Notes under the pieces: model-generated
The model's input: only the letters and a program-made list of their open reading frames with translations
What the model was told of the DNA's origin: nothing
Database searches by the model: none
NCBI GenBank assembly: GCA_963682175.1
Contig: OY821779.1
Coordinates: 3,918,501-3,982,500, forward strand
Origin: Triglochin maritima
Taxonomy: Eukaryota; Streptophyta; Magnoliopsida; Alismatales; Juncaginaceae
Direction of reading: 5' to 3'
Length of the DNA: 64,000 bases
Shown: positions 1-64,000 of the stretch, piece after piece
Position numbering within the stretch: position 1 is the stretch's first letter
Layout: every line of letters starts with the position of its first letter
Made by a program: the position numbers and the translations under genes

Positions 1-2032
1 GTGGTTAAGATGTGAATAATGTTGAAAAGAGAAAAAAATAGGTTGAAGATATAAAAAATTGATGTGGATGAAAAAGAAAATTGATGTGGAAGGGATGAAA
101 AATTTATGACCAGGTTGACCATGCATGATTACGGATGATCTAATAAAGTTAATTTTTTCCAAATCTCCAAACAGAACTTTTCTTCTTGAGAATCCGGATA
201 ATCAACCCAACTCATTCCAAAGTGGGGGCGGTGGTGCCAACAAATACAAGGAATCACGTCAATTGCATCCTAATCCAAGAGCTGCAAGTAGGAAGAATAT
301 AACAGTGATAAAAGACGCATTAGGAGTTGAACATTCTTTTTGCAAGTGTCCTTGTTGATTATCATCGTATTCGTTTTGCTTTAGATTTGTTTGAATAACT
401 TTGGTTTCGGATTCCAATTTATAAAGATAGATTTATGGCATGACTCATAAATTGTGTATTGTTAGATAATAAAGTCATGGGACTTATCCAGTCGATGCAA
501 CACAAGTGGTAGGACTTAAGTTCGAAAAATGTGACGTTGTGTCAACAGTGTGAACCATTTCTAATTTAGAGGCATAATCTATCTATTTAAAATTGATGTG
601 GGATTAAAAATTTACGTGTTTGAAAGAAAAAAACGTGTAACTTCTACTTCATAAAAATATTCAATAGAATATGTGAATTTTTTGTAATTCAAAATGACAT
701 TTTAATGCTTATATAACAAATCACAAGCTGGTAAAAATATCCGAATAACCAAAAATATCACCAAAAAATCAATTGGAAGTTCCAAGATGATAGGGTTTGT
801 TTACCTACGTTATTTATTTATTTATTTTAAGAAAAATATGTCACGTATGTTAAGTCAAGCATCATGACTAAGAGGAATTAAATTTGATTAGACACGACCT
901 ATCCGCTGAACAACGAAAGTCCCTGATTAAACATGCATCCCGCAAAAACAATATTAATCTGAGGCTACACACAGGATTCTAAGCAAGCCTGCACACGTAC
1001 TCCTATATCACAGAATCCAACCACCATTTCTCCCAACCATTAAACTAACCCTCTACTTGTCATTAATGCTCATATCGAATCTAACGATATCATTAAAACC
1101 AAACACTTCTTTCAAATAAAAAAATGTTTTTTTAAAAGTATTGATATAATAATAGCAGGATGGGTTAGCACACCGGAGCATCTCAACAGCACTGCTGTCC
1201 ACCTCAATAGGCGGGCCCTGCTTCTGTCACCTGTCAGCATGTGTGACTCTGCTCAAATAGACTGCACATACATGTTACATACTACTTGTTTAACTTTTAT
1301 TTTAAATTATTCAAAATTTTACCAGAATCAACGTCTTTTTTTTATCGTTAATGGACATAAAAGTAATACAACTATTTGCTTTCATACTACACCACAATAA
1401 TTAATAAATCACTAAGAAGTAAGAACTAAGAACCCTGGAACATACCAAAAATCATCAGTTTACCACTAAAAGCATGACACAGACAACAAGTTAAACAAAC
1501 AAACACTTCAATCAGTTCCAAGACATTACATAAAAAACACATTATGAGCTCAGAACTTCATTAACAATCTAAACTCCTTGCTAACGAAAAGCACTTTACC
1601 TTTGCCCTACTCATCCCTTTCAGAACCCAATCCATCATTCTCTAAGTTTTGAGGTGGAGGTTTGGGATCTGTGGCTCACCATTAGCATCACCCACCAAAC
1701 CCACAACACTCTAGAGGTATATCTCCTCCCCATCACTGTCTTCTTTATGTTCTCTGGCCCATCACAGAGCTGTTTTTGCTGCAGAAACAAACCCACCCAC
1801 CTCCTCACCTTTCTTTTTGATAAAAAACAATCTTTTTTAGCATAAGCTGCTTTTGACTTGAGGTTTTTATGATTTCAAGTTTGGGTTTTTGTAGGTTGGA
1901 AGTGAAAAAGGTGTGGTTTTTGAGTTCCCCCAAAGTGTTTTTGCAGAAAGGTGGAGTCTTTTTCCTGGGTATGTTGTGGTTTTGATTGGGGAGTAGTGGA
2001 AAGGCTTGTTTTTGTTTGTTTGGATTGAGGAG
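1..2032. other. Intergenic, upstream of the GH17 gene
   Basis: AT-rich sequence with many stops in all frames and no coding region I can support. The last 300 bases become T-, G- and TC-rich and probably hold the promoter and 5' leader of the glucanase gene that starts at 2033. No transposon ends were recognised here. Confidence 0.5.
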
Positions 2033-5000
2033 ATGGGTGTGAAGGGAGGAAGTATGGGGTTGAGATTGGTTGGGATGGGAGTGGTGGTTTGTTGGTTGTG
2101 TTTGTTTGCGCCGGCGAGCGGAGTCGGTGCGAATTGGGGGACGCAGACGAGCCACCCATTGTCGCCGAATTCGATAGTTCAGATGCTCAAGGACAGTGGG
2201 TTTCAGAAGGTGAAGCTTTTCGATGCGGATTATGGGATTCTGAATGCCCTGAAGAAGAGTGGGTTTGAAGTCATGGTTGGTATTCCGAATGACATGCTGC
2301 TTACACTTGCGACGAGCGCGAAGGCGGCTCAAGACTGGGTTTCTAAGAACGTTTCCACCCATGTCAATGACGGTGTCAACATCAAGTAATCTTGTTAACC
2401 ATCTTCTGTGTCTATCCTATTTAATGAGATGTTTTCTCAATAAATGTCTTTGAGCATAATTGTTAGAGAAATAGTCACACGTAAGTTAAAACGAGGACTT
2501 TCTCATGGATTATAAGTTGTAGAATCCCTTAACTCATGATTAATTGATTTTGAGTTGGATACTCACACTTCAAAATCAAGTCAGTGAGATTTTCTTACAT
2601 TGAAATTGTTATTTTCTGATTCAATATGGTATCAGAGTCTGAAAGACCCAACGACCGACTTGACACATCCACCATTGTTGTCAACGCGTAGACACGGAGG
2701 AAAAAAATAATTCTGGTTCACACGTGTGTGGGAGTGTTAGAGAATAATCCAACATCGGTTAAAATGAGGATTTCCTCGTGAGTTATAAGTTGTGGGATTT
2801 CTCCACTTATAATCAATTGATTTTGAGTTGGATACCCACACTTCAATAATAATAGTGCTTTTCGTTGGAGGAAAATGCATTCGCGATCAATGGAAGGTTA
2901 ATGTTGTATGGCGTTTTCCCTGCACGATCATATGGTTACATCTAATTAGCGGGCTTGTCTACATTTCATTTGAATTTGTAAGAGGAACTAGGGGGTTGGT
3001 TCTCTTTCCATTTGGATTTGTATACTTGTAAGTGGATTTAGCTACTTGATGCACTGCAATGGAATTGGCACATACCAGTACCTTGTCTCTAGTGCTGCAT
3101 ATAGGTCAAATGCCTTGAATTTATGATGTTGAAGTGAAGTCCCATTGTGGTAAACTCTGGACTTCCTAGCAACGACAACTACACTTTAGTCAAAGTCATA
3201 TAGCAGTATAGTGTACCATTTATTGCAAAAAAAGGATGATTATGACCTTTTAGATTAGATAATTCATGATCTTGACTTTAACTTTCTTAGGACGTGATCA
3301 TGTGGTTGATTTGGAAAGATTCATCTATTCATGTAAACAAAACTTTTAAGAAATGGAACTCAAATATTGATGGTTGCTGCTAAATTCAGTTTATGTTGGA
3401 TAATGAGAGAATCTAGTTTCGTCGTGTTTTTTGAACCCATTTCACCATGATTGTTGGAGTAATAGTGGTTGGAATCACCCCAAGCATGGTTTTTAAGCCA
3501 TGTAACTCAAATTTCAGATATTGCTGCAAACCAATTCTCACAATTTATTATGATTTTTTCTTCTTTTCTCTTCATTCCCCAACAGAGAATAATTATGAGG
3601 TTTACCTTCTTTGTTTTCCTTGGGGTTTTTTTACCCATACCCACTTTCCTCCACATTGATTTATTTAAACAATAGAGATTCTTTTTTCATCCTCATCAAA
3701 AAGCTTAAAATTGCATTGCAACTTTTACTTGGATAAGCTTTCAAGTCCCATGTTATTTTATTGGTAGTATGACTGGTGGTCCGTGGATGTTTAGTTCTTT
3801 ATTGATCAAAAACCTGTTGTGTAATGTGTGGACCTACTCCTAGAGAATGTTCCAGTTATTTTCTAAGAAGCACCTTATATTTAATCAATTGTTTTTATAC
3901 GAGCTCAGTGTTGATGATTTTGTCCATTCAAGCAGTTTGTCAAGAAACATAAATTGAAGATGTGAACCAATGGTTGTAGTGGTTTCACACCTAACCTAAT
4001 GGATCCTATATCTCTCAACTGATTGTTTGTGTTTACATGTATCCACAAGCTGGATGACAAATTAATAAGTCACCACAATTTTAAAAAATTAAGCCACAAA
4101 CCACTAATTTTGCTTAAAAACTGCATCAAGTCACATTTGACACCGGACAAGGTTTTTTAAACTTGGAATCTAGTTTTTGAATAGTTACACTTACACATGC
4201 TCAATAAGAGTAAAAAAGGATAACCACGTTTGAAACAAAAAAAGTGGGTACGAAATTATGGATTAAGCTTGCTTTTTAGAAAAGAAAACAAGGAAAAATT
4301 AGATAAAAGACATCAGAATTATGACATCTTTATGGTTATGAATCCATCAGTCTACTGAAGAAGTTTACAAAGACATGCTCTTTAAATATTAAAAAGCTAG
4401 GAGTGTAAGATCACTTGTTTCTTCCAAACTTTCTGAATATTTAAACAACGGAAAAATTATCTTTTCATTCTTCAGTACAACTCTCTTTTTCCTACTTGAT
4501 TTTTTTTAGTAATGTATGGAAAACCGGTAGAAGTTCCATTAGCAACACATATGTTGGCTTCTAGATGTGAAAGAACCGTCAATTTTTGGACATGATTTAG
4601 AAATGGTAATAGAATTAACTCTCTGCAATTGCAGAAACCAACTACAGAAATGAGTGGGTATTATTCATATCGTTGTCATGCATCCCATGGGTGAGGACAT
4701 CTAGTATTTCGATAACATGCACCATATTGGCACATTCACCTAGCAACACTGATAGAGTGAAGTGTAAGAGGATTTTTAAGAGCATGTTCATATAATTGTA
4801 TCATTCAGGATTTCTAGAAGTGTCATATGGCAGGACAGTGTTATAGATGGGTTCATCACAGTGGAAATTGCCTTTCTTACACTTAGAAATATGCATTGGT
4901 ATACGCAAGTAGAAATGAAAACTTCGACCTAATGATTTGTCAATTGTCACTAACATACTATTTTATTATAGCACATCTTGTAAAAAAAAAGAAGAAACTT

Positions 5001-6410
5001 AATCTCCACTGCAGTATTCATGTAATTCACTGACTCCATATATTGTTGAACCATATGTTGTACCATTTCAAGCACAAACCTTTGTGGTGGAACATTGAGT
5101 AAGAGGGTAAAGGGGACTATTTCAAATCCTGTATAGATTCATATATTAACTTTTACCTTGGATTTCAAGGATACTTATTGCATCTAAAAGTTTATCACTT
5201 CCCACACTTGTAGGAATTTTCATGTTCTTGGTTTAGTATTTGCTACTAATCTTTTTTCTACTCACTTTGTCCCCTTCTGTACAGGTATGTTGCCGTTGGA
5301 AATGAACCTTTCCTGAAAACATACAATGGAAGCTTCTTGAACACAACCTTCCCTGCCCTACAAAACATCCAGGGTGCCCTTGTCAAAGCAGGACTCAGTA
5401 AGCAGGTCAAAATCACCACCCCCTTCAATGCTGCTGTCTACGAGTCATCAACATCTTCTCCTTCTACTGGTGACTTTCGTTCTGACATACGCAATCTCAT
5501 GATTGCGATTGTCAAATTCATAAGTGACAATGGAGGCAGCTTCACAGTGAATATCTACCCTTTTATTAGTCTATACAATGATCCCAACTTCCCAATAGAA
5601 TTTGCCTTCTTCGGGGGTACTTCAAGTCCAATTGTTGATGGCTCGGCCCAATATACTAATGTCTTTGATGCAAACCACGATACTCTAGTATGGGCTTTGC
5701 AGAAGAATGGTTTTGGAAATCTCCCCATCATAATCGGTGAAATAGGATGGCCGACAGATGGTGATATGAACGCTAATCCTGTAAATGCTCAAAAGTTTAA
5801 CCAAGGAGTTGTCTCTCATATCTTGAGTGGAAAAGGCACACCTATGAGGCCCGGGCCTGTCGATGTCTACTTGTTCAGTTTAATCGATGAAGACGAGAAG
5901 AGCATTCAGCCCGGCAATTTTGAAAGACACTGGGGAATTTATAACTATGATGGTACGCCCAAGTATGAGCTTGCACTTAAACCCCAAGCTCCGAACACAG
6001 CTTCACTAGTTCGTGTTAAGAATGTCCAATACTTGGACAAGAAGTGGTGTGTGCTGAAGCCCTCGGCAAAGCTCAACGATCCTCAAGTCGGACCTAGCGT
6101 GAGCTATGCATGTGCCAATGCTGACTGCACAAGCCTTGGTTATAAGACCTCGTGCGGGAGTTTGGACGCTCGAGGCAATCTCTCGTATGCATTTAACAGC
6201 TACTATCAGAAGAATGACCAGGATGATGTTGCTTGCAAGTTCCCAGGCCTCTCAATGATAACCACCACGGACCCTTCCACTGGAACATGCAAGTATGAAA
6301 TCATGGTTGACACAGATTCCAGAGCAACCTGGAACAAGATGGGTTATGGTAATGGAATGATTACGTTGATTATATATGTATTTCTTCCATGCATCTTGAC
6401 ATTTCTGTGA
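2033..6410 (+). CDS. GPI-anchored glucan endo-1,3-beta-glucosidase (GH17 + X8/CBM43)
   Basis: Two exons, 2033-2385 and 5285-6410, joined by a 2,899-bp GT-AG intron; 492 aa. ATG 2033 is chosen because the frame upstream has only a TTG and a hydrophobic signal peptide (residues about 9-30) follows. The GH17 catalytic domain fills residues 33 to about 350. Its acid/base glutamate lies in VAVGNEPF (E125, right after the splice junction) and its nucleophile in [12 protein letters not shown] (E270). A Cys-rich X8 domain follows at about 367-457 (WCVLKP and spaced Cys residues). The last 20 residues are hydrophobic, as in a GPI-attachment signal. The family hydrolyses or remodels callose at the cell surface and plasmodesmata; this gene resembles Arabidopsis At4g31140/At5g58090. 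Substrate and site are inferred from the family. Confidence 0.95.
2461..2848 (+). mobile_element. TRIM retrotransposon in the glucanase intron
   Basis: Two direct repeats of TRIM style: 2461-2626 and 2735-2848, both starting TGTTAGAGAA and sharing a block that ends in GAGTTGGATA and CACACTTCA. The left repeat is followed at once by TGGTATCAGAGTC, the usual primer-binding site for initiator tRNA-Met. A purine-rich GTGTGTGGGAG precedes the right repeat. ATAAT flanks the element at 2456-2460 and 2849-2853, a 5-bp target-site duplication. There is no coding capacity. The right repeat is about 50 bp shorter, consistent with a deletion between two TTCA copies. Confidence 0.8.
2854..5284 (+). other. 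Remainder of glucanase intron 1
   Basis: AT-rich, no open frame that looks coding, and no further element recognised. It ends in a pyrimidine-rich tract and the acceptor TGTACAG at 5284. Confidence 0.6.
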
Positions 6411-6957
6411 TTTCTCATTGCTCTTAGAATAGTTGTCACAATAGTTTTGCTACTATTGGTGGAGTGCCATTGTTTGAAGTGCAAACTAGATGAACTGGTC
6501 TTGTGGTGTACTGATGTAACACTTCACTTTTAAGTTATTTGAGTAATTTATGGTGAGGCCCATTGACTTGTCTGTATGCCATATGGTCGGGATATATCAA
6601 CTCCTTTTTCATGCAGGGTGAAGTACTGACGTGTGCTCTTGGAATATTGATACGTAGGAATTGGCACTCTTTTTCTTGCAAAAATTAAAAATTTGATGCT
6701 ATCCATCCACCGCATACATTTTGCATATCGTCCATGTTTGCTATAATATAACATTATTGCGAACTTGGGACAATAACCAGAATTAAAATGGAATCACAAA
6801 ATTTGCTTCCATTACTCAATTAATCAACGCAATGGTTGCAAGAGTTGAGCTACAGCATTACAAAGTTGATTTTGAGCAACAAGTCTTTGTCCACAATGAT
6901 GAAAGAAGAGGATAGCAAAAAGAACTAAACGGCACGTAAGTGAAGAAAGGAGCAGAG
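6411..6957. other. Shared 3' region between convergent genes
   Basis: Holds the 3' UTR of the glucanase gene reading right and that of the uS17 gene reading left. No coding sequence or repeat was recognised. Confidence 0.5.
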
Positions 6958-9038
6958 TTAAGCCTTTCCAGCTGATTCATCAACAATCGTGGCTGAATGT
7001 GAATCTCCGACCGCAGGAGGTGTATAGATCTTTGCTCTCTTAAGAATGTCAGCAACTATCCACCGCTTCCTTTTGCTCAATGGCCTTGATGGATCCAATT
7101 TCACCTGCAATGCAGCAAAGCAGGTAAGATCATGTTCAAACTTCAAACAAGCTCCAAAAATGATCAAAACTTAGGACTTCAATTGCGTAACGATGAAAAG
7201 CCTGGTAATGCATAGCAACATTTGTTACAACTTCTGGAAATTGAATCGAATAAATTGCATTTATATGTGAGGTTGCATCCCCAAATGTTAGCATAGAAGT
7301 AATACATCCGATGGAGAAAAAAGCATACAACCAAATCGGTAGTACTTTTCTTTGGAGATGGTTTATCAAGGCATCGTAAAAATATACATAAATGTGCTTG
7401 TATAGACAGTATATCAGAATCGATAGTCCATTATCCCAGCAAAGAAATCTTGAATATTAGCACAACCTTGGACAGAACTTTTAAGAGCATTTAAATGTAC
7501 AGTTCTAGTTGCAGAAACAAAGATAAATAACGTACCTCCCCTAGAGTCAAGCATGAATCTCAGAATACAGCATAAAAGTGGTTGTCTGCAGTGGTGGTAA
7601 AGTTCACAAGAGAATATTGGAGTTTTAGAATGTGGGAAGGGAGGCCTGATGGTGTTCCTTTAACCTCAATTCTTCAAACATAGCCATCTCACTCGAATGG
7701 GTTATCATGTTATCCAAAGATAAATCTGGAAGCCTCATTAACATGCACTAACAACTTGGTACCTTGCAGGCAGCATGATGTCTCCCCAGAATAAGGTTTT
7801 ACTATGACTATGTTGAAGCTTGTTTTCTATGACCTATATTACTGTATTACATGATCGTGTATTCAAAAACTACCCAGACACACTATGTCCAACAACATCG
7901 CTATCTACATCTTGCAATTTGGTCGACAACTTTCTTTACTCCATTCTCCAGGTAAGACTGCCCGGCATCAAGCCTTAAGTTCATCCGCCTGGGGCATTTT
8001 TAATATGGAATCACTACGTAAGAACGTGGTACTAGCAAAGCAAATCAAAACAGCCAAATTTCCGACGAATGCACGACCTATACGTTTCACACAAACCAAT
8101 ACTTAAAACTACAAACAAAATTTCATGTTCATGTAATCTCACATAAGTAACAAATGTTAGCTATTTCAAAGGTCACATTCAGTTAGACAACAATAACGAC
8201 AACAACAAGATGGTGAAATCGCCATCTTTACACCTTCATATAAACACACCAGTGAGCTAAATCAACCCATTACGGGTGTGATTCGTTTGCACGGAGACCT
8301 CAAGGAAGTGAGATTTAGACCATTATAATGACCTACTAGCAACTAGTTACAAAATCCAAGAATTGGATTCCCATAACTTAACCAGATTGCATTCGCAAGG
8401 AGCTCTTCCACTTTCAGTCCAAAACCAGAGGTAGCCAAGCTTTCCTCTCGTTTCAACCTAGGATGTGATTGGTTTGCAGTAACTCAACTTAGAAGTGTGA
8501 ATGATTTTTTGGCAATTGGTTTCCAGAAAACTTAAAATAATTCTGGGAACTGAATGTGAGTTCCAAATCCTTATAAAATTGCAATGTGAATGACCTTTCT
8601 CACTTCCACTCTAAATTCTAAGTAAGTCATGAAATTGAGTTCTGAATTTTCCAACACTTCGTGCAAACCAATCAGACCGTAAACCTACACTGGTACCAAT
8701 TACTCGGAATCCAAAATTTCTCATTCAAACATAAATTCCTGCAAACCGACAGAAAAAATCAAATCACCCGAACAGCAAATCCCATTATAAATTTCTTCGT
8801 TAACGAACATTTTTTTACCGATCAAACACCAAAAAAGACCAGAGATCAAACCGATTGGAGGTCTGACCTTGTCGCCGATGTTGCAGGTGTTGTCCTCGTC
8901 GTGCGCCATGTACTTGGTGGTCCTCTTGACGTAGCGGTTGTAGAGCTGGTTGAGGTAGAGGCGGTCCACCGCCACCACCACCGACTTCTGCATCTTGTTC
9001 GACACCACAGTCCCCACCACCGCCTTCATCCCTCCCAT
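6958..9038 (-). CDS. RPS17: Ribosomal protein uS17, bacterial type, mitochondrial
   Basis: Two exons on the minus strand, 9038-8868 and 7104-6958, with a phase-0 GT-AG intron of 1,763 bp; 105 aa. The protein has the full uS17 fold: [19 protein letters not shown] at the start, then [22 protein letters not shown] and [13 protein letters not shown]. It closely resembles the Arabidopsis mitochondrial S17 homologue (At1g49400). uS17 binds 16S-type rRNA early in small-subunit assembly. ATG 9038 is preferred; ATG 9029 (MKAVV) is equally possible and matches the start I recall for relatives. No cleavable presequence is evident, which is common for this protein. Confidence 0.93.
8462..8679. repeat. 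Probable small MITE in the uS17 intron
   Basis: TGATTGGTTTGCA at about 8466 and its reverse complement TGCAAACCAATCA at 8662-8674 bound an AT-rich, non-coding stretch. A related TGTGATTCGTTTGCACG lies near 8278. The pattern fits a small non-autonomous DNA transposon, perhaps hAT-like. No target-site duplication was confirmed. Confidence 0.4.
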
Positions 9039-9611
9039 CTCCGGTTGGGGTTTTGTTAGGGTTTTCCAAAGCACACCTTCTGTTTTGGTTCCAATGGAGT
9101 TAGACCGTCGGGCTTTGGGGATTTCCAAGGGTGGGTTTGGTAATTTGTCATTGTTTTACTGGAGAATTACGGAAGAGCCCCGGAGGTGGATGTGGATTTA
9201 CCAATAACAGTAATAACACGGTTGTCTCTTGACTGTTTTTTTATGAGAAATTAAAGAATGAAAGAGTTAAGCGGAGTCCAACTTGACACGTTTAACGATG
9301 ATTTTGAAGTAAACATTTAAATTGATTGTTAATTAGATACGGAACATTTAATTAATCTGCCTTGTAAATGAATTACATGCTTAAATTTGTCTTTTTACTC
9401 ACTCCAACGAACACAACCGTATGCTCGTACTTGTCCATTTACACGCTCACATTCTATATCTTGTCTCATGAAAACATTATAATTACGAGTAAAAAGTTAA
9501 AAAAATATCTTGTGACAACCTCAAGTCTATCAACTGAAGCACTTTAGTCTCCCGGTGTGTAGTGCAGTTTGTTGAGGGAGTGAAATTATATTAAAAATAT
9601 TTTATAAAATA
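9039..9611. other. Promoter side of the uS17 gene
   Basis: AT-rich intergenic DNA between the uS17 start and the left LTR of the old Copia element. No gene seen. Confidence 0.45.
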
Positions 9612-9817
9612 TGTATTAGGAAGAGTGATCAAGTATGTGAGTTGTTGAGAAGAGTTTGTTGTAACTCAGTACACGTGTTGTGTGATGATTGCTGAAATGA
9701 GTCTAGTCTGTTGAGTTTGTTAGAGAAGTTGTGATTCTCTCATCTTCACGTCTTGTAAAGTACTATATATTATGAATCACCAACAGAGGAAACTCTTATT
9801 TAGAGTGATTCTTCGCA
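9612..9817 (+). repeat. 5' LTR of the decayed Copia element
   Basis: Begins TGTATTAGG and ends CTTCGCA next to the primer-binding site at 9818. It aligns along its length with about 12919-13134. Confidence 0.7.
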
Positions 9818-12800
9818 TGATATCAGAGCCTTGAAGAAATTATAGAGCGAAGGAAGAAGCTCAAAGCTTCAAGCTCAGACCTCGTCGTCAATGACAGCAC
9901 AATCTGGCGAACAACCTTCGATCTTGACCTTTTCTGCGGGGATCTCTTTGCCTCCTTATCCCGTGAGTCTAAACGTCTCAAATTTCGTCACTATTAGGTT
10001 AACTTCAACTAATTATCTCCTTTTGGAAACACTGATTCTAGGTATGATTGAGTCCCAATGATTTGGGGGTTTCTTGGATGAGATGATTGTTGAGTCGGAA
10101 AAGACGGTTATGGTCTCAGATTCAAACCCCAATGCATTGGAAAGGGTCGGAAATCCAATTTACTCGTCGTGGAAGCGATCTAATAGCCTTCTCAAATCTT
10201 GGATCATCAACACCTTATCGGAGGAGGTGTTAAGCCTGATGTGCGCTTGAGGACGACAACAGATGTTTGACGAGCTATGAAGCAACCTTTCGCAAGAGGA
10301 TCTGAAGAAATAGAGTTTGCTCTTTTACAACAACTACAGTTCATGAAAAATGATGGCTCTTCATCTTTGTTGAGTTCTTGATGAAATTCAAGAATTGTTG
10401 GGATCAATTGGCTGCAATAGGAAGTCCAGTGCGTGATCAGAACAAAGTCTACTACTTGTTGAATGGATTAGGGGGAAAATGAGTCTTTCACAACTGTTGC
10501 TCTTAAAGCTGATCTGCCAACCTTTTCAAAGATTGTTCCTATGCTGGAGAGCTATGAACATAGAGCTCATCAATATGAGACAAATGTTCATATAAGTATG
10601 ACTCTTATGGTTCTGAAACAAGGGAAGTTTGGTCAGAACAACATAAATAACAAAAAAGTTCAAGAATAGAGATAACTCCAATTTCTCCTCCAAAGGAAGG
10701 GGTTTCCAAGCTACTGGACACAAGTCAAGAGTGATAGCTCAGAGAAGGATAAAAATAATGAGAAGAGTAACAGAAACAAAATTGTTTGTTAAATTTGCTA
10801 AAACAGGTCATAGAGCGCTTAAAGGACAAGTTAAAGTGAGTAGGTGGATTTATACTTTAGCTCAGTGCACTGCTTGCAGAATGGGTAAAGCTCATAAGCT
10901 ACCCTTCTTTTCCTCTTCTTCTATTGTTTCTTCTTTGTTCGATAAAGTACATTGTGATGTCTGGGTCCATTCCTTGTGATTTCTCATCAATAATATAGGT
11001 ATTATGTTGGTTTTGTTGATGAGTATTCAAAGCATGTATGGTTGTTTCTTATGAAAAATAGATCTTAATTTTTTGATTGCTTCATTCTCTTTCAAAAATA
11101 GATCCAGTATCAACATATTTGATTCACAGTCTCAGTCTACTACTGTCACTCCTGCATTAACAGTAGAACCACAACCATCTACATCTGCACAACCAGATCC
11201 TCGTGTTTGCACCTGTATCTCCACTTTCAACAAGTGGTCATGATGTGTTTGCTTCACCTACCCATGCACCTTCCTCTAGCAATTTGTCATCTCATCCTAT
11301 TGCGGTTACTCATCAGTTGTTCATGCAGCCTTGTCATTCTATGACAACAAGATTCAAAGCTGGCTTTGTGAAGCTTAATCCCAAGTACCAGAGTCTTCTT
11401 CCTCACATTCCTCAAGAACCAAGTTCTGTTAAATCTGCTCTTCAAGATCCAGCTTGGTTATCTGCTATGTAGGAGGAGCTTGCTACTTTGCACTCCAACA
11501 AAACCTTATCATTGGTACCTAGAGAGAAGCATATGAATGTAATTGGGTCAAAGTGGGGTTATAAGACTAAACTTAATGCTTCTAGGGGACTTGCACGACT
11601 AAAGGCACGTCTAGTTGCTAAGACTTACAACCAACAAGAACGGGTGGACTTTGTGAAGATTTTTCCTCCTATGGTGAAGCCTACAAACATTAGAATGGTA
11701 CTTGCTGTAGCAATGATTAAAGGTTGGGATATTTTCCAATTGGATGTGAAAATGCATTCCTCATGATGAGTAAAATGAGGTGGTGTATATGGCACAACCT
11801 CCACGCTTCAAAGATGCTCAGTTTCCTAATCATGTTTGTCAATTGCATAAAGCCATCTATGGGCTTAAGCAAGCTTCGTGGGGGTCGTATGACAAATTTA
11901 GCTCTTTCTTGCTTGAAAATGACTTCTCTAGTAGTATTTCTGATCCCTCAATGTTCATTTTGAAAACTCCATCAACTACACTTATCTTGTTACTCTATGT
12001 AGATGACATCATATTGACAGGAAGCTCATCAAAGGTGATTGAAAAGTGTTTTGTTGAACATTTGGGGCATTATTTTGCAATGAAGGACTTGGGCTTTCTT
12101 CACCACTTCTTGGGGATTGAGGTTCACAGGTATGCTGATGGTTTGTTCTTGTCTCAACAAAGATATGTTTATCACATTTTGAAGGTAGAAATGACCAGTG
12201 CAAGATTTCTAGTTACTCCAATAGATGCCAAAGGTCGAAGAGATGAAGGAGCAGAACCTTATCCTGATCCTACATTCTATTGAATGATAGTAAGGTCATT
12301 ACAATACCTCACAATCACACAGCTAGACATTGCTTATGCTGTAAATTTTGTCTGCCAAAGCATGCAGTCCCCAACAAGGACTCACTTCAAACCAGTGAAA
12401 CGTATTCTTCGTTATTTGAATGACACCCTTAATAATGATCTTTTTATTAGATATGCTTCTACTTTGGATTTCTATGCCTTCTCTGATTCAGATAGGGTAT
12501 ATTCATTTTCTTGGGTGCCAATTGTGTTGCTTGGTCTGCTAATAAGCAACCCACAATTTCCACTTCAAGTTTAGATGCAAAATATGATGCCATGTTCTCA
12601 GCTGCAGCAGAGCTCTCTTGGCTTTCAGTTCTTGCTCAAAGATGTTGGTGTTTTCTTGAAGCATCCACCCACTTTATTATGTGACAACCAAAGTTTTCTT
12701 TTTTGACAATTAATCCCGTATTTTACAAGAGATTCAAGCATATTGAGATGCATTACCACAATGTAGAAGAGAAAGTGGCATCACGAAGGTTGCTCATAAT

Positions 12801-12918
12801 TCACAAAGTATGTTTCTTCTTAAGAACAAGTCGCATACTTGTTTACTAAACCTCTTCTTAAAGCACTGTTTAGAAGTTTATGCTCCAAACTTGGCCTTCT
12901 TAGTAAGCCAAGCTTATA

Positions 12919-13134
12919 GATATTGGAAGAGTGATTAAGTAGGTGAGTTGTTGAGATTAGTTTGTTGTAACTCAGTACACTTGTCGTGTATTGATTGACA
13001 GAGTAGATCCAGTCTGTTCAGTTTGTTAGAGGAGTAGTGATTTTCCCATCACTTCTTGTAAAACACTATATATTATAAATCAATTCCTTTAGATCATTTT
13101 GAGGAGATTATTATTTAGACTGTGATTCTCTACA
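12919..13134 (+). repeat. 3' LTR of the decayed Copia element
   Basis: Diverged copy of the left LTR. Its outer end is about 360 bp upstream of the CemA-like start codon, so it may lie in that gene's promoter region. The exact ends are uncertain and no target-site duplication was found. Confidence 0.65.
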
Positions 13135-13494
13135 ATTCACACCTATTGGTCTTGTGATTGAAACCCCAGCGGGCACAGAAAATGCATTTCGAAGTGTTAT
13201 TAGGCCACCAACTTTAAAGGGTCAAGGGTATTTCCGTAACTTCAGATGAAGCACGAAAGGTATTCCGTTTGTGTTCGTAGTCTCTATCTCCTTCCTCCAA
13301 ACCGTTATCTTCTCTCCCTCTCTCTAATTCCCAACTCCAAATCCCGGACAATGTCATTCTTCTGACCTCCGACGCGGCATATTACGCCTCGAGATTCCTC
13401 TCCCGATGACGACGACGGCGACGACAACAAGCTGACCTTCCGAGTCCGGAATCCACACGAAAGATGCTGAGAAGCTCCTCCTCTCCTGTTTTTG

Positions 13495-16400
13495 ATGAGC
13501 ACTCTGGCCTGCCTTTCTTCAACTCCGTTTCCGACCAATCCCCCTCCACGCCGCCACATGGCGGTCACCTTCGGGTCCGGTCTCGTGACCTTTAAAAGGA
13601 ACAAACTCCAAATTTTGGTTCCGAACGCGAGGAGGAAGAGGCGTCGGCCGTGGTGGGAGAGGCTTTTCCTTGACGTCGACGTCGAGGGCTGGTTCTCGGG
13701 GGATCTGGACGAGGAGGACGTTCACGTGGAGGAAGGGGAGGATGAGGAGGAGAGGAAGTTCGAGGCGTGGAGGAATCGTGCCGAGGCGATCACGGAACTG
13801 AGGGAGGCGAGGGAGGATGCGGTTAGTTCCGAGAGTAGGGTGTGGGAGGATTGGATTTCGGAGGATTCCGATGTTAGTCGTGAGTCGTGGGATTGGGGTG
13901 AGGGTGGAGGTGGTGGTGAGGAAGTGGATGGGGTCATTCCGGAGTGGGATCTTGTAAGGTCCGTTCAAGAGTTTGTTTACCGGAATGATGATGACTTGTT
14001 GTTTGAGGATAAGGTGTTCAAGTATGCTTCCGTCAATTCGGTATGTGAATGCACCATTCAGTGCCTTATATCTATTTTTCGTTGTGATGCAAATTGTACA
14101 TTTGTTGGATTAGTTGTTTATGTTTCTAATCGATTGATGCTGCAAAATGTAAGTTGCTTTGATTGGTGATTAGCTGTGGGCAAGGCACTTTAAATTCCAC
14201 CTGCAATACCAAAATGAAAATTAGCATTCTTAAATTGCTGTACTTAAAAAGGGAAGCAAAATCATACACTGCTAACTCGAATTATTTCCAGTTACTCATA
14301 TTACAGGGTTCTTGAAAGTTGAATCAATTCTTTCTGTAATTTTAGATGCTATTCCATAGATTTACTTTCTAAGGAAAACATGCTCAATTTCTTCGTGTTA
14401 TTCATATTGCGAACGATACACTCATTAAGTTGTTGCAATGTTCTTGCATCTCCTCTGTCACCATCCATCCATATATTACCAATGTTGTTATTGATAAGCC
14501 ATCAAATTTATGTGTGCCATTCTCTTTAAGATTTGTTTATGGTGTTTTTATGTTTTCTAAAAGTTTAGGCGAAGTTCTTGGCTGTGTTGATCCTTGTTCC
14601 ATGGGCTTTAGATTTTGTGGTTCACGACTACATTCTTATGCCTTTTTTGGACAGGTAATTCACTGACACTCTCATGTTAGTTCAGGTCAATAATGTTAGA
14701 TTCACATTTCCTTTGCAAACTTTATCCCCAATCCCTACTTAGTGCAAGAATTGATTATTGCAACAAAGTTACTTGAGGTTTTCTCTTTGTGTCCACTCCA
14801 TCTTTATTAACTGTTTTGGATGGCAAAAAAAAAAATGCTGTATCTTCTCGTATTAGGAATTTGGATTTTCCTTCTTCAAATGATCTTATCTTTTGACAGG
14901 TATGTAGAGACTGTACCTCTCGCTGCTGAGTTCCTTGATGTAAGAAAAAGCCAAAAGCTTGAAATGATTAAAGTTTTAAAGCTTGAAAAGGCGAGGTACC
15001 AATTCGAAGTAGAGATTGGTCAAGCACCCCCTCTCTCAGATGATGAGATTTGGTTAGAGTTGCATGACAAAGCGTAAGCTAAATGATTATGTGGCCATTG
15101 CGGAATTTGTTAAGTTTGCTTCTTGATGAGGTTGTTTATGATACTTATGCTAAATTAGTTTCTAAGTAGTAATAAATTAATCGTTCGACTAGTTTCCAGA
15201 TTATAATCAATTTTACTAAATTTCCTTTTTTCAAAGTTTTGCATTAATTTCCTTTGTTAGGAGATTGCTACCAGGTCTTATTGATACCTTCTATCCGCAT
15301 AATATGTCTTCTTCCATTTTGAAGCCCAAAACATCAAAAATACTTCCTCTTTGTATCTGTGTACCTTCTTCCTGCCGGACTATGCCTCTGTCTCTACACC
15401 TCTACTCTCCCTTTATCTCTCCTACAATCTAGTTTTTTTACACAATTGCACTTAAAACTTTTGCATTAACTTTTACTTTCCCTTATCTATTTTATTGATC
15501 CTTAATATTTCAATTTGGATCCACTTATAGTTAATGTTCTTATTGGTTTATTTTACCAGATTGGAACTGAGAGATGAATGGAGATTAGAGAACAGAAAAT
15601 CATTTGCGAACATTTGGTCAGACATGGTGTTTGGGATTACTCTTTTCCTTCTAATATATTTCAATCAAAGCAGAGTATGTTTCAAGACATTGTTCTCCAT
15701 AACACTTCCAATTTTTTCACAAAGTTGTCTAACTGTCTAGCTGACAGAATATAAGAGGCAATTCCTTGTTTGGCTTGCATCACTATATTTATCATCTTAA
15801 GATGAAGAACATTATGGTTGCAACAGACTTGCGAGCAAATACCCTTTCTTACGAAGTCATGTGGCAACATGACCAACCACCCCTAGTCATTTGTTCAAGT
15901 AGATGTTTGAAATGTGCAGAAAATTTTCTTAAGAATTTTCACGTCAAATTAGGATGTAGCTTGCCTTTGTTACTGTACCTCTGCTCAAAACCAATTAGTA
16001 TGATTAGACAAGGCACAAATTTGTCATTGACTCAGTCCCTTTCTTAACCTCAACATCTGGAAACAGTTGCTATAAAATTACCTATTTGGTTTGCTGATGT
16101 TGGTGCATTTTGTTTCTGAAAGCATATTTTATGATGTGCCAACTAGAGCTGGTTCTGGGATTTAGGTACAATGCTACGTGAAATACAAAGAGCACAACAA
16201 TTTGCGCACTTGCATGGAGATGTGTAGTTAAAGTAAAATATTAGGAGCATGAATTGTTCTGCTATCACACTTTATAACCATATATGATTGTTGCATTCTC
16301 CAAGCAACCTCAAGTATGTTCAAAACTTTGGCTGTTATAGTATAACCACCCACCAGAAGTTCTGCCAAAGTGCCAAGCGTAATTATATTATATTGATGTC

Positions 16401-17398
16401 ATGTACAAAGCACGGTAGGCTGCTCTGTGCTCATCGTGTGTTACTCTGTCTATTTTCAGGTTGCTTTGCTGAAGTTCACAGGCTATAAGCTGTTAAATAA
16501 TGTTTCAGATACTGGAAAGGCGTTTCTTATTATTCTTGTGACAGACATCTTTTTGGGGTAAGGATATCTAGGTCTTTTTAGTCGTGAATGTCTTCACTAA
16601 GCTCATTAGTGGTCCTCTTTATATAGTCGTTCATACAAGCAACATTGTGATTTCAATTTTTTATCTGCTGAGACATACTATAAATTTGTTTGTCTTCTAT
16701 CCGTGCTATTGTCCAAAAGAACAATATATAACACCAATTTCATTCTTCCAGATATCACTCTGAATCCGGTTGGCAAACATTGGTGGCTGCAATTCTTGAG
16801 CATTATGGGCAAGAAGTTGACAAAGCTGCAGTTACCATATTTGTTTGCACTTTCCCAGTCATAGTTGATGCTTGTGTGAAGCTATGGGTAGGTGCTGCTT
16901 ATGTAGGGAACTGCTATTTGTTATGCCTCAGAAATGCTTCCCGCACGGTGACAATTGTTGTCACATCACCATGTAATTGGTGCATGTTGTTCACTTATGA
17001 TGGTGCAAATTTTTTACGTCAGATTCCATGTGATGCCAATATTTAGGTGTGTTCAAACATGCATACAGTATTCATCGTTATGAACATGTAATTTCAGAAA
17101 TACATGTTCATATAGTTCCAGAATACATGTACAAATGCTGGCTGCATGTTTCATTGTATATTTTCTACTGTCTTGTTCATGATAATATTTTGAAATTAAC
17201 CTTGCGATTTTTTATTTTTAGGTTTCTGAAACAGAGATTTTTTTCCAATATCATCTACTAATGTGGCTACTATCCATTTGAAGTTAAGTTTGCACCTAAT
17301 AATTTTTCTTTTGGTTTATGATAATACAGGTATACAAATTTCTTCCAAGATTATCTCCCAACGTGACGACCATCTTTCGGGAGATGACCCGGCATTAG
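13495..17398 (+). CDS. DLDG1: CemA-like plastid envelope protein (DLDG1 type)
   Basis: Seven exons: 13495-14040, 14569-14654, 14900-15073, 15560-15674, 16460-16557, 16752-16887, 17330-17398; all junctions are GT-AG and phases agree; 407 aa. The N-terminus is rich in Ser/Thr/Pro and Arg with few acids, like a chloroplast transit peptide, and an acidic linker follows (residues about 70-155). The C-terminal half is the CemA domain, with LRDEWRLENRKSFANIWSDM, hydrophobic segments, VALLKFTGYK, TDIFLGYHSESGW, VIVDACVKLW and the ending FREMTRH. It matches Arabidopsis At4g31040 (DLDG1), a nuclear relative of plastid CemA linked to proton balance across the chloroplast envelope and delayed greening. 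The short exon 2 was found by reading frame and homology to that protein. Confidence 0.93.
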
Positions 17399-18499
17399 AT
17401 TTTTTTCAACGGCAATTTCCTTATTCAACCAGGTTCACAATGCAGTTTCAACAACTCTCGTTGGTTCCGCCTGTTCATAGCTATTGAAGATTGTAGAGAT
17501 CAATCAGTAGTCAGAGTTAAGGAACAATGCTACATTACTCTGAAATTGTTTACACCACAGTGGGTATCTTCACTTATGATCCTCATTTTCCACAGAGGTT
17601 CAGTTATCAGTACATACTTCTCTCAATAGGTCTCTTGATGCCAACCTCTTAGAAAATAATCCCTAGTAATTTATTGTCATGATTCTTCCTTCACGAACTC
17701 GTATTTCTCTATGTGCATTGTTCTATATCACTGTGCACAATTAAAGGAAGTACATACAACCACTATGTCTATAGCTGAGGGGAGTAGCAGCAGCTTGATA
17801 CAATTTGTCACCCACTGCTTAGTTACACGGATACTCATCTTTTTTTTGAATAACAGTCTTGAGATCATGTACAAATAATTTGGTGATCTCATATTTTTGT
17901 ACTATTGTCATCTTGTTGCAGTTTTAGTCTTTTGTTTGACCCTTCGTTGTGCTAAGTCGATCTCTGAGGAAGAGGTTGGAAATCTGAACCTCTCCCGAAG
18001 ACGACAGCCTAGTGAGATATATGGCCTAGTATTTCTAAGATCAAAAGGTACTGTTCTCGCTCAACTTTCAATGGTGGTTAGTATTTCTAACAGAAGCATC
18101 TCAAGCAAGGTACTGTTCTCGCTAAGTTTTAATGTCAGTCAAATCCGAAAGTTGTGGTAGTTTGCATACAGCAAACCAATGCAAGTAACCATCTAAAGTC
18201 AGAGCATGTGACTATGTGAGAGCAGAAAGCCTGAGCAAGGAGAGAAAGAATGCTTCATTAGTGATTTAGTAGACTTTTTATTTGATTTTATTTGAACAGG
18301 TTTGACCTTGACCGTGTGTTTTGCGAATTGCAAGCCACGTTTGCTTGTCCTTCTAAAGTACTACATGACTCTTGGTGTGTCGGTTACGAGATAATCTTAT
18401 TGAAGAAAAAATTATGATGGGGATGTTATATTATTGTTTAGGACCTATGTACGGAGAGAGAGAGTCAAGATCTAGTGATTTCAGAGTTTATCTTATTAA
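17399..18499. other. Intergenic, downstream of the CemA-like gene
   Basis: 3' UTR and AT-rich spacer. It holds a short local duplication around AAGGTACTGTTCTCGCT (18047 and 18109) and a 30-bp block at 18413-18442 that recurs exactly at 25240-25269. No gene seen. Confidence 0.5.
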
Positions 18500-18658
18500 T
18501 TTAAGTTTTTTTTCAATCTCATTATTAGATTTAAATTACGGTTATTATATAGTTGATATCCACCGTTAAATCGTTTATTAACATCTACCTTACAATTTCA
18601 TATGAATTGTGGATGTGGTGGAGACTTAAAATGGAAAAACTAAGTTTTAAGTTCACTA

Positions 18659-18660
<2 letters not shown>
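18500..18660 (-). repeat. Inverted, truncated MITE copy
   Basis: Read on the minus strand it starts TTCTAGTGAACTTAAAACTT and includes AATTGTAAGGTAGAT, matching the start and middle of the two MITEs at 18718 and 18990. It is therefore a diverged partial copy in the opposite orientation, abutting a TA tract. Confidence 0.55.

Positions 18661-18716
<56 letters not shown>
18661..18716. repeat. (AT)n microsatellite
   Basis: Perfect AT dinucleotide run of about 28 units between the inverted MITE fragment and MITE copy 1. Confidence 0.95.
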
Positions 18717-18720
<4 letters not shown>

Positions 18721-18919
18721 GAATTCTTTAGTAAGCCCAGGGTTTAATTTTTCTAAATTAAGCTCTCACAATATCCACCACTCATTTCAAATTGTAAGGT
18801 AGATTAAGAAAAAAACGGTTATGCTAATGAATGGTGAGATTAACTGTAAATAAGATCCAATGGTGAGATTGTAGGGGGTTTAAACTAAATTTGATCAGCC
18901 CTGGGCTCACTAGAGTTTG

Positions 18920-18923
<4 letters not shown>
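18717..18923 (+). mobile_element. MITE copy 1
   Basis: About 207 bp. The left end (AGGAATTCTTTAGTAAGCCCAG) and the reversed right end (GGGTCAAACTCTAGTGAGCCCAG) share the terminal motif AGTRAGCCCAG. It has no coding capacity and TA runs flank it on both sides, so it is probably a non-autonomous DNA transposon inserted in TA repeats. Confidence 0.7.

Positions 18924-18989
<66 letters not shown>
18924..18989. repeat. (TA)n microsatellite
   Basis: TA run between the two MITE copies. Confidence 0.95.
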
Positions 18990-18991
<2 letters not shown>

Positions 18992-19191
18992 AGAATTCTC
19001 AAGTGAGCCCAGAGCTTAATCAAACTAAATTAAGCCCCCACAATATCCACCACTCATTTCAAAATGTAAGGTAGATTAAGAAAAAAACGGTTATGCTAAT
19101 GAATGGTGAGATTAACTGTAAATAAGATCCAACGATGAGATTGTAAGGGGCTTAAACTAAATTTGATGAGCCCTGTGCTCACTAGAGCTTG

Positions 19192-19195
<4 letters not shown>
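18990..19195 (+). mobile_element. MITE copy 2
   Basis: Same orientation and length as copy 1 and nearly identical in the core (the block from CAATATCCACCACTCATTTC to GAATGGTGAGATTAAC is shared). The pair arose either by duplication through the TA run or by repeated insertion into TA DNA. Confidence 0.7.

Positions 19196-19230
<35 letters not shown>
19196..19230. repeat. (TA)n microsatellite, left flank of the Pack-MULE
   Basis: TA run that touches the left terminal repeat of the element starting at 19231. A second TA run (24311-24334) touches its right end. Confidence 0.9.
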
Positions 19231-19232
<2 letters not shown>

Positions 19233-19872
19233 TGGTATTAGAATGAGACCAGGTCTCAATTTAATATAATGAGACCACAAGCATACACCATCAAGATCAA
19301 ATCTAACGGTGAAAGATGAAAAGGATAATTTCGTAATCTCCCCGTCTCCTACTTCCTCCCCTCCTTCGTTCCTTCTTTCCTTCCCATCGTAACCCATCAC
19401 GTCCTCCTTCTTCCTCCCCTCCTTCGGTCCTTTCCAATCGCACCCAACCACGCGTGATGCCTCCAACAACCTTCCAAAATATGTCGGAGTTGGCACGTCT
19501 CCTTCCGATCTCCGATCTCGTTGTCTTTTTTCCAAATCCAAATCCAATTTTCGTAATATTCCTTTTACCACTTACAGATTATTACTCTTTCTCGCATTCC
19601 CTCCAATATGGACTCCAAATTCCATTTTTTCTAGGAAAATAAAAAACAGATTTGTTCTCTAATCGCAATTTAGCTCCGTTTTTGTTCCTTTCAAAGATTC
19701 TTTTTTATGCCTAAAAACGAGAAAGGTAGTTATATCCAACTTGTTACGGACTATAGTTCGGAAAAACCATTTTTAGATCTATAGATTTGTGAGATAATCG
19801 TCGCCACCTTCAAGTTTGTAGACTTGCATGATTCTACAAAAAATCATTTTTTTCTAATACATATTTCCGTTA

Positions 19873-20552
19873 TGTGTAGTGTTCAGATCCAGTTATACGT
19901 TCTGGAGAACTTGTGTAATAAAATGATACCGTTGTCTATTGAAATGAAATATTGATGTATTAAACATATACTGTTGTGTATTAAACACATATAGATGTGT
20001 ATTCACTGGAAGTTTTATTTAAGAAAACGATACAGTTTTGTAGAATGCTCCATGTCATTTTTATCTCCAACCTCTCTCTTTCCTCTCTCTCTCTATTTCT
20101 TATATAAAAATATGTCATGCTATAGTAATTTAGTCATTATCATGTGTAGTGTTCAGATCTGGTTATACGTTCAAGAGAACTTGTGTAATAAAATGATATC
20201 ATTGTGTATGGAAATGATATATTGGTGTATTAAACATGTATTGTTGTGTATTGAAATCATATAGATGTGTATTCACTGGAAGTTTTATTTAAGAAAATGA
20301 TGCAGTTTTGTAGAGTGCTCCATGTCATTTTTATCTCCGACGTCTCTCTTTCCTCTTTCTCTCTTTCTTATATAAAAATATGCTTTGCTATAGTAATTTA
20401 GTCACTGTCAGGTGTAGTGTTCAGATCTGGTTATACGTTCTGGAGAACTTGTGTAATAAAATGATACTGTTGTGTATTGAAATGAGATATTGGTGTATTA
20501 AACATATATTGTTGTGTATTGAAATCACATAGATGTGTATTCACTGGAGGTT
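19873..20552. repeat. Tandem repeat, 268-270-bp period, about 2.5 copies
   Basis: Copies start at 19873, 20143 and 20411 with TGTAGTGTTCAGATC and continue through GAGAACTTGTGTAATAAAAT, GTGTATTCACTGGA and a CT-rich tail; the third stops near 20552. TGTGTATTAAAC-type words recur singly to about 21680. Non-coding, inside the Pack-MULE. Confidence 0.85.
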
Positions 20553-21373
20553 GACTTCAATTAATTAATTATTTGTCTGATCACAAAAATATACAAAATC
20601 AAACATTTCCCCTCTCCCCCAACACCAATCAATGCCTTAACTCCCATATCATGCACAACAACATGAACCCTCCGTCTACTTTCTTTCCTCAACAAGGATC
20701 AGCAATTCATGTTTATGTACGTATCTCTTTTAGAATCATATGCTGTTCACTTCTTCCTCTCCGACGACAACCAACTGTATTAAATGTATTCTGTTGTGTA
20801 TTGAACGCATATAGATGTGTATTCACTGGAAGATTTATTTACGAAAGTGATGTGGTTGCGTATTGTAATTATGTAAATGTATATTAAACATTTAAAGTTG
20901 TGTATATTAAACTTATAATACAGTTGTGTATTTTAATAATATTTTTTTCCAAAATGTTCTCTAACTAAAATATCCAATAGACAAGCTAAACCATACTAAA
21001 CAATATTATATTCAACTTATAATGCAATTGTGTATTTTAATAATAATTTTTATAAATTAAAGAGTTCTTGAACTTATATATAAAATAACCATATTTTGAA
21101 GCCTAAACTTCACTTAAAAGGTGTGACAATCACGGTGTTGAAAACATAAAACACTAGTGTAGTGAAACCATGATAGCAATTGCTACTCAAATTTGAAAAG
21201 CAACATGACACTCCCAAATTAGCTAATCACATTCTAAGTTGCTACATAGAAAGCTACTAGCATATTAAATTAAGTTATTAAAAAAAACACAAAAACTCAT
21301 GAGAAATTCCTCTCTCCCTCTGTGTGTGTATAGAAAGATTTGATCTTTTTGGTTTTTTCTTTCAATTTTGCAG

Positions 21374-21432
21374 CTTTTGAAGTCCGTGCAGATGCAGCAT
21401 GGGTTGAGTCATCGAGATTACGCTCTGTATAG
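21374..21432 (+). pseudogene. Captured exon resembling SRP68
   Basis: A 59-bp piece with a pyrimidine tract and CAG acceptor on its left and AG|GTACGA on its right. It encodes LLKSVQMQHGLSHRDYALYR, close to my memory of the conserved LLKS.QMQHGL.H.DY.RYR stretch of SRP68, the 68-kDa subunit of the signal recognition particle. Only this one exon with bits of flanking intron is present, so it is a captured fragment and not a gene. The short length limits certainty. Confidence 0.6.
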
Positions 21433-22432
21433 GTACGAGTTGGTCGGTCCATCATGTTTGGGAGAAGTGGGGTTTAAGTGTGGTTCATTTCGGATGGAGT
21501 AGTTGGGATGATGGGATTGTATATTAAACTTAAGAGAAGTAGCAGTTGTGTAATAAAAAAGATACAATTGTGTATTGAAAGCATATAGTTATGTATTAAA
21601 CTTATAATGTTATGTATCGAACACACATATAGTTATGTATTAAACTTATAATGTTGTGTATCGAACACACATATCTATAATACAATCCTGCTAGACAAAC
21701 ATAGCAAATTTAAATATATCACTAGTTTAGTACAAAAGCATAATCGTATATTACACAACAATCCAATTCTAATACACAGATACCTTGTTCAATACGCAAG
21801 CATAAAAGTTTATTAAATAACCAAATATAATCATAATACACAAGCATAACAGAAAATACATTACTTTATATATCATAGCAGCAAATACAATTATAAACAA
21901 AAGTATGAAATTTATATAACTTATTACACAAGTATAGTACTTTACACAGAAAAATGCCTAGTTTAAAAATAATTACAACACATGTAGAAATGGTTAGCAA
22001 GCAACAAGAATAACAAACTGTTGCCAAGAGGATAGGCTGAATTCTTTTTTTCCTCTCAATTTTGACTTTCTCTGTTTTCTGCAAAAAACCTTCATAGTTA
22101 GGGATAAGAATGATAATTTAAGCATGAACCATTGTTTGTGAAAAAGTTTATAAACCTTAATGGAAGAATAACCTTTTGTTTTCAAGTGTTATTTTTTATA
22201 TTCAATTTCTCCTGCAAAACAACAAATTAGCACATAAAAAAACAAAAATCCCACAAATGCACCACATTCAACACTTAATACACCGAAAACAACATCATCA
22301 TTACCAGATTCATTTCCGAAACCCCCAAAACCATCCAAATCCGCACCAAAACGTATTCTTCTTGCTTAATTCTTTCTAGGGTATCTTGTGAAATATATAT
22401 AAAAATTTACATAATAAAGACAGACCAAACCT

Positions 22433-23445
22433 AAGAGAGAAATGAAATATAGTAAAGAAAATCCATCATCGTACTCCTTGCTAATCCTTGTTTTGAAAAG
22501 TAAAATTTTGATTCCTTTAATCCAATCGTCACACTAGGACTTGTTTTGCTGGGTCTTTTCCCATTTGGATGATAAAACCTTGACTTTAAGACATAGCTTT
22601 TGACAACATTTCTTAGAAATAATTCATGCTTCTTTTGATTGAAATGAAGTTTAAGCTCAAAATTCAGTGAAAAACTCAAGATGCTTTCTAGCCACCAGAT
22701 TTGTTGTCATGTATGCATGGATCAAGTTAAGCAAATTCCACCAAAAATATATATGAACAAGAGCCATAAAAAAACACAAGATAACAGTCAAATATAGTTG
22801 ATCACCTTATCATGCATTGAAATGGAATGCAACATATTCAATTCCCCATTACAGCAAGAATTTTCTTTTTCAAACACCAGCACAACAAACCACCAACTAA
22901 AACCAAAATCCACCAAAACGAGAATAAAAGTCAAAATCAGCAACTATAACAACAGTGAGTGGTTGAAGAACAGACTTGTTCTACTTTTGGTGGAAATGGA
23001 GGAACATCAAGTGTGGGAGCATAAAAGAAAACTCCCTGACCATGGAGGAACCATCCTAGAGTGAATTCGAAAAACATTTTGTTTCTAGGATTAGGACCTA
23101 ATGTGCAAAGATCACCCACAATCTCATTGGCTAGTTACACACTCTTATAGTTTATAATAATTGCCTCAGATACACCGAACCTGATTTTTAATCTGCTGAG
23201 TACGAAGAAATTGCAAACTACAGACCAATTCAATCAAACAAAAAACTTGCAATCAGCTATATAATAATTAACAAAAAGCAAAGTTGTGCTACTTTGTTGC
23301 CTACTGAATCAACCAGGGGAGGAAATTACAAAATTAAGCCAAAACGAAGTCCACTTTCTGAAATTACAAACTCAATGATCAAAAAAGCGTTTCAGCTCCA
23401 CAAATCCACGAAATCGAACCGAAGAAACGGAGATCTAAAGGTTAC
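22433..23445. other. Interior of Pack-MULE, origin unknown
   Basis: AT-rich. If the VPS41 piece was copied with intron sequence, the start of its intron 1 would lie here, reading left from 23445. No VPS41 exon 2 was found on the minus strand. Confidence 0.4.
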
Positions 23446-23691
23446 CTGATTGCCTTGGAAATCGAGTATGTGGACGGTGCTGTCGTGCGTGCCGAGAGTG
23501 ATCATCCTCTCGGCTACGGAGATGGAGGAGGCGGCGTCGGTGGAGAGGAGCGAAGGTATGCTCCCTCCCATCCTCTGGTACTTCAACCTCGGCTCCTCCT
23601 CTTCCTCCGCTACTCCCTCCTCTTCCTCTCCCGAGTCCAATTCGGATTCTTCCCTCTCGCTGTCGCCGTCCACGCCGCCGTTTTCCGGCAT
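23446..23691 (-). pseudogene. VPS41: Captured first exon of VPS41
   Basis: 82 codons from ATG 23691 to a splice donor, CAG|GTAACC. The acidic stretch GEEEEGVAEEEEEPRLKYQR and then MGGSIPSLLSTDAASSISVA, MITLGTHDSTVHILDFQGNQ match the N-terminus and first WD40 segment of plant VPS41, a HOPS tethering-complex subunit for vacuole fusion. The frame is fully open. None of the later exons (about 900 further residues) is present on this strand inside or outside the element, so this is an orphan first exon inside the Pack-MULE. It could still donate a start codon and donor site to a chimeric transcript. Confidence 0.85.
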
Positions 23692-23797
23692 GGTGTTGTG
23701 TTTGGTGAAAGTGATGAAAGGAGACAAAAGAGATGATGATGGCGGTAGTGGTACTGTGCAATCCACACACACTGAATTGGGTCAACACAATGAATAG

Positions 23798-24150
23798 CTA
23801 AGATAAATTCTCCGAAGAAGCCAGGAGAGAGGAAATGCCTCCGAAGAAGCCAATGGGAATGGAGGAAAAGTGGTTTCCGTGTAGAAGGAGGTCATGGAGG
23901 GACTTCAGCCCGGAGAGGTCCGGGAGGGGCCCGAAGAGGAGGTTCTCTTGGAGCTCGAGGTGGGTGAGGTAAGTGAGGTTGGAGAGGGACGGGAGAGTGC
24001 TGGATAAGGAGGGGTTGTCGAGCTGGATGGCAGTGATCCGGTCGCCGGAGCATGTGATCTTCGGCCAGGCGTAGAGGTCCAGGGTAGTGGGGAAGGTGAA
24101 GGACAGGGAGGTGAGGGTGGTCGAGAGAGTTAGGATGGTTGAGGTGTTAG
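23798..24150 (-). pseudogene. Captured LRR fragment of a TMK-like receptor kinase
   Basis: An open minus-strand stretch ends at TAG 23798-23800 and encodes DLYAWPKITCSGDRITAIQL, then leucine-rich repeats including NLTYLTHLELQENLLFGPLP, DLSGLKSLHDLLLHGNHFSS and IPIGFFGGISS. The W-P-K-I-x-C-S-G-D-R cap and repeat spacing match the N-terminal LRR region of TMK-type receptor kinases. There is no signal peptide, membrane segment or kinase, so it is a fragment. It lies about 110 bp upstream of the VPS41 exon and on the same strand. Confidence 0.75.
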
Positions 24151-24310
24151 AAATGGGGAGAAACGGTGTGGTGTGTGTGATTACTGTATTACCCTTTGGT
24201 TGTATAAATTGAATGTTAGATAAACCAACCGTTATATCTAAATCTGAGGGAGGAAAATAGGGGGTCTCATTTTTTTACAATGAGACATGGTCTCATTGTA
24301 ATATTTCTGT

Positions 24311-24334
24311 ATATATATATATATATATATATAT
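24311..24334. repeat. (AT)n microsatellite, right flank of the Pack-MULE
   Basis: Short AT run touching the right terminal repeat. Confidence 0.9.
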
Positions 24335-26727
24335 GCACAGGAACAGAATGATAAAATAAAGGAACAAAATTGAGGAAACATTAATAAAGAAATATCAATG
24401 GAAGTCCTATCGACTAAATATCTCAATTTAATTATATCTTACTATCTAATATTCTAACACTTTTTTTATCAATTAAGGTTGTTACACTGATATTGATATC
24501 AGCAGATATTCCAAACGAGATGAAGTTGATGGAGTTGTGTGAACAGCAGTAGCAAAAGCACGATCTTGAGTAGTAGCAGCACTAGTAGGCATGAGCAATA
24601 GTGGTAGCAACATTAATAGACACCAACTAGAGTTGTAGTAGCAGCGATAGCAACAACTATAGTAGATATTGGTGTATAGGAAGACACAAAGCTTCCAAAG
24701 TGGCTGGGTAAGGATTTCAAAATGATTTGTTACCTAAAGAACAAACCATAAAAGCAGCATGGGAGGCAAACATGGGGGGAAGAACTGTGTCACGTCACAA
24801 ACTTGTATGAAAGAATCTCCTACAGCAACATCAGCAAAAGTATGTGGGTTAGGTACGTCGGTTAACACATCTTAAGTCACAAGATCGAATTCCAACAAGA
24901 CATTTTATTTAATGTTAATACGTTCCGGTAAAAATGTTGTTGGACCACTCCCAATTTGGAGTCGCAACCCGTCTGTCCCTAGTGGGAGCAGGTGCCAGGG
25001 AATTATAGGTCATAAAAAAAAGTAGTTGCAGGAGCAACCAAGTAGTCAGTGAAAATACGACATGCATTGACAAGGTTTTGGCAAAATCCATGTTAATTAG
25101 AGGGGGGAAACAACAAAAAATAACAAAAAGCAAAGGAGGAGGCCGGAAGAAAGTCTTTATATGCTTTTGGGGTTTCTTCCGGTCCCCTCAAAAGCGGAAA
25201 GTAGTGGAGGCAAAAAAACTAGGGTTTAGGCATGCAATATATGATGGGGATGTTATATTATTGTTTAGGTAGGTTAAGATTATGGTTCCCATTCGACTAA
25301 ACATTAATAAGTCTTATCATCTAAATATCTAAATTTAATTATTTCCTAGTATCTAATATTCTAACACTCATATTATAATTTCTAATCACTAGTGTTCATC
25401 TTTCATTTCATCTTTGTTTTCCATCTTGGAAAGAATAGTTTCTACATATCCCGACCTTTTTTTTTACTGTGTCGATGTCTCCCTCAATTCTTTGCTAAAA
25501 GCGAATATCATAAACTATCATTCAAAAATCAAACACTCCATAAACAGATTGCAAAGAAAATTTAACCATTCCATTAACTCATACCCTATTTGAATCGTAT
25601 ATTTGCCATCTCCCAGTCCCTTGAAAGGAAAATTGGCCTTCGTCTTGGTGACGGAGGAAGCGCAGTGAAAGATGCTCCGGAGATTCGGTTCGAACAACGA
25701 ATACTTTATTTTGCTTGATTTTGAAAGTAATGACAATCACACGGAATGTGAAACTCAAATGCCAGTGATAATTTCTTTTGTAGCCGGCTAAGATGGTTTG
25801 TCTTAGCTTGCCTTTTGACATGTGAATACAATTTCAAGGGAACCAGCTTACTGCTTGGCCTCTGCAACAATTGCTCTTATGTTCGGTTTGATTAACAACC
25901 AATGGGAGAAATAGAGAGAAAAGAAAAAAAAACAGAACTTCCTCGTACAAAATGAATTCTGATTTGAAATGATTCTTCAAACAAACTAAAGAGGAGAGCT
26001 CTGATGGAATCAAGTGAGCATACTAAAGATTTTGATTTTTGATAGAGGATCGCACAAGCAACTACATCACCAAGTTACAATCGAATAGGAATGGGAATGG
26101 GAATGCGAGACACTGGGAAATAGATCTATCAACCTTGTTGCTGGGCTACTAACCAGGCTATTCGTTTATCGACAACCAATTCTTACCATCACAACAAGAA
26201 GCTCTACGACACCTATGAGCTGTACATCTATGGCAGCATCCCATTGGAGTTTAGGCATTATCTGTACGAGACAGGTCATAATCTGCATTGAGAATATGAA
26301 GATAATCACTTCAATATAACCTTTTAAACACCTTGTATCCAAACAACCACAATCAAACAAGAGCTGCTCATGCTAGGCTCCAGCATTTCACTTCCACGAG
26401 TTACCAAACTATTATTGATGTACCAAAGCAAATGCCAATTTGGGTAAAATGCCAATCAGGCAGTTGAAGACCAACAAGCTGAAGATGGCAACACCATCCA
26501 CCTGTAGGGATTTCATTCTATAATACGGATGGATAAGCTGTACGCAATAATACAACAGCACCTAGATGACTCCACAATGTAATAACAAAAGGGTGACTTT
26601 TCATATGGCAACGAAGAAACAACATATAAGCACATGTCTCTATGTTAACAGAATTCTAATAAATATATATATCATAGGTGTAGACAGGGGCATTCTTTTT
26701 CTTTCATTCAATAATTTCTTTCCTGTT
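24335..26727. other. Intergenic, downstream of the RAF-like kinase
   Basis: No gene seen. Two related blocks containing CTAAATATCT, ATTTAATTAT and TATCTAATATTCTAACAC lie near 24410-24462 and 25318-25373, and 25240-25269 repeats 18413-18442 exactly. These point to more small repeats not resolved here. Confidence 0.45.
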
Positions 26728-29700
26728 TCAGTCTGTGGTCATTGGCTGTGACATGCAACAACGGAAACGTGCTTTACGGACTGTTGTCAAGATCTCAGTT
26801 TCAGCATCCTCGAGCATGCTCACGACCTCACTGAAGGATGGACGCACGTCAGGATTGGCATCCCAGCATCGAGTCATAATTTCACCAAGCACAGGAAGGC
26901 AATCAGATGGTATGATTGGTCGAATGTTCTTATTAACAACTGCAAAAGCAGCCTGAACTGCAGACATGCCAGTGAACGGAAGCATTCCCGTTATCAGTTC
27001 CCAGAGAACAATGCCAAAACTGTACACGTCCACCTTCTGATTATATGGTCTGTGTTGGATCATCTCCCTGTAAATGAAAAAAACAGGATCAGCCAGATCA
27101 AACAATCAATATTTACCCATCAGAGCAAATACTGTAACAAAGATATAGTAATGCTTCATTAAGATTTCAGACCAATATTCACTAGTAACGGGATATATGA
27201 TTGATCTTTTTAAACTCGGCCGGAAGCAATAAAACCCTTCACCTATCATTACACATGAATGACTATATTTATTCGTTGCTCATTGGAGCTTCAACAAACA
27301 CGATAATTAGGAATAAAAATATATAATACATCAAATCTGGCCAAGATCTCAACCTAGTTGTTAGTGGTTCGTTAAAGCAAAGAAAGCTAACTAATTGTCT
27401 AAAATAATGCTGACTAGATCAAAGAAAACGTCTCTCCCATATAATGTCTAATACAAGGTCATTCCACAGGTTCACAAGACCAAAGCATGCATCTTAACTT
27501 GTAAAGTACATGCAGCTAGAGAAAATTCATTCTTTACAATTTGTATACTATATTTTGGCAGTGCCTTACAAGTTACAAAGGTTGAATGAAACCAAAAAGA
27601 CTTCGATGTGGAAGGCAAACTGGATGCTTTTATTTCAGGTTTTCATTAGTTGGAGCATAAAAGGGACTAAAGGTTTTTTTTTGCTAATGCGGTTTTTCTA
27701 AGGCAGAAAGTAGGAAAAGACAGGCAATGTTCGAGTTGAAAACCGACTCATTCCCTCGGGAAGGTCATGAATGTTAGAAAGATACCTGTAAAATTTAATG
27801 AAGAAATGGAATCAGAATATCATTACCCAATCGTATTGTTAACCTTAACCAACTAAAATAGTACTGCATAACCAAGCACGCTGTGACCAAAAGAAAGCAG
27901 CTAATTTACGAACAATGGTAATAATTTTCCTATGGGTACAGCTTAGCCCTAAATATATCATTCAATGTGACTACTACAAGAATTTGGATGTAAAATTGTA
28001 CATGGGAGATCACATTTCTCTCAGGTTGACATGCATGTATGTAAAATAACCACTTTTAACTGTCATCTCTTTGTATACGCAAAATCTAGTTAGTATACAA
28101 TCTGTGAAATGGTTCCAAAACTATCCATCTTCAAGTACGAAATGGCTTAATCAATAATTCAGGAATTAGAAATAATAGTACGAAATACCGCTCAGAAAAT
28201 CTGTGCGGACTATCCATCTTCAAGTACGTGTAGGAATTAGAAATAGGTCATGTAACAAAGCTTGCTAAAAAATCATCAACAAGAAGTAATTACTTCAACA
28301 TGTATAGTATGCAATGTTCCAAAAAAAGAAGGTAACATGCAAAGGGCAATTATATGAAGGGCCTATTCAACAAAGAAATAAAAGTGAAACGTTTTTCTCT
28401 TAATTGTCACGCACAATACATTCAATAATAGTTACCATTTTGAAAGGTATGACCAAGAATATCTTCTATATTTTGTTCCCATTAATGCAGATGCCCTTCA
28501 TTAATTCACACTTGAAACCTAAAACTTCTCATTCCTAGCTATTGTCTCAAAGCAATTGTGGTAGTCTGAGATAAAGTGGGAGATAACGTGCTAATTGGAA
28601 ATCATATGGTGTATATGGAGCGAGATTACTATGGTCATTGGGAAGGATGGGAAAAATATGGGGGTGGATGGAGTTATTTATCAGGAAGTGCAAAAACTTT
28701 AAAATAGCATTCATGTTTGTGTTGTATTTGTATTGAGCCGAAACACACGTACGACATTGTCGACACACCTTGTAAGGTACACCTCATGGCATGTCTGGGG
28801 TTAGCATGCTTACTAGAAAAGTTCGGACATCAAATGGATACGTGGTGGAAATGAGGGAACACATATACGGACACGACGTTTGATGTTATTCTTTTATATT
28901 GCAACTTTTGAAATAATAAAATTCTTAAATTTTAGTTATACAGTAAAAGCTGCAATTCTCCAATATGATAAAACCTTCTTCCTTGGCACTTGGGATTTAA
29001 AAAAAAACTAATCTAAAAGAAAAGGGTGTCAAGGCCTCAGAAGAAAAACTGCCAAAATTTCACCTCTGTTTCACCTCGTAACAGACTTATTAAAGTCACC
29101 CACTCTACCAACAACTTAAGTGTCATTATAAATATTTTTTGTAATCATACAATGTTGTGATGTGTCTGACTTTTAAGTGAATTATAAATGATGATGACAC
29201 CAAATCACTTATTATGCAATGGCTTACGATCATGTTTTTGTGATGTGTCCGGCTTTTAAATGATTATAAATCATACCGACACCAAAACACTTTTTATTTA
29301 TCATCCAATGGCATATAATCATCATGTTAGTGTATGTTCCCCAATCCCTTTGTGGGAAACCTCTTCGTAGGCTTTGCGGTTTCATTGTCTTGATGATGAA
29401 AAAATGTCGTAGCCTCTTTTCTTGGTAAAATGATGTAATGATATGGTAAAATGATAAAGCATATTTTGACATTGAATGGTAATGATGATAACATTTTTTC
29501 CTGGAATTCAGACACGTATTTTTCAACTTGATAGGTCTAGATGATAGGAGTATGCCGTGAGTATGTTAAAGAGACTGTAACAGTATATAACCATAAAAAA
29601 GATTATTCTTAAAATACACAACTATCATGTTTTCATCATTAATATTATAACATTGGGAATAATTAGAAAGAGAAAGCACGTTACTATAGTAAGTTATTAG

Positions 29701-31759
29701 TTATGATATATTCAGTACCATCAACGCCCAAAGGAACGTAAATGTAGTCATTCAGATTTTGCTTAAATATTTACATAACTTTTCAGTTATGTATAGAAAA
29801 TATTCTTTCCTTACAAAGTACTAGACAAACATGAGGTGCACAAAAGTTAAAAAACTCGCAAGAGAAGCCAAACAATTAACCAAACCAATAAATAAAATTA
29901 GGATCAAACATTATCTTTTGATGTGTACAAAAGAAGCATATAGAGATAAGACAGAAAATAAGAAACACTCACCCTATTTCTAAGAATGAGATCAGCCATA
30001 AGTCCTATGGCCAAGAAGGAAGGTGACACAATCACACAATGAAAAAAAAAACATTTGTTAGGTTGATTGCTGCCGTCTGAATGGTTCATCTAGCCAGGCA
30101 AAAACAAATTTGCAGGCAACTAATATAGTAATGTGCATCAGAAAATATAATCAAATATCAGAAGTTTACATATAACAGATTTTATATAGTAAACAGTCTA
30201 TGTAAAGACTATGTATTCCTTCTTTGATGATCTAAAGGGCAGCTATAAATCAATTCTTTGCCTCTTCGGTCTCTATTGATAGTTGTTACTCAAGAAGAAG
30301 AAGAAAATGCTGGAAATGGTTTTGGTCGATTTATTTATGATCACAAAGAAAACATTAGACATCACTAGACAACAACAAGCTTATCTATTTTAAACAGTAA
30401 ATCATTGAAGACAAACACAACTTTTCCCAAAAGGAGAATTGAAATAAAATTTTGAAAGAATTTATCTTTCAATGTTACATGCATATAGTTGAAATGCTCA
30501 GAGACCCCTCAGGGAAAAATACATTTCCACACATCAAAAAATAATAAATTAATAATCAAGTGTGCATCTTTACAACTAAAAGTTAGGGTACAAAAGTGCC
30601 GAGAAAATGAAAAGGGGAAAATGATGCATGAAATCTACCCTTCTGAATAAACAGTATACGACAAATTACTTAACTGCAAAAGATCTATTCAATTGAAATT
30701 GTAAGAATGAAAAACAAACGATCTTTCCTCATTACTTATAGTTATAGCAATTGGCAGCAGTAATATCTCAAATAAAGAAAACAGTAATGTTATATAAGCA
30801 TTTAATAGAGCATAATGCAGCACAAGATAGTGATTAATAACTTACGGAGCCATCCAGCGATATGTGCCTGTTTCAGGAGTCATTCCTTCCGTTTTGACTT
30901 CAATTCTAGCAACACCAAAGTCAGCAATCTTGATTGATTTGTCGGCAGAAATCAGCAGGTTGTCTGACTTCAAGTCCCTGTGAATGAACCCAAGTCCATG
31001 TACATATTCCATTCCTCTGGCAACATCAAGTGCCTGCTTAACAGCTAATCTCAATGGCACAGACCTATTGTGCCGCTTCATTAAGAATTGCCTAACTGAA
31101 CCACCCTTTGCATACTCAGTCACAATGCACCATACTTTTGGCTTCCTGCATGCCCCAATAAACCTCACTATATTTGGATGCCTAAGAGAAGAAAGCATCA
31201 TAACCTCCTGCCTGAACTGTTGCTCCATAAGTTGTGCCCTCTCTGGGCTGTTCTCAGGCATTTCCAGCAACTTGATGGCAACATCCTCTCCATTATAAGT
31301 GCCTCTATAGAGCTTCCCGAAAGCTCCCTGTGCAAAGGCAACCCCCATATTCAGCCTCCTGAGGTCAATGGTCCACTCATCATAGTCCCCGAGCCCTTCC
31401 GTCGGGTACTGGTTGTCCATCAAAGCTTGGGCCAACGCATCATCAGTAAGAGCATGCGAAACCCTGCTCACACCATTACCGACAACAGAATAGTTCCCAG
31501 TAGGGACAGAGCGAAGGCCCTGATGGCGCAGGAGGGTGTGCGAGTTGTTTGACCCGATGCTACTATTATCCATCGACATAGCAACGGACCCACCAGCGTT
31601 GCTAGTCTGGAGACTATCGAAGCTGTCTATCGACATATTAGACCCCTCTCCGCCGAGCTTGCGGTAAATACCACCAAGATCAAAGAAATTGTTGATGTTA
31701 TCATTCCCACCACCAGCTCCACCACCCATAATACCAGCAAATTTGGATCCTTCCACCAT
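26728..31759 (-). CDS. RAF-like (MAPKKK C-type) protein kinase
   Basis: Two exons on the minus strand, 31759-30846 and 27067-26728, with one long intron (3,778 bp) that splits the codon for P305; 417 aa. ATG 31759 is the first ATG in frame. Residues 1-130 are a Ser/Gly/Asn-rich regulatory part with [19 protein letters not shown]. The kinase domain (about 137-395) has [13 protein letters not shown] (K163), IHRDLKSDN (D262), DFG (D280), TYRWMAPEM and [16 protein letters not shown]; all catalytic residues are present. The C-terminus [16 protein letters not shown] is typical of this subgroup. It strongly resembles Arabidopsis At4g31170/At2g24360. These are cytosolic Ser/Thr or dual-specificity kinases; the substrate cannot be told. 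A likely 5' UTR intron donor (CGAG|GTGAGT) lies near 32089. Confidence 0.95.
29156..29320. repeat. 83-bp tandem duplication in the kinase intron
   Basis: Units starting TGTGATGTGTC at 29156 and 29239 share TTTTAA, TGA..TTATAAAT, GACACCAAA and CACTT with scattered differences. Non-coding. Confidence 0.7.
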
Positions 31760-33507
31760 TTTCCTCCTCTCCACTTAATCAGAACCTCAGATAAACCGGA
31801 GCTTCGAACTCGATCTACACCGCAAGCTGCATCCACTTCCAAACGCTTAAAAACCCGATCGTTCCGCCTCAAACAGTCATAAAACCACCTAAAACAACCA
31901 ACCTAACACTTCTCCCCTAAGAATCCGACACCAAATCGAACAAATCCACCACCAACTTCACATATGAAGCTCACATCCACAATCGAAAACAAAAATTACA
32001 GCAAAACCTACACGAAACAGCAAAAAAAAGCTCAAAACCCTAGCAAGCGAGAAACCCCCCATCCGACCACCAAAATCAATGAAACTCACCTCGCCCGGTA
32101 GCGAGTCACGATGGGAACCTAGAAGGTGAGATCCCACCGGAGCGAAACCGGCGAGAAACCCTAGAATCGAGACGAGAAAGGGAAGAAGAGACCGGGTCTT
32201 TGCGCTCTGCTGTTTGCTCTCTTTCTCTCCCTTTTTGTCACTTCCGCTTTCCCTTTTCCTCTGTGGTGAACATTGCGGTTTTAACCCTCGCAGAATTGTT
32301 TATTGGGTTTGTTGGGAGGAATTGGATTTTTTATATTTTTTTGGTTGCGGAATTGGACTGGATTAGTCCCCGAGGTGGTCAAGTCTGCTTTATTTAAGGC
32401 GCATGTGGATGTCAGTTGTCACAGTCATGTTTGTTGATTTGGTCCAACAGGGACGGGACTGCCATAATTATTATTTTAGTTATTAAACATCTTGGATTTG
32501 ATTAAATAATGGGATTTGGGTTGGAGTGGTGTTTAGGTGTTGGGTTTTCATTGGTGGGAGTCCTAGATTGTTTTGTGAATTACTACTGATTAGTGAATTG
32601 GTTGAGAAGCAAGTTTTGGTTGTGGAAAATTGGAATGGGTTTGACTGTTTGAGTTGAATGGGTTGTCTGGGATTTGAACGTTTTCTCGGATTTGCAGGGA
32701 AAATGGGGGGCAATATGAAATTACACCATTTCCGTTACAAAATGTTGATTACTACTACTGTACTTCAGTTTAAAAAACTTTTTCTAGCGTGTGAATCGTG
32801 CTCTTTAAAATAAAATAAAAAACAGAAAAGTATTTGTTTATTCTGATTAAATTTGAAAAATGTGAAACTACGCCATTTGCGTAACTGCGTTACAAAATAT
32901 TAATTGCTACTTCCGTTTCAAAACCTTTTTCTGGCGTGTGAATTGTGCTCCTTTTAAATTAAAAAAATGTTTTATCTTAATTGAGTTTGTAAAAAAGGCA
33001 ACTAAATGACTGCTGTCTGCTAGCTTGGTTGGGACCCAGTGAAAAATCTTTTTACACGTTGGAAAAATGGTGAAGTATACTAAAATTTACGGCAGAACAT
33101 TGAGACTCATGGCTTAAGTGCATGACTTAGAATTCAAATTATTCAATAGATTCGACCATATTTATGTCGTAAGAAAAATAAGAATGTGATCTACCGAAGT
33201 ATCATATTTGCGACTCGTGCGAGAGGTTCCTGACTTCCTGCAATCATTTGCAATTGGCAAAGCATCTTCAGCTTTGCTGCATCCGTTTGTGTTATTAATT
33301 CCTGGTTTTGGAAGAAGAGAAACAAACTACGGGTGGGATAGGATGGAAGGAGAATTATGAACAGCTTATCCACAACAGTTACGTATTCACGTGCTATAGA
33401 TGAGCTTATCAGTGTGTATAATTTGTGTTGATAAGGAAAGGAGGTTCTTCCTTCTTGTGAAACTAAGCCTCCTCTATTGAAATTTATATAATCAACTATA
33501 GGAAACA
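31760..33507. other. Promoter and 5' UTR of the kinase, then spacer
   Basis: The GA/TC-rich stretch 31760-32270 holds the kinase leader. Beyond it is AT-rich DNA with a local repeat (GCGTGTGAAT near 32784 and 32935). An open minus-strand stretch at 33191-33508 resembles no protein I know. Confidence 0.5.
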
Positions 33508-33512
33508 TACAT
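33508..33512. repeat. Target-site duplication, left
   Basis: TACAT, repeated at 38321-38325 on the other side of the Copia element. Confidence 0.85.
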
Positions 33513-33713
33513 TGTTGAAAAGAAGAGACGGCGTAGAAGAAGAAGAATTTTGTATTTAGTTTTTTGTTGTTGTATATATTACATGATTTGTGATGTATTT
33601 ATACAAAGTATAATAGATTCGTTGGGGTCTCATAAATACAGATTTATTGTTTGTGGGGAACTGAAATGGAAGAAGCTGGACCGGCGGGAGGCAACGGTAA
33701 GATGATTTCAACA
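33513..33713 (-). repeat. 3' LTR of the Copia element
   Basis: 201 bp, TGTTGAAAAG...GATTTCAACA. In element orientation it follows the polypurine tract ACTTGAGGGGGCG (33714-33726 on the plus strand). Confidence 0.93.
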
Positions 33714-33875
33714 CGCCCCCTCAAGTTGGATCTCGAAGGGATTGATAGATCCTAACTTGTGAAGAAGTGTAGAGAATGATTTGTGATCGAGAGCTTTAGT
33801 GAATATGTCCGCAAGTTGTTCTTTGCTGGGAACGTAGGGAACTTCTATTTCTTTTGACTGATTTTTTTCTCGGAT

Positions 33876-34981
33876 TCAATCAACTTCGATATGTTTAGTT
33901 CGTTCATGGAAGACAGGGTTTGTTGCGATGTGTCGGGCTGCATTATTGTCACAAAACATTTTCATCGGGCCTTGGGTTGTGATATTCATGTCTTTGAGGA
34001 GCTGACTGAGCCAGATTAACTCGCTGGTAGTGGATGCCATTCCGCGATATTCTGCTTCTGCACTGGAGCGAGCAACGACATTTTGTTTCTTAGATCGCCA
34101 GGTAACAAGGTTTCCACCAACAAATGTGCAGAAACCAGTGGTAGATTTCCGATCATGACTTCCAGCCCAATCTGCATCAGAATAACCAACAATTGAGTTA
34201 GACTTGTTAGGCTTCATCCAAAGTCCTTGCCCAGGTGTGCCTTTTAGGTAACATAAGATTCTGTTAACCAAGTCCAAGTGATGTGTGTGAGGAGCATGCA
34301 TAAATTGACTTATAAGGCTTACAGCATAGATGATATCTGGTCGAGTAACTGTGAGGTAGATAAGTTTTCCTACCAATCTTTGGAATTGTCCAATATTGGT
34401 TAATGGTGTGTCATCTGTGGGTCCTATCATTCTATTAGTTTCTATTGGTGTGGTGGTAGGTTTTGATCCTAGTTTTCTGGTTTCCTTAAGAAGGTGTAGG
34501 GTGTATTTTCGTTGTGAAAGGAATAACTCTTTCTTGGAATGAGCAATTTCTATACCTAAGAAATATTTCATAATCCCTAAGTCTTTTATATCAAATTTAG
34601 ATTTTAGGTAGTCTTTAACTAAATTTATTTGGTGATTATTATTACCGGTTATTATAATATCATCGACATAAATGAGAATAATGGTAGTGTTTTTATGATC
34701 ATGTTTTGTAAACATGGAGGCATCTGCAGAACTCTTAATAAAGCCATACTTAAGGAGAGAGAGACTGAGTTTGGTATACCAGGCACGAGGCGATTGTTTT
34801 AGTCCGTATATAGCTTTGTGAAGCTTGCATACCTGGTCAGGATGGATAGCGTATCCAGGGGTGGAGTCATATAGACTTCTTCTTCGAGATTTCCCTGTAG
34901 AAAGGCATTTTTGACATCCATTTGGAATAGATTCCATCCATGGTTAATGGCGACAGACAGAAGAACACGAACAGTGTTCAT
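33876..34981 (-). pseudogene. Copia reverse transcriptase and RNase H segment
   Basis: Two overlapping open stretches (34981-34799 and 34937-33876) read as Copia reverse transcriptase, with LIYVDDIIITGNN as the catalytic YVDD motif near 34665, then DADWAGS and AEAEYRGMAS of RNase H and the C-terminal motif with HERTKHIEVD. A frameshift separates the start of the domain from the rest. A stop at about 35036 cuts it from the upstream part. Confidence 0.9.
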
Positions 34982-35035
34982 TTTTGCTACAGGGGCAAAG
35001 GTTTCAAGATAGTCAAGACCGTAGGTTTGGGTATA

Positions 35036-37072
35036 TCATTTAGCAATGAGTCGAGCTTTGTACCTTTCTATTTTTCCATCGCTATGATACTTGATTTTGT
35101 AAACCCACCTACAACCAACCGGTTTTATGCCATGTCGGAGAGGGACTATAGTCCAGGTGTGGTTGGTTTCTAGGGCCTGTAATTCTTCATCCATGGCTTT
35201 GACCCAATATTTGTTTTGTGTGGCTTCATGATAGGAAATGGGTTCTTTGGTTTTTTCTAATTCTCCTAAGAAGGCTTGGTGTTTTTGTGAAAAATGGTGG
35301 TAGGATAGGTGGTTTTGAATAGGGTAAGTGGTGTGAGAAAGAAAATAATCATTAAATCTAGGCGGACGTCGACTTTGACGAGAGGATCTTCTTGGGATCT
35401 CTTGTTGATTGTCTCCTTCTTCAGTGTTGTCTTCGTCTTGGGTGTTATCCTCGTCATCTCCTCCTCCTTCGTCTCCTCTGGGTTCAGATGTAGGATTTGG
35501 AATTTGAGGAAGAGAGGTTGGTAGTGGAACGGAAGCGTCTTGAGTGGAGTGTTTAAAAAAAGGTTCAGTCTCAAAGAAAGTCACATCTCTTGAGACAAGC
35601 ATTTTTTTATTTTGGGGATCATAACATTTATATCCCTTTTTCCGAAAAGAATACCCAAAAAAAAACACATTTAATGGAGTTGTAGTCGAGTTTGTCATTA
35701 CGGTTTTTGTGAACAAAACAGATGCACCCGAAAACTCGAAGGTGGTCAAGATTAATTTCTTTATTGTATAAAATTTCGAGGGGTTTTTTATTGTTAATCG
35801 TAGGACTAGGAAGACGATTGATGATGTAAGTGGCAGTAAGAACAACATCAGACCAAAAACGATTTGGGACATTGTTTTGAAAAAGAAGTTATCGTGTGAC
35901 ATTTAAAAGATGTTGATTTTTCCTTTCTGAAAGTCCATTTTGTTGCGGAGTGTTAACACACGAAGTTTGATGAAAAATACTTTTTTGTTTTAAAAGATTT
36001 TGAAACAAATTGCTCATATATTCAGAGTCGTTGTCAGACCGAAAGATACGAATTTTAGCATCAAACATATTTTCAACAAATCGTAAAAAATCGCAAAAGA
36101 CTGAGTAAGTATCAGACTTATTTTTAGCAAGTAAATCCAAGTTGTTCGAGAAAAATCATCAATGAAACTGATAAAGTATCGAAAGCCATTATGAGATTCA
36201 ACAGGGGCAGGTCCCCAAATGTCAGAATGGATTATCTCAAATGGAATATAAGTTTTTGTTCTAGATTTTAAAAAAGGCAATCGAGTTTGTTTAGCAAAAC
36301 GACATACATCACATAATAAATCAGAAGAAAAAACAGGAAATAAAGTTTTTAACACATTTGAAGATGGATGACCCATTCTTCGGTGCCAGAGATTATGATC
36401 TATTTTGATATGATATGCTTTTTGATTTGTTTCCAGAACATAAAGGCCATTTTGGAGGATGCCTTTACCAATCATCCTCCCGGTGATACGATCCTGAAAA
36501 AATACGTTGTTAGGAGTGAATACAACGTTACAATTTAGATTTCTAGTAATTTTGGCTACTGAAATTAGGTTAGCATCAAGATTAGGAATATATAAAATAT
36601 TATCACTAGTATTATTGACTAATTTTGCTTTTCCTATTCCTTCAATTTGTATTTTATTTCCATTAGCAACAGTAACAAATTTATTTAATAGTTGCAGATT
36701 GTGAGAAATGTTATCAAGCAAAGACGGGTCTCCGGTCATATGATCTGTGGCCCCGGTATCAATAATCCAAGGTTTATTTGTAAAATTACTAGACAATCCA
36801 GAAAAACAAGCAATATCAGACATTATTTTATTACCTGCATAATTACCTGTTGCAGGGGGTGTAGTCTGCAAATATTCATTCAAGTGGTCCACTAACCGGC
36901 GTATCGGATCCGGGTCGGGTGCTTCACTATTTGATCCGAGAAAAGTTGACCCGTTGGAGTCGGGTAACGCGGATCTTCTGGATCCGTCCTGGATTCGGAT
37001 GTTTTCGTTTCGGATCAGATCGTGATATCTGGGTTTGCTGGAGCTATTTAATCCTGCATTTTTCGCAAACAA
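35036..37072 (-). pseudogene. Copia protease and integrase segment
   Basis: Reads WIIDTGATDHMTG (protease active site, near 36755), the GAG-pre-integrase motif LWHRRMGHPS, and the integrase core with HSDIWGPAPVES and the later SERKN-type motif. Further on are an acidic linker and the first part of reverse transcriptase (HTWTIVPL, GCRWVYKIK). It is split among three frames (37072-36014, 36140-35889, 35902-35036). Confidence 0.88.
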
Positions 37073-37989
37073 GAGAAAGTTAGGGTTAGGGTTGTTGCTT
37101 CGGCTGCCGCCGCTCCCGCTTCTGTCGGGCTGCTGCCGGCGATGCTTTCCACCATATTTGCTTGTCTGTTTTTGTTGTTCCTTTGAGGTCGGAGATGTGA
37201 GTGAAGAAACCAGCAGTTGTTGGAGTTGTGTCCGATCTTCTTGCAGTTTTTGCAGTGTTCTTCTTTGTGTTTTCCGAAAGATTTTGTGTTGTTTTGGCTT
37301 CGGTTTTGGTTTTTTCCGACGAAAAAGGCTTGATTTTCATTCTCGTCTTTTTGCTGATGAGCCATGGTTAATCTTCGGGATTCTTCCCGGAGAACCATTG
37401 CAGTGATAACGGCGAAAGAAGGAAGTTCTGGTGATAATAGCACATGACTTCTGATGTTTTCAAAGGAAGGGTTCAGTCCCGCTAGGAACTGATAGATGCG
37501 GTTTTGTTCTGTCCTTTGTTGAATGATGTCTGCGTTGGTTGTTGGAGGTTCATACACTCCTAACTCATCCCACGCCCGTCTGAGAGTACCGAGGTACTCA
37601 GTGATGCTCCGGGTGTTATGTTGGTTTTGTGCAATCTGTTGCTTGATCCGGAAGATATGTGCAAAGTTCTGATTCTTTCCGAAGTGCTCTTGAATGGCTT
37701 CCCAGAGCTCCTTTGCACTGTCTTTGTAGATGAATATTTCTGCGATTTTGGCTTCCATAGACGCGATGATCCAGGACATGACCTGGTGATCGGCGGTTTG
37801 CCATTCGTCCAGGGCTTTGTTATCAGAATCTTCTGCTGGTTTTGGTGTTCTCCCAGTGATGTGGCCGATCCTCCCTCGTCCGCTGAGGGAAAGGGTTACG
37901 GCACGAGCCCAGGATAGATAGTTCGTCTCGTTCAGCGGGGTGGAAACCAGGCGGTGCATGGCTCCTTCGAGGTGACTTTTTTCCGACAT
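37048..37989 (-). CDS. Copia gag polyprotein
   Basis: 313 codons from ATG 37989. It has the UBN2/retrotran_gag pattern: NYLSWARAVTLSLSGRGRIG, W..ADHQVMSWI, and then the CCHC zinc knuckle CKNCKKIGHNSNNC. The gag frame itself is open. It ends shortly after the knuckle, where the frame shifts into the protease part. It would form the retrotransposon particle. Confidence 0.88.
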   Translation of the reverse strand: MSEKSHLEGAMHRLVSTPLNETNYLSWARAVTLSLSGRGRIGHITGRTPKPAEDSDNKALDEWQTADHQVMSWIIASMEAKIAEIFIYKDSAKELWEAIQEHFGKNQNFAHIFRIKQQIAQNQHNTRSITEYLGTLRRAWDELGVYEPPTTNADIIQQRTEQNRIYQFLAGLNPSFENIRSHVLLSPELPSFAVITAMVLREESRRLTMAHQQKDENENQAFFVGKNQNRSQNNTKSFGKHKEEHCKNCKKIGHNSNNCWFLHSHLRPQRNNKNRQANMVESIAGSSPTEAGAAAAEATTLTLTFSCLRKMQD

Positions 37990-38105
37990 GTTTTTATTTT
38001 TCTTCTCCTTGTTTTGGGTATGGATGCAGGTGTATCGACCTGCAACCCCCTAGATGAGGTGCAGCCGATGAGGACAGAAAGGGAGGTCTGAGGTTTTGCA
38101 GATTA

Positions 38106-38119
38106 CTGCTCTGATACCA
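38106..38119 (-). other. Primer-binding site of the Copia element
   Basis: TGGTATCAGAGCAG on the minus strand, directly inside the 5' LTR; complementary to the 3' end of initiator tRNA-Met, the usual Copia primer. Confidence 0.9.
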
Positions 38120-38320
38120 TGTTGAAAAGAAGAGATGGCGTAGAAGAAGAAGAATTTTGTATTTAGTTTTTTGTTGTTGTATATATTACATGATTTGTGA
38201 TGTATTTATACAAAGTACAATAGATTCGTTGGGGTCTCATAAATACAGATTTATTGTTTGTGGGGAACTGAAATGGAAGAAGCTAGACCGGCAGGAGGCA
38301 ACGGTAAGATGATTTCAACG
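38120..38320 (-). repeat. 5' LTR of the Copia element
   Basis: 201 bp. It differs from the left LTR at about five sites, including the terminal base (ends TTCAACG rather than TTCAACA). The target-site duplication TACAT follows at 38321. Confidence 0.93.
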
Positions 38321-38325
38321 TACAT

Positions 38326-40410
38326 GTTACAGGATACTTTTTGTATCTCAAGTAAATGGCTGCCACACAAAAATCTGGGATTATCATCTGAAAAAGAAGG
38401 AAGAAGTAATCTAAGTAAAAGACAAGAACTATGGAAGTGTTTTATTCATTGATAATGTGTTTATTTTCTTGATATGACCATATTGTTTTGTTTGTAGTGA
38501 CATCCAGACGCGTCTATTGGATACGGACGGTAGGGGAAGAAGACGGGAAGGGAGTGGGCGTTGGTGTAACCATCTTCTTCCATCAATCAAGTCTTGGTCA
38601 AACTCGATGGAAGTTCAAAGTTAGGATAAGAAAACATGGTCTGAACAGATCTCAAATTCCGTCTTTTAGTCTTATGCACATATGGTGTCGTATTTACACG
38701 TTTGTCATAATAAAGATGTGATTGCGACATTTACTTAACTCATCCCCGTCATTGACCTGAGTTAGCTTCTAAATGGACCAATTAACGTTAATTCATTTGG
38801 AAGTTCATTAACCTTGAAATTCAAGATCATAATATCGCACCGGACCATGGTAGTTGGTAGTTGCATCTTGAATTCAACTGAAATAAGTTTTGAATGGAAT
38901 TTCACGGGGGAAATTGCTGTATCGCTGAAACTTAGAACACCACACCAAAAAGCACGAAGAGTTCACAAAAAATTGACCCAGAATAACGATTACTAATTTG
39001 TAACTTAGACGGTAGAAATAAATTAAATAAGATGACAACCGTGGCACTTAATTGGTAAATTTCAACTTCCAGATAACAAAGATCAGTAATCAAAATCCCA
39101 AAGAAATGAAGCTATGTTCTTGAACTGAGCTAAGAGTACTTCTTTCCTTGATGACAATTTAGTTAGAGTAGGTAAAAACTTTCAAACAATGCAAACCATA
39201 TGAATCTGGATACATCTTACGTATAATTTAGTAAGATATGGAATGAAGCTACAGAGTTGGTGAAAGTCACAAGAATCGTGAGTAATAAAATATTAATACG
39301 GGGAATATTTCTAATGGTAGAAGACGTCCAGTGAAGAAGACACACAGGTAGATATTCTGATATTATCCATCGGGAGTAGAAGATCCTGTGCTTAGAATAG
39401 CCTAACAGGGTTGATATTTAACATGCAATCATTCAGGATTTGTTAGGGACCTACTGGTGACACGAACTCTGGTAAACTAAAAGAAACCACTAGTAGACCC
39501 TAGTCAAACTAAAAGAAACCACTAGTAGACCAACTTCAAACCCGACAACAAATATTCTCCTAGTCAAAAAGAGCCCAAGGGACACCCCATCCAAAGAACA
39601 GGAAGACTTGGCATTTAAAGGATGATTAAAAGCATAATGGACAATAAAGAAAGTGCAAACATCTAAACTAGTGGTGGTAGTGGATCAAACCTTCATCCCG
39701 AGGCCTTAAGCAATCTTTACGAATAGAAGTTTAACTGACAAGGTGAAACCAAGTCCCCACCTTCTGATTAGCTCATGTAGCATATGCAATCTACCATTTA
39801 CATTCCAGTGGGTCAAAAACAGTCATTCGTTCGAGCTTGGAATCATACAGATGAAGCAAAAGACAGTGTCAAAAAAAGGAGGGTTAATCATGTCCAACGT
39901 GGAAAAGAAAACATTGATTGTACAACCTTCTCGGACAACATGCTCATTCCTCTAACCTTCATGGTGACACCAACCAGGGCAAGTTGAAGGAATAAGCTTC
40001 CTCAGGTTATTAACGAGTGCGGACATTCTCCTGCGAGGAAAGAGACATGCATTAGAAGAAAATAGGCCCACCGAAACATAATCACCTCCCACAGCATAAT
40101 TCATGGTTTGCAACTTGACTGCTGCAAGTTTTCATAATCAAATCTATGTCGTGTTTGAGTAGAGACTTCTGAAAGGTAAACTACTAAACTAAAATCAAGG
40201 AAATCATCTTAGCATATTTTACACTGAAGTCTGGTGTGTCAAGAAAATTTAGAGCTCAATAATATAGTTATAAAGAAAGAACATGAGCTTTGTTCTCATT
40301 TCAAACACAAAATGCAAACCATTAGATTCTATATAAAATCAAATAATTGTCATGCAAAGTCACAGCTCCTTCGGATTGTAGTCGGCTTATGAGAGTTTGT
40401 AAATCGTTGA
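38326..40410. other. Intergenic, downstream of the TORTIFOLIA1-like gene
   Basis: AT-rich, no gene supported. A small direct repeat (GTCAAACTAAAAGAAACCAC) occurs at about 39503. The last few hundred bases should hold the 3' UTR of the gene at 40411. Confidence 0.5.
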
Positions 40411-43400
40411 TCACAAGCATACCTCACACCATAAGAACCGCAGCTTCAATTCAAGTTGTGCAATGGCCTCACTTTCAACTGGACTGGAGAAGTCAATAGT
40501 TTTAGCTTCCTGGACTGCAAGCAACAACTCCCTCTTCACTTTTGTGGCGAGACAAAGATAATTTGGTTTGTGAATGGTACTCAGGTCCACTACCTGTTAT
40601 GAAAGATCTCGGTGAAACAAACAAGTGGCAGGAATAAGAAATAATATCACAAGATACAGCTAGCAAAGAAAAAGGCATGCCAAAATGGCGTACCTGTTGC
40701 AACCAAGGAATAATCAAGCCAATGAAACGTGGATCCAGAATTTGTGAAGCCAGATTACACATGATTTCATTAGCCGTCTCACTCGATAACCTTTCCAGAA
40801 CAGGACCAGTCCTATTCATAAGCTCAATCAAGACAACATCATCACCAGTCAAAAGGGCCTCTAGATATGCACCCTCTATGTCCCTTGCACATATGAAATC
40901 CTTGATTCGTTTCCAGAAGCAGTTCTTATTATCTGATTTACTTGGTTTAGAATTGGAATAACAGGCTGAAGAGGAAAGTTCTTTAGTTCTTGTGTGGTTG
41001 ATGCCTAAATTTTTGGTACCTCGTACTAAATTCTTCTGAATTACTACAGATGTAGGATCTAAAGATGTATCTGGCTTAAGATCTCTCCAGAGTTCTGTTG
41101 TTTCCTGAACAGAGCAACTTGATCGGCTTTTTGAAGATGCGGTTTCCTCCCAACAATCACTGCCTCTCAAAGATAACCTTGAAGGTTGCTTAACATTCAT
41201 ATCCACAGACGATCTAGGAGTACAATTAGAAAGCCTAGGAGAAGAGATGCTTGGAGTTCTCTTCGAAATTTTGGAGATGGAAGCAATAGGAGTATTACCA
41301 GCTTGCAAAAGATTTTGGGTTATTTTATCCATAGCAGACTCCAGACCATGCACCTTAGACTGTAAAAGCGACAAACTATCCATCGAGTTTCCCATGAAAA
41401 CCTGGAAACAACCAATAATACATATTACAGCAAGAAGCTGAAATTATCTTTGTTCCGATCACACTTTTCAGGAGCCAGGTTATAACTAAAAATCCAATGT
41501 TTGAATCTTCCAACACAATTGTAGGTCAAGAAAAGCTTTCGTTTACACAATAAGAATGATGGACCACAGTTATATTAGAATGCAATCATAATTCATTTTA
41601 ATAGTGATAGATGGGCTGAATAGGGATAAGACAAATTCTTACCAGTTTATCAGAAACATCTGCATGTGAATCAAGAATTTGCAAAAGTTAATAACAATTC
41701 ATTACAGAAGGTAGAACTGCAGAAGTATGATTTTCCATCAAATGGCATACCAGACAACCATCGGCTATTGAAATCAATGAAAAACTTCTGTAAGGAAATA
41801 TTCTTACATTCCAAAACTCAAAAGAGGATATGGCAAAAAACACCACGTATAAAAAATGTTACTTGACAAACCAAAAGTACCTGCACAAGATCAAGTAAGC
41901 TTGACTGCCTGCTCTCTATTTCAGAGAGTTGTTTCTTAATGAGAGTTAATTCATCCACCACATGTAGTAAACAATCTTTTGTGCCTCCTGAGTTGAATTT
42001 ATGTACTCTGGAACTTGGATTCATGGGCTCATTTGCTGAAAGCACATAATTTTGGCACTCAGAAGCAAGCTTCTCATCACCAGTGCTGACACAGTTTCTG
42101 GGGTTGACCAAAACCGGACAATCATAAGTGGCAGTTACATGCTTGGTTTCACAACTTCCGCCACTAGGATCTGAAACTGAAGAGCATTCAGGTTTGTCAT
42201 CATCCTCACCATCCTGATAGCTAATGTCATTTCCCTGAGTTACATTGCTTCTTGTTTCAGAGGTTTTTGTCATACAACTCCCCTCAGATTCCATAGTTTG
42301 TGTATGTGTAAGAAGGGGAGTGCGAGCCTTTGGAAGTGATATTTCAACATGCCAATCATGTACTTTAGGTTGTTCAATACCTTGACCATTATTGGAGCAT
42401 ATTTTCCGAGTAGCCAAAGGGGCCCTGCTACCTTTTGAACTGCTAGACTTAGTGCTTATAGTAGAAATTTGACAAACTTTTCCTGAAAGTGTATCCGAAC
42501 AACCACCATCAGTACCACTAGTGGCATCAGATTTGTAAGCTCTGCTGCGGTCTTCTGCAAAATAATCATGTCATACATGTAAGCATTAAAATGCACAAAA
42601 CACTCTAACAGATAAAGAACAGAAACATAATCATTTGTCAGAAGTTAAAGTTCACCTGATGACACATTACAATACCTCAAATGGCAAAATTACAAGACCT
42701 AATAAATCTACAACGACGTTGCATTGAATGGAAGGATGAATTACACTGTTTCTTGAACCATGCAAACCTAACTCGTGGAACAAATATATCAGGTTGCTAT
42801 AAGTTGGAGCTAAATAGCTAATTCACCCAGCAAATAAAACACCAAATTTAGTACCCAAACATCACAACCAATAGCTCGGTGCATTATTAGTTTATTGCAT
42901 AATAAAGCAATCTGTGAATATACTATAAAAAAAACTTCAAAGCTAAACGGAAATCGAAAAGGTAAGAGAACTTTCCAACATTTCAAACCAAAAAACTACC
43001 ATTCGATGCATTGCCTAGGTAAATTTAGTCAAATAAAATCATATATACAACTTTATAGGTGAACAAATACATATTATCAGACCTTTTGTACATGATTCAG
43101 CTTCAGAAATATCGGATGACGCTATTCCTGAAAATGTTTTCCAACATTTCAAAGCATGTAAGACTGCATCTCTCACAGGTTTCACCTATTAAAAGAATAT
43201 ATAATACTTGAGCATTAATACCCTGACATGGAAAAATTGAGGTTTATGGTGACAATAACTTACCTTATCAAAGCGGCAGCCTTCAAGAGAGCGAATGCAG
43301 GCTGGCTTGAAAGACCCCACAAGAGACATGCTACTCATAGCAATGTTGGTTAATGCAACAGACGCGGCTTTCCTAGCTGTCCAGTCACTGCTTTTAAGTG

Positions 43401-44285
43401 TGTCGAGTATGCTGGACATTGCAGCAGAAAGAGCATGTTCCGTTGTTGCTCCTCCAGCCTGAAGAAACAAGGAAACATTAAGGAGATGATTGTCTTTTCA
43501 TAGATGGATTCACTAACAAACCATTTATCAATATAGATGGAGTGGGTTGTCAAGAATTCAAGTTGCAATATTTCTGAGTACATTTGAACTCACCAAGTTT
43601 TCATGGTATAATGTAAATGCATAAACAGTAAGTGAACAAATGAAGAACAAATTACCTCAATAATGCTTCTGACCAGCTCAACTAAAGCTGGCTTGGCCAT
43701 GAAATGTGGATTTTTTAGCAACTTAATGACACGACTGAGCATCTGCTGCAGAATTAGAACAGGTGGATGTTTAGTGTCGTCAATTGCCCTCGACAAACAC
43801 AATGCAGCACCACCTTGAACATATCTATTTTGCTCTGCCAAAGCTTCAAATAGAGGTTTGGTCAACACAACAAACATTCCCCCACCCTCACTATCGGCAC
43901 CAGATCCAACCACACTTAAAGCAAGTACACCTACAGTCTCCACACAGGCATCCTTGACAACCGAATCTGTATCCTTCAGACGTTTGACGACACTCGCCAT
44001 CATCTTACCAAGATGTGAAGCCATTAGACCACCATGACACCTAGCCAACACCCCCATAATCCTCACACATTCCTTGCGCACGGCCCCCTTCTGTTCAGAG
44101 TCAGTGTCCACAATGCACGAAACGAAAGGGGAGATACCCTCGGGTCCAAGACCATGAACAATCTTTTCTAGTTCCTCCACCCCAAGGTGGTTGGTGTCCC
44201 GATCCGCAAGCTTATTGAGCGACATGACAATCCGCTGCTTAAGCTCAAACGCCACCTGCTGACTGCTGACACCCCTTCCACCCAT
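40411..44285 (-). CDS. TORTIFOLIA1-like microtubule-associated protein
   Basis: Six exons on the minus strand: 44285-43656, 43458-43264, 43185-43083, 42554-41881, 41401-40694, 40593-40411; all GT-AG with matching phases; 830 aa. Residues 1-290 are HEAT-type helical repeats (FELKQRIVMSLNKLADRDT, LEKIVHGLGPEGISPFVSCI, EQKGAVRKECVRIMGVLA, ALCLSRAIDD, SDWTARKAASVALTNIA). The middle (about 310-600) is Ser/Thr-rich, with a predicted coiled coil where SMDSLSLLQSKVHGLESAMDK stands. The C-terminal part (FICARDIEGAYLEALLTGDD, LIELMNRTGPVLERLS) is the conserved TORTIFOLIA domain. The family binds cortical microtubules and controls directional cell growth. The stop at 40411 is reached by reading on past GAG|GTATGC, where a further splice is possible, so the last residues are less sure. 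A 5' UTR intron donor is likely near 45150. Confidence 0.93.
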
Positions 44286-45400
44286 CTTAGACTTGGAATT
44301 TATCAAATAAGACCTCATGATTAGTGTATTCTAGGGGCCAAGGACCGGAAATTACACAGACGGGCGTCTAATAATTAAGATAGCCAAACAAACTGCATAG
44401 AGAAAAATGTGTGGCTTGAGCCGTGGATCTTACTCCGGCTGTGAAGTTGCTAGAGATTTCCTCCTCCATAAGACGAAGGCTAAAACCACAGATGCAAAAG
44501 TTGTAACCATCAATCGACCGGCATTTTGCTAGTGAATTACTAAAATGAAGTAGAGGTTAAGTAAAGAGTCTAAAAGCCTCATTCTAGAACAAACTCTACA
44601 ACAACTTTTAAACTTCAACTATAGCCATTTCCAGGTAAAAAGACGCCGTAATTACTAAAGTAAGAACAGCCAAAAGAAAATGTTTTCCCAAAAAACACGA
44701 AATCGCAACTAAACACGAAAAAAATAGATTATAGAGCAAATGCAACAAACAACGATGAACAACCACACTACAACTTCGAAAAATAAGTAAAAACAGAGGA
44801 AAAAGGTAAAATCGAGAGTCAAAGCCAGTGGAAACAACGAACACAACTCCACAACTACCAAACCAAACCCTGGAAAAAACACAAAAAATCACAACTAAAC
44901 AACAAAAAATCCTACTGAAACCACGAATCCGAAGTCAAACGTCGAAAATACTAAAATAGCAAAAAAAGTAAAATCTATCTAGAGCCAAAACCAGTGGAAA
45001 CAAGTCAAACAACAAAACACAACTCCACAACTACGAACCGAAAACCTTAAAATAAATAAAAATCAACAAAAAAACATTAACGAAATCACGAATCCGAAGT
45101 CAAACGTAGAGATTCCCCGGATCGGAGGAAGAAGCGATCGGAAACCTCACCTTCTCGCGTCCGAGTCGCTTTCTTTTTTTCTTTTTTTTTGGGTTCGGAA
45201 ACAAATGTTAAGGGGTTGGGTGGGGAGGGGTTTTATACGGCTTTGGCGGTTGAGTTCGAATTCCCGAGATGGGGTCGGACGATTGTGGGCCGTCGGATGG
45301 GATTTCAAATCGGAGTTTGAAACCAGGGGATGCGACATGGTCACGTGACTGGATTCGTCTCTCTCTTCTGATCCTCCAAAGCCCACCCTGTTGAGTCACG
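44286..45400. other. 5' UTR intron and promoter of the TORTIFOLIA1-like gene
   Basis: A-rich on the plus strand (44600-45100), then a GA/TC-rich block with AGAAG|GTGAGG on the minus strand at 45149, a likely first non-coding exon boundary. No other gene. Confidence 0.5.
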
Positions 45401-47036
45401 CGGGTGGTGTTTTATTGGCTGCTGCCCTCTGTGTTTTCAGGTTGGAGTGGTTTATAACACAGCCATGAATGTGCTCCCAAGTCCCAAACTATGTCAGGGA
45501 AATTTGCAAAATCACTTAATGGTATCGTTTACATTTTACATACCACATCAGATGTGTATGCGGTAAGAAAAAGTTACATCCTCCTCTTAACATGCTTAAT
45601 TGATAACCAAAGAATGAAATTCACATCTGGCATTGTGAACTTGGAGATGTATGGAAAATAATTTTTCTATTAAATTTGTGACTTGGGAAGAAGATAAAGG
45701 TCATGAGCGGTCTAGCTAGCGTACGGGGTAATTGCAAACGTTCCCCAGAAGTGCATCAGTTGGAAAGATGAGTAAAAAGTGTGAGACTCCGCGTCTGATG
45801 ACCAGACGCAAACGCTTGATGTAACCAAGCGAATCTAATGCAAATTTGGGTACGTGAACAAGTTTTGGGTTTGGGTCAGGGAAGTTGAAATTTCTATTGT
45901 GGGACGAGTCGGAGCTGACACGTGTCGACATATGCTTCTAAGCTCTAGCTCTAGAAGTTAATCTGATAAATTGTACCATATACCAATACGCATTGTTTGG
46001 TGCAACCGTGCAAGGGTTTTTTCCCTTCTTCAAACGTTGAATCTTGTAAAAGTGTAATGCAACTTGAAGATTACCAAAAAGTGCTTTATAACATATATGT
46101 GACAGTGGATGGTTGTGGATTACTGGATTTAAAGGATTGATATGAAATATGTGATATTATTCGCTCGTAATTGGTTGTAAGTTTCATCGACTATTGTGAA
46201 TTTTATTGTTAATTACTTATTTGTTCTTTTGGTGTCGCAAGCTTATATAGAAATGAAGAGAGGAGCAAACAAAAAAACTCTTACTCATGGAATGGCCTCC
46301 TTTCTGATTTTGGCAAAGAAAGAGTTATGAGATATGACAGTAACCTGTGGGCGTGTAGTCATGTTTCACACAATCTTTTACAACATACTATCAAAGAAAT
46401 TCTTCGTACTCTTGTGGTCTGATGAAGTTTATAAGGTGGTGCATTTTTTTTTGATAAAAAATATATGTTTATGCATAATCAAAAATTACTATTTAGGAGC
46501 AACGATACATAGATAAAAGCTTTTAATAACCTTTAGAGAAAGAAGCTACCGTTAATATGAATGTTGTTCTAACTTAAGCATACCAAAAAATTAAATTCTT
46601 ACCTGCACTTTTTTAGTTTGGCATGGACAAACTCCTTCCACCTATGACTTGTCCCAGCCAATTAATTCGTTGCACTGGGACTTGGGAGGACAAAAATTCT
46701 TAGATTATTGTTGGTATTATTGGATTATAAAAAGTTTCTAAAAGTCATTACCTTTTTTAAATTAACATCTTGAAATGGAAATACTTAGGGGGCGCCGGTG
46801 ATGGTGTTGAGCATGCATGTATTACTTTCATTTTCGACAAATTGTTCCAACATAGCACACGCATTGTAAGCGTCGCGTGGACTTTGGTGTTGTGTTCTCC
46901 ACTCCTGCCGACACAGGAATTTCCAGAAAAATAATTAGCGTTTAAATAATATCCTGTCATTCTCAAACACACGAGGAGAAAGCTGTGCTCTAGTTAATGA
47001 TGATCTTTTTTATTTATTATTATAAACTTTTCGTTA
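45401..47036. other. Intergenic
   Basis: AT-rich, many stops in all frames. No gene or transposon end recognised. Confidence 0.4.
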
Positions 47037-47197
47037 GTGACGATTGAGGGGGTGTCAGTGGCGCGGAAAGCTCCGGAAAATGATTTTCGGAGTCAACGGG
47101 AAAGCAGAGGAAAACAGAATCCAGTGGAAAACAGTTTCCCTTTGACTGAATTTTGTTGTTTGTGCCTGCGTCGGAAAACAGTTTGGATAAGAAAAAC

Positions 47198-47380
47198 GGA
47201 CGACCGAACTAGTTTCGGTCGACCGAAATGCGACTTCCTCATAGTGAACGTAAACGGAAGACCGAACTAAGTTCGGTCGTCCGAACGGATCATTGTAGTT
47301 ACGAATTCGGTAGACCGAAATATGTTCGGTCGTCCGTTATATTCATTTTCGGTGGACCGAATGTTTGACGGTCGACCGAA
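47198..47380. repeat. Cluster of four GACCGAA dyads
   Basis: Four imperfect inverted repeats of about 30 bp stand at 47198-47227, 47256-47283, 47308-47336 and 47349-47380. Each has GACCGAA, a 5-6-bp loop and TTCGGTC or a close variant (GACGGTC in the last). Spacers of 12-30 bp carry no such motif. Each could form a hairpin. They sit in a wider unclassified block (about 47037-47600). Confidence 0.85.
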
Positions 47381-47556
47381 AAAATTCTGTTTCTGTGGCT
47401 TTCCGACCTCAAAGTGACGGAAAACTCAAAGAAAATTTTATACATACCACAGAATCCGACGGAATCCGTGTTTTCGTGCACAAACGCCCCATTTCCGGAG
47501 TCAACCGGAATCCAAATTCCATTTCCGTCGGATTCCCTCGGAATTCATGTGCACAA

Positions 47557-47578
47557 CCCCCCCCCCCCCCCCCCCCCC
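47557..47578. repeat. Poly-C run, 22 bases
   Basis: Uninterrupted run of 22 C following GTGCACAA. Length may be affected by sequencing error. Confidence 0.8.
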
Positions 47579-47799
47579 GCGAGACTCCTAACAAATCCAT
47601 TCATACCATTGCCCACGCATGTTGAAACCATTACACATTTGAAGGTTATCATTATCATATATAAGTTAAAGTAACAAATTCCTCTAAAAATCAATCGAGC
47701 TTTTTGGAAAATTTTCGAATGACTCTAGCTACATATGGGTTTTAGAAAGAGACGCATTTGGACATTGTAGTTTGTAGGCTTGCCGTGATCTCCATGTGA

Positions 47800-47859
47800 G
47801 ATTGCATCTATATAAACAGCAATCGCACATGTGATGAGAATATGGGAGGCATAAATTAA
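47800..47859. repeat. 60-bp direct repeat, left copy
   Basis: Starts GATTGCATCTATATAAACAG and ends GGCATAAATTAA. It matches 48451-48510 at 59 of 60 positions (one G/A difference) and directly abuts the insert that begins at 47860. Confidence 0.92.
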
Positions 47860-48450
47860 GAGAAATGTTTTATGGTCGCGGTGCGTCCGGGACGTCGTCT
47901 GACGTGGACTATCCAGTCAGCAAAAACTAAAAATTAATTAAATCACATATTATTTATTTATTTTGTGTCACATCACACACACGCGGAACTATGTGACTTT
48001 TGGTTTCCAACATACATATATTCTCAAAATCTTCCATTATTCCCTCAAACTTTTCATTCTTCATCATTTTCTCCCGATGGAAGACGAGATTTGTAAGAGG
48101 GATGCCGAGGAGATGACGCAGGAGTGAGTCTTAAGGAGGTTGGGACGCCGACGTCGTTGGTTAGAACGTCACGATGTAGTTGGTCGGCGAGGAAGAGGAA
48201 GAAATGGTCGGCGTTGGAGTCTTTCTCGAGGCGAGGAGGAGGAATGTGATTTTTTGTAACTGATTTTAGTTTTTTGTATGATGTTTTTTGGGATAAGTTT
48301 GGTTTCGTGGCTGATTTGAAGTTTTGGGGTTTTGTTATGTGATGGATTGATCTTGATTTTTCGGAAACGTGGTTTTTTGTAGCTGATTTGAGTTTTTTGT
48401 GTTGAGTTTTTACGGATGATGAGAAATGTGGTTTTGTAGCTGTTTATATA
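47860..48450 (-). mobile_element. Truncated small MULE-family copy
   Basis: Begins with the same terminal sequence as the element at 50380-51781 (GTCGCGGTGCGTCCGGGACG, GTCTGAC, CAGTCAGCAAAAACTAAAAA). It continues with a reverse-complement match to about 51200-51760, including GTTGGTCGGCGAGGAAGAGG. The far terminal repeat is missing. The piece lies exactly between the two 60-bp direct repeats. Confidence 0.7.
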
Positions 48451-48510
48451 GATTGCATCTATATAAACAGCAATCACACATGTGATGAGAATATGGGAGG
48501 CATAAATTAA
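48451..48510. repeat. 60-bp direct repeat, right copy
   Basis: Second copy of 47800-47859; sequences beyond the two copies differ at once. Confidence 0.92.
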
Positions 48511-50379
48511 TGCTATGCAACAAGTCAGAAAGTGCATGGGTTTAATAGTTAACACACCTGGTATTGTCTATTTGATCATGTTGAGCTCACAACATAGGTA
48601 TGTAGAAAAGATTTTGTCAGTCTTGTAATGGTTTTATCTGCACATTACAAGTATAACGAATGCCAAATATATAGTGATCAATGTAGACAAACACTATTGC
48701 GTTATGTTACCTTTTTTCACTAGACATACATTTCATACAAATCATTGTAATATATTACACTTAAAAATTCAAAATTCAAAATCATTACTACAAATATTTC
48801 ACCTTTTCCGACACTTTCGAGTTTTGACCCTCCAAGATTCCACGCCCTTCCGGTCTTGCAGACCAACAAGCCAACAAGGTACTATCCAGTTGGCTTATTG
48901 ATGTAAATTTTGTATCTATATAAGTTTTTTTAAAGTGATTTTGAATCTGTATAAGTTTTCCAACTTATATTTATTTTTCTTTTTCTATGTGGCTTATTTA
49001 CTGAAGTTGCATGCATGTTTTCGATTTGTGCAATGCATGTAGGATATGAATATTCAAGGAAGTGATTACATGTTTAGGCTTTCAATTGATTTCTTTTTCT
49101 CACGGGCATAAGGTTATCTTGTAGGACCCATAAGGTGATGAGGATAATCTATGGATTCGCATAATCTTGTACAGGGATTGATGTTGGAGAGTCTGATCTT
49201 ATATTTGATTTACAAATACCAAATTTAGATGTGGGTTTTGAAATCCACAGTGGAATTAACCCAAAAAAAAAAACTTGTGAAAAACAATACACACGTAGAG
49301 AAGTTCAGATTAAAAATTGACATTATTTATATAAATAAATACACAAGACATGCACTTTTATTAAGATATATCTACAATTATTCCTTGGATAATTCAAAAT
49401 AACATCAGTGTTCTTCAAATATTGCAAATTATCTTAGGAATCGTAGATTTCGGTAAAACATTTTGTTTGTGTCCTTTTTGATGATCTTAATATTAATAAT
49501 GGCAAGGAATACATGCAACCTCGTATATAGTTTGACATTAGAAGTTTCATCTTAGCGTCGTAGTGGGCATGAAACGGTCAAACTCTGCATATTTTTTAAT
49601 GCGAGCGTATAATTGAAAATTTAATTTAGCCTATTTGGAGGAATATTAACGGATATTACTGCCATCTTAAGTTATTTGGGAGTATCATATTTTTATTTCT
49701 ACACACTGTATTTTTTTACAGTCTGCAATTTTTCTTTTTCAATGGGAGTTTGGCGAATTTTCTTGATTTACAGTTACAATAATCTGTGTCACTATAAAAA
49801 CAAGGAAAATATAGATCCCTTTGGAGAGGTCACTAGTAAAATTGGGATTCAAATGTAGTCTTCTAAAGAAATACAATGTTATGGCTGACTCCTAAGTCCT
49901 AACCATGTTCAAGTCGTCGGTTTGCAGAGTTATCATATTGGTTGGGGAAAAAACATTTACAACTCGTTAACAAATCAAAACATTTAATTTCCACAAATAT
50001 CTAGCACATTCTCGACCATCGGGAACAAAACACAACCCTTCGTGGGGTCAACTTTCAAACACCCATTCCACACAACACAAAAGTTCAAATCAAAATTCAA
50101 AAACTTTGGAGTATCATCCAGAGCATGTGACGAAACAGTTAGCCCATCTCGCAGCAGAAAATTAAAGTTGATGTCAACTTAAGAGAGAAAATTTCACCAC
50201 AAACACCAGTTACACCACATTGGATGCAATGGGCCAACCAGATGGAATACGTAAGGCTCCACTACTCTTTTGCTTTGCATGGGAGCCACTAGTCTGGAAA
50301 GTTTGGTCACAGGATTTGGAGGATTGGAGATGGTCAGTTGGGATCTCTTTAATTACTCTTTAGCTTTGCGTCTTTGATG
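48511..50379. other. Intergenic
   Basis: AT-rich; no gene, RNA or transposon end recognised. Confidence 0.4.
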
Positions 50380-50619
50380 AAAGTGGCGTGATACACCGAC
50401 GTGGACGTGTTTGAGATGCGTCTGACGTGTTCAGTTGAGTCAACAATACAGTCAGCAGAGAAAATTATTTAATAACATGTTTGTGTCGACTCAAATGCAA
50501 TCTTTAGTTTCCCAATGCAACATTAATTTCTCATTGCAACGTTTGGTTTCTCATGTAACTTTATTTTTCCCAACGTAACTTTTGGTTTATCCATACAAGT
50601 TTCGGATATAGAGGTAAAA

Positions 50620-51010
50620 TGAAGAGTTCATTTTAAACATATGAGTTGATGTCTTTCCTTTTTAACATAAGAGTTTATCCTTTTAAGTACCGATTTGTAC
50701 TTTTTAATTATGATTTTGTCATTTTTAACATAAAAGTTGTTGTTTTTTCCCTTTTAAGTATTGTTTCATCATTTTTAAGTTATGTTTGTTCCATTTTAAG
50801 TTATGTTTGTTCTTTTTTAAGTTTCGTTTAGTCATTTTTAAGTTTTGTTTGTTCCTTTTTAGGTATTGTTTCATCATTTTTAAATTGGTGTTTTTTTCTT
50901 TTAAAGTATTGTTTCATCATTTTTAAGTTATGTTTGTTACTTTTTAAGTTATATTTGTTCCTTTTTCAGTTGTTTTTTTTCTTTTTAAGATTGTTATTTT
51001 TATCACATGC
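50620..51010. repeat. T-rich short tandem words
   Basis: Repeated TTTTTAAGTTATGTTTGTTC and TTTAAGTATTGTTTCATCAT words with about 20-22-bp spacing inside the MULE. Non-coding. Confidence 0.7.
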
Positions 51011-51394
51011 GTTTGTCCTTTTCAAGAACACGAAATCAAACTCAATACCGTGAAAATAAATCAGAAACCCCCAACAATTAATATCAAAGACAAACCAACT
51101 TTAAACAAGAACACCACACAAAAAAACTTTTCAAAATAACATCGAAAAACCAAGATCGATTCATCACATAACAAAATCAAAAACTTCAAATCAACCACAA
51201 AGAAACAATTTTTTTCGCAAAAACTCAACACAAAACCCAAATCAGGTACAAAGAACCACACTTCCAACAAAATCAAGATCAATCAATAATAGAACAAAAC
51301 CAAAAACTTCAAATCAACCACGAAAACCAAACTTTCCCCCAAAAAACACCACACAAAAAACTCAAATCAGCTACAAAGAACCACATTTATCCTC

Positions 51395-51565
51395 GCCTCG
51401 AGACAGACTCCAACGCCGACCACTTCCTCCTCCTCCTCGCCGACCAACTACGTCGTGACGTCCTAACCAACATCGTCGGCGTCCCACCTCCTCCAGACTC
51501 ACTTCCGCGTTGTCTCCCTCGGCATATCTTTTACCGATCTCGCATTCCACTGGGAAAAATGATGA
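51395..51565 (+). other. Coding-like stretch in the small MULE
   Basis: An open frame reads ETDSNADHFLLLLADQLRRD, then VLTNIVGVPPPPDSLPRCLP and continues to about 51565. The inverted relative at 48060-48220 keeps much of the same frame (DSNADHFFLFLADQL). This may be a captured host fragment or a piece of a lost element gene. I do not recognise it. Confidence 0.35.
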
Positions 51566-51781
51566 AGAATGAAAGGTTTTGGGGGATAATAGAAGGTTTT
51601 GAGGAGATATGTATGGTGAAAACCAAATGTCGCATGGTTAGCGTGCGTGTGATATGATACAAAATAAATAAATAATATATGATTTAATTAATCTTTGGTT
51701 TTTGCTGAGTGGATTGCTGACTCAACTGACCAAGTCAGACGCGTCTCGGACGCACCGCGTCAACAAATCATTTTTCTTAAT

Positions 51782-52940
51782 GAAATAACTAAATAAGTAC
51801 TTTGGGACGTGAGTTGTGAGGGATACGTAGATCGTGAATCCGTGATTCATGCACTTCTTAATTTCCGGTCGTTTTCTTCCTACGTACGTGCGTCATTTAA
51901 AGTTTTATTTTTGTTATCTGATTATTATTATTTTGTCAACAAAGTGGTAAATCAGGGTTTTTTTTCTTTGCTGAGCTTAATGACTAATTTCTTTGTTCAG
52001 CACCATATGCTTAATCCTTTGAAAAGATTTCCATTTTCTTGAGATGGACAATAAATTATAAGTTCCAAACACATGGAATTAGTGAAGGTTCTGGTAGAGC
52101 TTTGATTGTACTATTCTATATATATATTCACTGCGATTAATATAGTTTGTCGACCCATTCTCTTAGTTTTAGAGATCAATTATCAGATTGTTGACTCTTC
52201 TGCAATGCTAAAACAAGAGACATTATTGACGATATTTTGTGTCGTCTGTGGTGTATCGAAGCTAGTCCTCGTGCCACTGTTAACAATATAAATTAGCTCA
52301 CATCACTTAATTAAAAGAGAAGACACTATTATTGTGTTGGGAAATAAGATGCACGTATATAAAATCTCAAGACTATTCTATTATATAAAATCTCCATTTA
52401 ATACGAATTTGTTGGTGATCGAAGTCCAAAATTTATTTGATGCAAAACCCAGGGTAAGAACTACATCTTCTAGACCCCCACCAAATACAGTGAGCAAATT
52501 GAGGGCTTAGGGGTTTGTAAATTGTGGAGAAATTCACAAGAAGCTTCCGAATAATATGGATGAATTTCAGAAAATATTTCGGAAGTTTATACCACTAGAT
52601 TTAAAGGAAAATTTACATTTTTTTGTTATTTTTTTAATGTTGCATTTCCTAGAAGGTAAAGTTCCTCAATATAATTCTGATTTTTAACATAGCTAAAAAC
52701 ACAAACTGTTTTATTGTGATTATGAAACAAGTTCTCCATGCATGTTTAAATCATAAAATTATATATATTTTCAATAAGATTAAGATAAAAATAAAAATGA
52801 ACCTACTATATTTGTCAGTTTCTTGGTCTTATATGAAATAATCAGATTTTACGATTTTTGACTTGTATGAATTAATAACTTACGTCATAGATCGAAATGC
52901 ATAGTTGGGTTTTTCAATTGTACCAAAAAACAAGGGAAAT
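51782..52940. other. Intergenic
   Basis: AT-rich; no gene or element recognised. Confidence 0.4.
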
Positions 52941-53232
52941 GCGAATTGTGCTTTTTTGTGGGCTTTTGGACAAAACTCGGGATATAATGATCTCTGACAC
53001 TTCACGTCTCCTCAGATATATCTCGTTACCCCCAGATATATCTGGTTACCCTAGATATATTCAGTTACTCTAGATTCGAATATATCTAGAGTAACCAGAT
53101 ATATATGGGAGTAACGAGATATATCTGGGGATAACTTGATATATCTGGGAAAACGTAGAGTGTCAAAAATTATTATATTCCCAAATGTATCATGAGTTTT
53201 CCCAAATAACCCACAAAAAAAGCTCACCTCGC
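52941..53232. mobile_element. Fold-back MITE upstream of the DUF3537 gene
   Basis: About 292 bp, almost wholly an inverted repeat. The left arm reads GCGAATTGTGCTTTTTTGTG and later TCTGACACTTCACG; the reversed right arm reads GCGAGGTGAGCTTTTTTTGT and TTTGACACTCTACG. The centre has several AGATATATCTGGTTAC-like words in both directions. It lies 164 bp before the start codon of the next gene. Confidence 0.7.
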
Positions 53233-53395
53233 GTTGCCCAAGAAATAAAGATTCAATTAAAACTATATAAGTAGAAAGTCAAGGCAGTGTAAGTATCAAC
53301 ACCAGTTCCTACCATCCTTATAAGAAGCCCCCAACACAAAGACCAACATCACCTCCCCATGCACGTACGTAGACAATCCCCAAACCCTACAACCA

Positions 53396-55579
53396 ATGGA
53401 CTACTTCAACGACCAACACACTCTCACAACTCCATTCCTCCCCAATCCGCCGTTGAAACCCGCCGTCCCCGACGAGCTCCAAAGCCTCCGGGTGTGCCTC
53501 AAGTGGTGCGCCTTGGACCACTCCTCCTTCATCGGCAAATTGGTGTCGTACGCCGCCTTCCTTCTCCTCGGCCTCGTTGTTCCCTCTGCCGTCTCCTTCC
53601 TGGTGCAGCCGAGGCCTTCTCATGACGGTTTGGTGAATAAGGTGGTCCAATTGCCGGAGTCGATGTTGGCCGGGATTGCATTCGTCACGATTGCCGGGTT
53701 TTTCCGGCAGTATGGGCTCCGGCAGCTGCTGTTTTTGGACGGGTTGAGGGAGGACTCGGGCTATGTCCGTCGCGGGTAATGTTAGCTTTCAAAAAAGTAC
53801 ATATGATTGTATATTTCTCATTAAAATTGAAACTTGCTGTATGATCAATTTGAAGTTCATATATAAAATGAATATAATTAGTATCATAGTTGTGGACCTG
53901 TGGTTGCTTTTCATAGTTAAGGTCCCAACTTAATTAATTAAGACATATTATCGTTGAATTGTTTTTCAACGAGAATTATTGTTTAAAGCAAATTAATTAA
54001 CAATTTAATTACTACATGTATTCTGCCAAAATATATTTTCCGGCAAAAAATTAAACTTTGTAGAAGTTCTAATTTTATACTATAGTAAACCCCAGTACAT
54101 ATGATATTTTGGCATTTACTTTAACACGCTTCGTTTGGTAACATATATCTATAGATACTCAAAGGAGCTCGACAAGGCCTTGAAGTACCTCACCTACATC
54201 CTCCTCCCTTCCTCCTCTATTGAGGTGGCCCACAAAATCATCTTCTTCTCAAAGATGACCATCAAATTGCCACTCCTACCGTCTGAATTCCCCGGCAAAG
54301 CGCTCATCTTCCTCGCCTCAATGTCCTCCTGGCTCTACCGGACCGGAGTGTTCCTAATCGTGTGCATCATGTTCCGGCTAACGTGCGAGCTCCAAATCCT
54401 GAGGCTGGAGGGGTTCAAGAGAATGCTGGAGGAATGCCGGTCGGATGCCGGAGGCATGTTCGTGGAACACATTAGGATAAAGAGGCAGTTGCTGACCACC
54501 AGTCATAGGTATAGGATGTTCATTCTTGGTTGTTTGGTCACAATATCGATTAGTCAGTTGGGAGCTTTGATGTTGGTCTTGTCCTCGAGTTTGTACAAGA
54601 AGAACTTCTCCAATTCCGGTGATCTTGTGGTGAGCAATCCGTGATTCTACATATTGGTCACGTAATTAATTTGTTTGCATTTATGTGTCGGTGCCCATAT
54701 TCTATAATAATTTAAATTCATATGCTCATATTGATTCTAGATGCTATATATTAGAGATATAATTTGTAGGTATATTGTTTTTAATTTGGCAAAATGTTAT
54801 TCTTATAAGAATTATTTATTCTATTTACCTGAATCCAGGATTCTATCCACTATTAACAATAAGGTTTTATATCTTATATTAATTGGCTAATCCAAGAATA
54901 CAGATCTACGGATTAGCTAGCTAGGCTCGTACTTGTTGAGTTTGACTAAATGTACATGGTTTATCTTTATGGAATGGAACCGGTGAACTCGATAGAGAAG
55001 ATATAGGTGCAAACAAATTTCGTTAATTAAATTTAATTAATCATTTTGCTTATATTTTTTACAGGTCTGTTCTGTTGTCCAAATCAGCGGCTTCTTCATA
55101 TGCTTGACGGGAGCCGCCCGAATCACCCACAGAGCCCAAAGAATGGTGTCAATTGCCACCAAATGGCACGTAACCATGACATGCATGTCCAACTCCGGAT
55201 CGGAGAACCACTCAAACCAAGATTCAACACAAAACACAACCGACGACGACGAGTTTTCACTGCCCGTCGCAGCTGATCTCGACTCAATTATCAAGTCCGA
55301 CAGTTTGCAATTGCACATCGAGTCACGTAAAGCCTTGTGTCAGTATTATACATTTCATTTCTTTTTCTTGATTGATTGATTTTATGTAAACATATGTGAT
55401 ATTGGTTTAAGTAATATATATGTTTTCCTTTTGTTGTTGCAGTGTTGTATTTGCAGCATAACAATGGTGGGATCACACTCTTCGGGTTCGCAATTGATCG
55501 TGGGCTTCTTCACACGCTCTTCGCCTTTGAGATGTCTTTGGTGTTGTGGATCTTAAGCAAAGTAGTTGTTGTGACTTGA
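53396..55579 (+). CDS. DUF3537 multi-pass membrane protein
   Basis: Four exons, 53396-53775, 54155-54629, 55065-55326, 55443-55579, all GT-AG with matching phases; 417 aa. ATG 53396 opens MDYFNDQHTL, right before a typical N-terminus (LQSLRVCLKWCALDHSS). Hydrophobic segments are visible at about 50-68, 90-103, 180-200 and 255-275, and two more in the last 110 residues. The end motif NNGGITLFGFAIDRGLLHTLF with FEMSLVLWILSKVV is highly conserved in the family. Plant relatives include Arabidopsis At4g22270 (MRB1), At4g03820 and At1g67570. Database names such as ligand-gated ion channel are not experimentally based as far as I know, so no function is assigned. Confidence 0.92.
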
Positions 55580-56619
55580 AGTTGTCCGCTTAATTGGTTT
55601 ATGTTTTTCAATTGGATTAATTTATTAGTTGGGGGAACATTAGTAATTAATTTTGAGTGCATATTTCCTATGTTTTTCAGTCGGTATATATCTCTTATCA
55701 AGTGGCTTTGCAAGAGAGTGTAGTTAATATGTTAAGTCTTGCATATGCGCGCTAATCTAAATGTTGTTTGTTGTACATGTAATTATGTTAACGTGGATTT
55801 TCAAATACCTTTAGCTAATTGATAAATGTGCTGATGTACGTATTATCATTTCTATTGGGAGAGACATGAGGTTGTATTAAATTATTAAGCCGATCTCAAT
55901 TGCCATCTCTTTAAATACCAGAGTGATTTTCATAAATACAATACTTTAGTACATAACTTTATTTGTTTGTCGTGTCAAGCACATTTTGCAAACATCTTCA
56001 ATTATGGTCCTCGAGTTAAAAAGCAATTGACAAGTTTATGTTGCACGTGTCGTTTCTGCGTAGAAATTCAATAAACCATGTTTGCATTGTGCCCAATCGC
56101 GTCTTATTTTTTTCATGTTTGTTCTTCATAGATCACCAAAACAAAGCCAATTATGTGATAACATACGACGGAAATGGAAAATCCACAAATTTATCCACAA
56201 CCATTTTTCGTCCATGTTTGAATTTTCCATTATATTGACGTCTCATCTGATTTATGTTAATATATAGTTGCTTTTTTAAATTTACATTTCTCATAAATTT
56301 ACAATCTCCTATTTTAATATTATGCTCATATTGCAACTCCCTCTATTGATGAAATCCTCAACCTTCTAGACAAAATCATACGCTCGTACTTGTATTTGCA
56401 TCCGAAATACGGGTCCATATAAAAATATCCCCAAAACATTAACAGAAATACGAATCTACTTATGTTAGCTTGTTTTTGTTTGTTCGTTGTACGACCTTAC
56501 TGGAGGCGTAGGCTTGTGTGGGCTTAACCTTGTATTGGAATCCCACTTTTCGGAGGACCCAATTTGGTTCATCGATTTATTATCTTAATACAATCACCCA
56601 ATTTCAAAAAGAAAACCCA
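55580..56619. other. Intergenic
   Basis: 3' UTR of the DUF3537 gene and AT-rich spacer up to the MULE. No gene seen. Confidence 0.5.
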
Positions 56620-56628
56620 AAAAAGAAC
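56620..56628. repeat. Candidate 9-bp target-site duplication, left
   Basis: AAAAAGAAC, repeated at 61560-61568. The 9-bp length is the MULE standard. The low complexity of the motif leaves some doubt. Confidence 0.6.
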
Positions 56629-56629
56629 T

Positions 56630-56691
56630 GAACTGCTAAACATCGCCCCAAAATTACTTAAATCGCCCCTTGAAATTACCAAATTGCCCTT
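56630..56691 (+). repeat. Left TIR of the MULE
   Basis: 62 bp, GAACTGCTAAACATCGCCCC...AAATTGCCCTT. Reversed, 61496-61557 matches at 59 of 62 positions. Confidence 0.93.
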
Positions 56692-56705
56692 CCTCCTATT
56701 TTTGC

Positions 56706-56713
56706 TTATATAT
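56706..56713 (+). promoter_or_regulatory. TATA-like box of the left MULE gene
   Basis: TTATATAT about 60 bp before ATG 56775, just inside the TIR. Confidence 0.5.
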
Positions 56714-56774
56714 CTCACAATTTCACTCTTTTTTCAAAACTTTCTCTTCCTATACCTACTACACAAGATTACGA

Positions 56775-56846
56775 ATGTCTCGGAGGCCAGGGAAGCAGCC
56801 AGCAGTTCCCCCGGTGTACCCGTATGAGGTAACATTACGTTATTTA

Positions 56847-56877
<31 letters not shown>

Positions 56878-57938
56878 GTCGTCGGCGTCCGAGGGAGACG
56901 CCCCCCGCATGGGGCGGGCGTCCGAGGAAGCCGCTCCCCCTATGGGGGGAGCGGCTTCCGAGGACGCCCGACCCATGCGGGGGGCGTCTCCCTCGGACGC
57001 CGACCCGAAGCGGGAGACGTCTGCGGAAGACGTCTCCCCGATGGGGGAGACGTCTTCCGCAGACGTCTCCCCGTAGGAGGAGGCGTCTCCGACAGACGCC
57101 TCCACCTTGCGGGAGGCGTCTCTCGCAGACGCCTCCGCCTTTTTTGTTTTTTTAATTAATAAATATCATAATTACTTTAATAAATAGTGATAAATCAAAA
57201 AAATTAATTTAACAAATTCTTTTTAAGTTTAACATTTGTGATATTTAGTTTTAACAAATTTTGATTTAGTTTAACAATTGTTTTAATTTAGTTTAACAAA
57301 TTTTGATTTAGTTTAACAATTTTGATAATTAAGTTTAACAAATTTTGATTTAGTTTAACAATTTTGATAAATATGATAATTTAGTTTAACAAATTTAACA
57401 AATTTGTATTTAAAATTTCAATAAATAGTCATCGGGTCACAGTGGAGGGAGAGGCAAGTCGATACCATTACACGCCTTCCGTTCTTTAGAGGATGATTCA
57501 GCACCGCGTCATCCACGTAGACGGGGGATATCTGCTTCGGTCAGGAGGGAGAGGGAGGCATTACGTCGTCGTGAGGAGGAGGATGATTCCTTCGATGATG
57601 AGCATGTAGATAGTTTCGACGACGAGAGCGACGATGATGGCCCGTATGATGTGCGGCCGGAGGTGGAGAGGCAGGGGGATTATAGCGGAGGACGTGGTCG
57701 AGCGGGTACTTCTACTTCCGCCGGATGGATGGTGCGGAAGGGTAGGGGTGGGAGGTTTACGGCCGGGGATTCGAGCTCGTGCACTGTTGATCCCCGCACT
57801 CGGGCTGTAGACCCAATCTTGCAGATGAGGGATGAGCTGCCAGACGATGCCAGAGCTGCATGCGGAGATGTGGATCAGATCATACAGTCATGGCATACTC
57901 AGTTAGGCATCTCCGACCATGATTCGGATGATGAGTAG
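56775..57938 (+). CDS. MULE companion protein, charged, unknown function
   Basis: My model has two exons, 56775-56828 and 57429-57938, with a phase-0 GT-AG intron (GAG|GTAACA and ATAG|TCATC); 187 aa. Exon 1 encodes MSRRPGKQPAVPPVYPYE. Exon 2 begins SSGHSGGRGKSIPLHAF, then has a basic part (APRHPRRRGISASVRRERE), an acidic part (EEEDDSFDDEHVDSFDDESD), a Gly/Arg part (SGGRGRAGTS, VRKGRGGRF) and a conserved-looking end (RTRAVDPILQMRDELPDDAR, then DQIIQSWHTQLGI) that closes with DSDDE. I recognise no domain. It faces the transposase gene and starts at the opposite TIR, the place mudrB holds in MuDR, but I see no likeness to MURB. It could be a DNA- or protein-binding helper. The splice model is inferred. 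Confidence 0.6.
56884..57139. repeat. Left array: eight 33-bp GC-rich units
   Basis: Units start every 33 bp from 56884 to 57115; the eighth is cut at about 25 bp. The consensus is GGCGTCT-N6-AGACGCC, then a 13-bp part centred on CCCCATGGGG. Both parts are dyads; some units vary as GACGTCT. The array lies wholly in intron 1 of the companion gene, after a run of A. Its 33-bp period equals 11 codons and one plus frame is open throughout, reading GV..RRLP.GG-like repeats, but that frame does not join exon 1. Confidence 0.92.
57190..57415. repeat. AT-rich repeats in the companion-gene intron
   Basis: Repeated ACAAATTTTGATTTAGTTTA and TTTAGTTTAACAA words with about 22-27-bp spacing between the GC-rich array and exon 2. 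Confidence 0.75.
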
Positions 57939-57949
57939 GCTGATCTGTT

Positions 57950-58130
57950 GTACCGTACTCTTAGTATTTGTATTTATATTTGTTTATCTGTTGTACGCTT
58001 AGTATTTGTGTTTGCTTATCTGTGGTACGCTTAGTATTTGCATTTATATTTGTTTATCTGTTGTACGCTTATTATTTATTATTTGTGTTTGTGTTTGCGA
58101 ACATGTCGTACGCTTATTGTTTGTATTTGT
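57950..58130. repeat. Repeats downstream of the companion gene
   Basis: Several copies of a CTGTTGTACGCTTAGTATTT-like unit with TTTGTTTATC, spaced about 36-50 bp, in the zone between the two convergent genes where both transcripts should end. Confidence 0.7.
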
Positions 58131-58259
58131 GTTTGATAACCTTTCGTACTATTATATATAATGCAAATAAAGCAAACATATCAAAACATATTACATAATA
58201 AAGCAACACTATATAATGTACAAACATATCAAAACATATTACATAATTATACAAACATA

Positions 58260-61200
58260 TCAAAACATATTACATAATTGTTGCCAATATGCTATCCTAT
58301 GTTGGTACTCCAGCTCCCATCCAATAACACTCTCATCTCGTATTTGATACCACAGAGTCGCTATAGGAGGTACGGGGAATCCCTCATTCAATTCCAAACG
58401 AATGTAATGAGCGTAACTCCCTAAATGAGCAATAATCAACTCTCTGCACGGTCTCGTCACGGTAGGCGGACTCTCCCAAGGTAGAACTGTAAGACATGGG
58501 TACAACGAACCATCATTTCCGAGAGAGAAGAACATAACTGCACACTTGTAAAAATTTGCAATGGGAAACAAGTCCGTCCACGTCTCCATATAGTGATTCT
58601 CGCCACAAGGTCCCCCGCCCCAATTAATCCGGTGACGAGCCTCCGCCACACCGTCGTAGTATACGTGCTCATAAAAAGATGGGTTCGCAGCTATCTCATT
58701 TGAAATCGAACGACGGGCGAGTTGCCAATTGTCTTCACCACCGTGGAAAACATCGGCGACACATCGAAATCCACAGTTTCCATCAGCACGTACATCATTC
58801 CACTGGTGTAGGAATGGCATAATGATTCCTGGAATTCTATCTCCATATGGGAAGTCGTCTACGTCAGCCCGCCCAGTCACTACAATATGAACAAAAAATA
58901 CAGTTAGATATAATAACAAAAGATACATATTTACTGAAATAAATAACAAAATAATAATAATAATAATAAATATAAGGATGGTATACCTGATCCTCCTCTC
59001 ACTGACGAAGAACCAGAAGATCGACCACGACCTTTGCTTCCACTACCGGAAGAACGACCACGACCTCTACTCCCACTACCTGAAGATCGACCACTACCTC
59101 GCTCTGCATACTCAAACGCACTAGGGTCCCGTCGTGTCGACTTTCCCCTTGGTCGACCTCGTAGCTTTGTTTTTACTGCAGGCTCTTTCAAATTCGAATG
59201 TTCGGGGTGTAGCTGCTCGAATAAAACCTGAGAGGCAGATCGAATTACGGTAGGGTCACTTCCTGCAATCTCATCAACCAGACTGCGAAAATGTTCGGCG
59301 TCTTGAGCTGCCTGAGACACAAACTCTGCGTTCCCGGCTCCTTCCCCAATGACAAGTGTCCTCCAGAACGAATGAATCTGCTCTAAGTAAATTCCGTTTT
59401 CTGATTCAAGACATCCACGGATGGTACATGCGCAAGGTATCCCATGAGAAGTCAGAAAAGCGCACTCGCAACGATATTCAACTTCATCATCTAACTGTTG
59501 CATTCTCTTCACCTCCTGACTCAGCAACTGCAAACAGTGATGCGAAACTCTACCATTTATGTGACGATATAGAGAATGTCCGAAATTAGTCAAATTTCGC
59601 CGTCTCGAGTCTTCAAGAAAGTTTCGAATATTCGTCAGCTGCATTTCAGTAGCCGCGTTGACGCGCTCGAAAAGAGTGTCCAGAGCTGCAGTCGATGTAG
59701 AAATCCACTCTTTTAGAGCCGAATGAGCACTTTCGACCCTACAATTCGTGGTGTTCCCAAAATGAAGGACTTTGTTCGTCCAATTCAGCACAAACTTTTC
59801 TTTATGCACTAACCACGTGGTGTCCAGATACTCCGTGATAGCCGGCCACGATCTATACAAATCTTTCAGAGCATACACAGCTCTATCATACTCGGCTTCT
59901 GAAGTAGAAAGCATGATCTTCCTCCATCTTCCACGCCTCAAAGTCTCTGCCATCTCCTTATTCTTGCCGAATACGTGGTACGCGTAATTCAATACGTCTT
60001 TGTTGATGTGCCATGTGCAGAGTAAATGAGCAGAGTCTGGAAAAACCTCTCTCACTGGTCGCATAAGGCCTAACTCCCGGTCTGTTATTATTGCAGTCGG
60101 GCTGACAGTCCCCAATAACAGATCTCTCAACTTCTCCATCACCCACAAATAACTGGAGTAAGATTCATCCATCAAAATCGCATATCCAATAAGGAAATTC
60201 ATGTTTGCTGGTGTGACCCCAATCATTTCGAACAAAGGCATCTTATACTTGTTCGTCTTGTAAGTCGAATCCATGCAGATAACGAAAGGATATGTCCGCA
60301 ACAACTGGACTGACGTCGGATGTGCCAAAAAAGCGTGAGTGACGACATCAGTTTCTGGATCCGCCATAATCCAATGTAAGTACTCACACTGCACTGCTTG
60401 GTAGAGAAACTGCTGGACGGGATTCCGATATTCAGATTTTGTCCTCCTCATGTAATCTCTGAAATTATAAATATGCCTTTGATTTGGATTGTCCTCCGGG
60501 AATTTTTCTTTTACTGCCTTCAAGATGTTCCGTGGTTTTGCTTGCGCCTCTGTCATATCACGAACAATCTTCTTCGCCCCAGAACTTAGACCACTAATTT
60601 GACGATGACCCTCTGGATAAACTGCCAGTCTGTGGTTGTGATGTCCGTGAGCACTATTAAAAACCAAAACCCATCCATCACGATCTCGTCGCTCCACCAC
60701 TTTTATTAAGAAACGGCAACCGCAACCCTTTCTTTTGGTGTTTCTTCGAAGTGCAGTATCCATATCCCGAGACTCCATTTGATTTCGCCGGTCGCATCTC
60801 AAATAACAATCCATCCGACTATCTGATCTTGTTTTGTACGATGACACGACCAAAAAAAACCCAGCTCCGATAGCTACTTGTTTGGCCCATTTACATGCTT
60901 CATCGATTGTTGCAAAGATTTGTGTAGTTTGAAATAACTCACTGTAATCCACTCCATCACCACCGAAATCTGGAACCTACAAAAATAAAATCAAAATTAA
61001 AAAAAAAATAAATAAATTCGAAATTAAAAAATTTCAAAAATAATGTCGAAATTAAAAAAACAAAATCAAAATCAAAAAAAAAAAAAAAAAAAGGCGTCTG
61101 TGTTACACGCCTGCCCCATGGATGGGGCGTCTGTGTTAAACGCCTTCCCCAACGGTAAGGCGTCTGCGTAGGACGCCTGACCGAAGGGAAGGGCGTCTAC

Positions 61201-61403
61201 TACAGACGCCTTACCCATGGGGAGGACGTCTACATAAGACGCCTATCCCATGGGGGAGGCGTCTGCGTTAGACGCCTAGTCCATGGGGAGGGCGTCCTAC
61301 GCAGACGCCCTCACCATGGGGGAGGCGTCTAATGCAGACGCTCGACCCAAAATTTGCCCCGCGCCAGGCTTACCTCACCCGATGCATCACCCTCGTCAGA
61401 CAT
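58260..61403 (-). CDS. MULE transposase (FAR1-type) fused to an OTU cysteine protease
   Basis: Three exons on the minus strand, 61403-61374, 60976-58987 and 58879-58260; GT-AG, phases agree; 879 aa. Exon 1 gives only MSDEGDASGE. Residues about 30-125 form a FAR1-like zinc-binding region (CYLRC, GCGCRF, HGHHNHR). The DDE core follows: D246 in ICMDSTYKTN, D309 in IITDRELG, E425 in CRVESAHSALKEW. A SWIM-like finger (CECAFLTSHGIPCACT, about 513-527) ends in Cys where His is usual. An AT-hook-like GRPRGK and Gly/Ser/Arg repeats lie at about 615-670. Splicing at 58987/58879 then adds the OTU domain: DGNCGFRC with D706 and C709, and the His in SYAHYIRLEL near 831. The transposase would cut at the TIRs. 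The OTU part predicts deubiquitinase-type activity, which is unproven for this family. The exon 3 join is inferred from frame and splice sites. Confidence 0.88.
61093..61350. repeat. Right array: eight 33-bp GC-rich units
   Basis: Units start every 33 bp from 61093 to 61324, the eighth cut at about 26 bp. The pattern is GGCGTCT-N6-AGACGCC, then a part centred on CCCATGGG, as in the left array. It lies wholly within intron 1 of the transposase gene, with a run of A on its left. Stops occur in the frames I checked, so it is not coding now. Confidence 0.92.
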
Positions 61404-61452
61404 TTTCGTGGTGTTTTTACTGATAAATTATGAATATACATGACCATATGCC

Positions 61453-61462
61453 TTATTTATAG
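61453..61462 (-). promoter_or_regulatory. TATA box of the transposase gene
   Basis: CTATAAATAA on the minus strand, about 50 bp before ATG 61403 and just inside the right TIR. Confidence 0.6.
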
Positions 61463-61495
61463 ACACGGGACGATATGGGTATTAAATATATTGTT

Positions 61496-61557
61496 AAGGG
61501 CAATTTGGTAATTTCAAGGGGCGATTTAAGTAGTTTTGGGGCGACGTTTAGTAGTTC
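61496..61557 (-). repeat. Right TIR of the MULE
   Basis: Inverted copy of 56630-56691 with three differences. Confidence 0.93.
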
Positions 61558-61559
61558 CC

Positions 61560-61568
61560 AAAAAGAAC
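61560..61568. repeat. Candidate 9-bp target-site duplication, right
   Basis: AAAAAGAAC, the same as 56620-56628. Confidence 0.6.
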
Positions 61569-61670
61569 ATTAACATTTTCATACAAAATATATCCAAATA
61601 CGGATAACAATCGTCATATAAATGTAAAATCGCCACTATAAAACCACTCCCCCTTCTCCGTCAGCAACCA

Positions 61671-61961
61671 ATGCTCCCTCCTCTCCGCCGAAGTCTCCCC
61701 TTCGGCGCCACCTTCTTCCACTCCACCACACCACGACCGACCCAAATCCCACCACCAATGGAGACCACTGACGTGAAGGAGGAGGAGACGAGGAAGATCC
61801 ACGTCCACTACGACCACGCCGATGGCCGCAACCACCTCCGCTGGACCGCCAGAGAGGCGTATCTGTTCATGTACCAGAGGCCGTGGCAGAGCATTGTGGA
61901 TTTCTACTCCGACCTCGTCCGGGACCGTTGCTCCCTCTCCGATCTGTTCCTGGCTCCTCAG
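61671..61961 (+). CDS. First exon of a probable TruA-type tRNA pseudouridine synthase (partial)
   Basis: 97 codons from ATG 61671 to a donor CTCAG|GTGTGT. The N-terminus MLPPLRRSLPFGATFFHSTT looks like an organelle presequence, and a second ATG (METTDVKEEE) could start a cytosolic form. Then come LRWTAREAYLFMYQRPWQSI and VDFYSDLV, LSDLF. I recall this W-T-A-R-E...RPW...V.FYS pattern from the start of plant tRNA pseudouridine synthase A-like proteins such as At5g35400, but the catalytic Asp (GRTD) lies in later exons not in view. The remaining exons should lie beyond 64000 or in parts of 62-64 kb that I could not resolve. The gene starts 112 bp from the MULE end. Confidence 0.5.
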
Positions 61962-62607
61962 GTGTGTGCGGGTCCGGTCGCGAATTAGGGTTTTGGCGAC
62001 GTGGGAAGTGATTTTGTGCTGTTTTGGTCTCTGGGAATCAATTTTGGTTTGAAATCAGTTTGTGAGAGTAAATTCCTTGACCTGAAATTTCACTGGAGTT
62101 TCGAAGTTCCACGTTTGCAAATATCATGTTTGGTTGATAATGTGACGAAATTCACAAATTCTTCATGACATTTGAAATTCTGTCTTTATACCAAATTTGT
62201 CAAAACCAAATTCCACGTTGAGAGGTGGAATTTCGACATTTGACGCAACTTATTTGGTTTCCGGGAATCAAATGTGGTTTGAAATCGGTTATGAGATATT
62301 GCCTTGTCTTGAAAGTGAATTCCGTAACGGTGGTGAACTCGATTTTCGGGGTGAAAATTTGGATGCCGTGGATCCTTAGTTTTGAAATGCTGACCTAGGA
62401 CGAGAGACATACTCAATGTCTTCGGTTTATTTGTACTCTAGTAGTACGTTGTTGCATTGAAGAAGTGAGTTCAATCAATTTTATTGTCTAGGATTGAATG
62501 TATTCTAAATCATTCCCAAACACTGTTTCGAGATTGACATAATAACTGTGAACTCAATTGGGATGTCATGAGAATTGGATTTTGAGAAATCAGTTTGTAA
62601 CTGCAAC
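61962..62607 (+). other. Start of intron 1 of the TruA-like gene
   Basis: AT-rich with repeated TTTGGTT, TTTGAAATC and GGGAATCAA words; no exon recognised. Confidence 0.4.
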
Positions 62608-63530
62608 TTAGGTTCCGTTAGGCTATTGATTCTTGACGAATCGATTATAATTGCAATCGATTCTGCACAGGTTTTTAGGAAATCTGATTTTCCATAAAAT
62701 CAAATTTACATTTCTTGTGTTTGAAGTGTGGTTGATTCCAACTAAAGTTAGATTACAGTTTTGCCCTCCAATTGTTTTGTTGGACCATAATAATTTTTTC
62801 ATCATTTTCTTCCTACAAAACCAACTACACCTATTTCTCCAATCAAAATTCAAAAGTGCATTCACATCAAGTTTTTCATTTTCAACAACCAACCACAAAA
62901 ATTCACAAAGAAACATGCATACTAATCTATCATTTTTCCTGTAATTTTAGAAAGGAAATACAAATCCACATAAACCCATCATAGTCATGGCATCATAGGA
63001 TGGAAGGGATTAGCAAGAATTGAAGTGGGAAAGATATGTGAAGGGTTGGATATTTTTGGTTTCTACAACTCAAGCTAGAGAGAGAAAAGAGAAGGGGACA
63101 GACTATGGTTTCAATGTCGGGGAATGGTGGTGGCGTGATTGGAGGACAAAGAAGGGGAAAGAAAGGGGTTTGACACCAAACGTCGTTGCCGAGGTAGAGT
63201 TGGCGAGGGGATCGAAGGAGTTGGTGGTGAACTGGTGAAGAAATGGGAGGAGAAGTGAGGCAAGAGCTATGTGGAGAAATCCATCAATAGTAAATAGTGA
63301 TGGTCACGGGGTAGAATGGACAATTTATTCCAAAATCTATGAATAGTGATCAGGAATCAGTTTTATTTCCGATTCTAAAGGAGAGAGACATGTGAGAGCG
63401 TGATTTGTTGAGTGAAATCTGATTTTGGGAGAAAGAATCGATTCCAGATTTTTGGTGTTTGGCAAACTTGATTTGTTTGACAGATTTTGTAAAATCAAGT
63501 CCAGAAATCTGTATCCAAACGGGGCCTTAG
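62608..63530. mobile_element. Possible non-autonomous DNA transposon in the intron
   Basis: The left end TTAGGTTCCGTTAGGCTATT...ATCGATT and the reversed right end CTAAGGCCCCGTTTGGATAC...ATCGATTC are similar; the GGCCCCGTTTGGATAC form is common at ends of plant hAT- and CACTA-like MITEs. The interior has a GA-rich, weakly coding-like part (63000-63240) that I do not recognise. No target-site duplication was confirmed. Confidence 0.4.
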
Positions 63531-64000
63531 AATGAGTTGCAGAGTCAATATCTTCTGTTGATCTGTCCTTTTGACAGTATGACATTGCATTTCATCTTGT
63601 AATTTGTCCTTGTGTTGGTGAAGCGGATATTTTTTATGGTTCATGGAATATGTCAGACTGAGAAATCAACAGAAGATGGAGACAAATGGAATGTGAGGCG
63701 TCCTTAGAAGAACAAGAGTGACAAGAGGGAAGGCTTTATTTTATTCTAATGACCATATGGTTATCGTAATTGAAAACAAGGGTTTGTTTAGTGACTTATA
63801 AATTTATAGAACCATTTTATTTTGTGATAAATACATAGAAGTCAAAAGACCAAATAGCAGGCAGCACACCCAAATATGTCTAAGTTTATACATGTCATCA
63901 ATATAGACCCGACCATATCTCAGAGAGAATTCTAATTACTAAGTTGCACATCAGCTGTATTTGAGTCCTAGTTATGCTTTTGTTGGTTTAATACAAAAAC
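63531..64000. other. End of window, no feature
   Basis: AT-rich; probably intron or spacer. No exon recognised. Confidence 0.35.

Follow-up and report, generated by a model that had tools for sequence, protein, structure and literature searches.

The stretch of DNA analysed (the window, 64,000 nt) comes from Triglochin maritima (GCA_963682175.1, contig OY821779.1, positions 3,918,501-3,982,500 of the forward strand). It contains a Mutator-like element (MULE) made up of two genes arranged tail-to-tail, a transposase gene on the reverse strand and a companion gene on the forward strand. The features of this copy are listed below.

56628-61559, no strand: Mutator-like element, window copy (4.9 kb), with inverted ends and an 8-bp target duplication
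56630-56691, forward: left terminal inverted repeat, identical to the right repeat at 59/62 positions
56775-56828, forward: companion gene exon 1 (MSRRPGKQPAVPPVYPYE), read from the sequence and followed by a GT donor
56884-57136, forward: left array, eight units of 33 bp, within the companion gene's predicted first intron
56881-57004, no strand: long palindrome across units 1-4 of the left array, with 60-nt arms that are 95% complementary and a 4-nt loop at 56941-56944
57429-57938, forward: companion gene exon 2, acidic, without the plant-mobile-domain part in the window copy
58260-58879, reverse: predicted transposase exon 3, with the motif ADGNCGFRC, which we take to be OTU-protease-like
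58987-60976, reverse: transposase gene exon 2, with a MULE transposase domain (PF10551, E=2.5e-24)
61093-61342, reverse: right array, eight units of 33 bp, within the transposase gene's predicted first intron
61374-61403, reverse: transposase gene exon 1 (MSDEGDASGE), read from the sequence and followed by a GT donor
61496-61557, reverse: right terminal inverted repeat, 62 bp, identical to the left repeat at 59/62 positions

Assignment to the MULEs is based on the transposase domain (PF10551 at 86 bits against a Pfam cut-off of 27.6), the 62-bp inverted ends and a target duplication of 8 bp, AAAAAGAA, which occupies 56620-56627 and 61560-61567. MULE target duplications are typically about 8-11 bp. 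In the window copy the duplication was identified by eye, and 8-bp duplications identified in the same way fit the same element boundaries in copies L006/L051 and L118. The element ends read CTGAACTGC and GGGAACTAC; neither CACTA ends nor a tnp2 transposase was found, and the Pfam domains are of MULE type. A FAR1 domain in the transposase was a weak match (PF03101, E=0.012, 16.8 bits, under the cut-off of 28.1), and predicted exon 3 gave no Pfam match. The companion of full-length copies carries a plant mobile domain (PF10536), present from about 57801 on and lost from the window copy. DUF1985, the VANC-type domain, gave no match in the window companion or in the scanned plant-mobile-domain pieces of full copies. 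At least 65 near-identical copies of the window element exist in the 1.06-Gb genome, and an inner piece of the inverted ends matches exactly at 2,314 genome sites.

A search of the window for GGCGTCT-N5-AGACGCC with up to 3 mismatches allowed gave 16 matches, all of them inside the arrays, eight in each (56884-57133 and 61093-61342) and at exact 33-bp steps, whereas 100 shuffles of the window gave a mean of 0.46 matches and a maximum of 3. The two arrays of eight 33-bp units proposed on the sequence-only reading are thus borne out, and splice signals predict that they lie in first introns. Both arrays follow closely on short first exons, at about 215-260 bp from the element ends, and their units fall about 215-510 bp from those ends. 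The spacer between the arms is 5 bases rather than the 6 originally given. The second dyad described for each unit is to be expected from the first, since tandem repetition of a near-symmetric unit creates a further centre at an offset of 16.5 bp, half the period. By eye, the arms are somewhat like GGGGCGAT of the inverted ends.

The arms had also been said to covary or stay fixed. They are mostly fixed; in the window, only L5 and L6, with GACGTC on either side, show covariation inside a unit. Units L2 and L3 form weak dyads singly (4/7 pairs) and pair with one another instead. Exact 19-bp reverse complements occur among the units (L1/L4, L5/L6 and R3/R7) and therefore units are present in both orientations, a point absent from the earlier reading. 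Exact inverted matches between unit interiors did not significantly exceed chance when interiors were permuted within an array (P = 0.06 left, 0.07 right). An order of orientations (++--+--) appeared to be shared by all four arrays, the observed sum being reached by 0/20000 random flips and 5/20000 order permutations; as P was 0.33 when just the left and right arrays of the window element were compared, and as arrays recur across the six comparisons, this is kept as a lead and not as a result.

Equal numbers of units at the two ends had been taken as a sign of function. Close copies simply inherit eight and eight, the right array being of full length in 29/30 and 33 bp shorter in one. Family B, a non-autonomous and shrunken relative of about 1.2-1.35 kb whose exon 1 occurs at 410 exact genome sites, has 7 units in one array and 4 to 7 in the other, so that counting units per end across copies reveals no rule of equality. 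Of the transposase gene, family B retains exon 1, the first intron and the beginning of exon 2; it also has a stretch like companion exon 1, and nearly all coding sequence is gone. Both arrays were nevertheless kept in 16/16 copies read, which had been picked by non-array sequence, although these copies may stem from one deletion event, in which case the retention is perhaps a single observation. Since the arrays persist there with nearly all coding sequence lost, they do not serve for making proteins in these copies. Stretches anchored on the terminal inverted repeats held at least one unit in 40/40 cases, at least four in 34/40 and one to three in 6/40, and control windows never held more than two (n=82).

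A further type of element, type C, shares the inverted ends. Its array has the same arms but differs in interior and in location, lying outside the two first introns. This array had 2 to 6 units in 12/12 copies read, its presence being partly a matter of choice because the copies, except L141, were found by a pattern that included the first array bases. Natural variants span 1 to 8 units per end. Of three small elements, one of 431 bp has two units in total, with a junction unique in the genome (n=1), L146 has one companion-side unit fused to five transposase-side units, and a 430-bp element in L168 has a single four-unit array.

Between diverged arrays the arms are 82-92% alike, against 40-71% for interiors and the second dyad. 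A table by position was set aside for containing five type C units, which step by 33-34 bp and were partly out of register; the A/B comparisons have no such units. Comparing arms with the second dyad unit by unit, with counts rebuilt from rounded fractions, the transposase-side arrays of families A and B agreed at 90/98 arm positions and 43/84 second-dyad positions (Fisher 4e-10) and the companion-side arrays at 80/98 and 51/84 (Fisher 0.003). The two ends of family B agreed at 89/98 and 40/84 (Fisher 1e-10) and those of family A at 94/112 and 55/98 (Fisher 1.5e-5). Changes among 16 family A copies numbered 36/1791 in the arms, 108/1562 in the second dyad and 29/640 in the interiors; at CpG they numbered 8/512 in the arms and 22/128 in the second dyad. 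Judging from these alignments, the arms are constrained as sequence and not just in their pairing.

A function of the arrays as hairpins, in which transcribed introns or single-stranded DNA would fold and feed small RNAs, block silencing or guide processing of the element, is distinctly unlikely. The folds are very stable in both arrays (as DNA, -152.3 kcal/mol against -63.4 in shuffles for the whole left array and -95.0 against -40.9 for the right), but that of the right array is the poorer. Five deletion derivatives have ends no more than 6.5 bp from the centre of the left-array palindrome, that is, at the hairpin loop, which suggests that such hairpins form in plant cells and fits a DNA hairpin formed in vivo. 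The companion-side array of family B folds with 90 pairs, and 95% of cells were paired compared with 42-52% when the array was slid. Covariation of the arms, tested on 40 diverged copies of one array, was weak. Cells changed on both sides numbered 7 against 2.8 ± 1.5 in shuffles (8/500) and the covariation score was 0.043 against 0.038 (0/500). However, the share of paired cells, 95.0%, was about the shuffled level of 94.9% (28/500), and 2/6 slid controls showed 9 and 7 double-change cells, equal to or above the observed number. The shuffled and slid controls do not support selection on pairing alone, and the arms keep their sequence as well as their pairing. Of the original proposal of selection on pairing or on symmetric binding, it is the symmetric site that stands, given that the arms outlast the rest of the unit and that shrunken relatives keep the arrays.

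It is possible, if doubtful, that the arrays are a neutral palindromic minisatellite, which would expand and contract by fold-back copying and template switching and hitch-hike near the inverted ends required for transposition. Units in both orientations, some exactly inverted, unit numbers that differ among copies and five deletions that stop at the hairpin loop agree with this, as do the double changes that preserve pairing, which are also expected from hairpin-templated correction. Homogenisation, however, acts on entire units, while conservation here holds for the arms but not for the interiors or the second dyad, and type C repeats the same arms around a different interior and at a different location. 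Control of splicing or expression, where structured GC-rich sequence in the first introns would set the level or splicing of both element genes, is very improbable: the position of both arrays directly behind short first exons would suit it, but family B keeps both arrays despite the loss of nearly all coding exons and the type C array lies outside those introns.

The arrays are most likely subterminal docking sites for a protein encoded by the element, an explanation in which our confidence is middling and which rests on the presence of arrays at both ends, the constraint on the arms, the retention of arrays in family B and the occurrence of the same arms and ends in type C. A dimeric element protein, be it the transposase or the companion with a plant mobile domain that full-length copies encode, would bind the GGCGTCT and AGACGCC arms spaced by five bases, and occupied arrays at both ends would make the element ends fit for transposition. 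Occupation might bring the ends together or might keep them unmethylated and accessible; there is a slight leaning to the latter because of the parallel with VANDAL elements discussed below. Mobility of the element, or its escape from silencing, would then likely require the arrays in cis. We infer that palindromic folding is a by-product of array growth by fold-back copying, and that it also makes the arrays fragile. Several observations count against docking. Deletion derivatives of cut-and-paste elements often retain their ends regardless, and hairpin-templated correction of paired arms could explain part of their conservation. Among the 16 family A copies the 5' flank, with 66/2448 changes, is little above the arms, and in the stretch from inverted repeat to ATG at the transposase end 74/89 aligned bases are equal between families A and B. 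Two small elements, L146 and the one in L168, do not have both arrays in full, and units drop to one to three in 6/40 of the stretches anchored on the inverted repeats.

In a narrower version of the docking explanation, tentative and itself unlikely, the arrays would be recognised by the plant-mobile-domain protein that the element encodes, a dimer of which would sit on the GGCGTCT-N5-AGACGCC units of the two first introns. The arrays and protein would together form an anti-silencing and end-marking module with an origin separate from VANC. If true, a DNA target would be available for the first time for a transposon-encoded protein of the domain family that includes the host silencing factors MAIN and MAIL1. 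More generally, this plant transposon is abundant and was amplified recently, and the candidate binding site that its arrays repeat at either end is sharply defined. Together with the natural variation in units per end, this makes testable the role of subterminal arrays in MULEs, DNA binding by plant-mobile-domain proteins and the growth and breakage of palindromic arrays.

A literature search that covered few subscription papers turned up no MULE whose first introns contain arrays of this kind. The parts consulted of PMC3169594 and PMC4486113 describe foldback-type MULEs (Tm1, FARE, MuTAnT) whose ends hold tandem or palindromic foldable repeats. In those elements the inverted ends are made of the repeats; the present element has short ends of 62 bp, not long repeat-built ones, and its arrays lie further in, within predicted introns. 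The host proteins MAIN and MAIL1, which according to excerpts of PMC7156037 and PMC9899485 act in transposon silencing and gene expression and are tied to a promoter motif, resemble the full-length companion in having a plant mobile domain, PF10536, but are host genes. Their DOWN motif, as given for the MORC1 promoter in the same excerpts (CATGCAGTTT), was considered as a relative of the arms and by eye showed no resemblance. In CACTA elements (En/Spm with TNPA; soybean Tgmt*), palindrome-capable subterminal repeats at both ends are, in the part of PMC2613891 consulted, cis-determinants for an element-encoded DNA-binding protein. The present element likewise has repeated, palindrome-forming motifs in both subterminal regions, but it has a MULE transposase, ends without CACTA and 33-bp periodic double-arm units inside predicted first introns. 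VANDALs are MULEs. For VANDAL21 of Arabidopsis, the portions of PMC5735166 and PMC10398659 consulted describe tandem arrays outside coding sequence, among other places in introns of two of the element's genes, fast array turnover and loss of methylation brought about by VANC. VANDAL21/VANC21 and the present element have in common an additional gene and tandemly repeated units placed in introns of two of their genes. The VANDAL21 motif YAGTATTAC/T differs from the arms found here, and the word palindrom is absent from PMC5735166; the present companion differs from VANC21 in its plant mobile domain, with DUF1985 not found in the scanned pieces. The arrays are thus comparable to those of the CACTA/TNPA and VANDAL/VANC systems, from which they differ in sequence and anatomy.

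The array-bearing element is Mutator-like and 4.9 kb long (56628 to 61559), with 62-bp inverted ends identical at 59 of 62 positions and an 8-bp flanking duplication, AAAAAGAA. Its two genes are convergent, and all of their exon borders were taken from splice signals:

Left, companion gene: predicted 18-residue exon 1, an intron holding the left array, then an acidic exon 2
Right, transposase gene: predicted 10-residue exon 1, then an intron holding the right array
Transposase gene: exon with the MULE transposase domain (PF10551, E=2.5e-24)
58260-58879, minus strand: final exon predicted for the transposase gene, carrying an OTU-protease-like motif

The motif is ADGNCGFRC, which we take to be OTU-like; a Pfam scan of this predicted exon gave no match. 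FAR1 in the transposase reached only E=0.012, under the cut-off. Its relatives comprised 96 proteins of 26-57% identity from Spinacia, Chenopodium, Bienertia, Mercurialis, Euphorbia and others; public records list P0006, P0009, P0013 and others among them as 'PKS-NRPS hybrid synthetase cheA-like', a misleading label for MULE transposases. The companion protein had a single match at E <= 0.1, and this extends into the plant mobile domain. Full copies, which are longer than the window copy, have a companion gene that runs on into this domain (PF10536, E=8.4e-47 in a piece of locus L036). The window copy has lost this part at 57801 when compared with the full copies L006/L051 and L036, and only one of 30 loci, the window's own, aligned to the window through 57801. 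The companion frame here ends with the C-terminus AVDPILQ..., found in other copies too. AT-rich tandem repeats lie in the remainder of the companion intron (57202-57370) and between the 3' ends of both genes (57955-58279).

With up to 3 mismatches allowed, GGCGTCT-N5-AGACGCC matched 16 times in the window, eight from 56884 and eight from 61093 in exact 33-bp steps, and not once in the 64 kb outside both arrays; the shuffled window gave a mean of 0.46 matches and a maximum of 3. The sequence-only reading of eight exact 33-bp units per end was thus borne out, but the spacer between the arms measures 5 bases, not 6. The second dyad it described is present, 16.5 bp off the first centre, but is no separate discovery, since any nearly symmetric unit that is repeated in tandem will give one.

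The 1.063-Gb genome holds many near-identical copies of this element (family A). The transposase exon search scored 40 among 2594 first-look candidates, the protein search gave at least 65 copies at 99-100% (65 scored among 14706 candidates), and a 35-base segment of the inverted ends had 2,314 exact sites (reversed control, 0). Of 30 fetched loci, 29 had the entire right array and L019 had one shorter by 33 bp; the left array was legible whole in L051 and L101, 18 other fetched rows being incomplete at stretch ends and left out. A small A subgroup (L093-L096) has in common a paired change, G>T with C>A, in left units 5/6 at window positions 57023 and 57060.

The arms are the most constant part of the unit. 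When units of equal rank in reading order were compared between arrays, arms agreed at 82-92%, interiors at 40-71% and second dyads at 48-61%. Among 16 A copies, which are related so that events are non-independent, changed cells numbered 36/1791 in arms, 108/1562 in second dyads, 29/640 in interiors, 71/1781 in the remaining intron and 66/2448 in the 5' flank. CpG sites had changed in 8 of 512 arm cells versus 22 of 128 second-dyad cells. The dyad centre is rarely symmetric, its two inner position pairs being complementary in 4/60 versus 187/210 for the arms. The arm pattern agrees better with a recognised two-half-site sequence than with pairing alone.

Arrays are also retained in shrunken relatives. 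Family B, traced via a neighbour of copy L004, has copies of about 1.2-1.35 kb and its exon 1 has 410 exact genomic sites. One end holds the inverted repeat, promoter, exon 1, array-bearing intron 1 and exon 2 start of the transposase gene, and the opposite end a companion-like exon 1 and intron array. Both arrays were kept in all 16 copies picked by non-array sequence (16 of 40 listed), with seven companion-side units in every copy and, on the transposase side, seven units in 11, six in two, five in one and four in two. At one position, companion-side arrays of this family (L004, L052-L090) have either TACAC or GGCTA as interior, as if the loss of a 33-bp unit had had two outcomes; additional sequence stands in some rows, L052 and L080 among them.

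Forty stretches on contig C1 were anchored on inverted ends alone (31 of 32 listed single ends, and nine from five oddly spaced pairs). At least four units were present in 34/40 and at least one in 40/40, two chance dyads in L144 being excluded. A-type transposase-side arrays among them had eight units in 15/15; the ten companion-side arrays had eight units in four and two units in four, L138 and L160 being rearranged. A third array type, C (L141), adjoins the inverted repeat of an element of different make-up and has mirror-arranged units at 33-34 bp steps; its edge, including the array's first bases, has 44 exact genomic sites, and two to six units were found in 12/12 copies read. Not every small derivative holds two arrays: L128 (431 bp) has two units left, and its junction, the one counted among these small derivatives, is unique in the genome; L146 has one unit of one array fused to five of the other; and L168 (reverse strand, ~80-511) has a 430-bp element, perhaps a still smaller non-autonomous type, in which inverted ends are combined with one array of four units and a stretch of companion exon 1.

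Most likely, both arrays are subterminal docking sites that are needed in cis and that an element-encoded protein would bind. This reading draws on where they lie, the constraint on their arms, their survival in shrunken copies and the return of such arrays in another element type. Its main rival has the arrays travelling passively with the ends; family B may go back to a single founding event and the 431-bp copy stands alone, both of which would suit this rival.

Pairing was also considered. Left units 1-4 form an inverted repeat whose 60-nt arms are 95% complementary, and units 5 and 6 each match the other's reverse complement exactly across their 19-bp dyads. As single-stranded DNA the left array folded at -152.3 kcal/mol versus -63.4 for dinucleotide shuffles, and the right at -95.0 versus -40.9. 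The arm covariation claimed earlier was examined in 40 family B companion-side arrays, picked by array likeness, on a 90-pair fold from their own consensus. Double-change cells exceeded shuffles (7 versus 2.8 ± 1.5; 8/500 shuffles), as did covariation (0.043 versus 0.038; 0/500), but the paired share hardly did (95.0% versus 94.9%), and of six slid versions of the fold, 42-52% paired, two had 9 and 7 double changes. These data argue weakly for selection on pairing, and correction templated by the hairpin would account for the double changes as well. In five derivatives (L007, L128, L131, L144, L167) a deletion ends no more than 6.5 bp from the midpoint of the long palindrome in the left array, with a chance of ~5e-7 if ends were uniform over the array, though two of the five were selected for odd spacing and L138 and L160 have other changes in that array; this suggests that the left-array hairpin forms in repair or replication.

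For the docking arrays, known systems offer two parallels. This MULE is unlike both in motif, companion protein and transposase, and therefore membership in CACTA or VANDAL is not claimed. The closest working parallel is that of CACTA elements, in which, as described in PMC2613891, subterminal repeats serve as cis-determinants and are recognised by TNPA. The closest with intronic arrays is VANDAL21, whose VANC motifs, according to PMC5735166, are tandem repeats within introns of two element genes.
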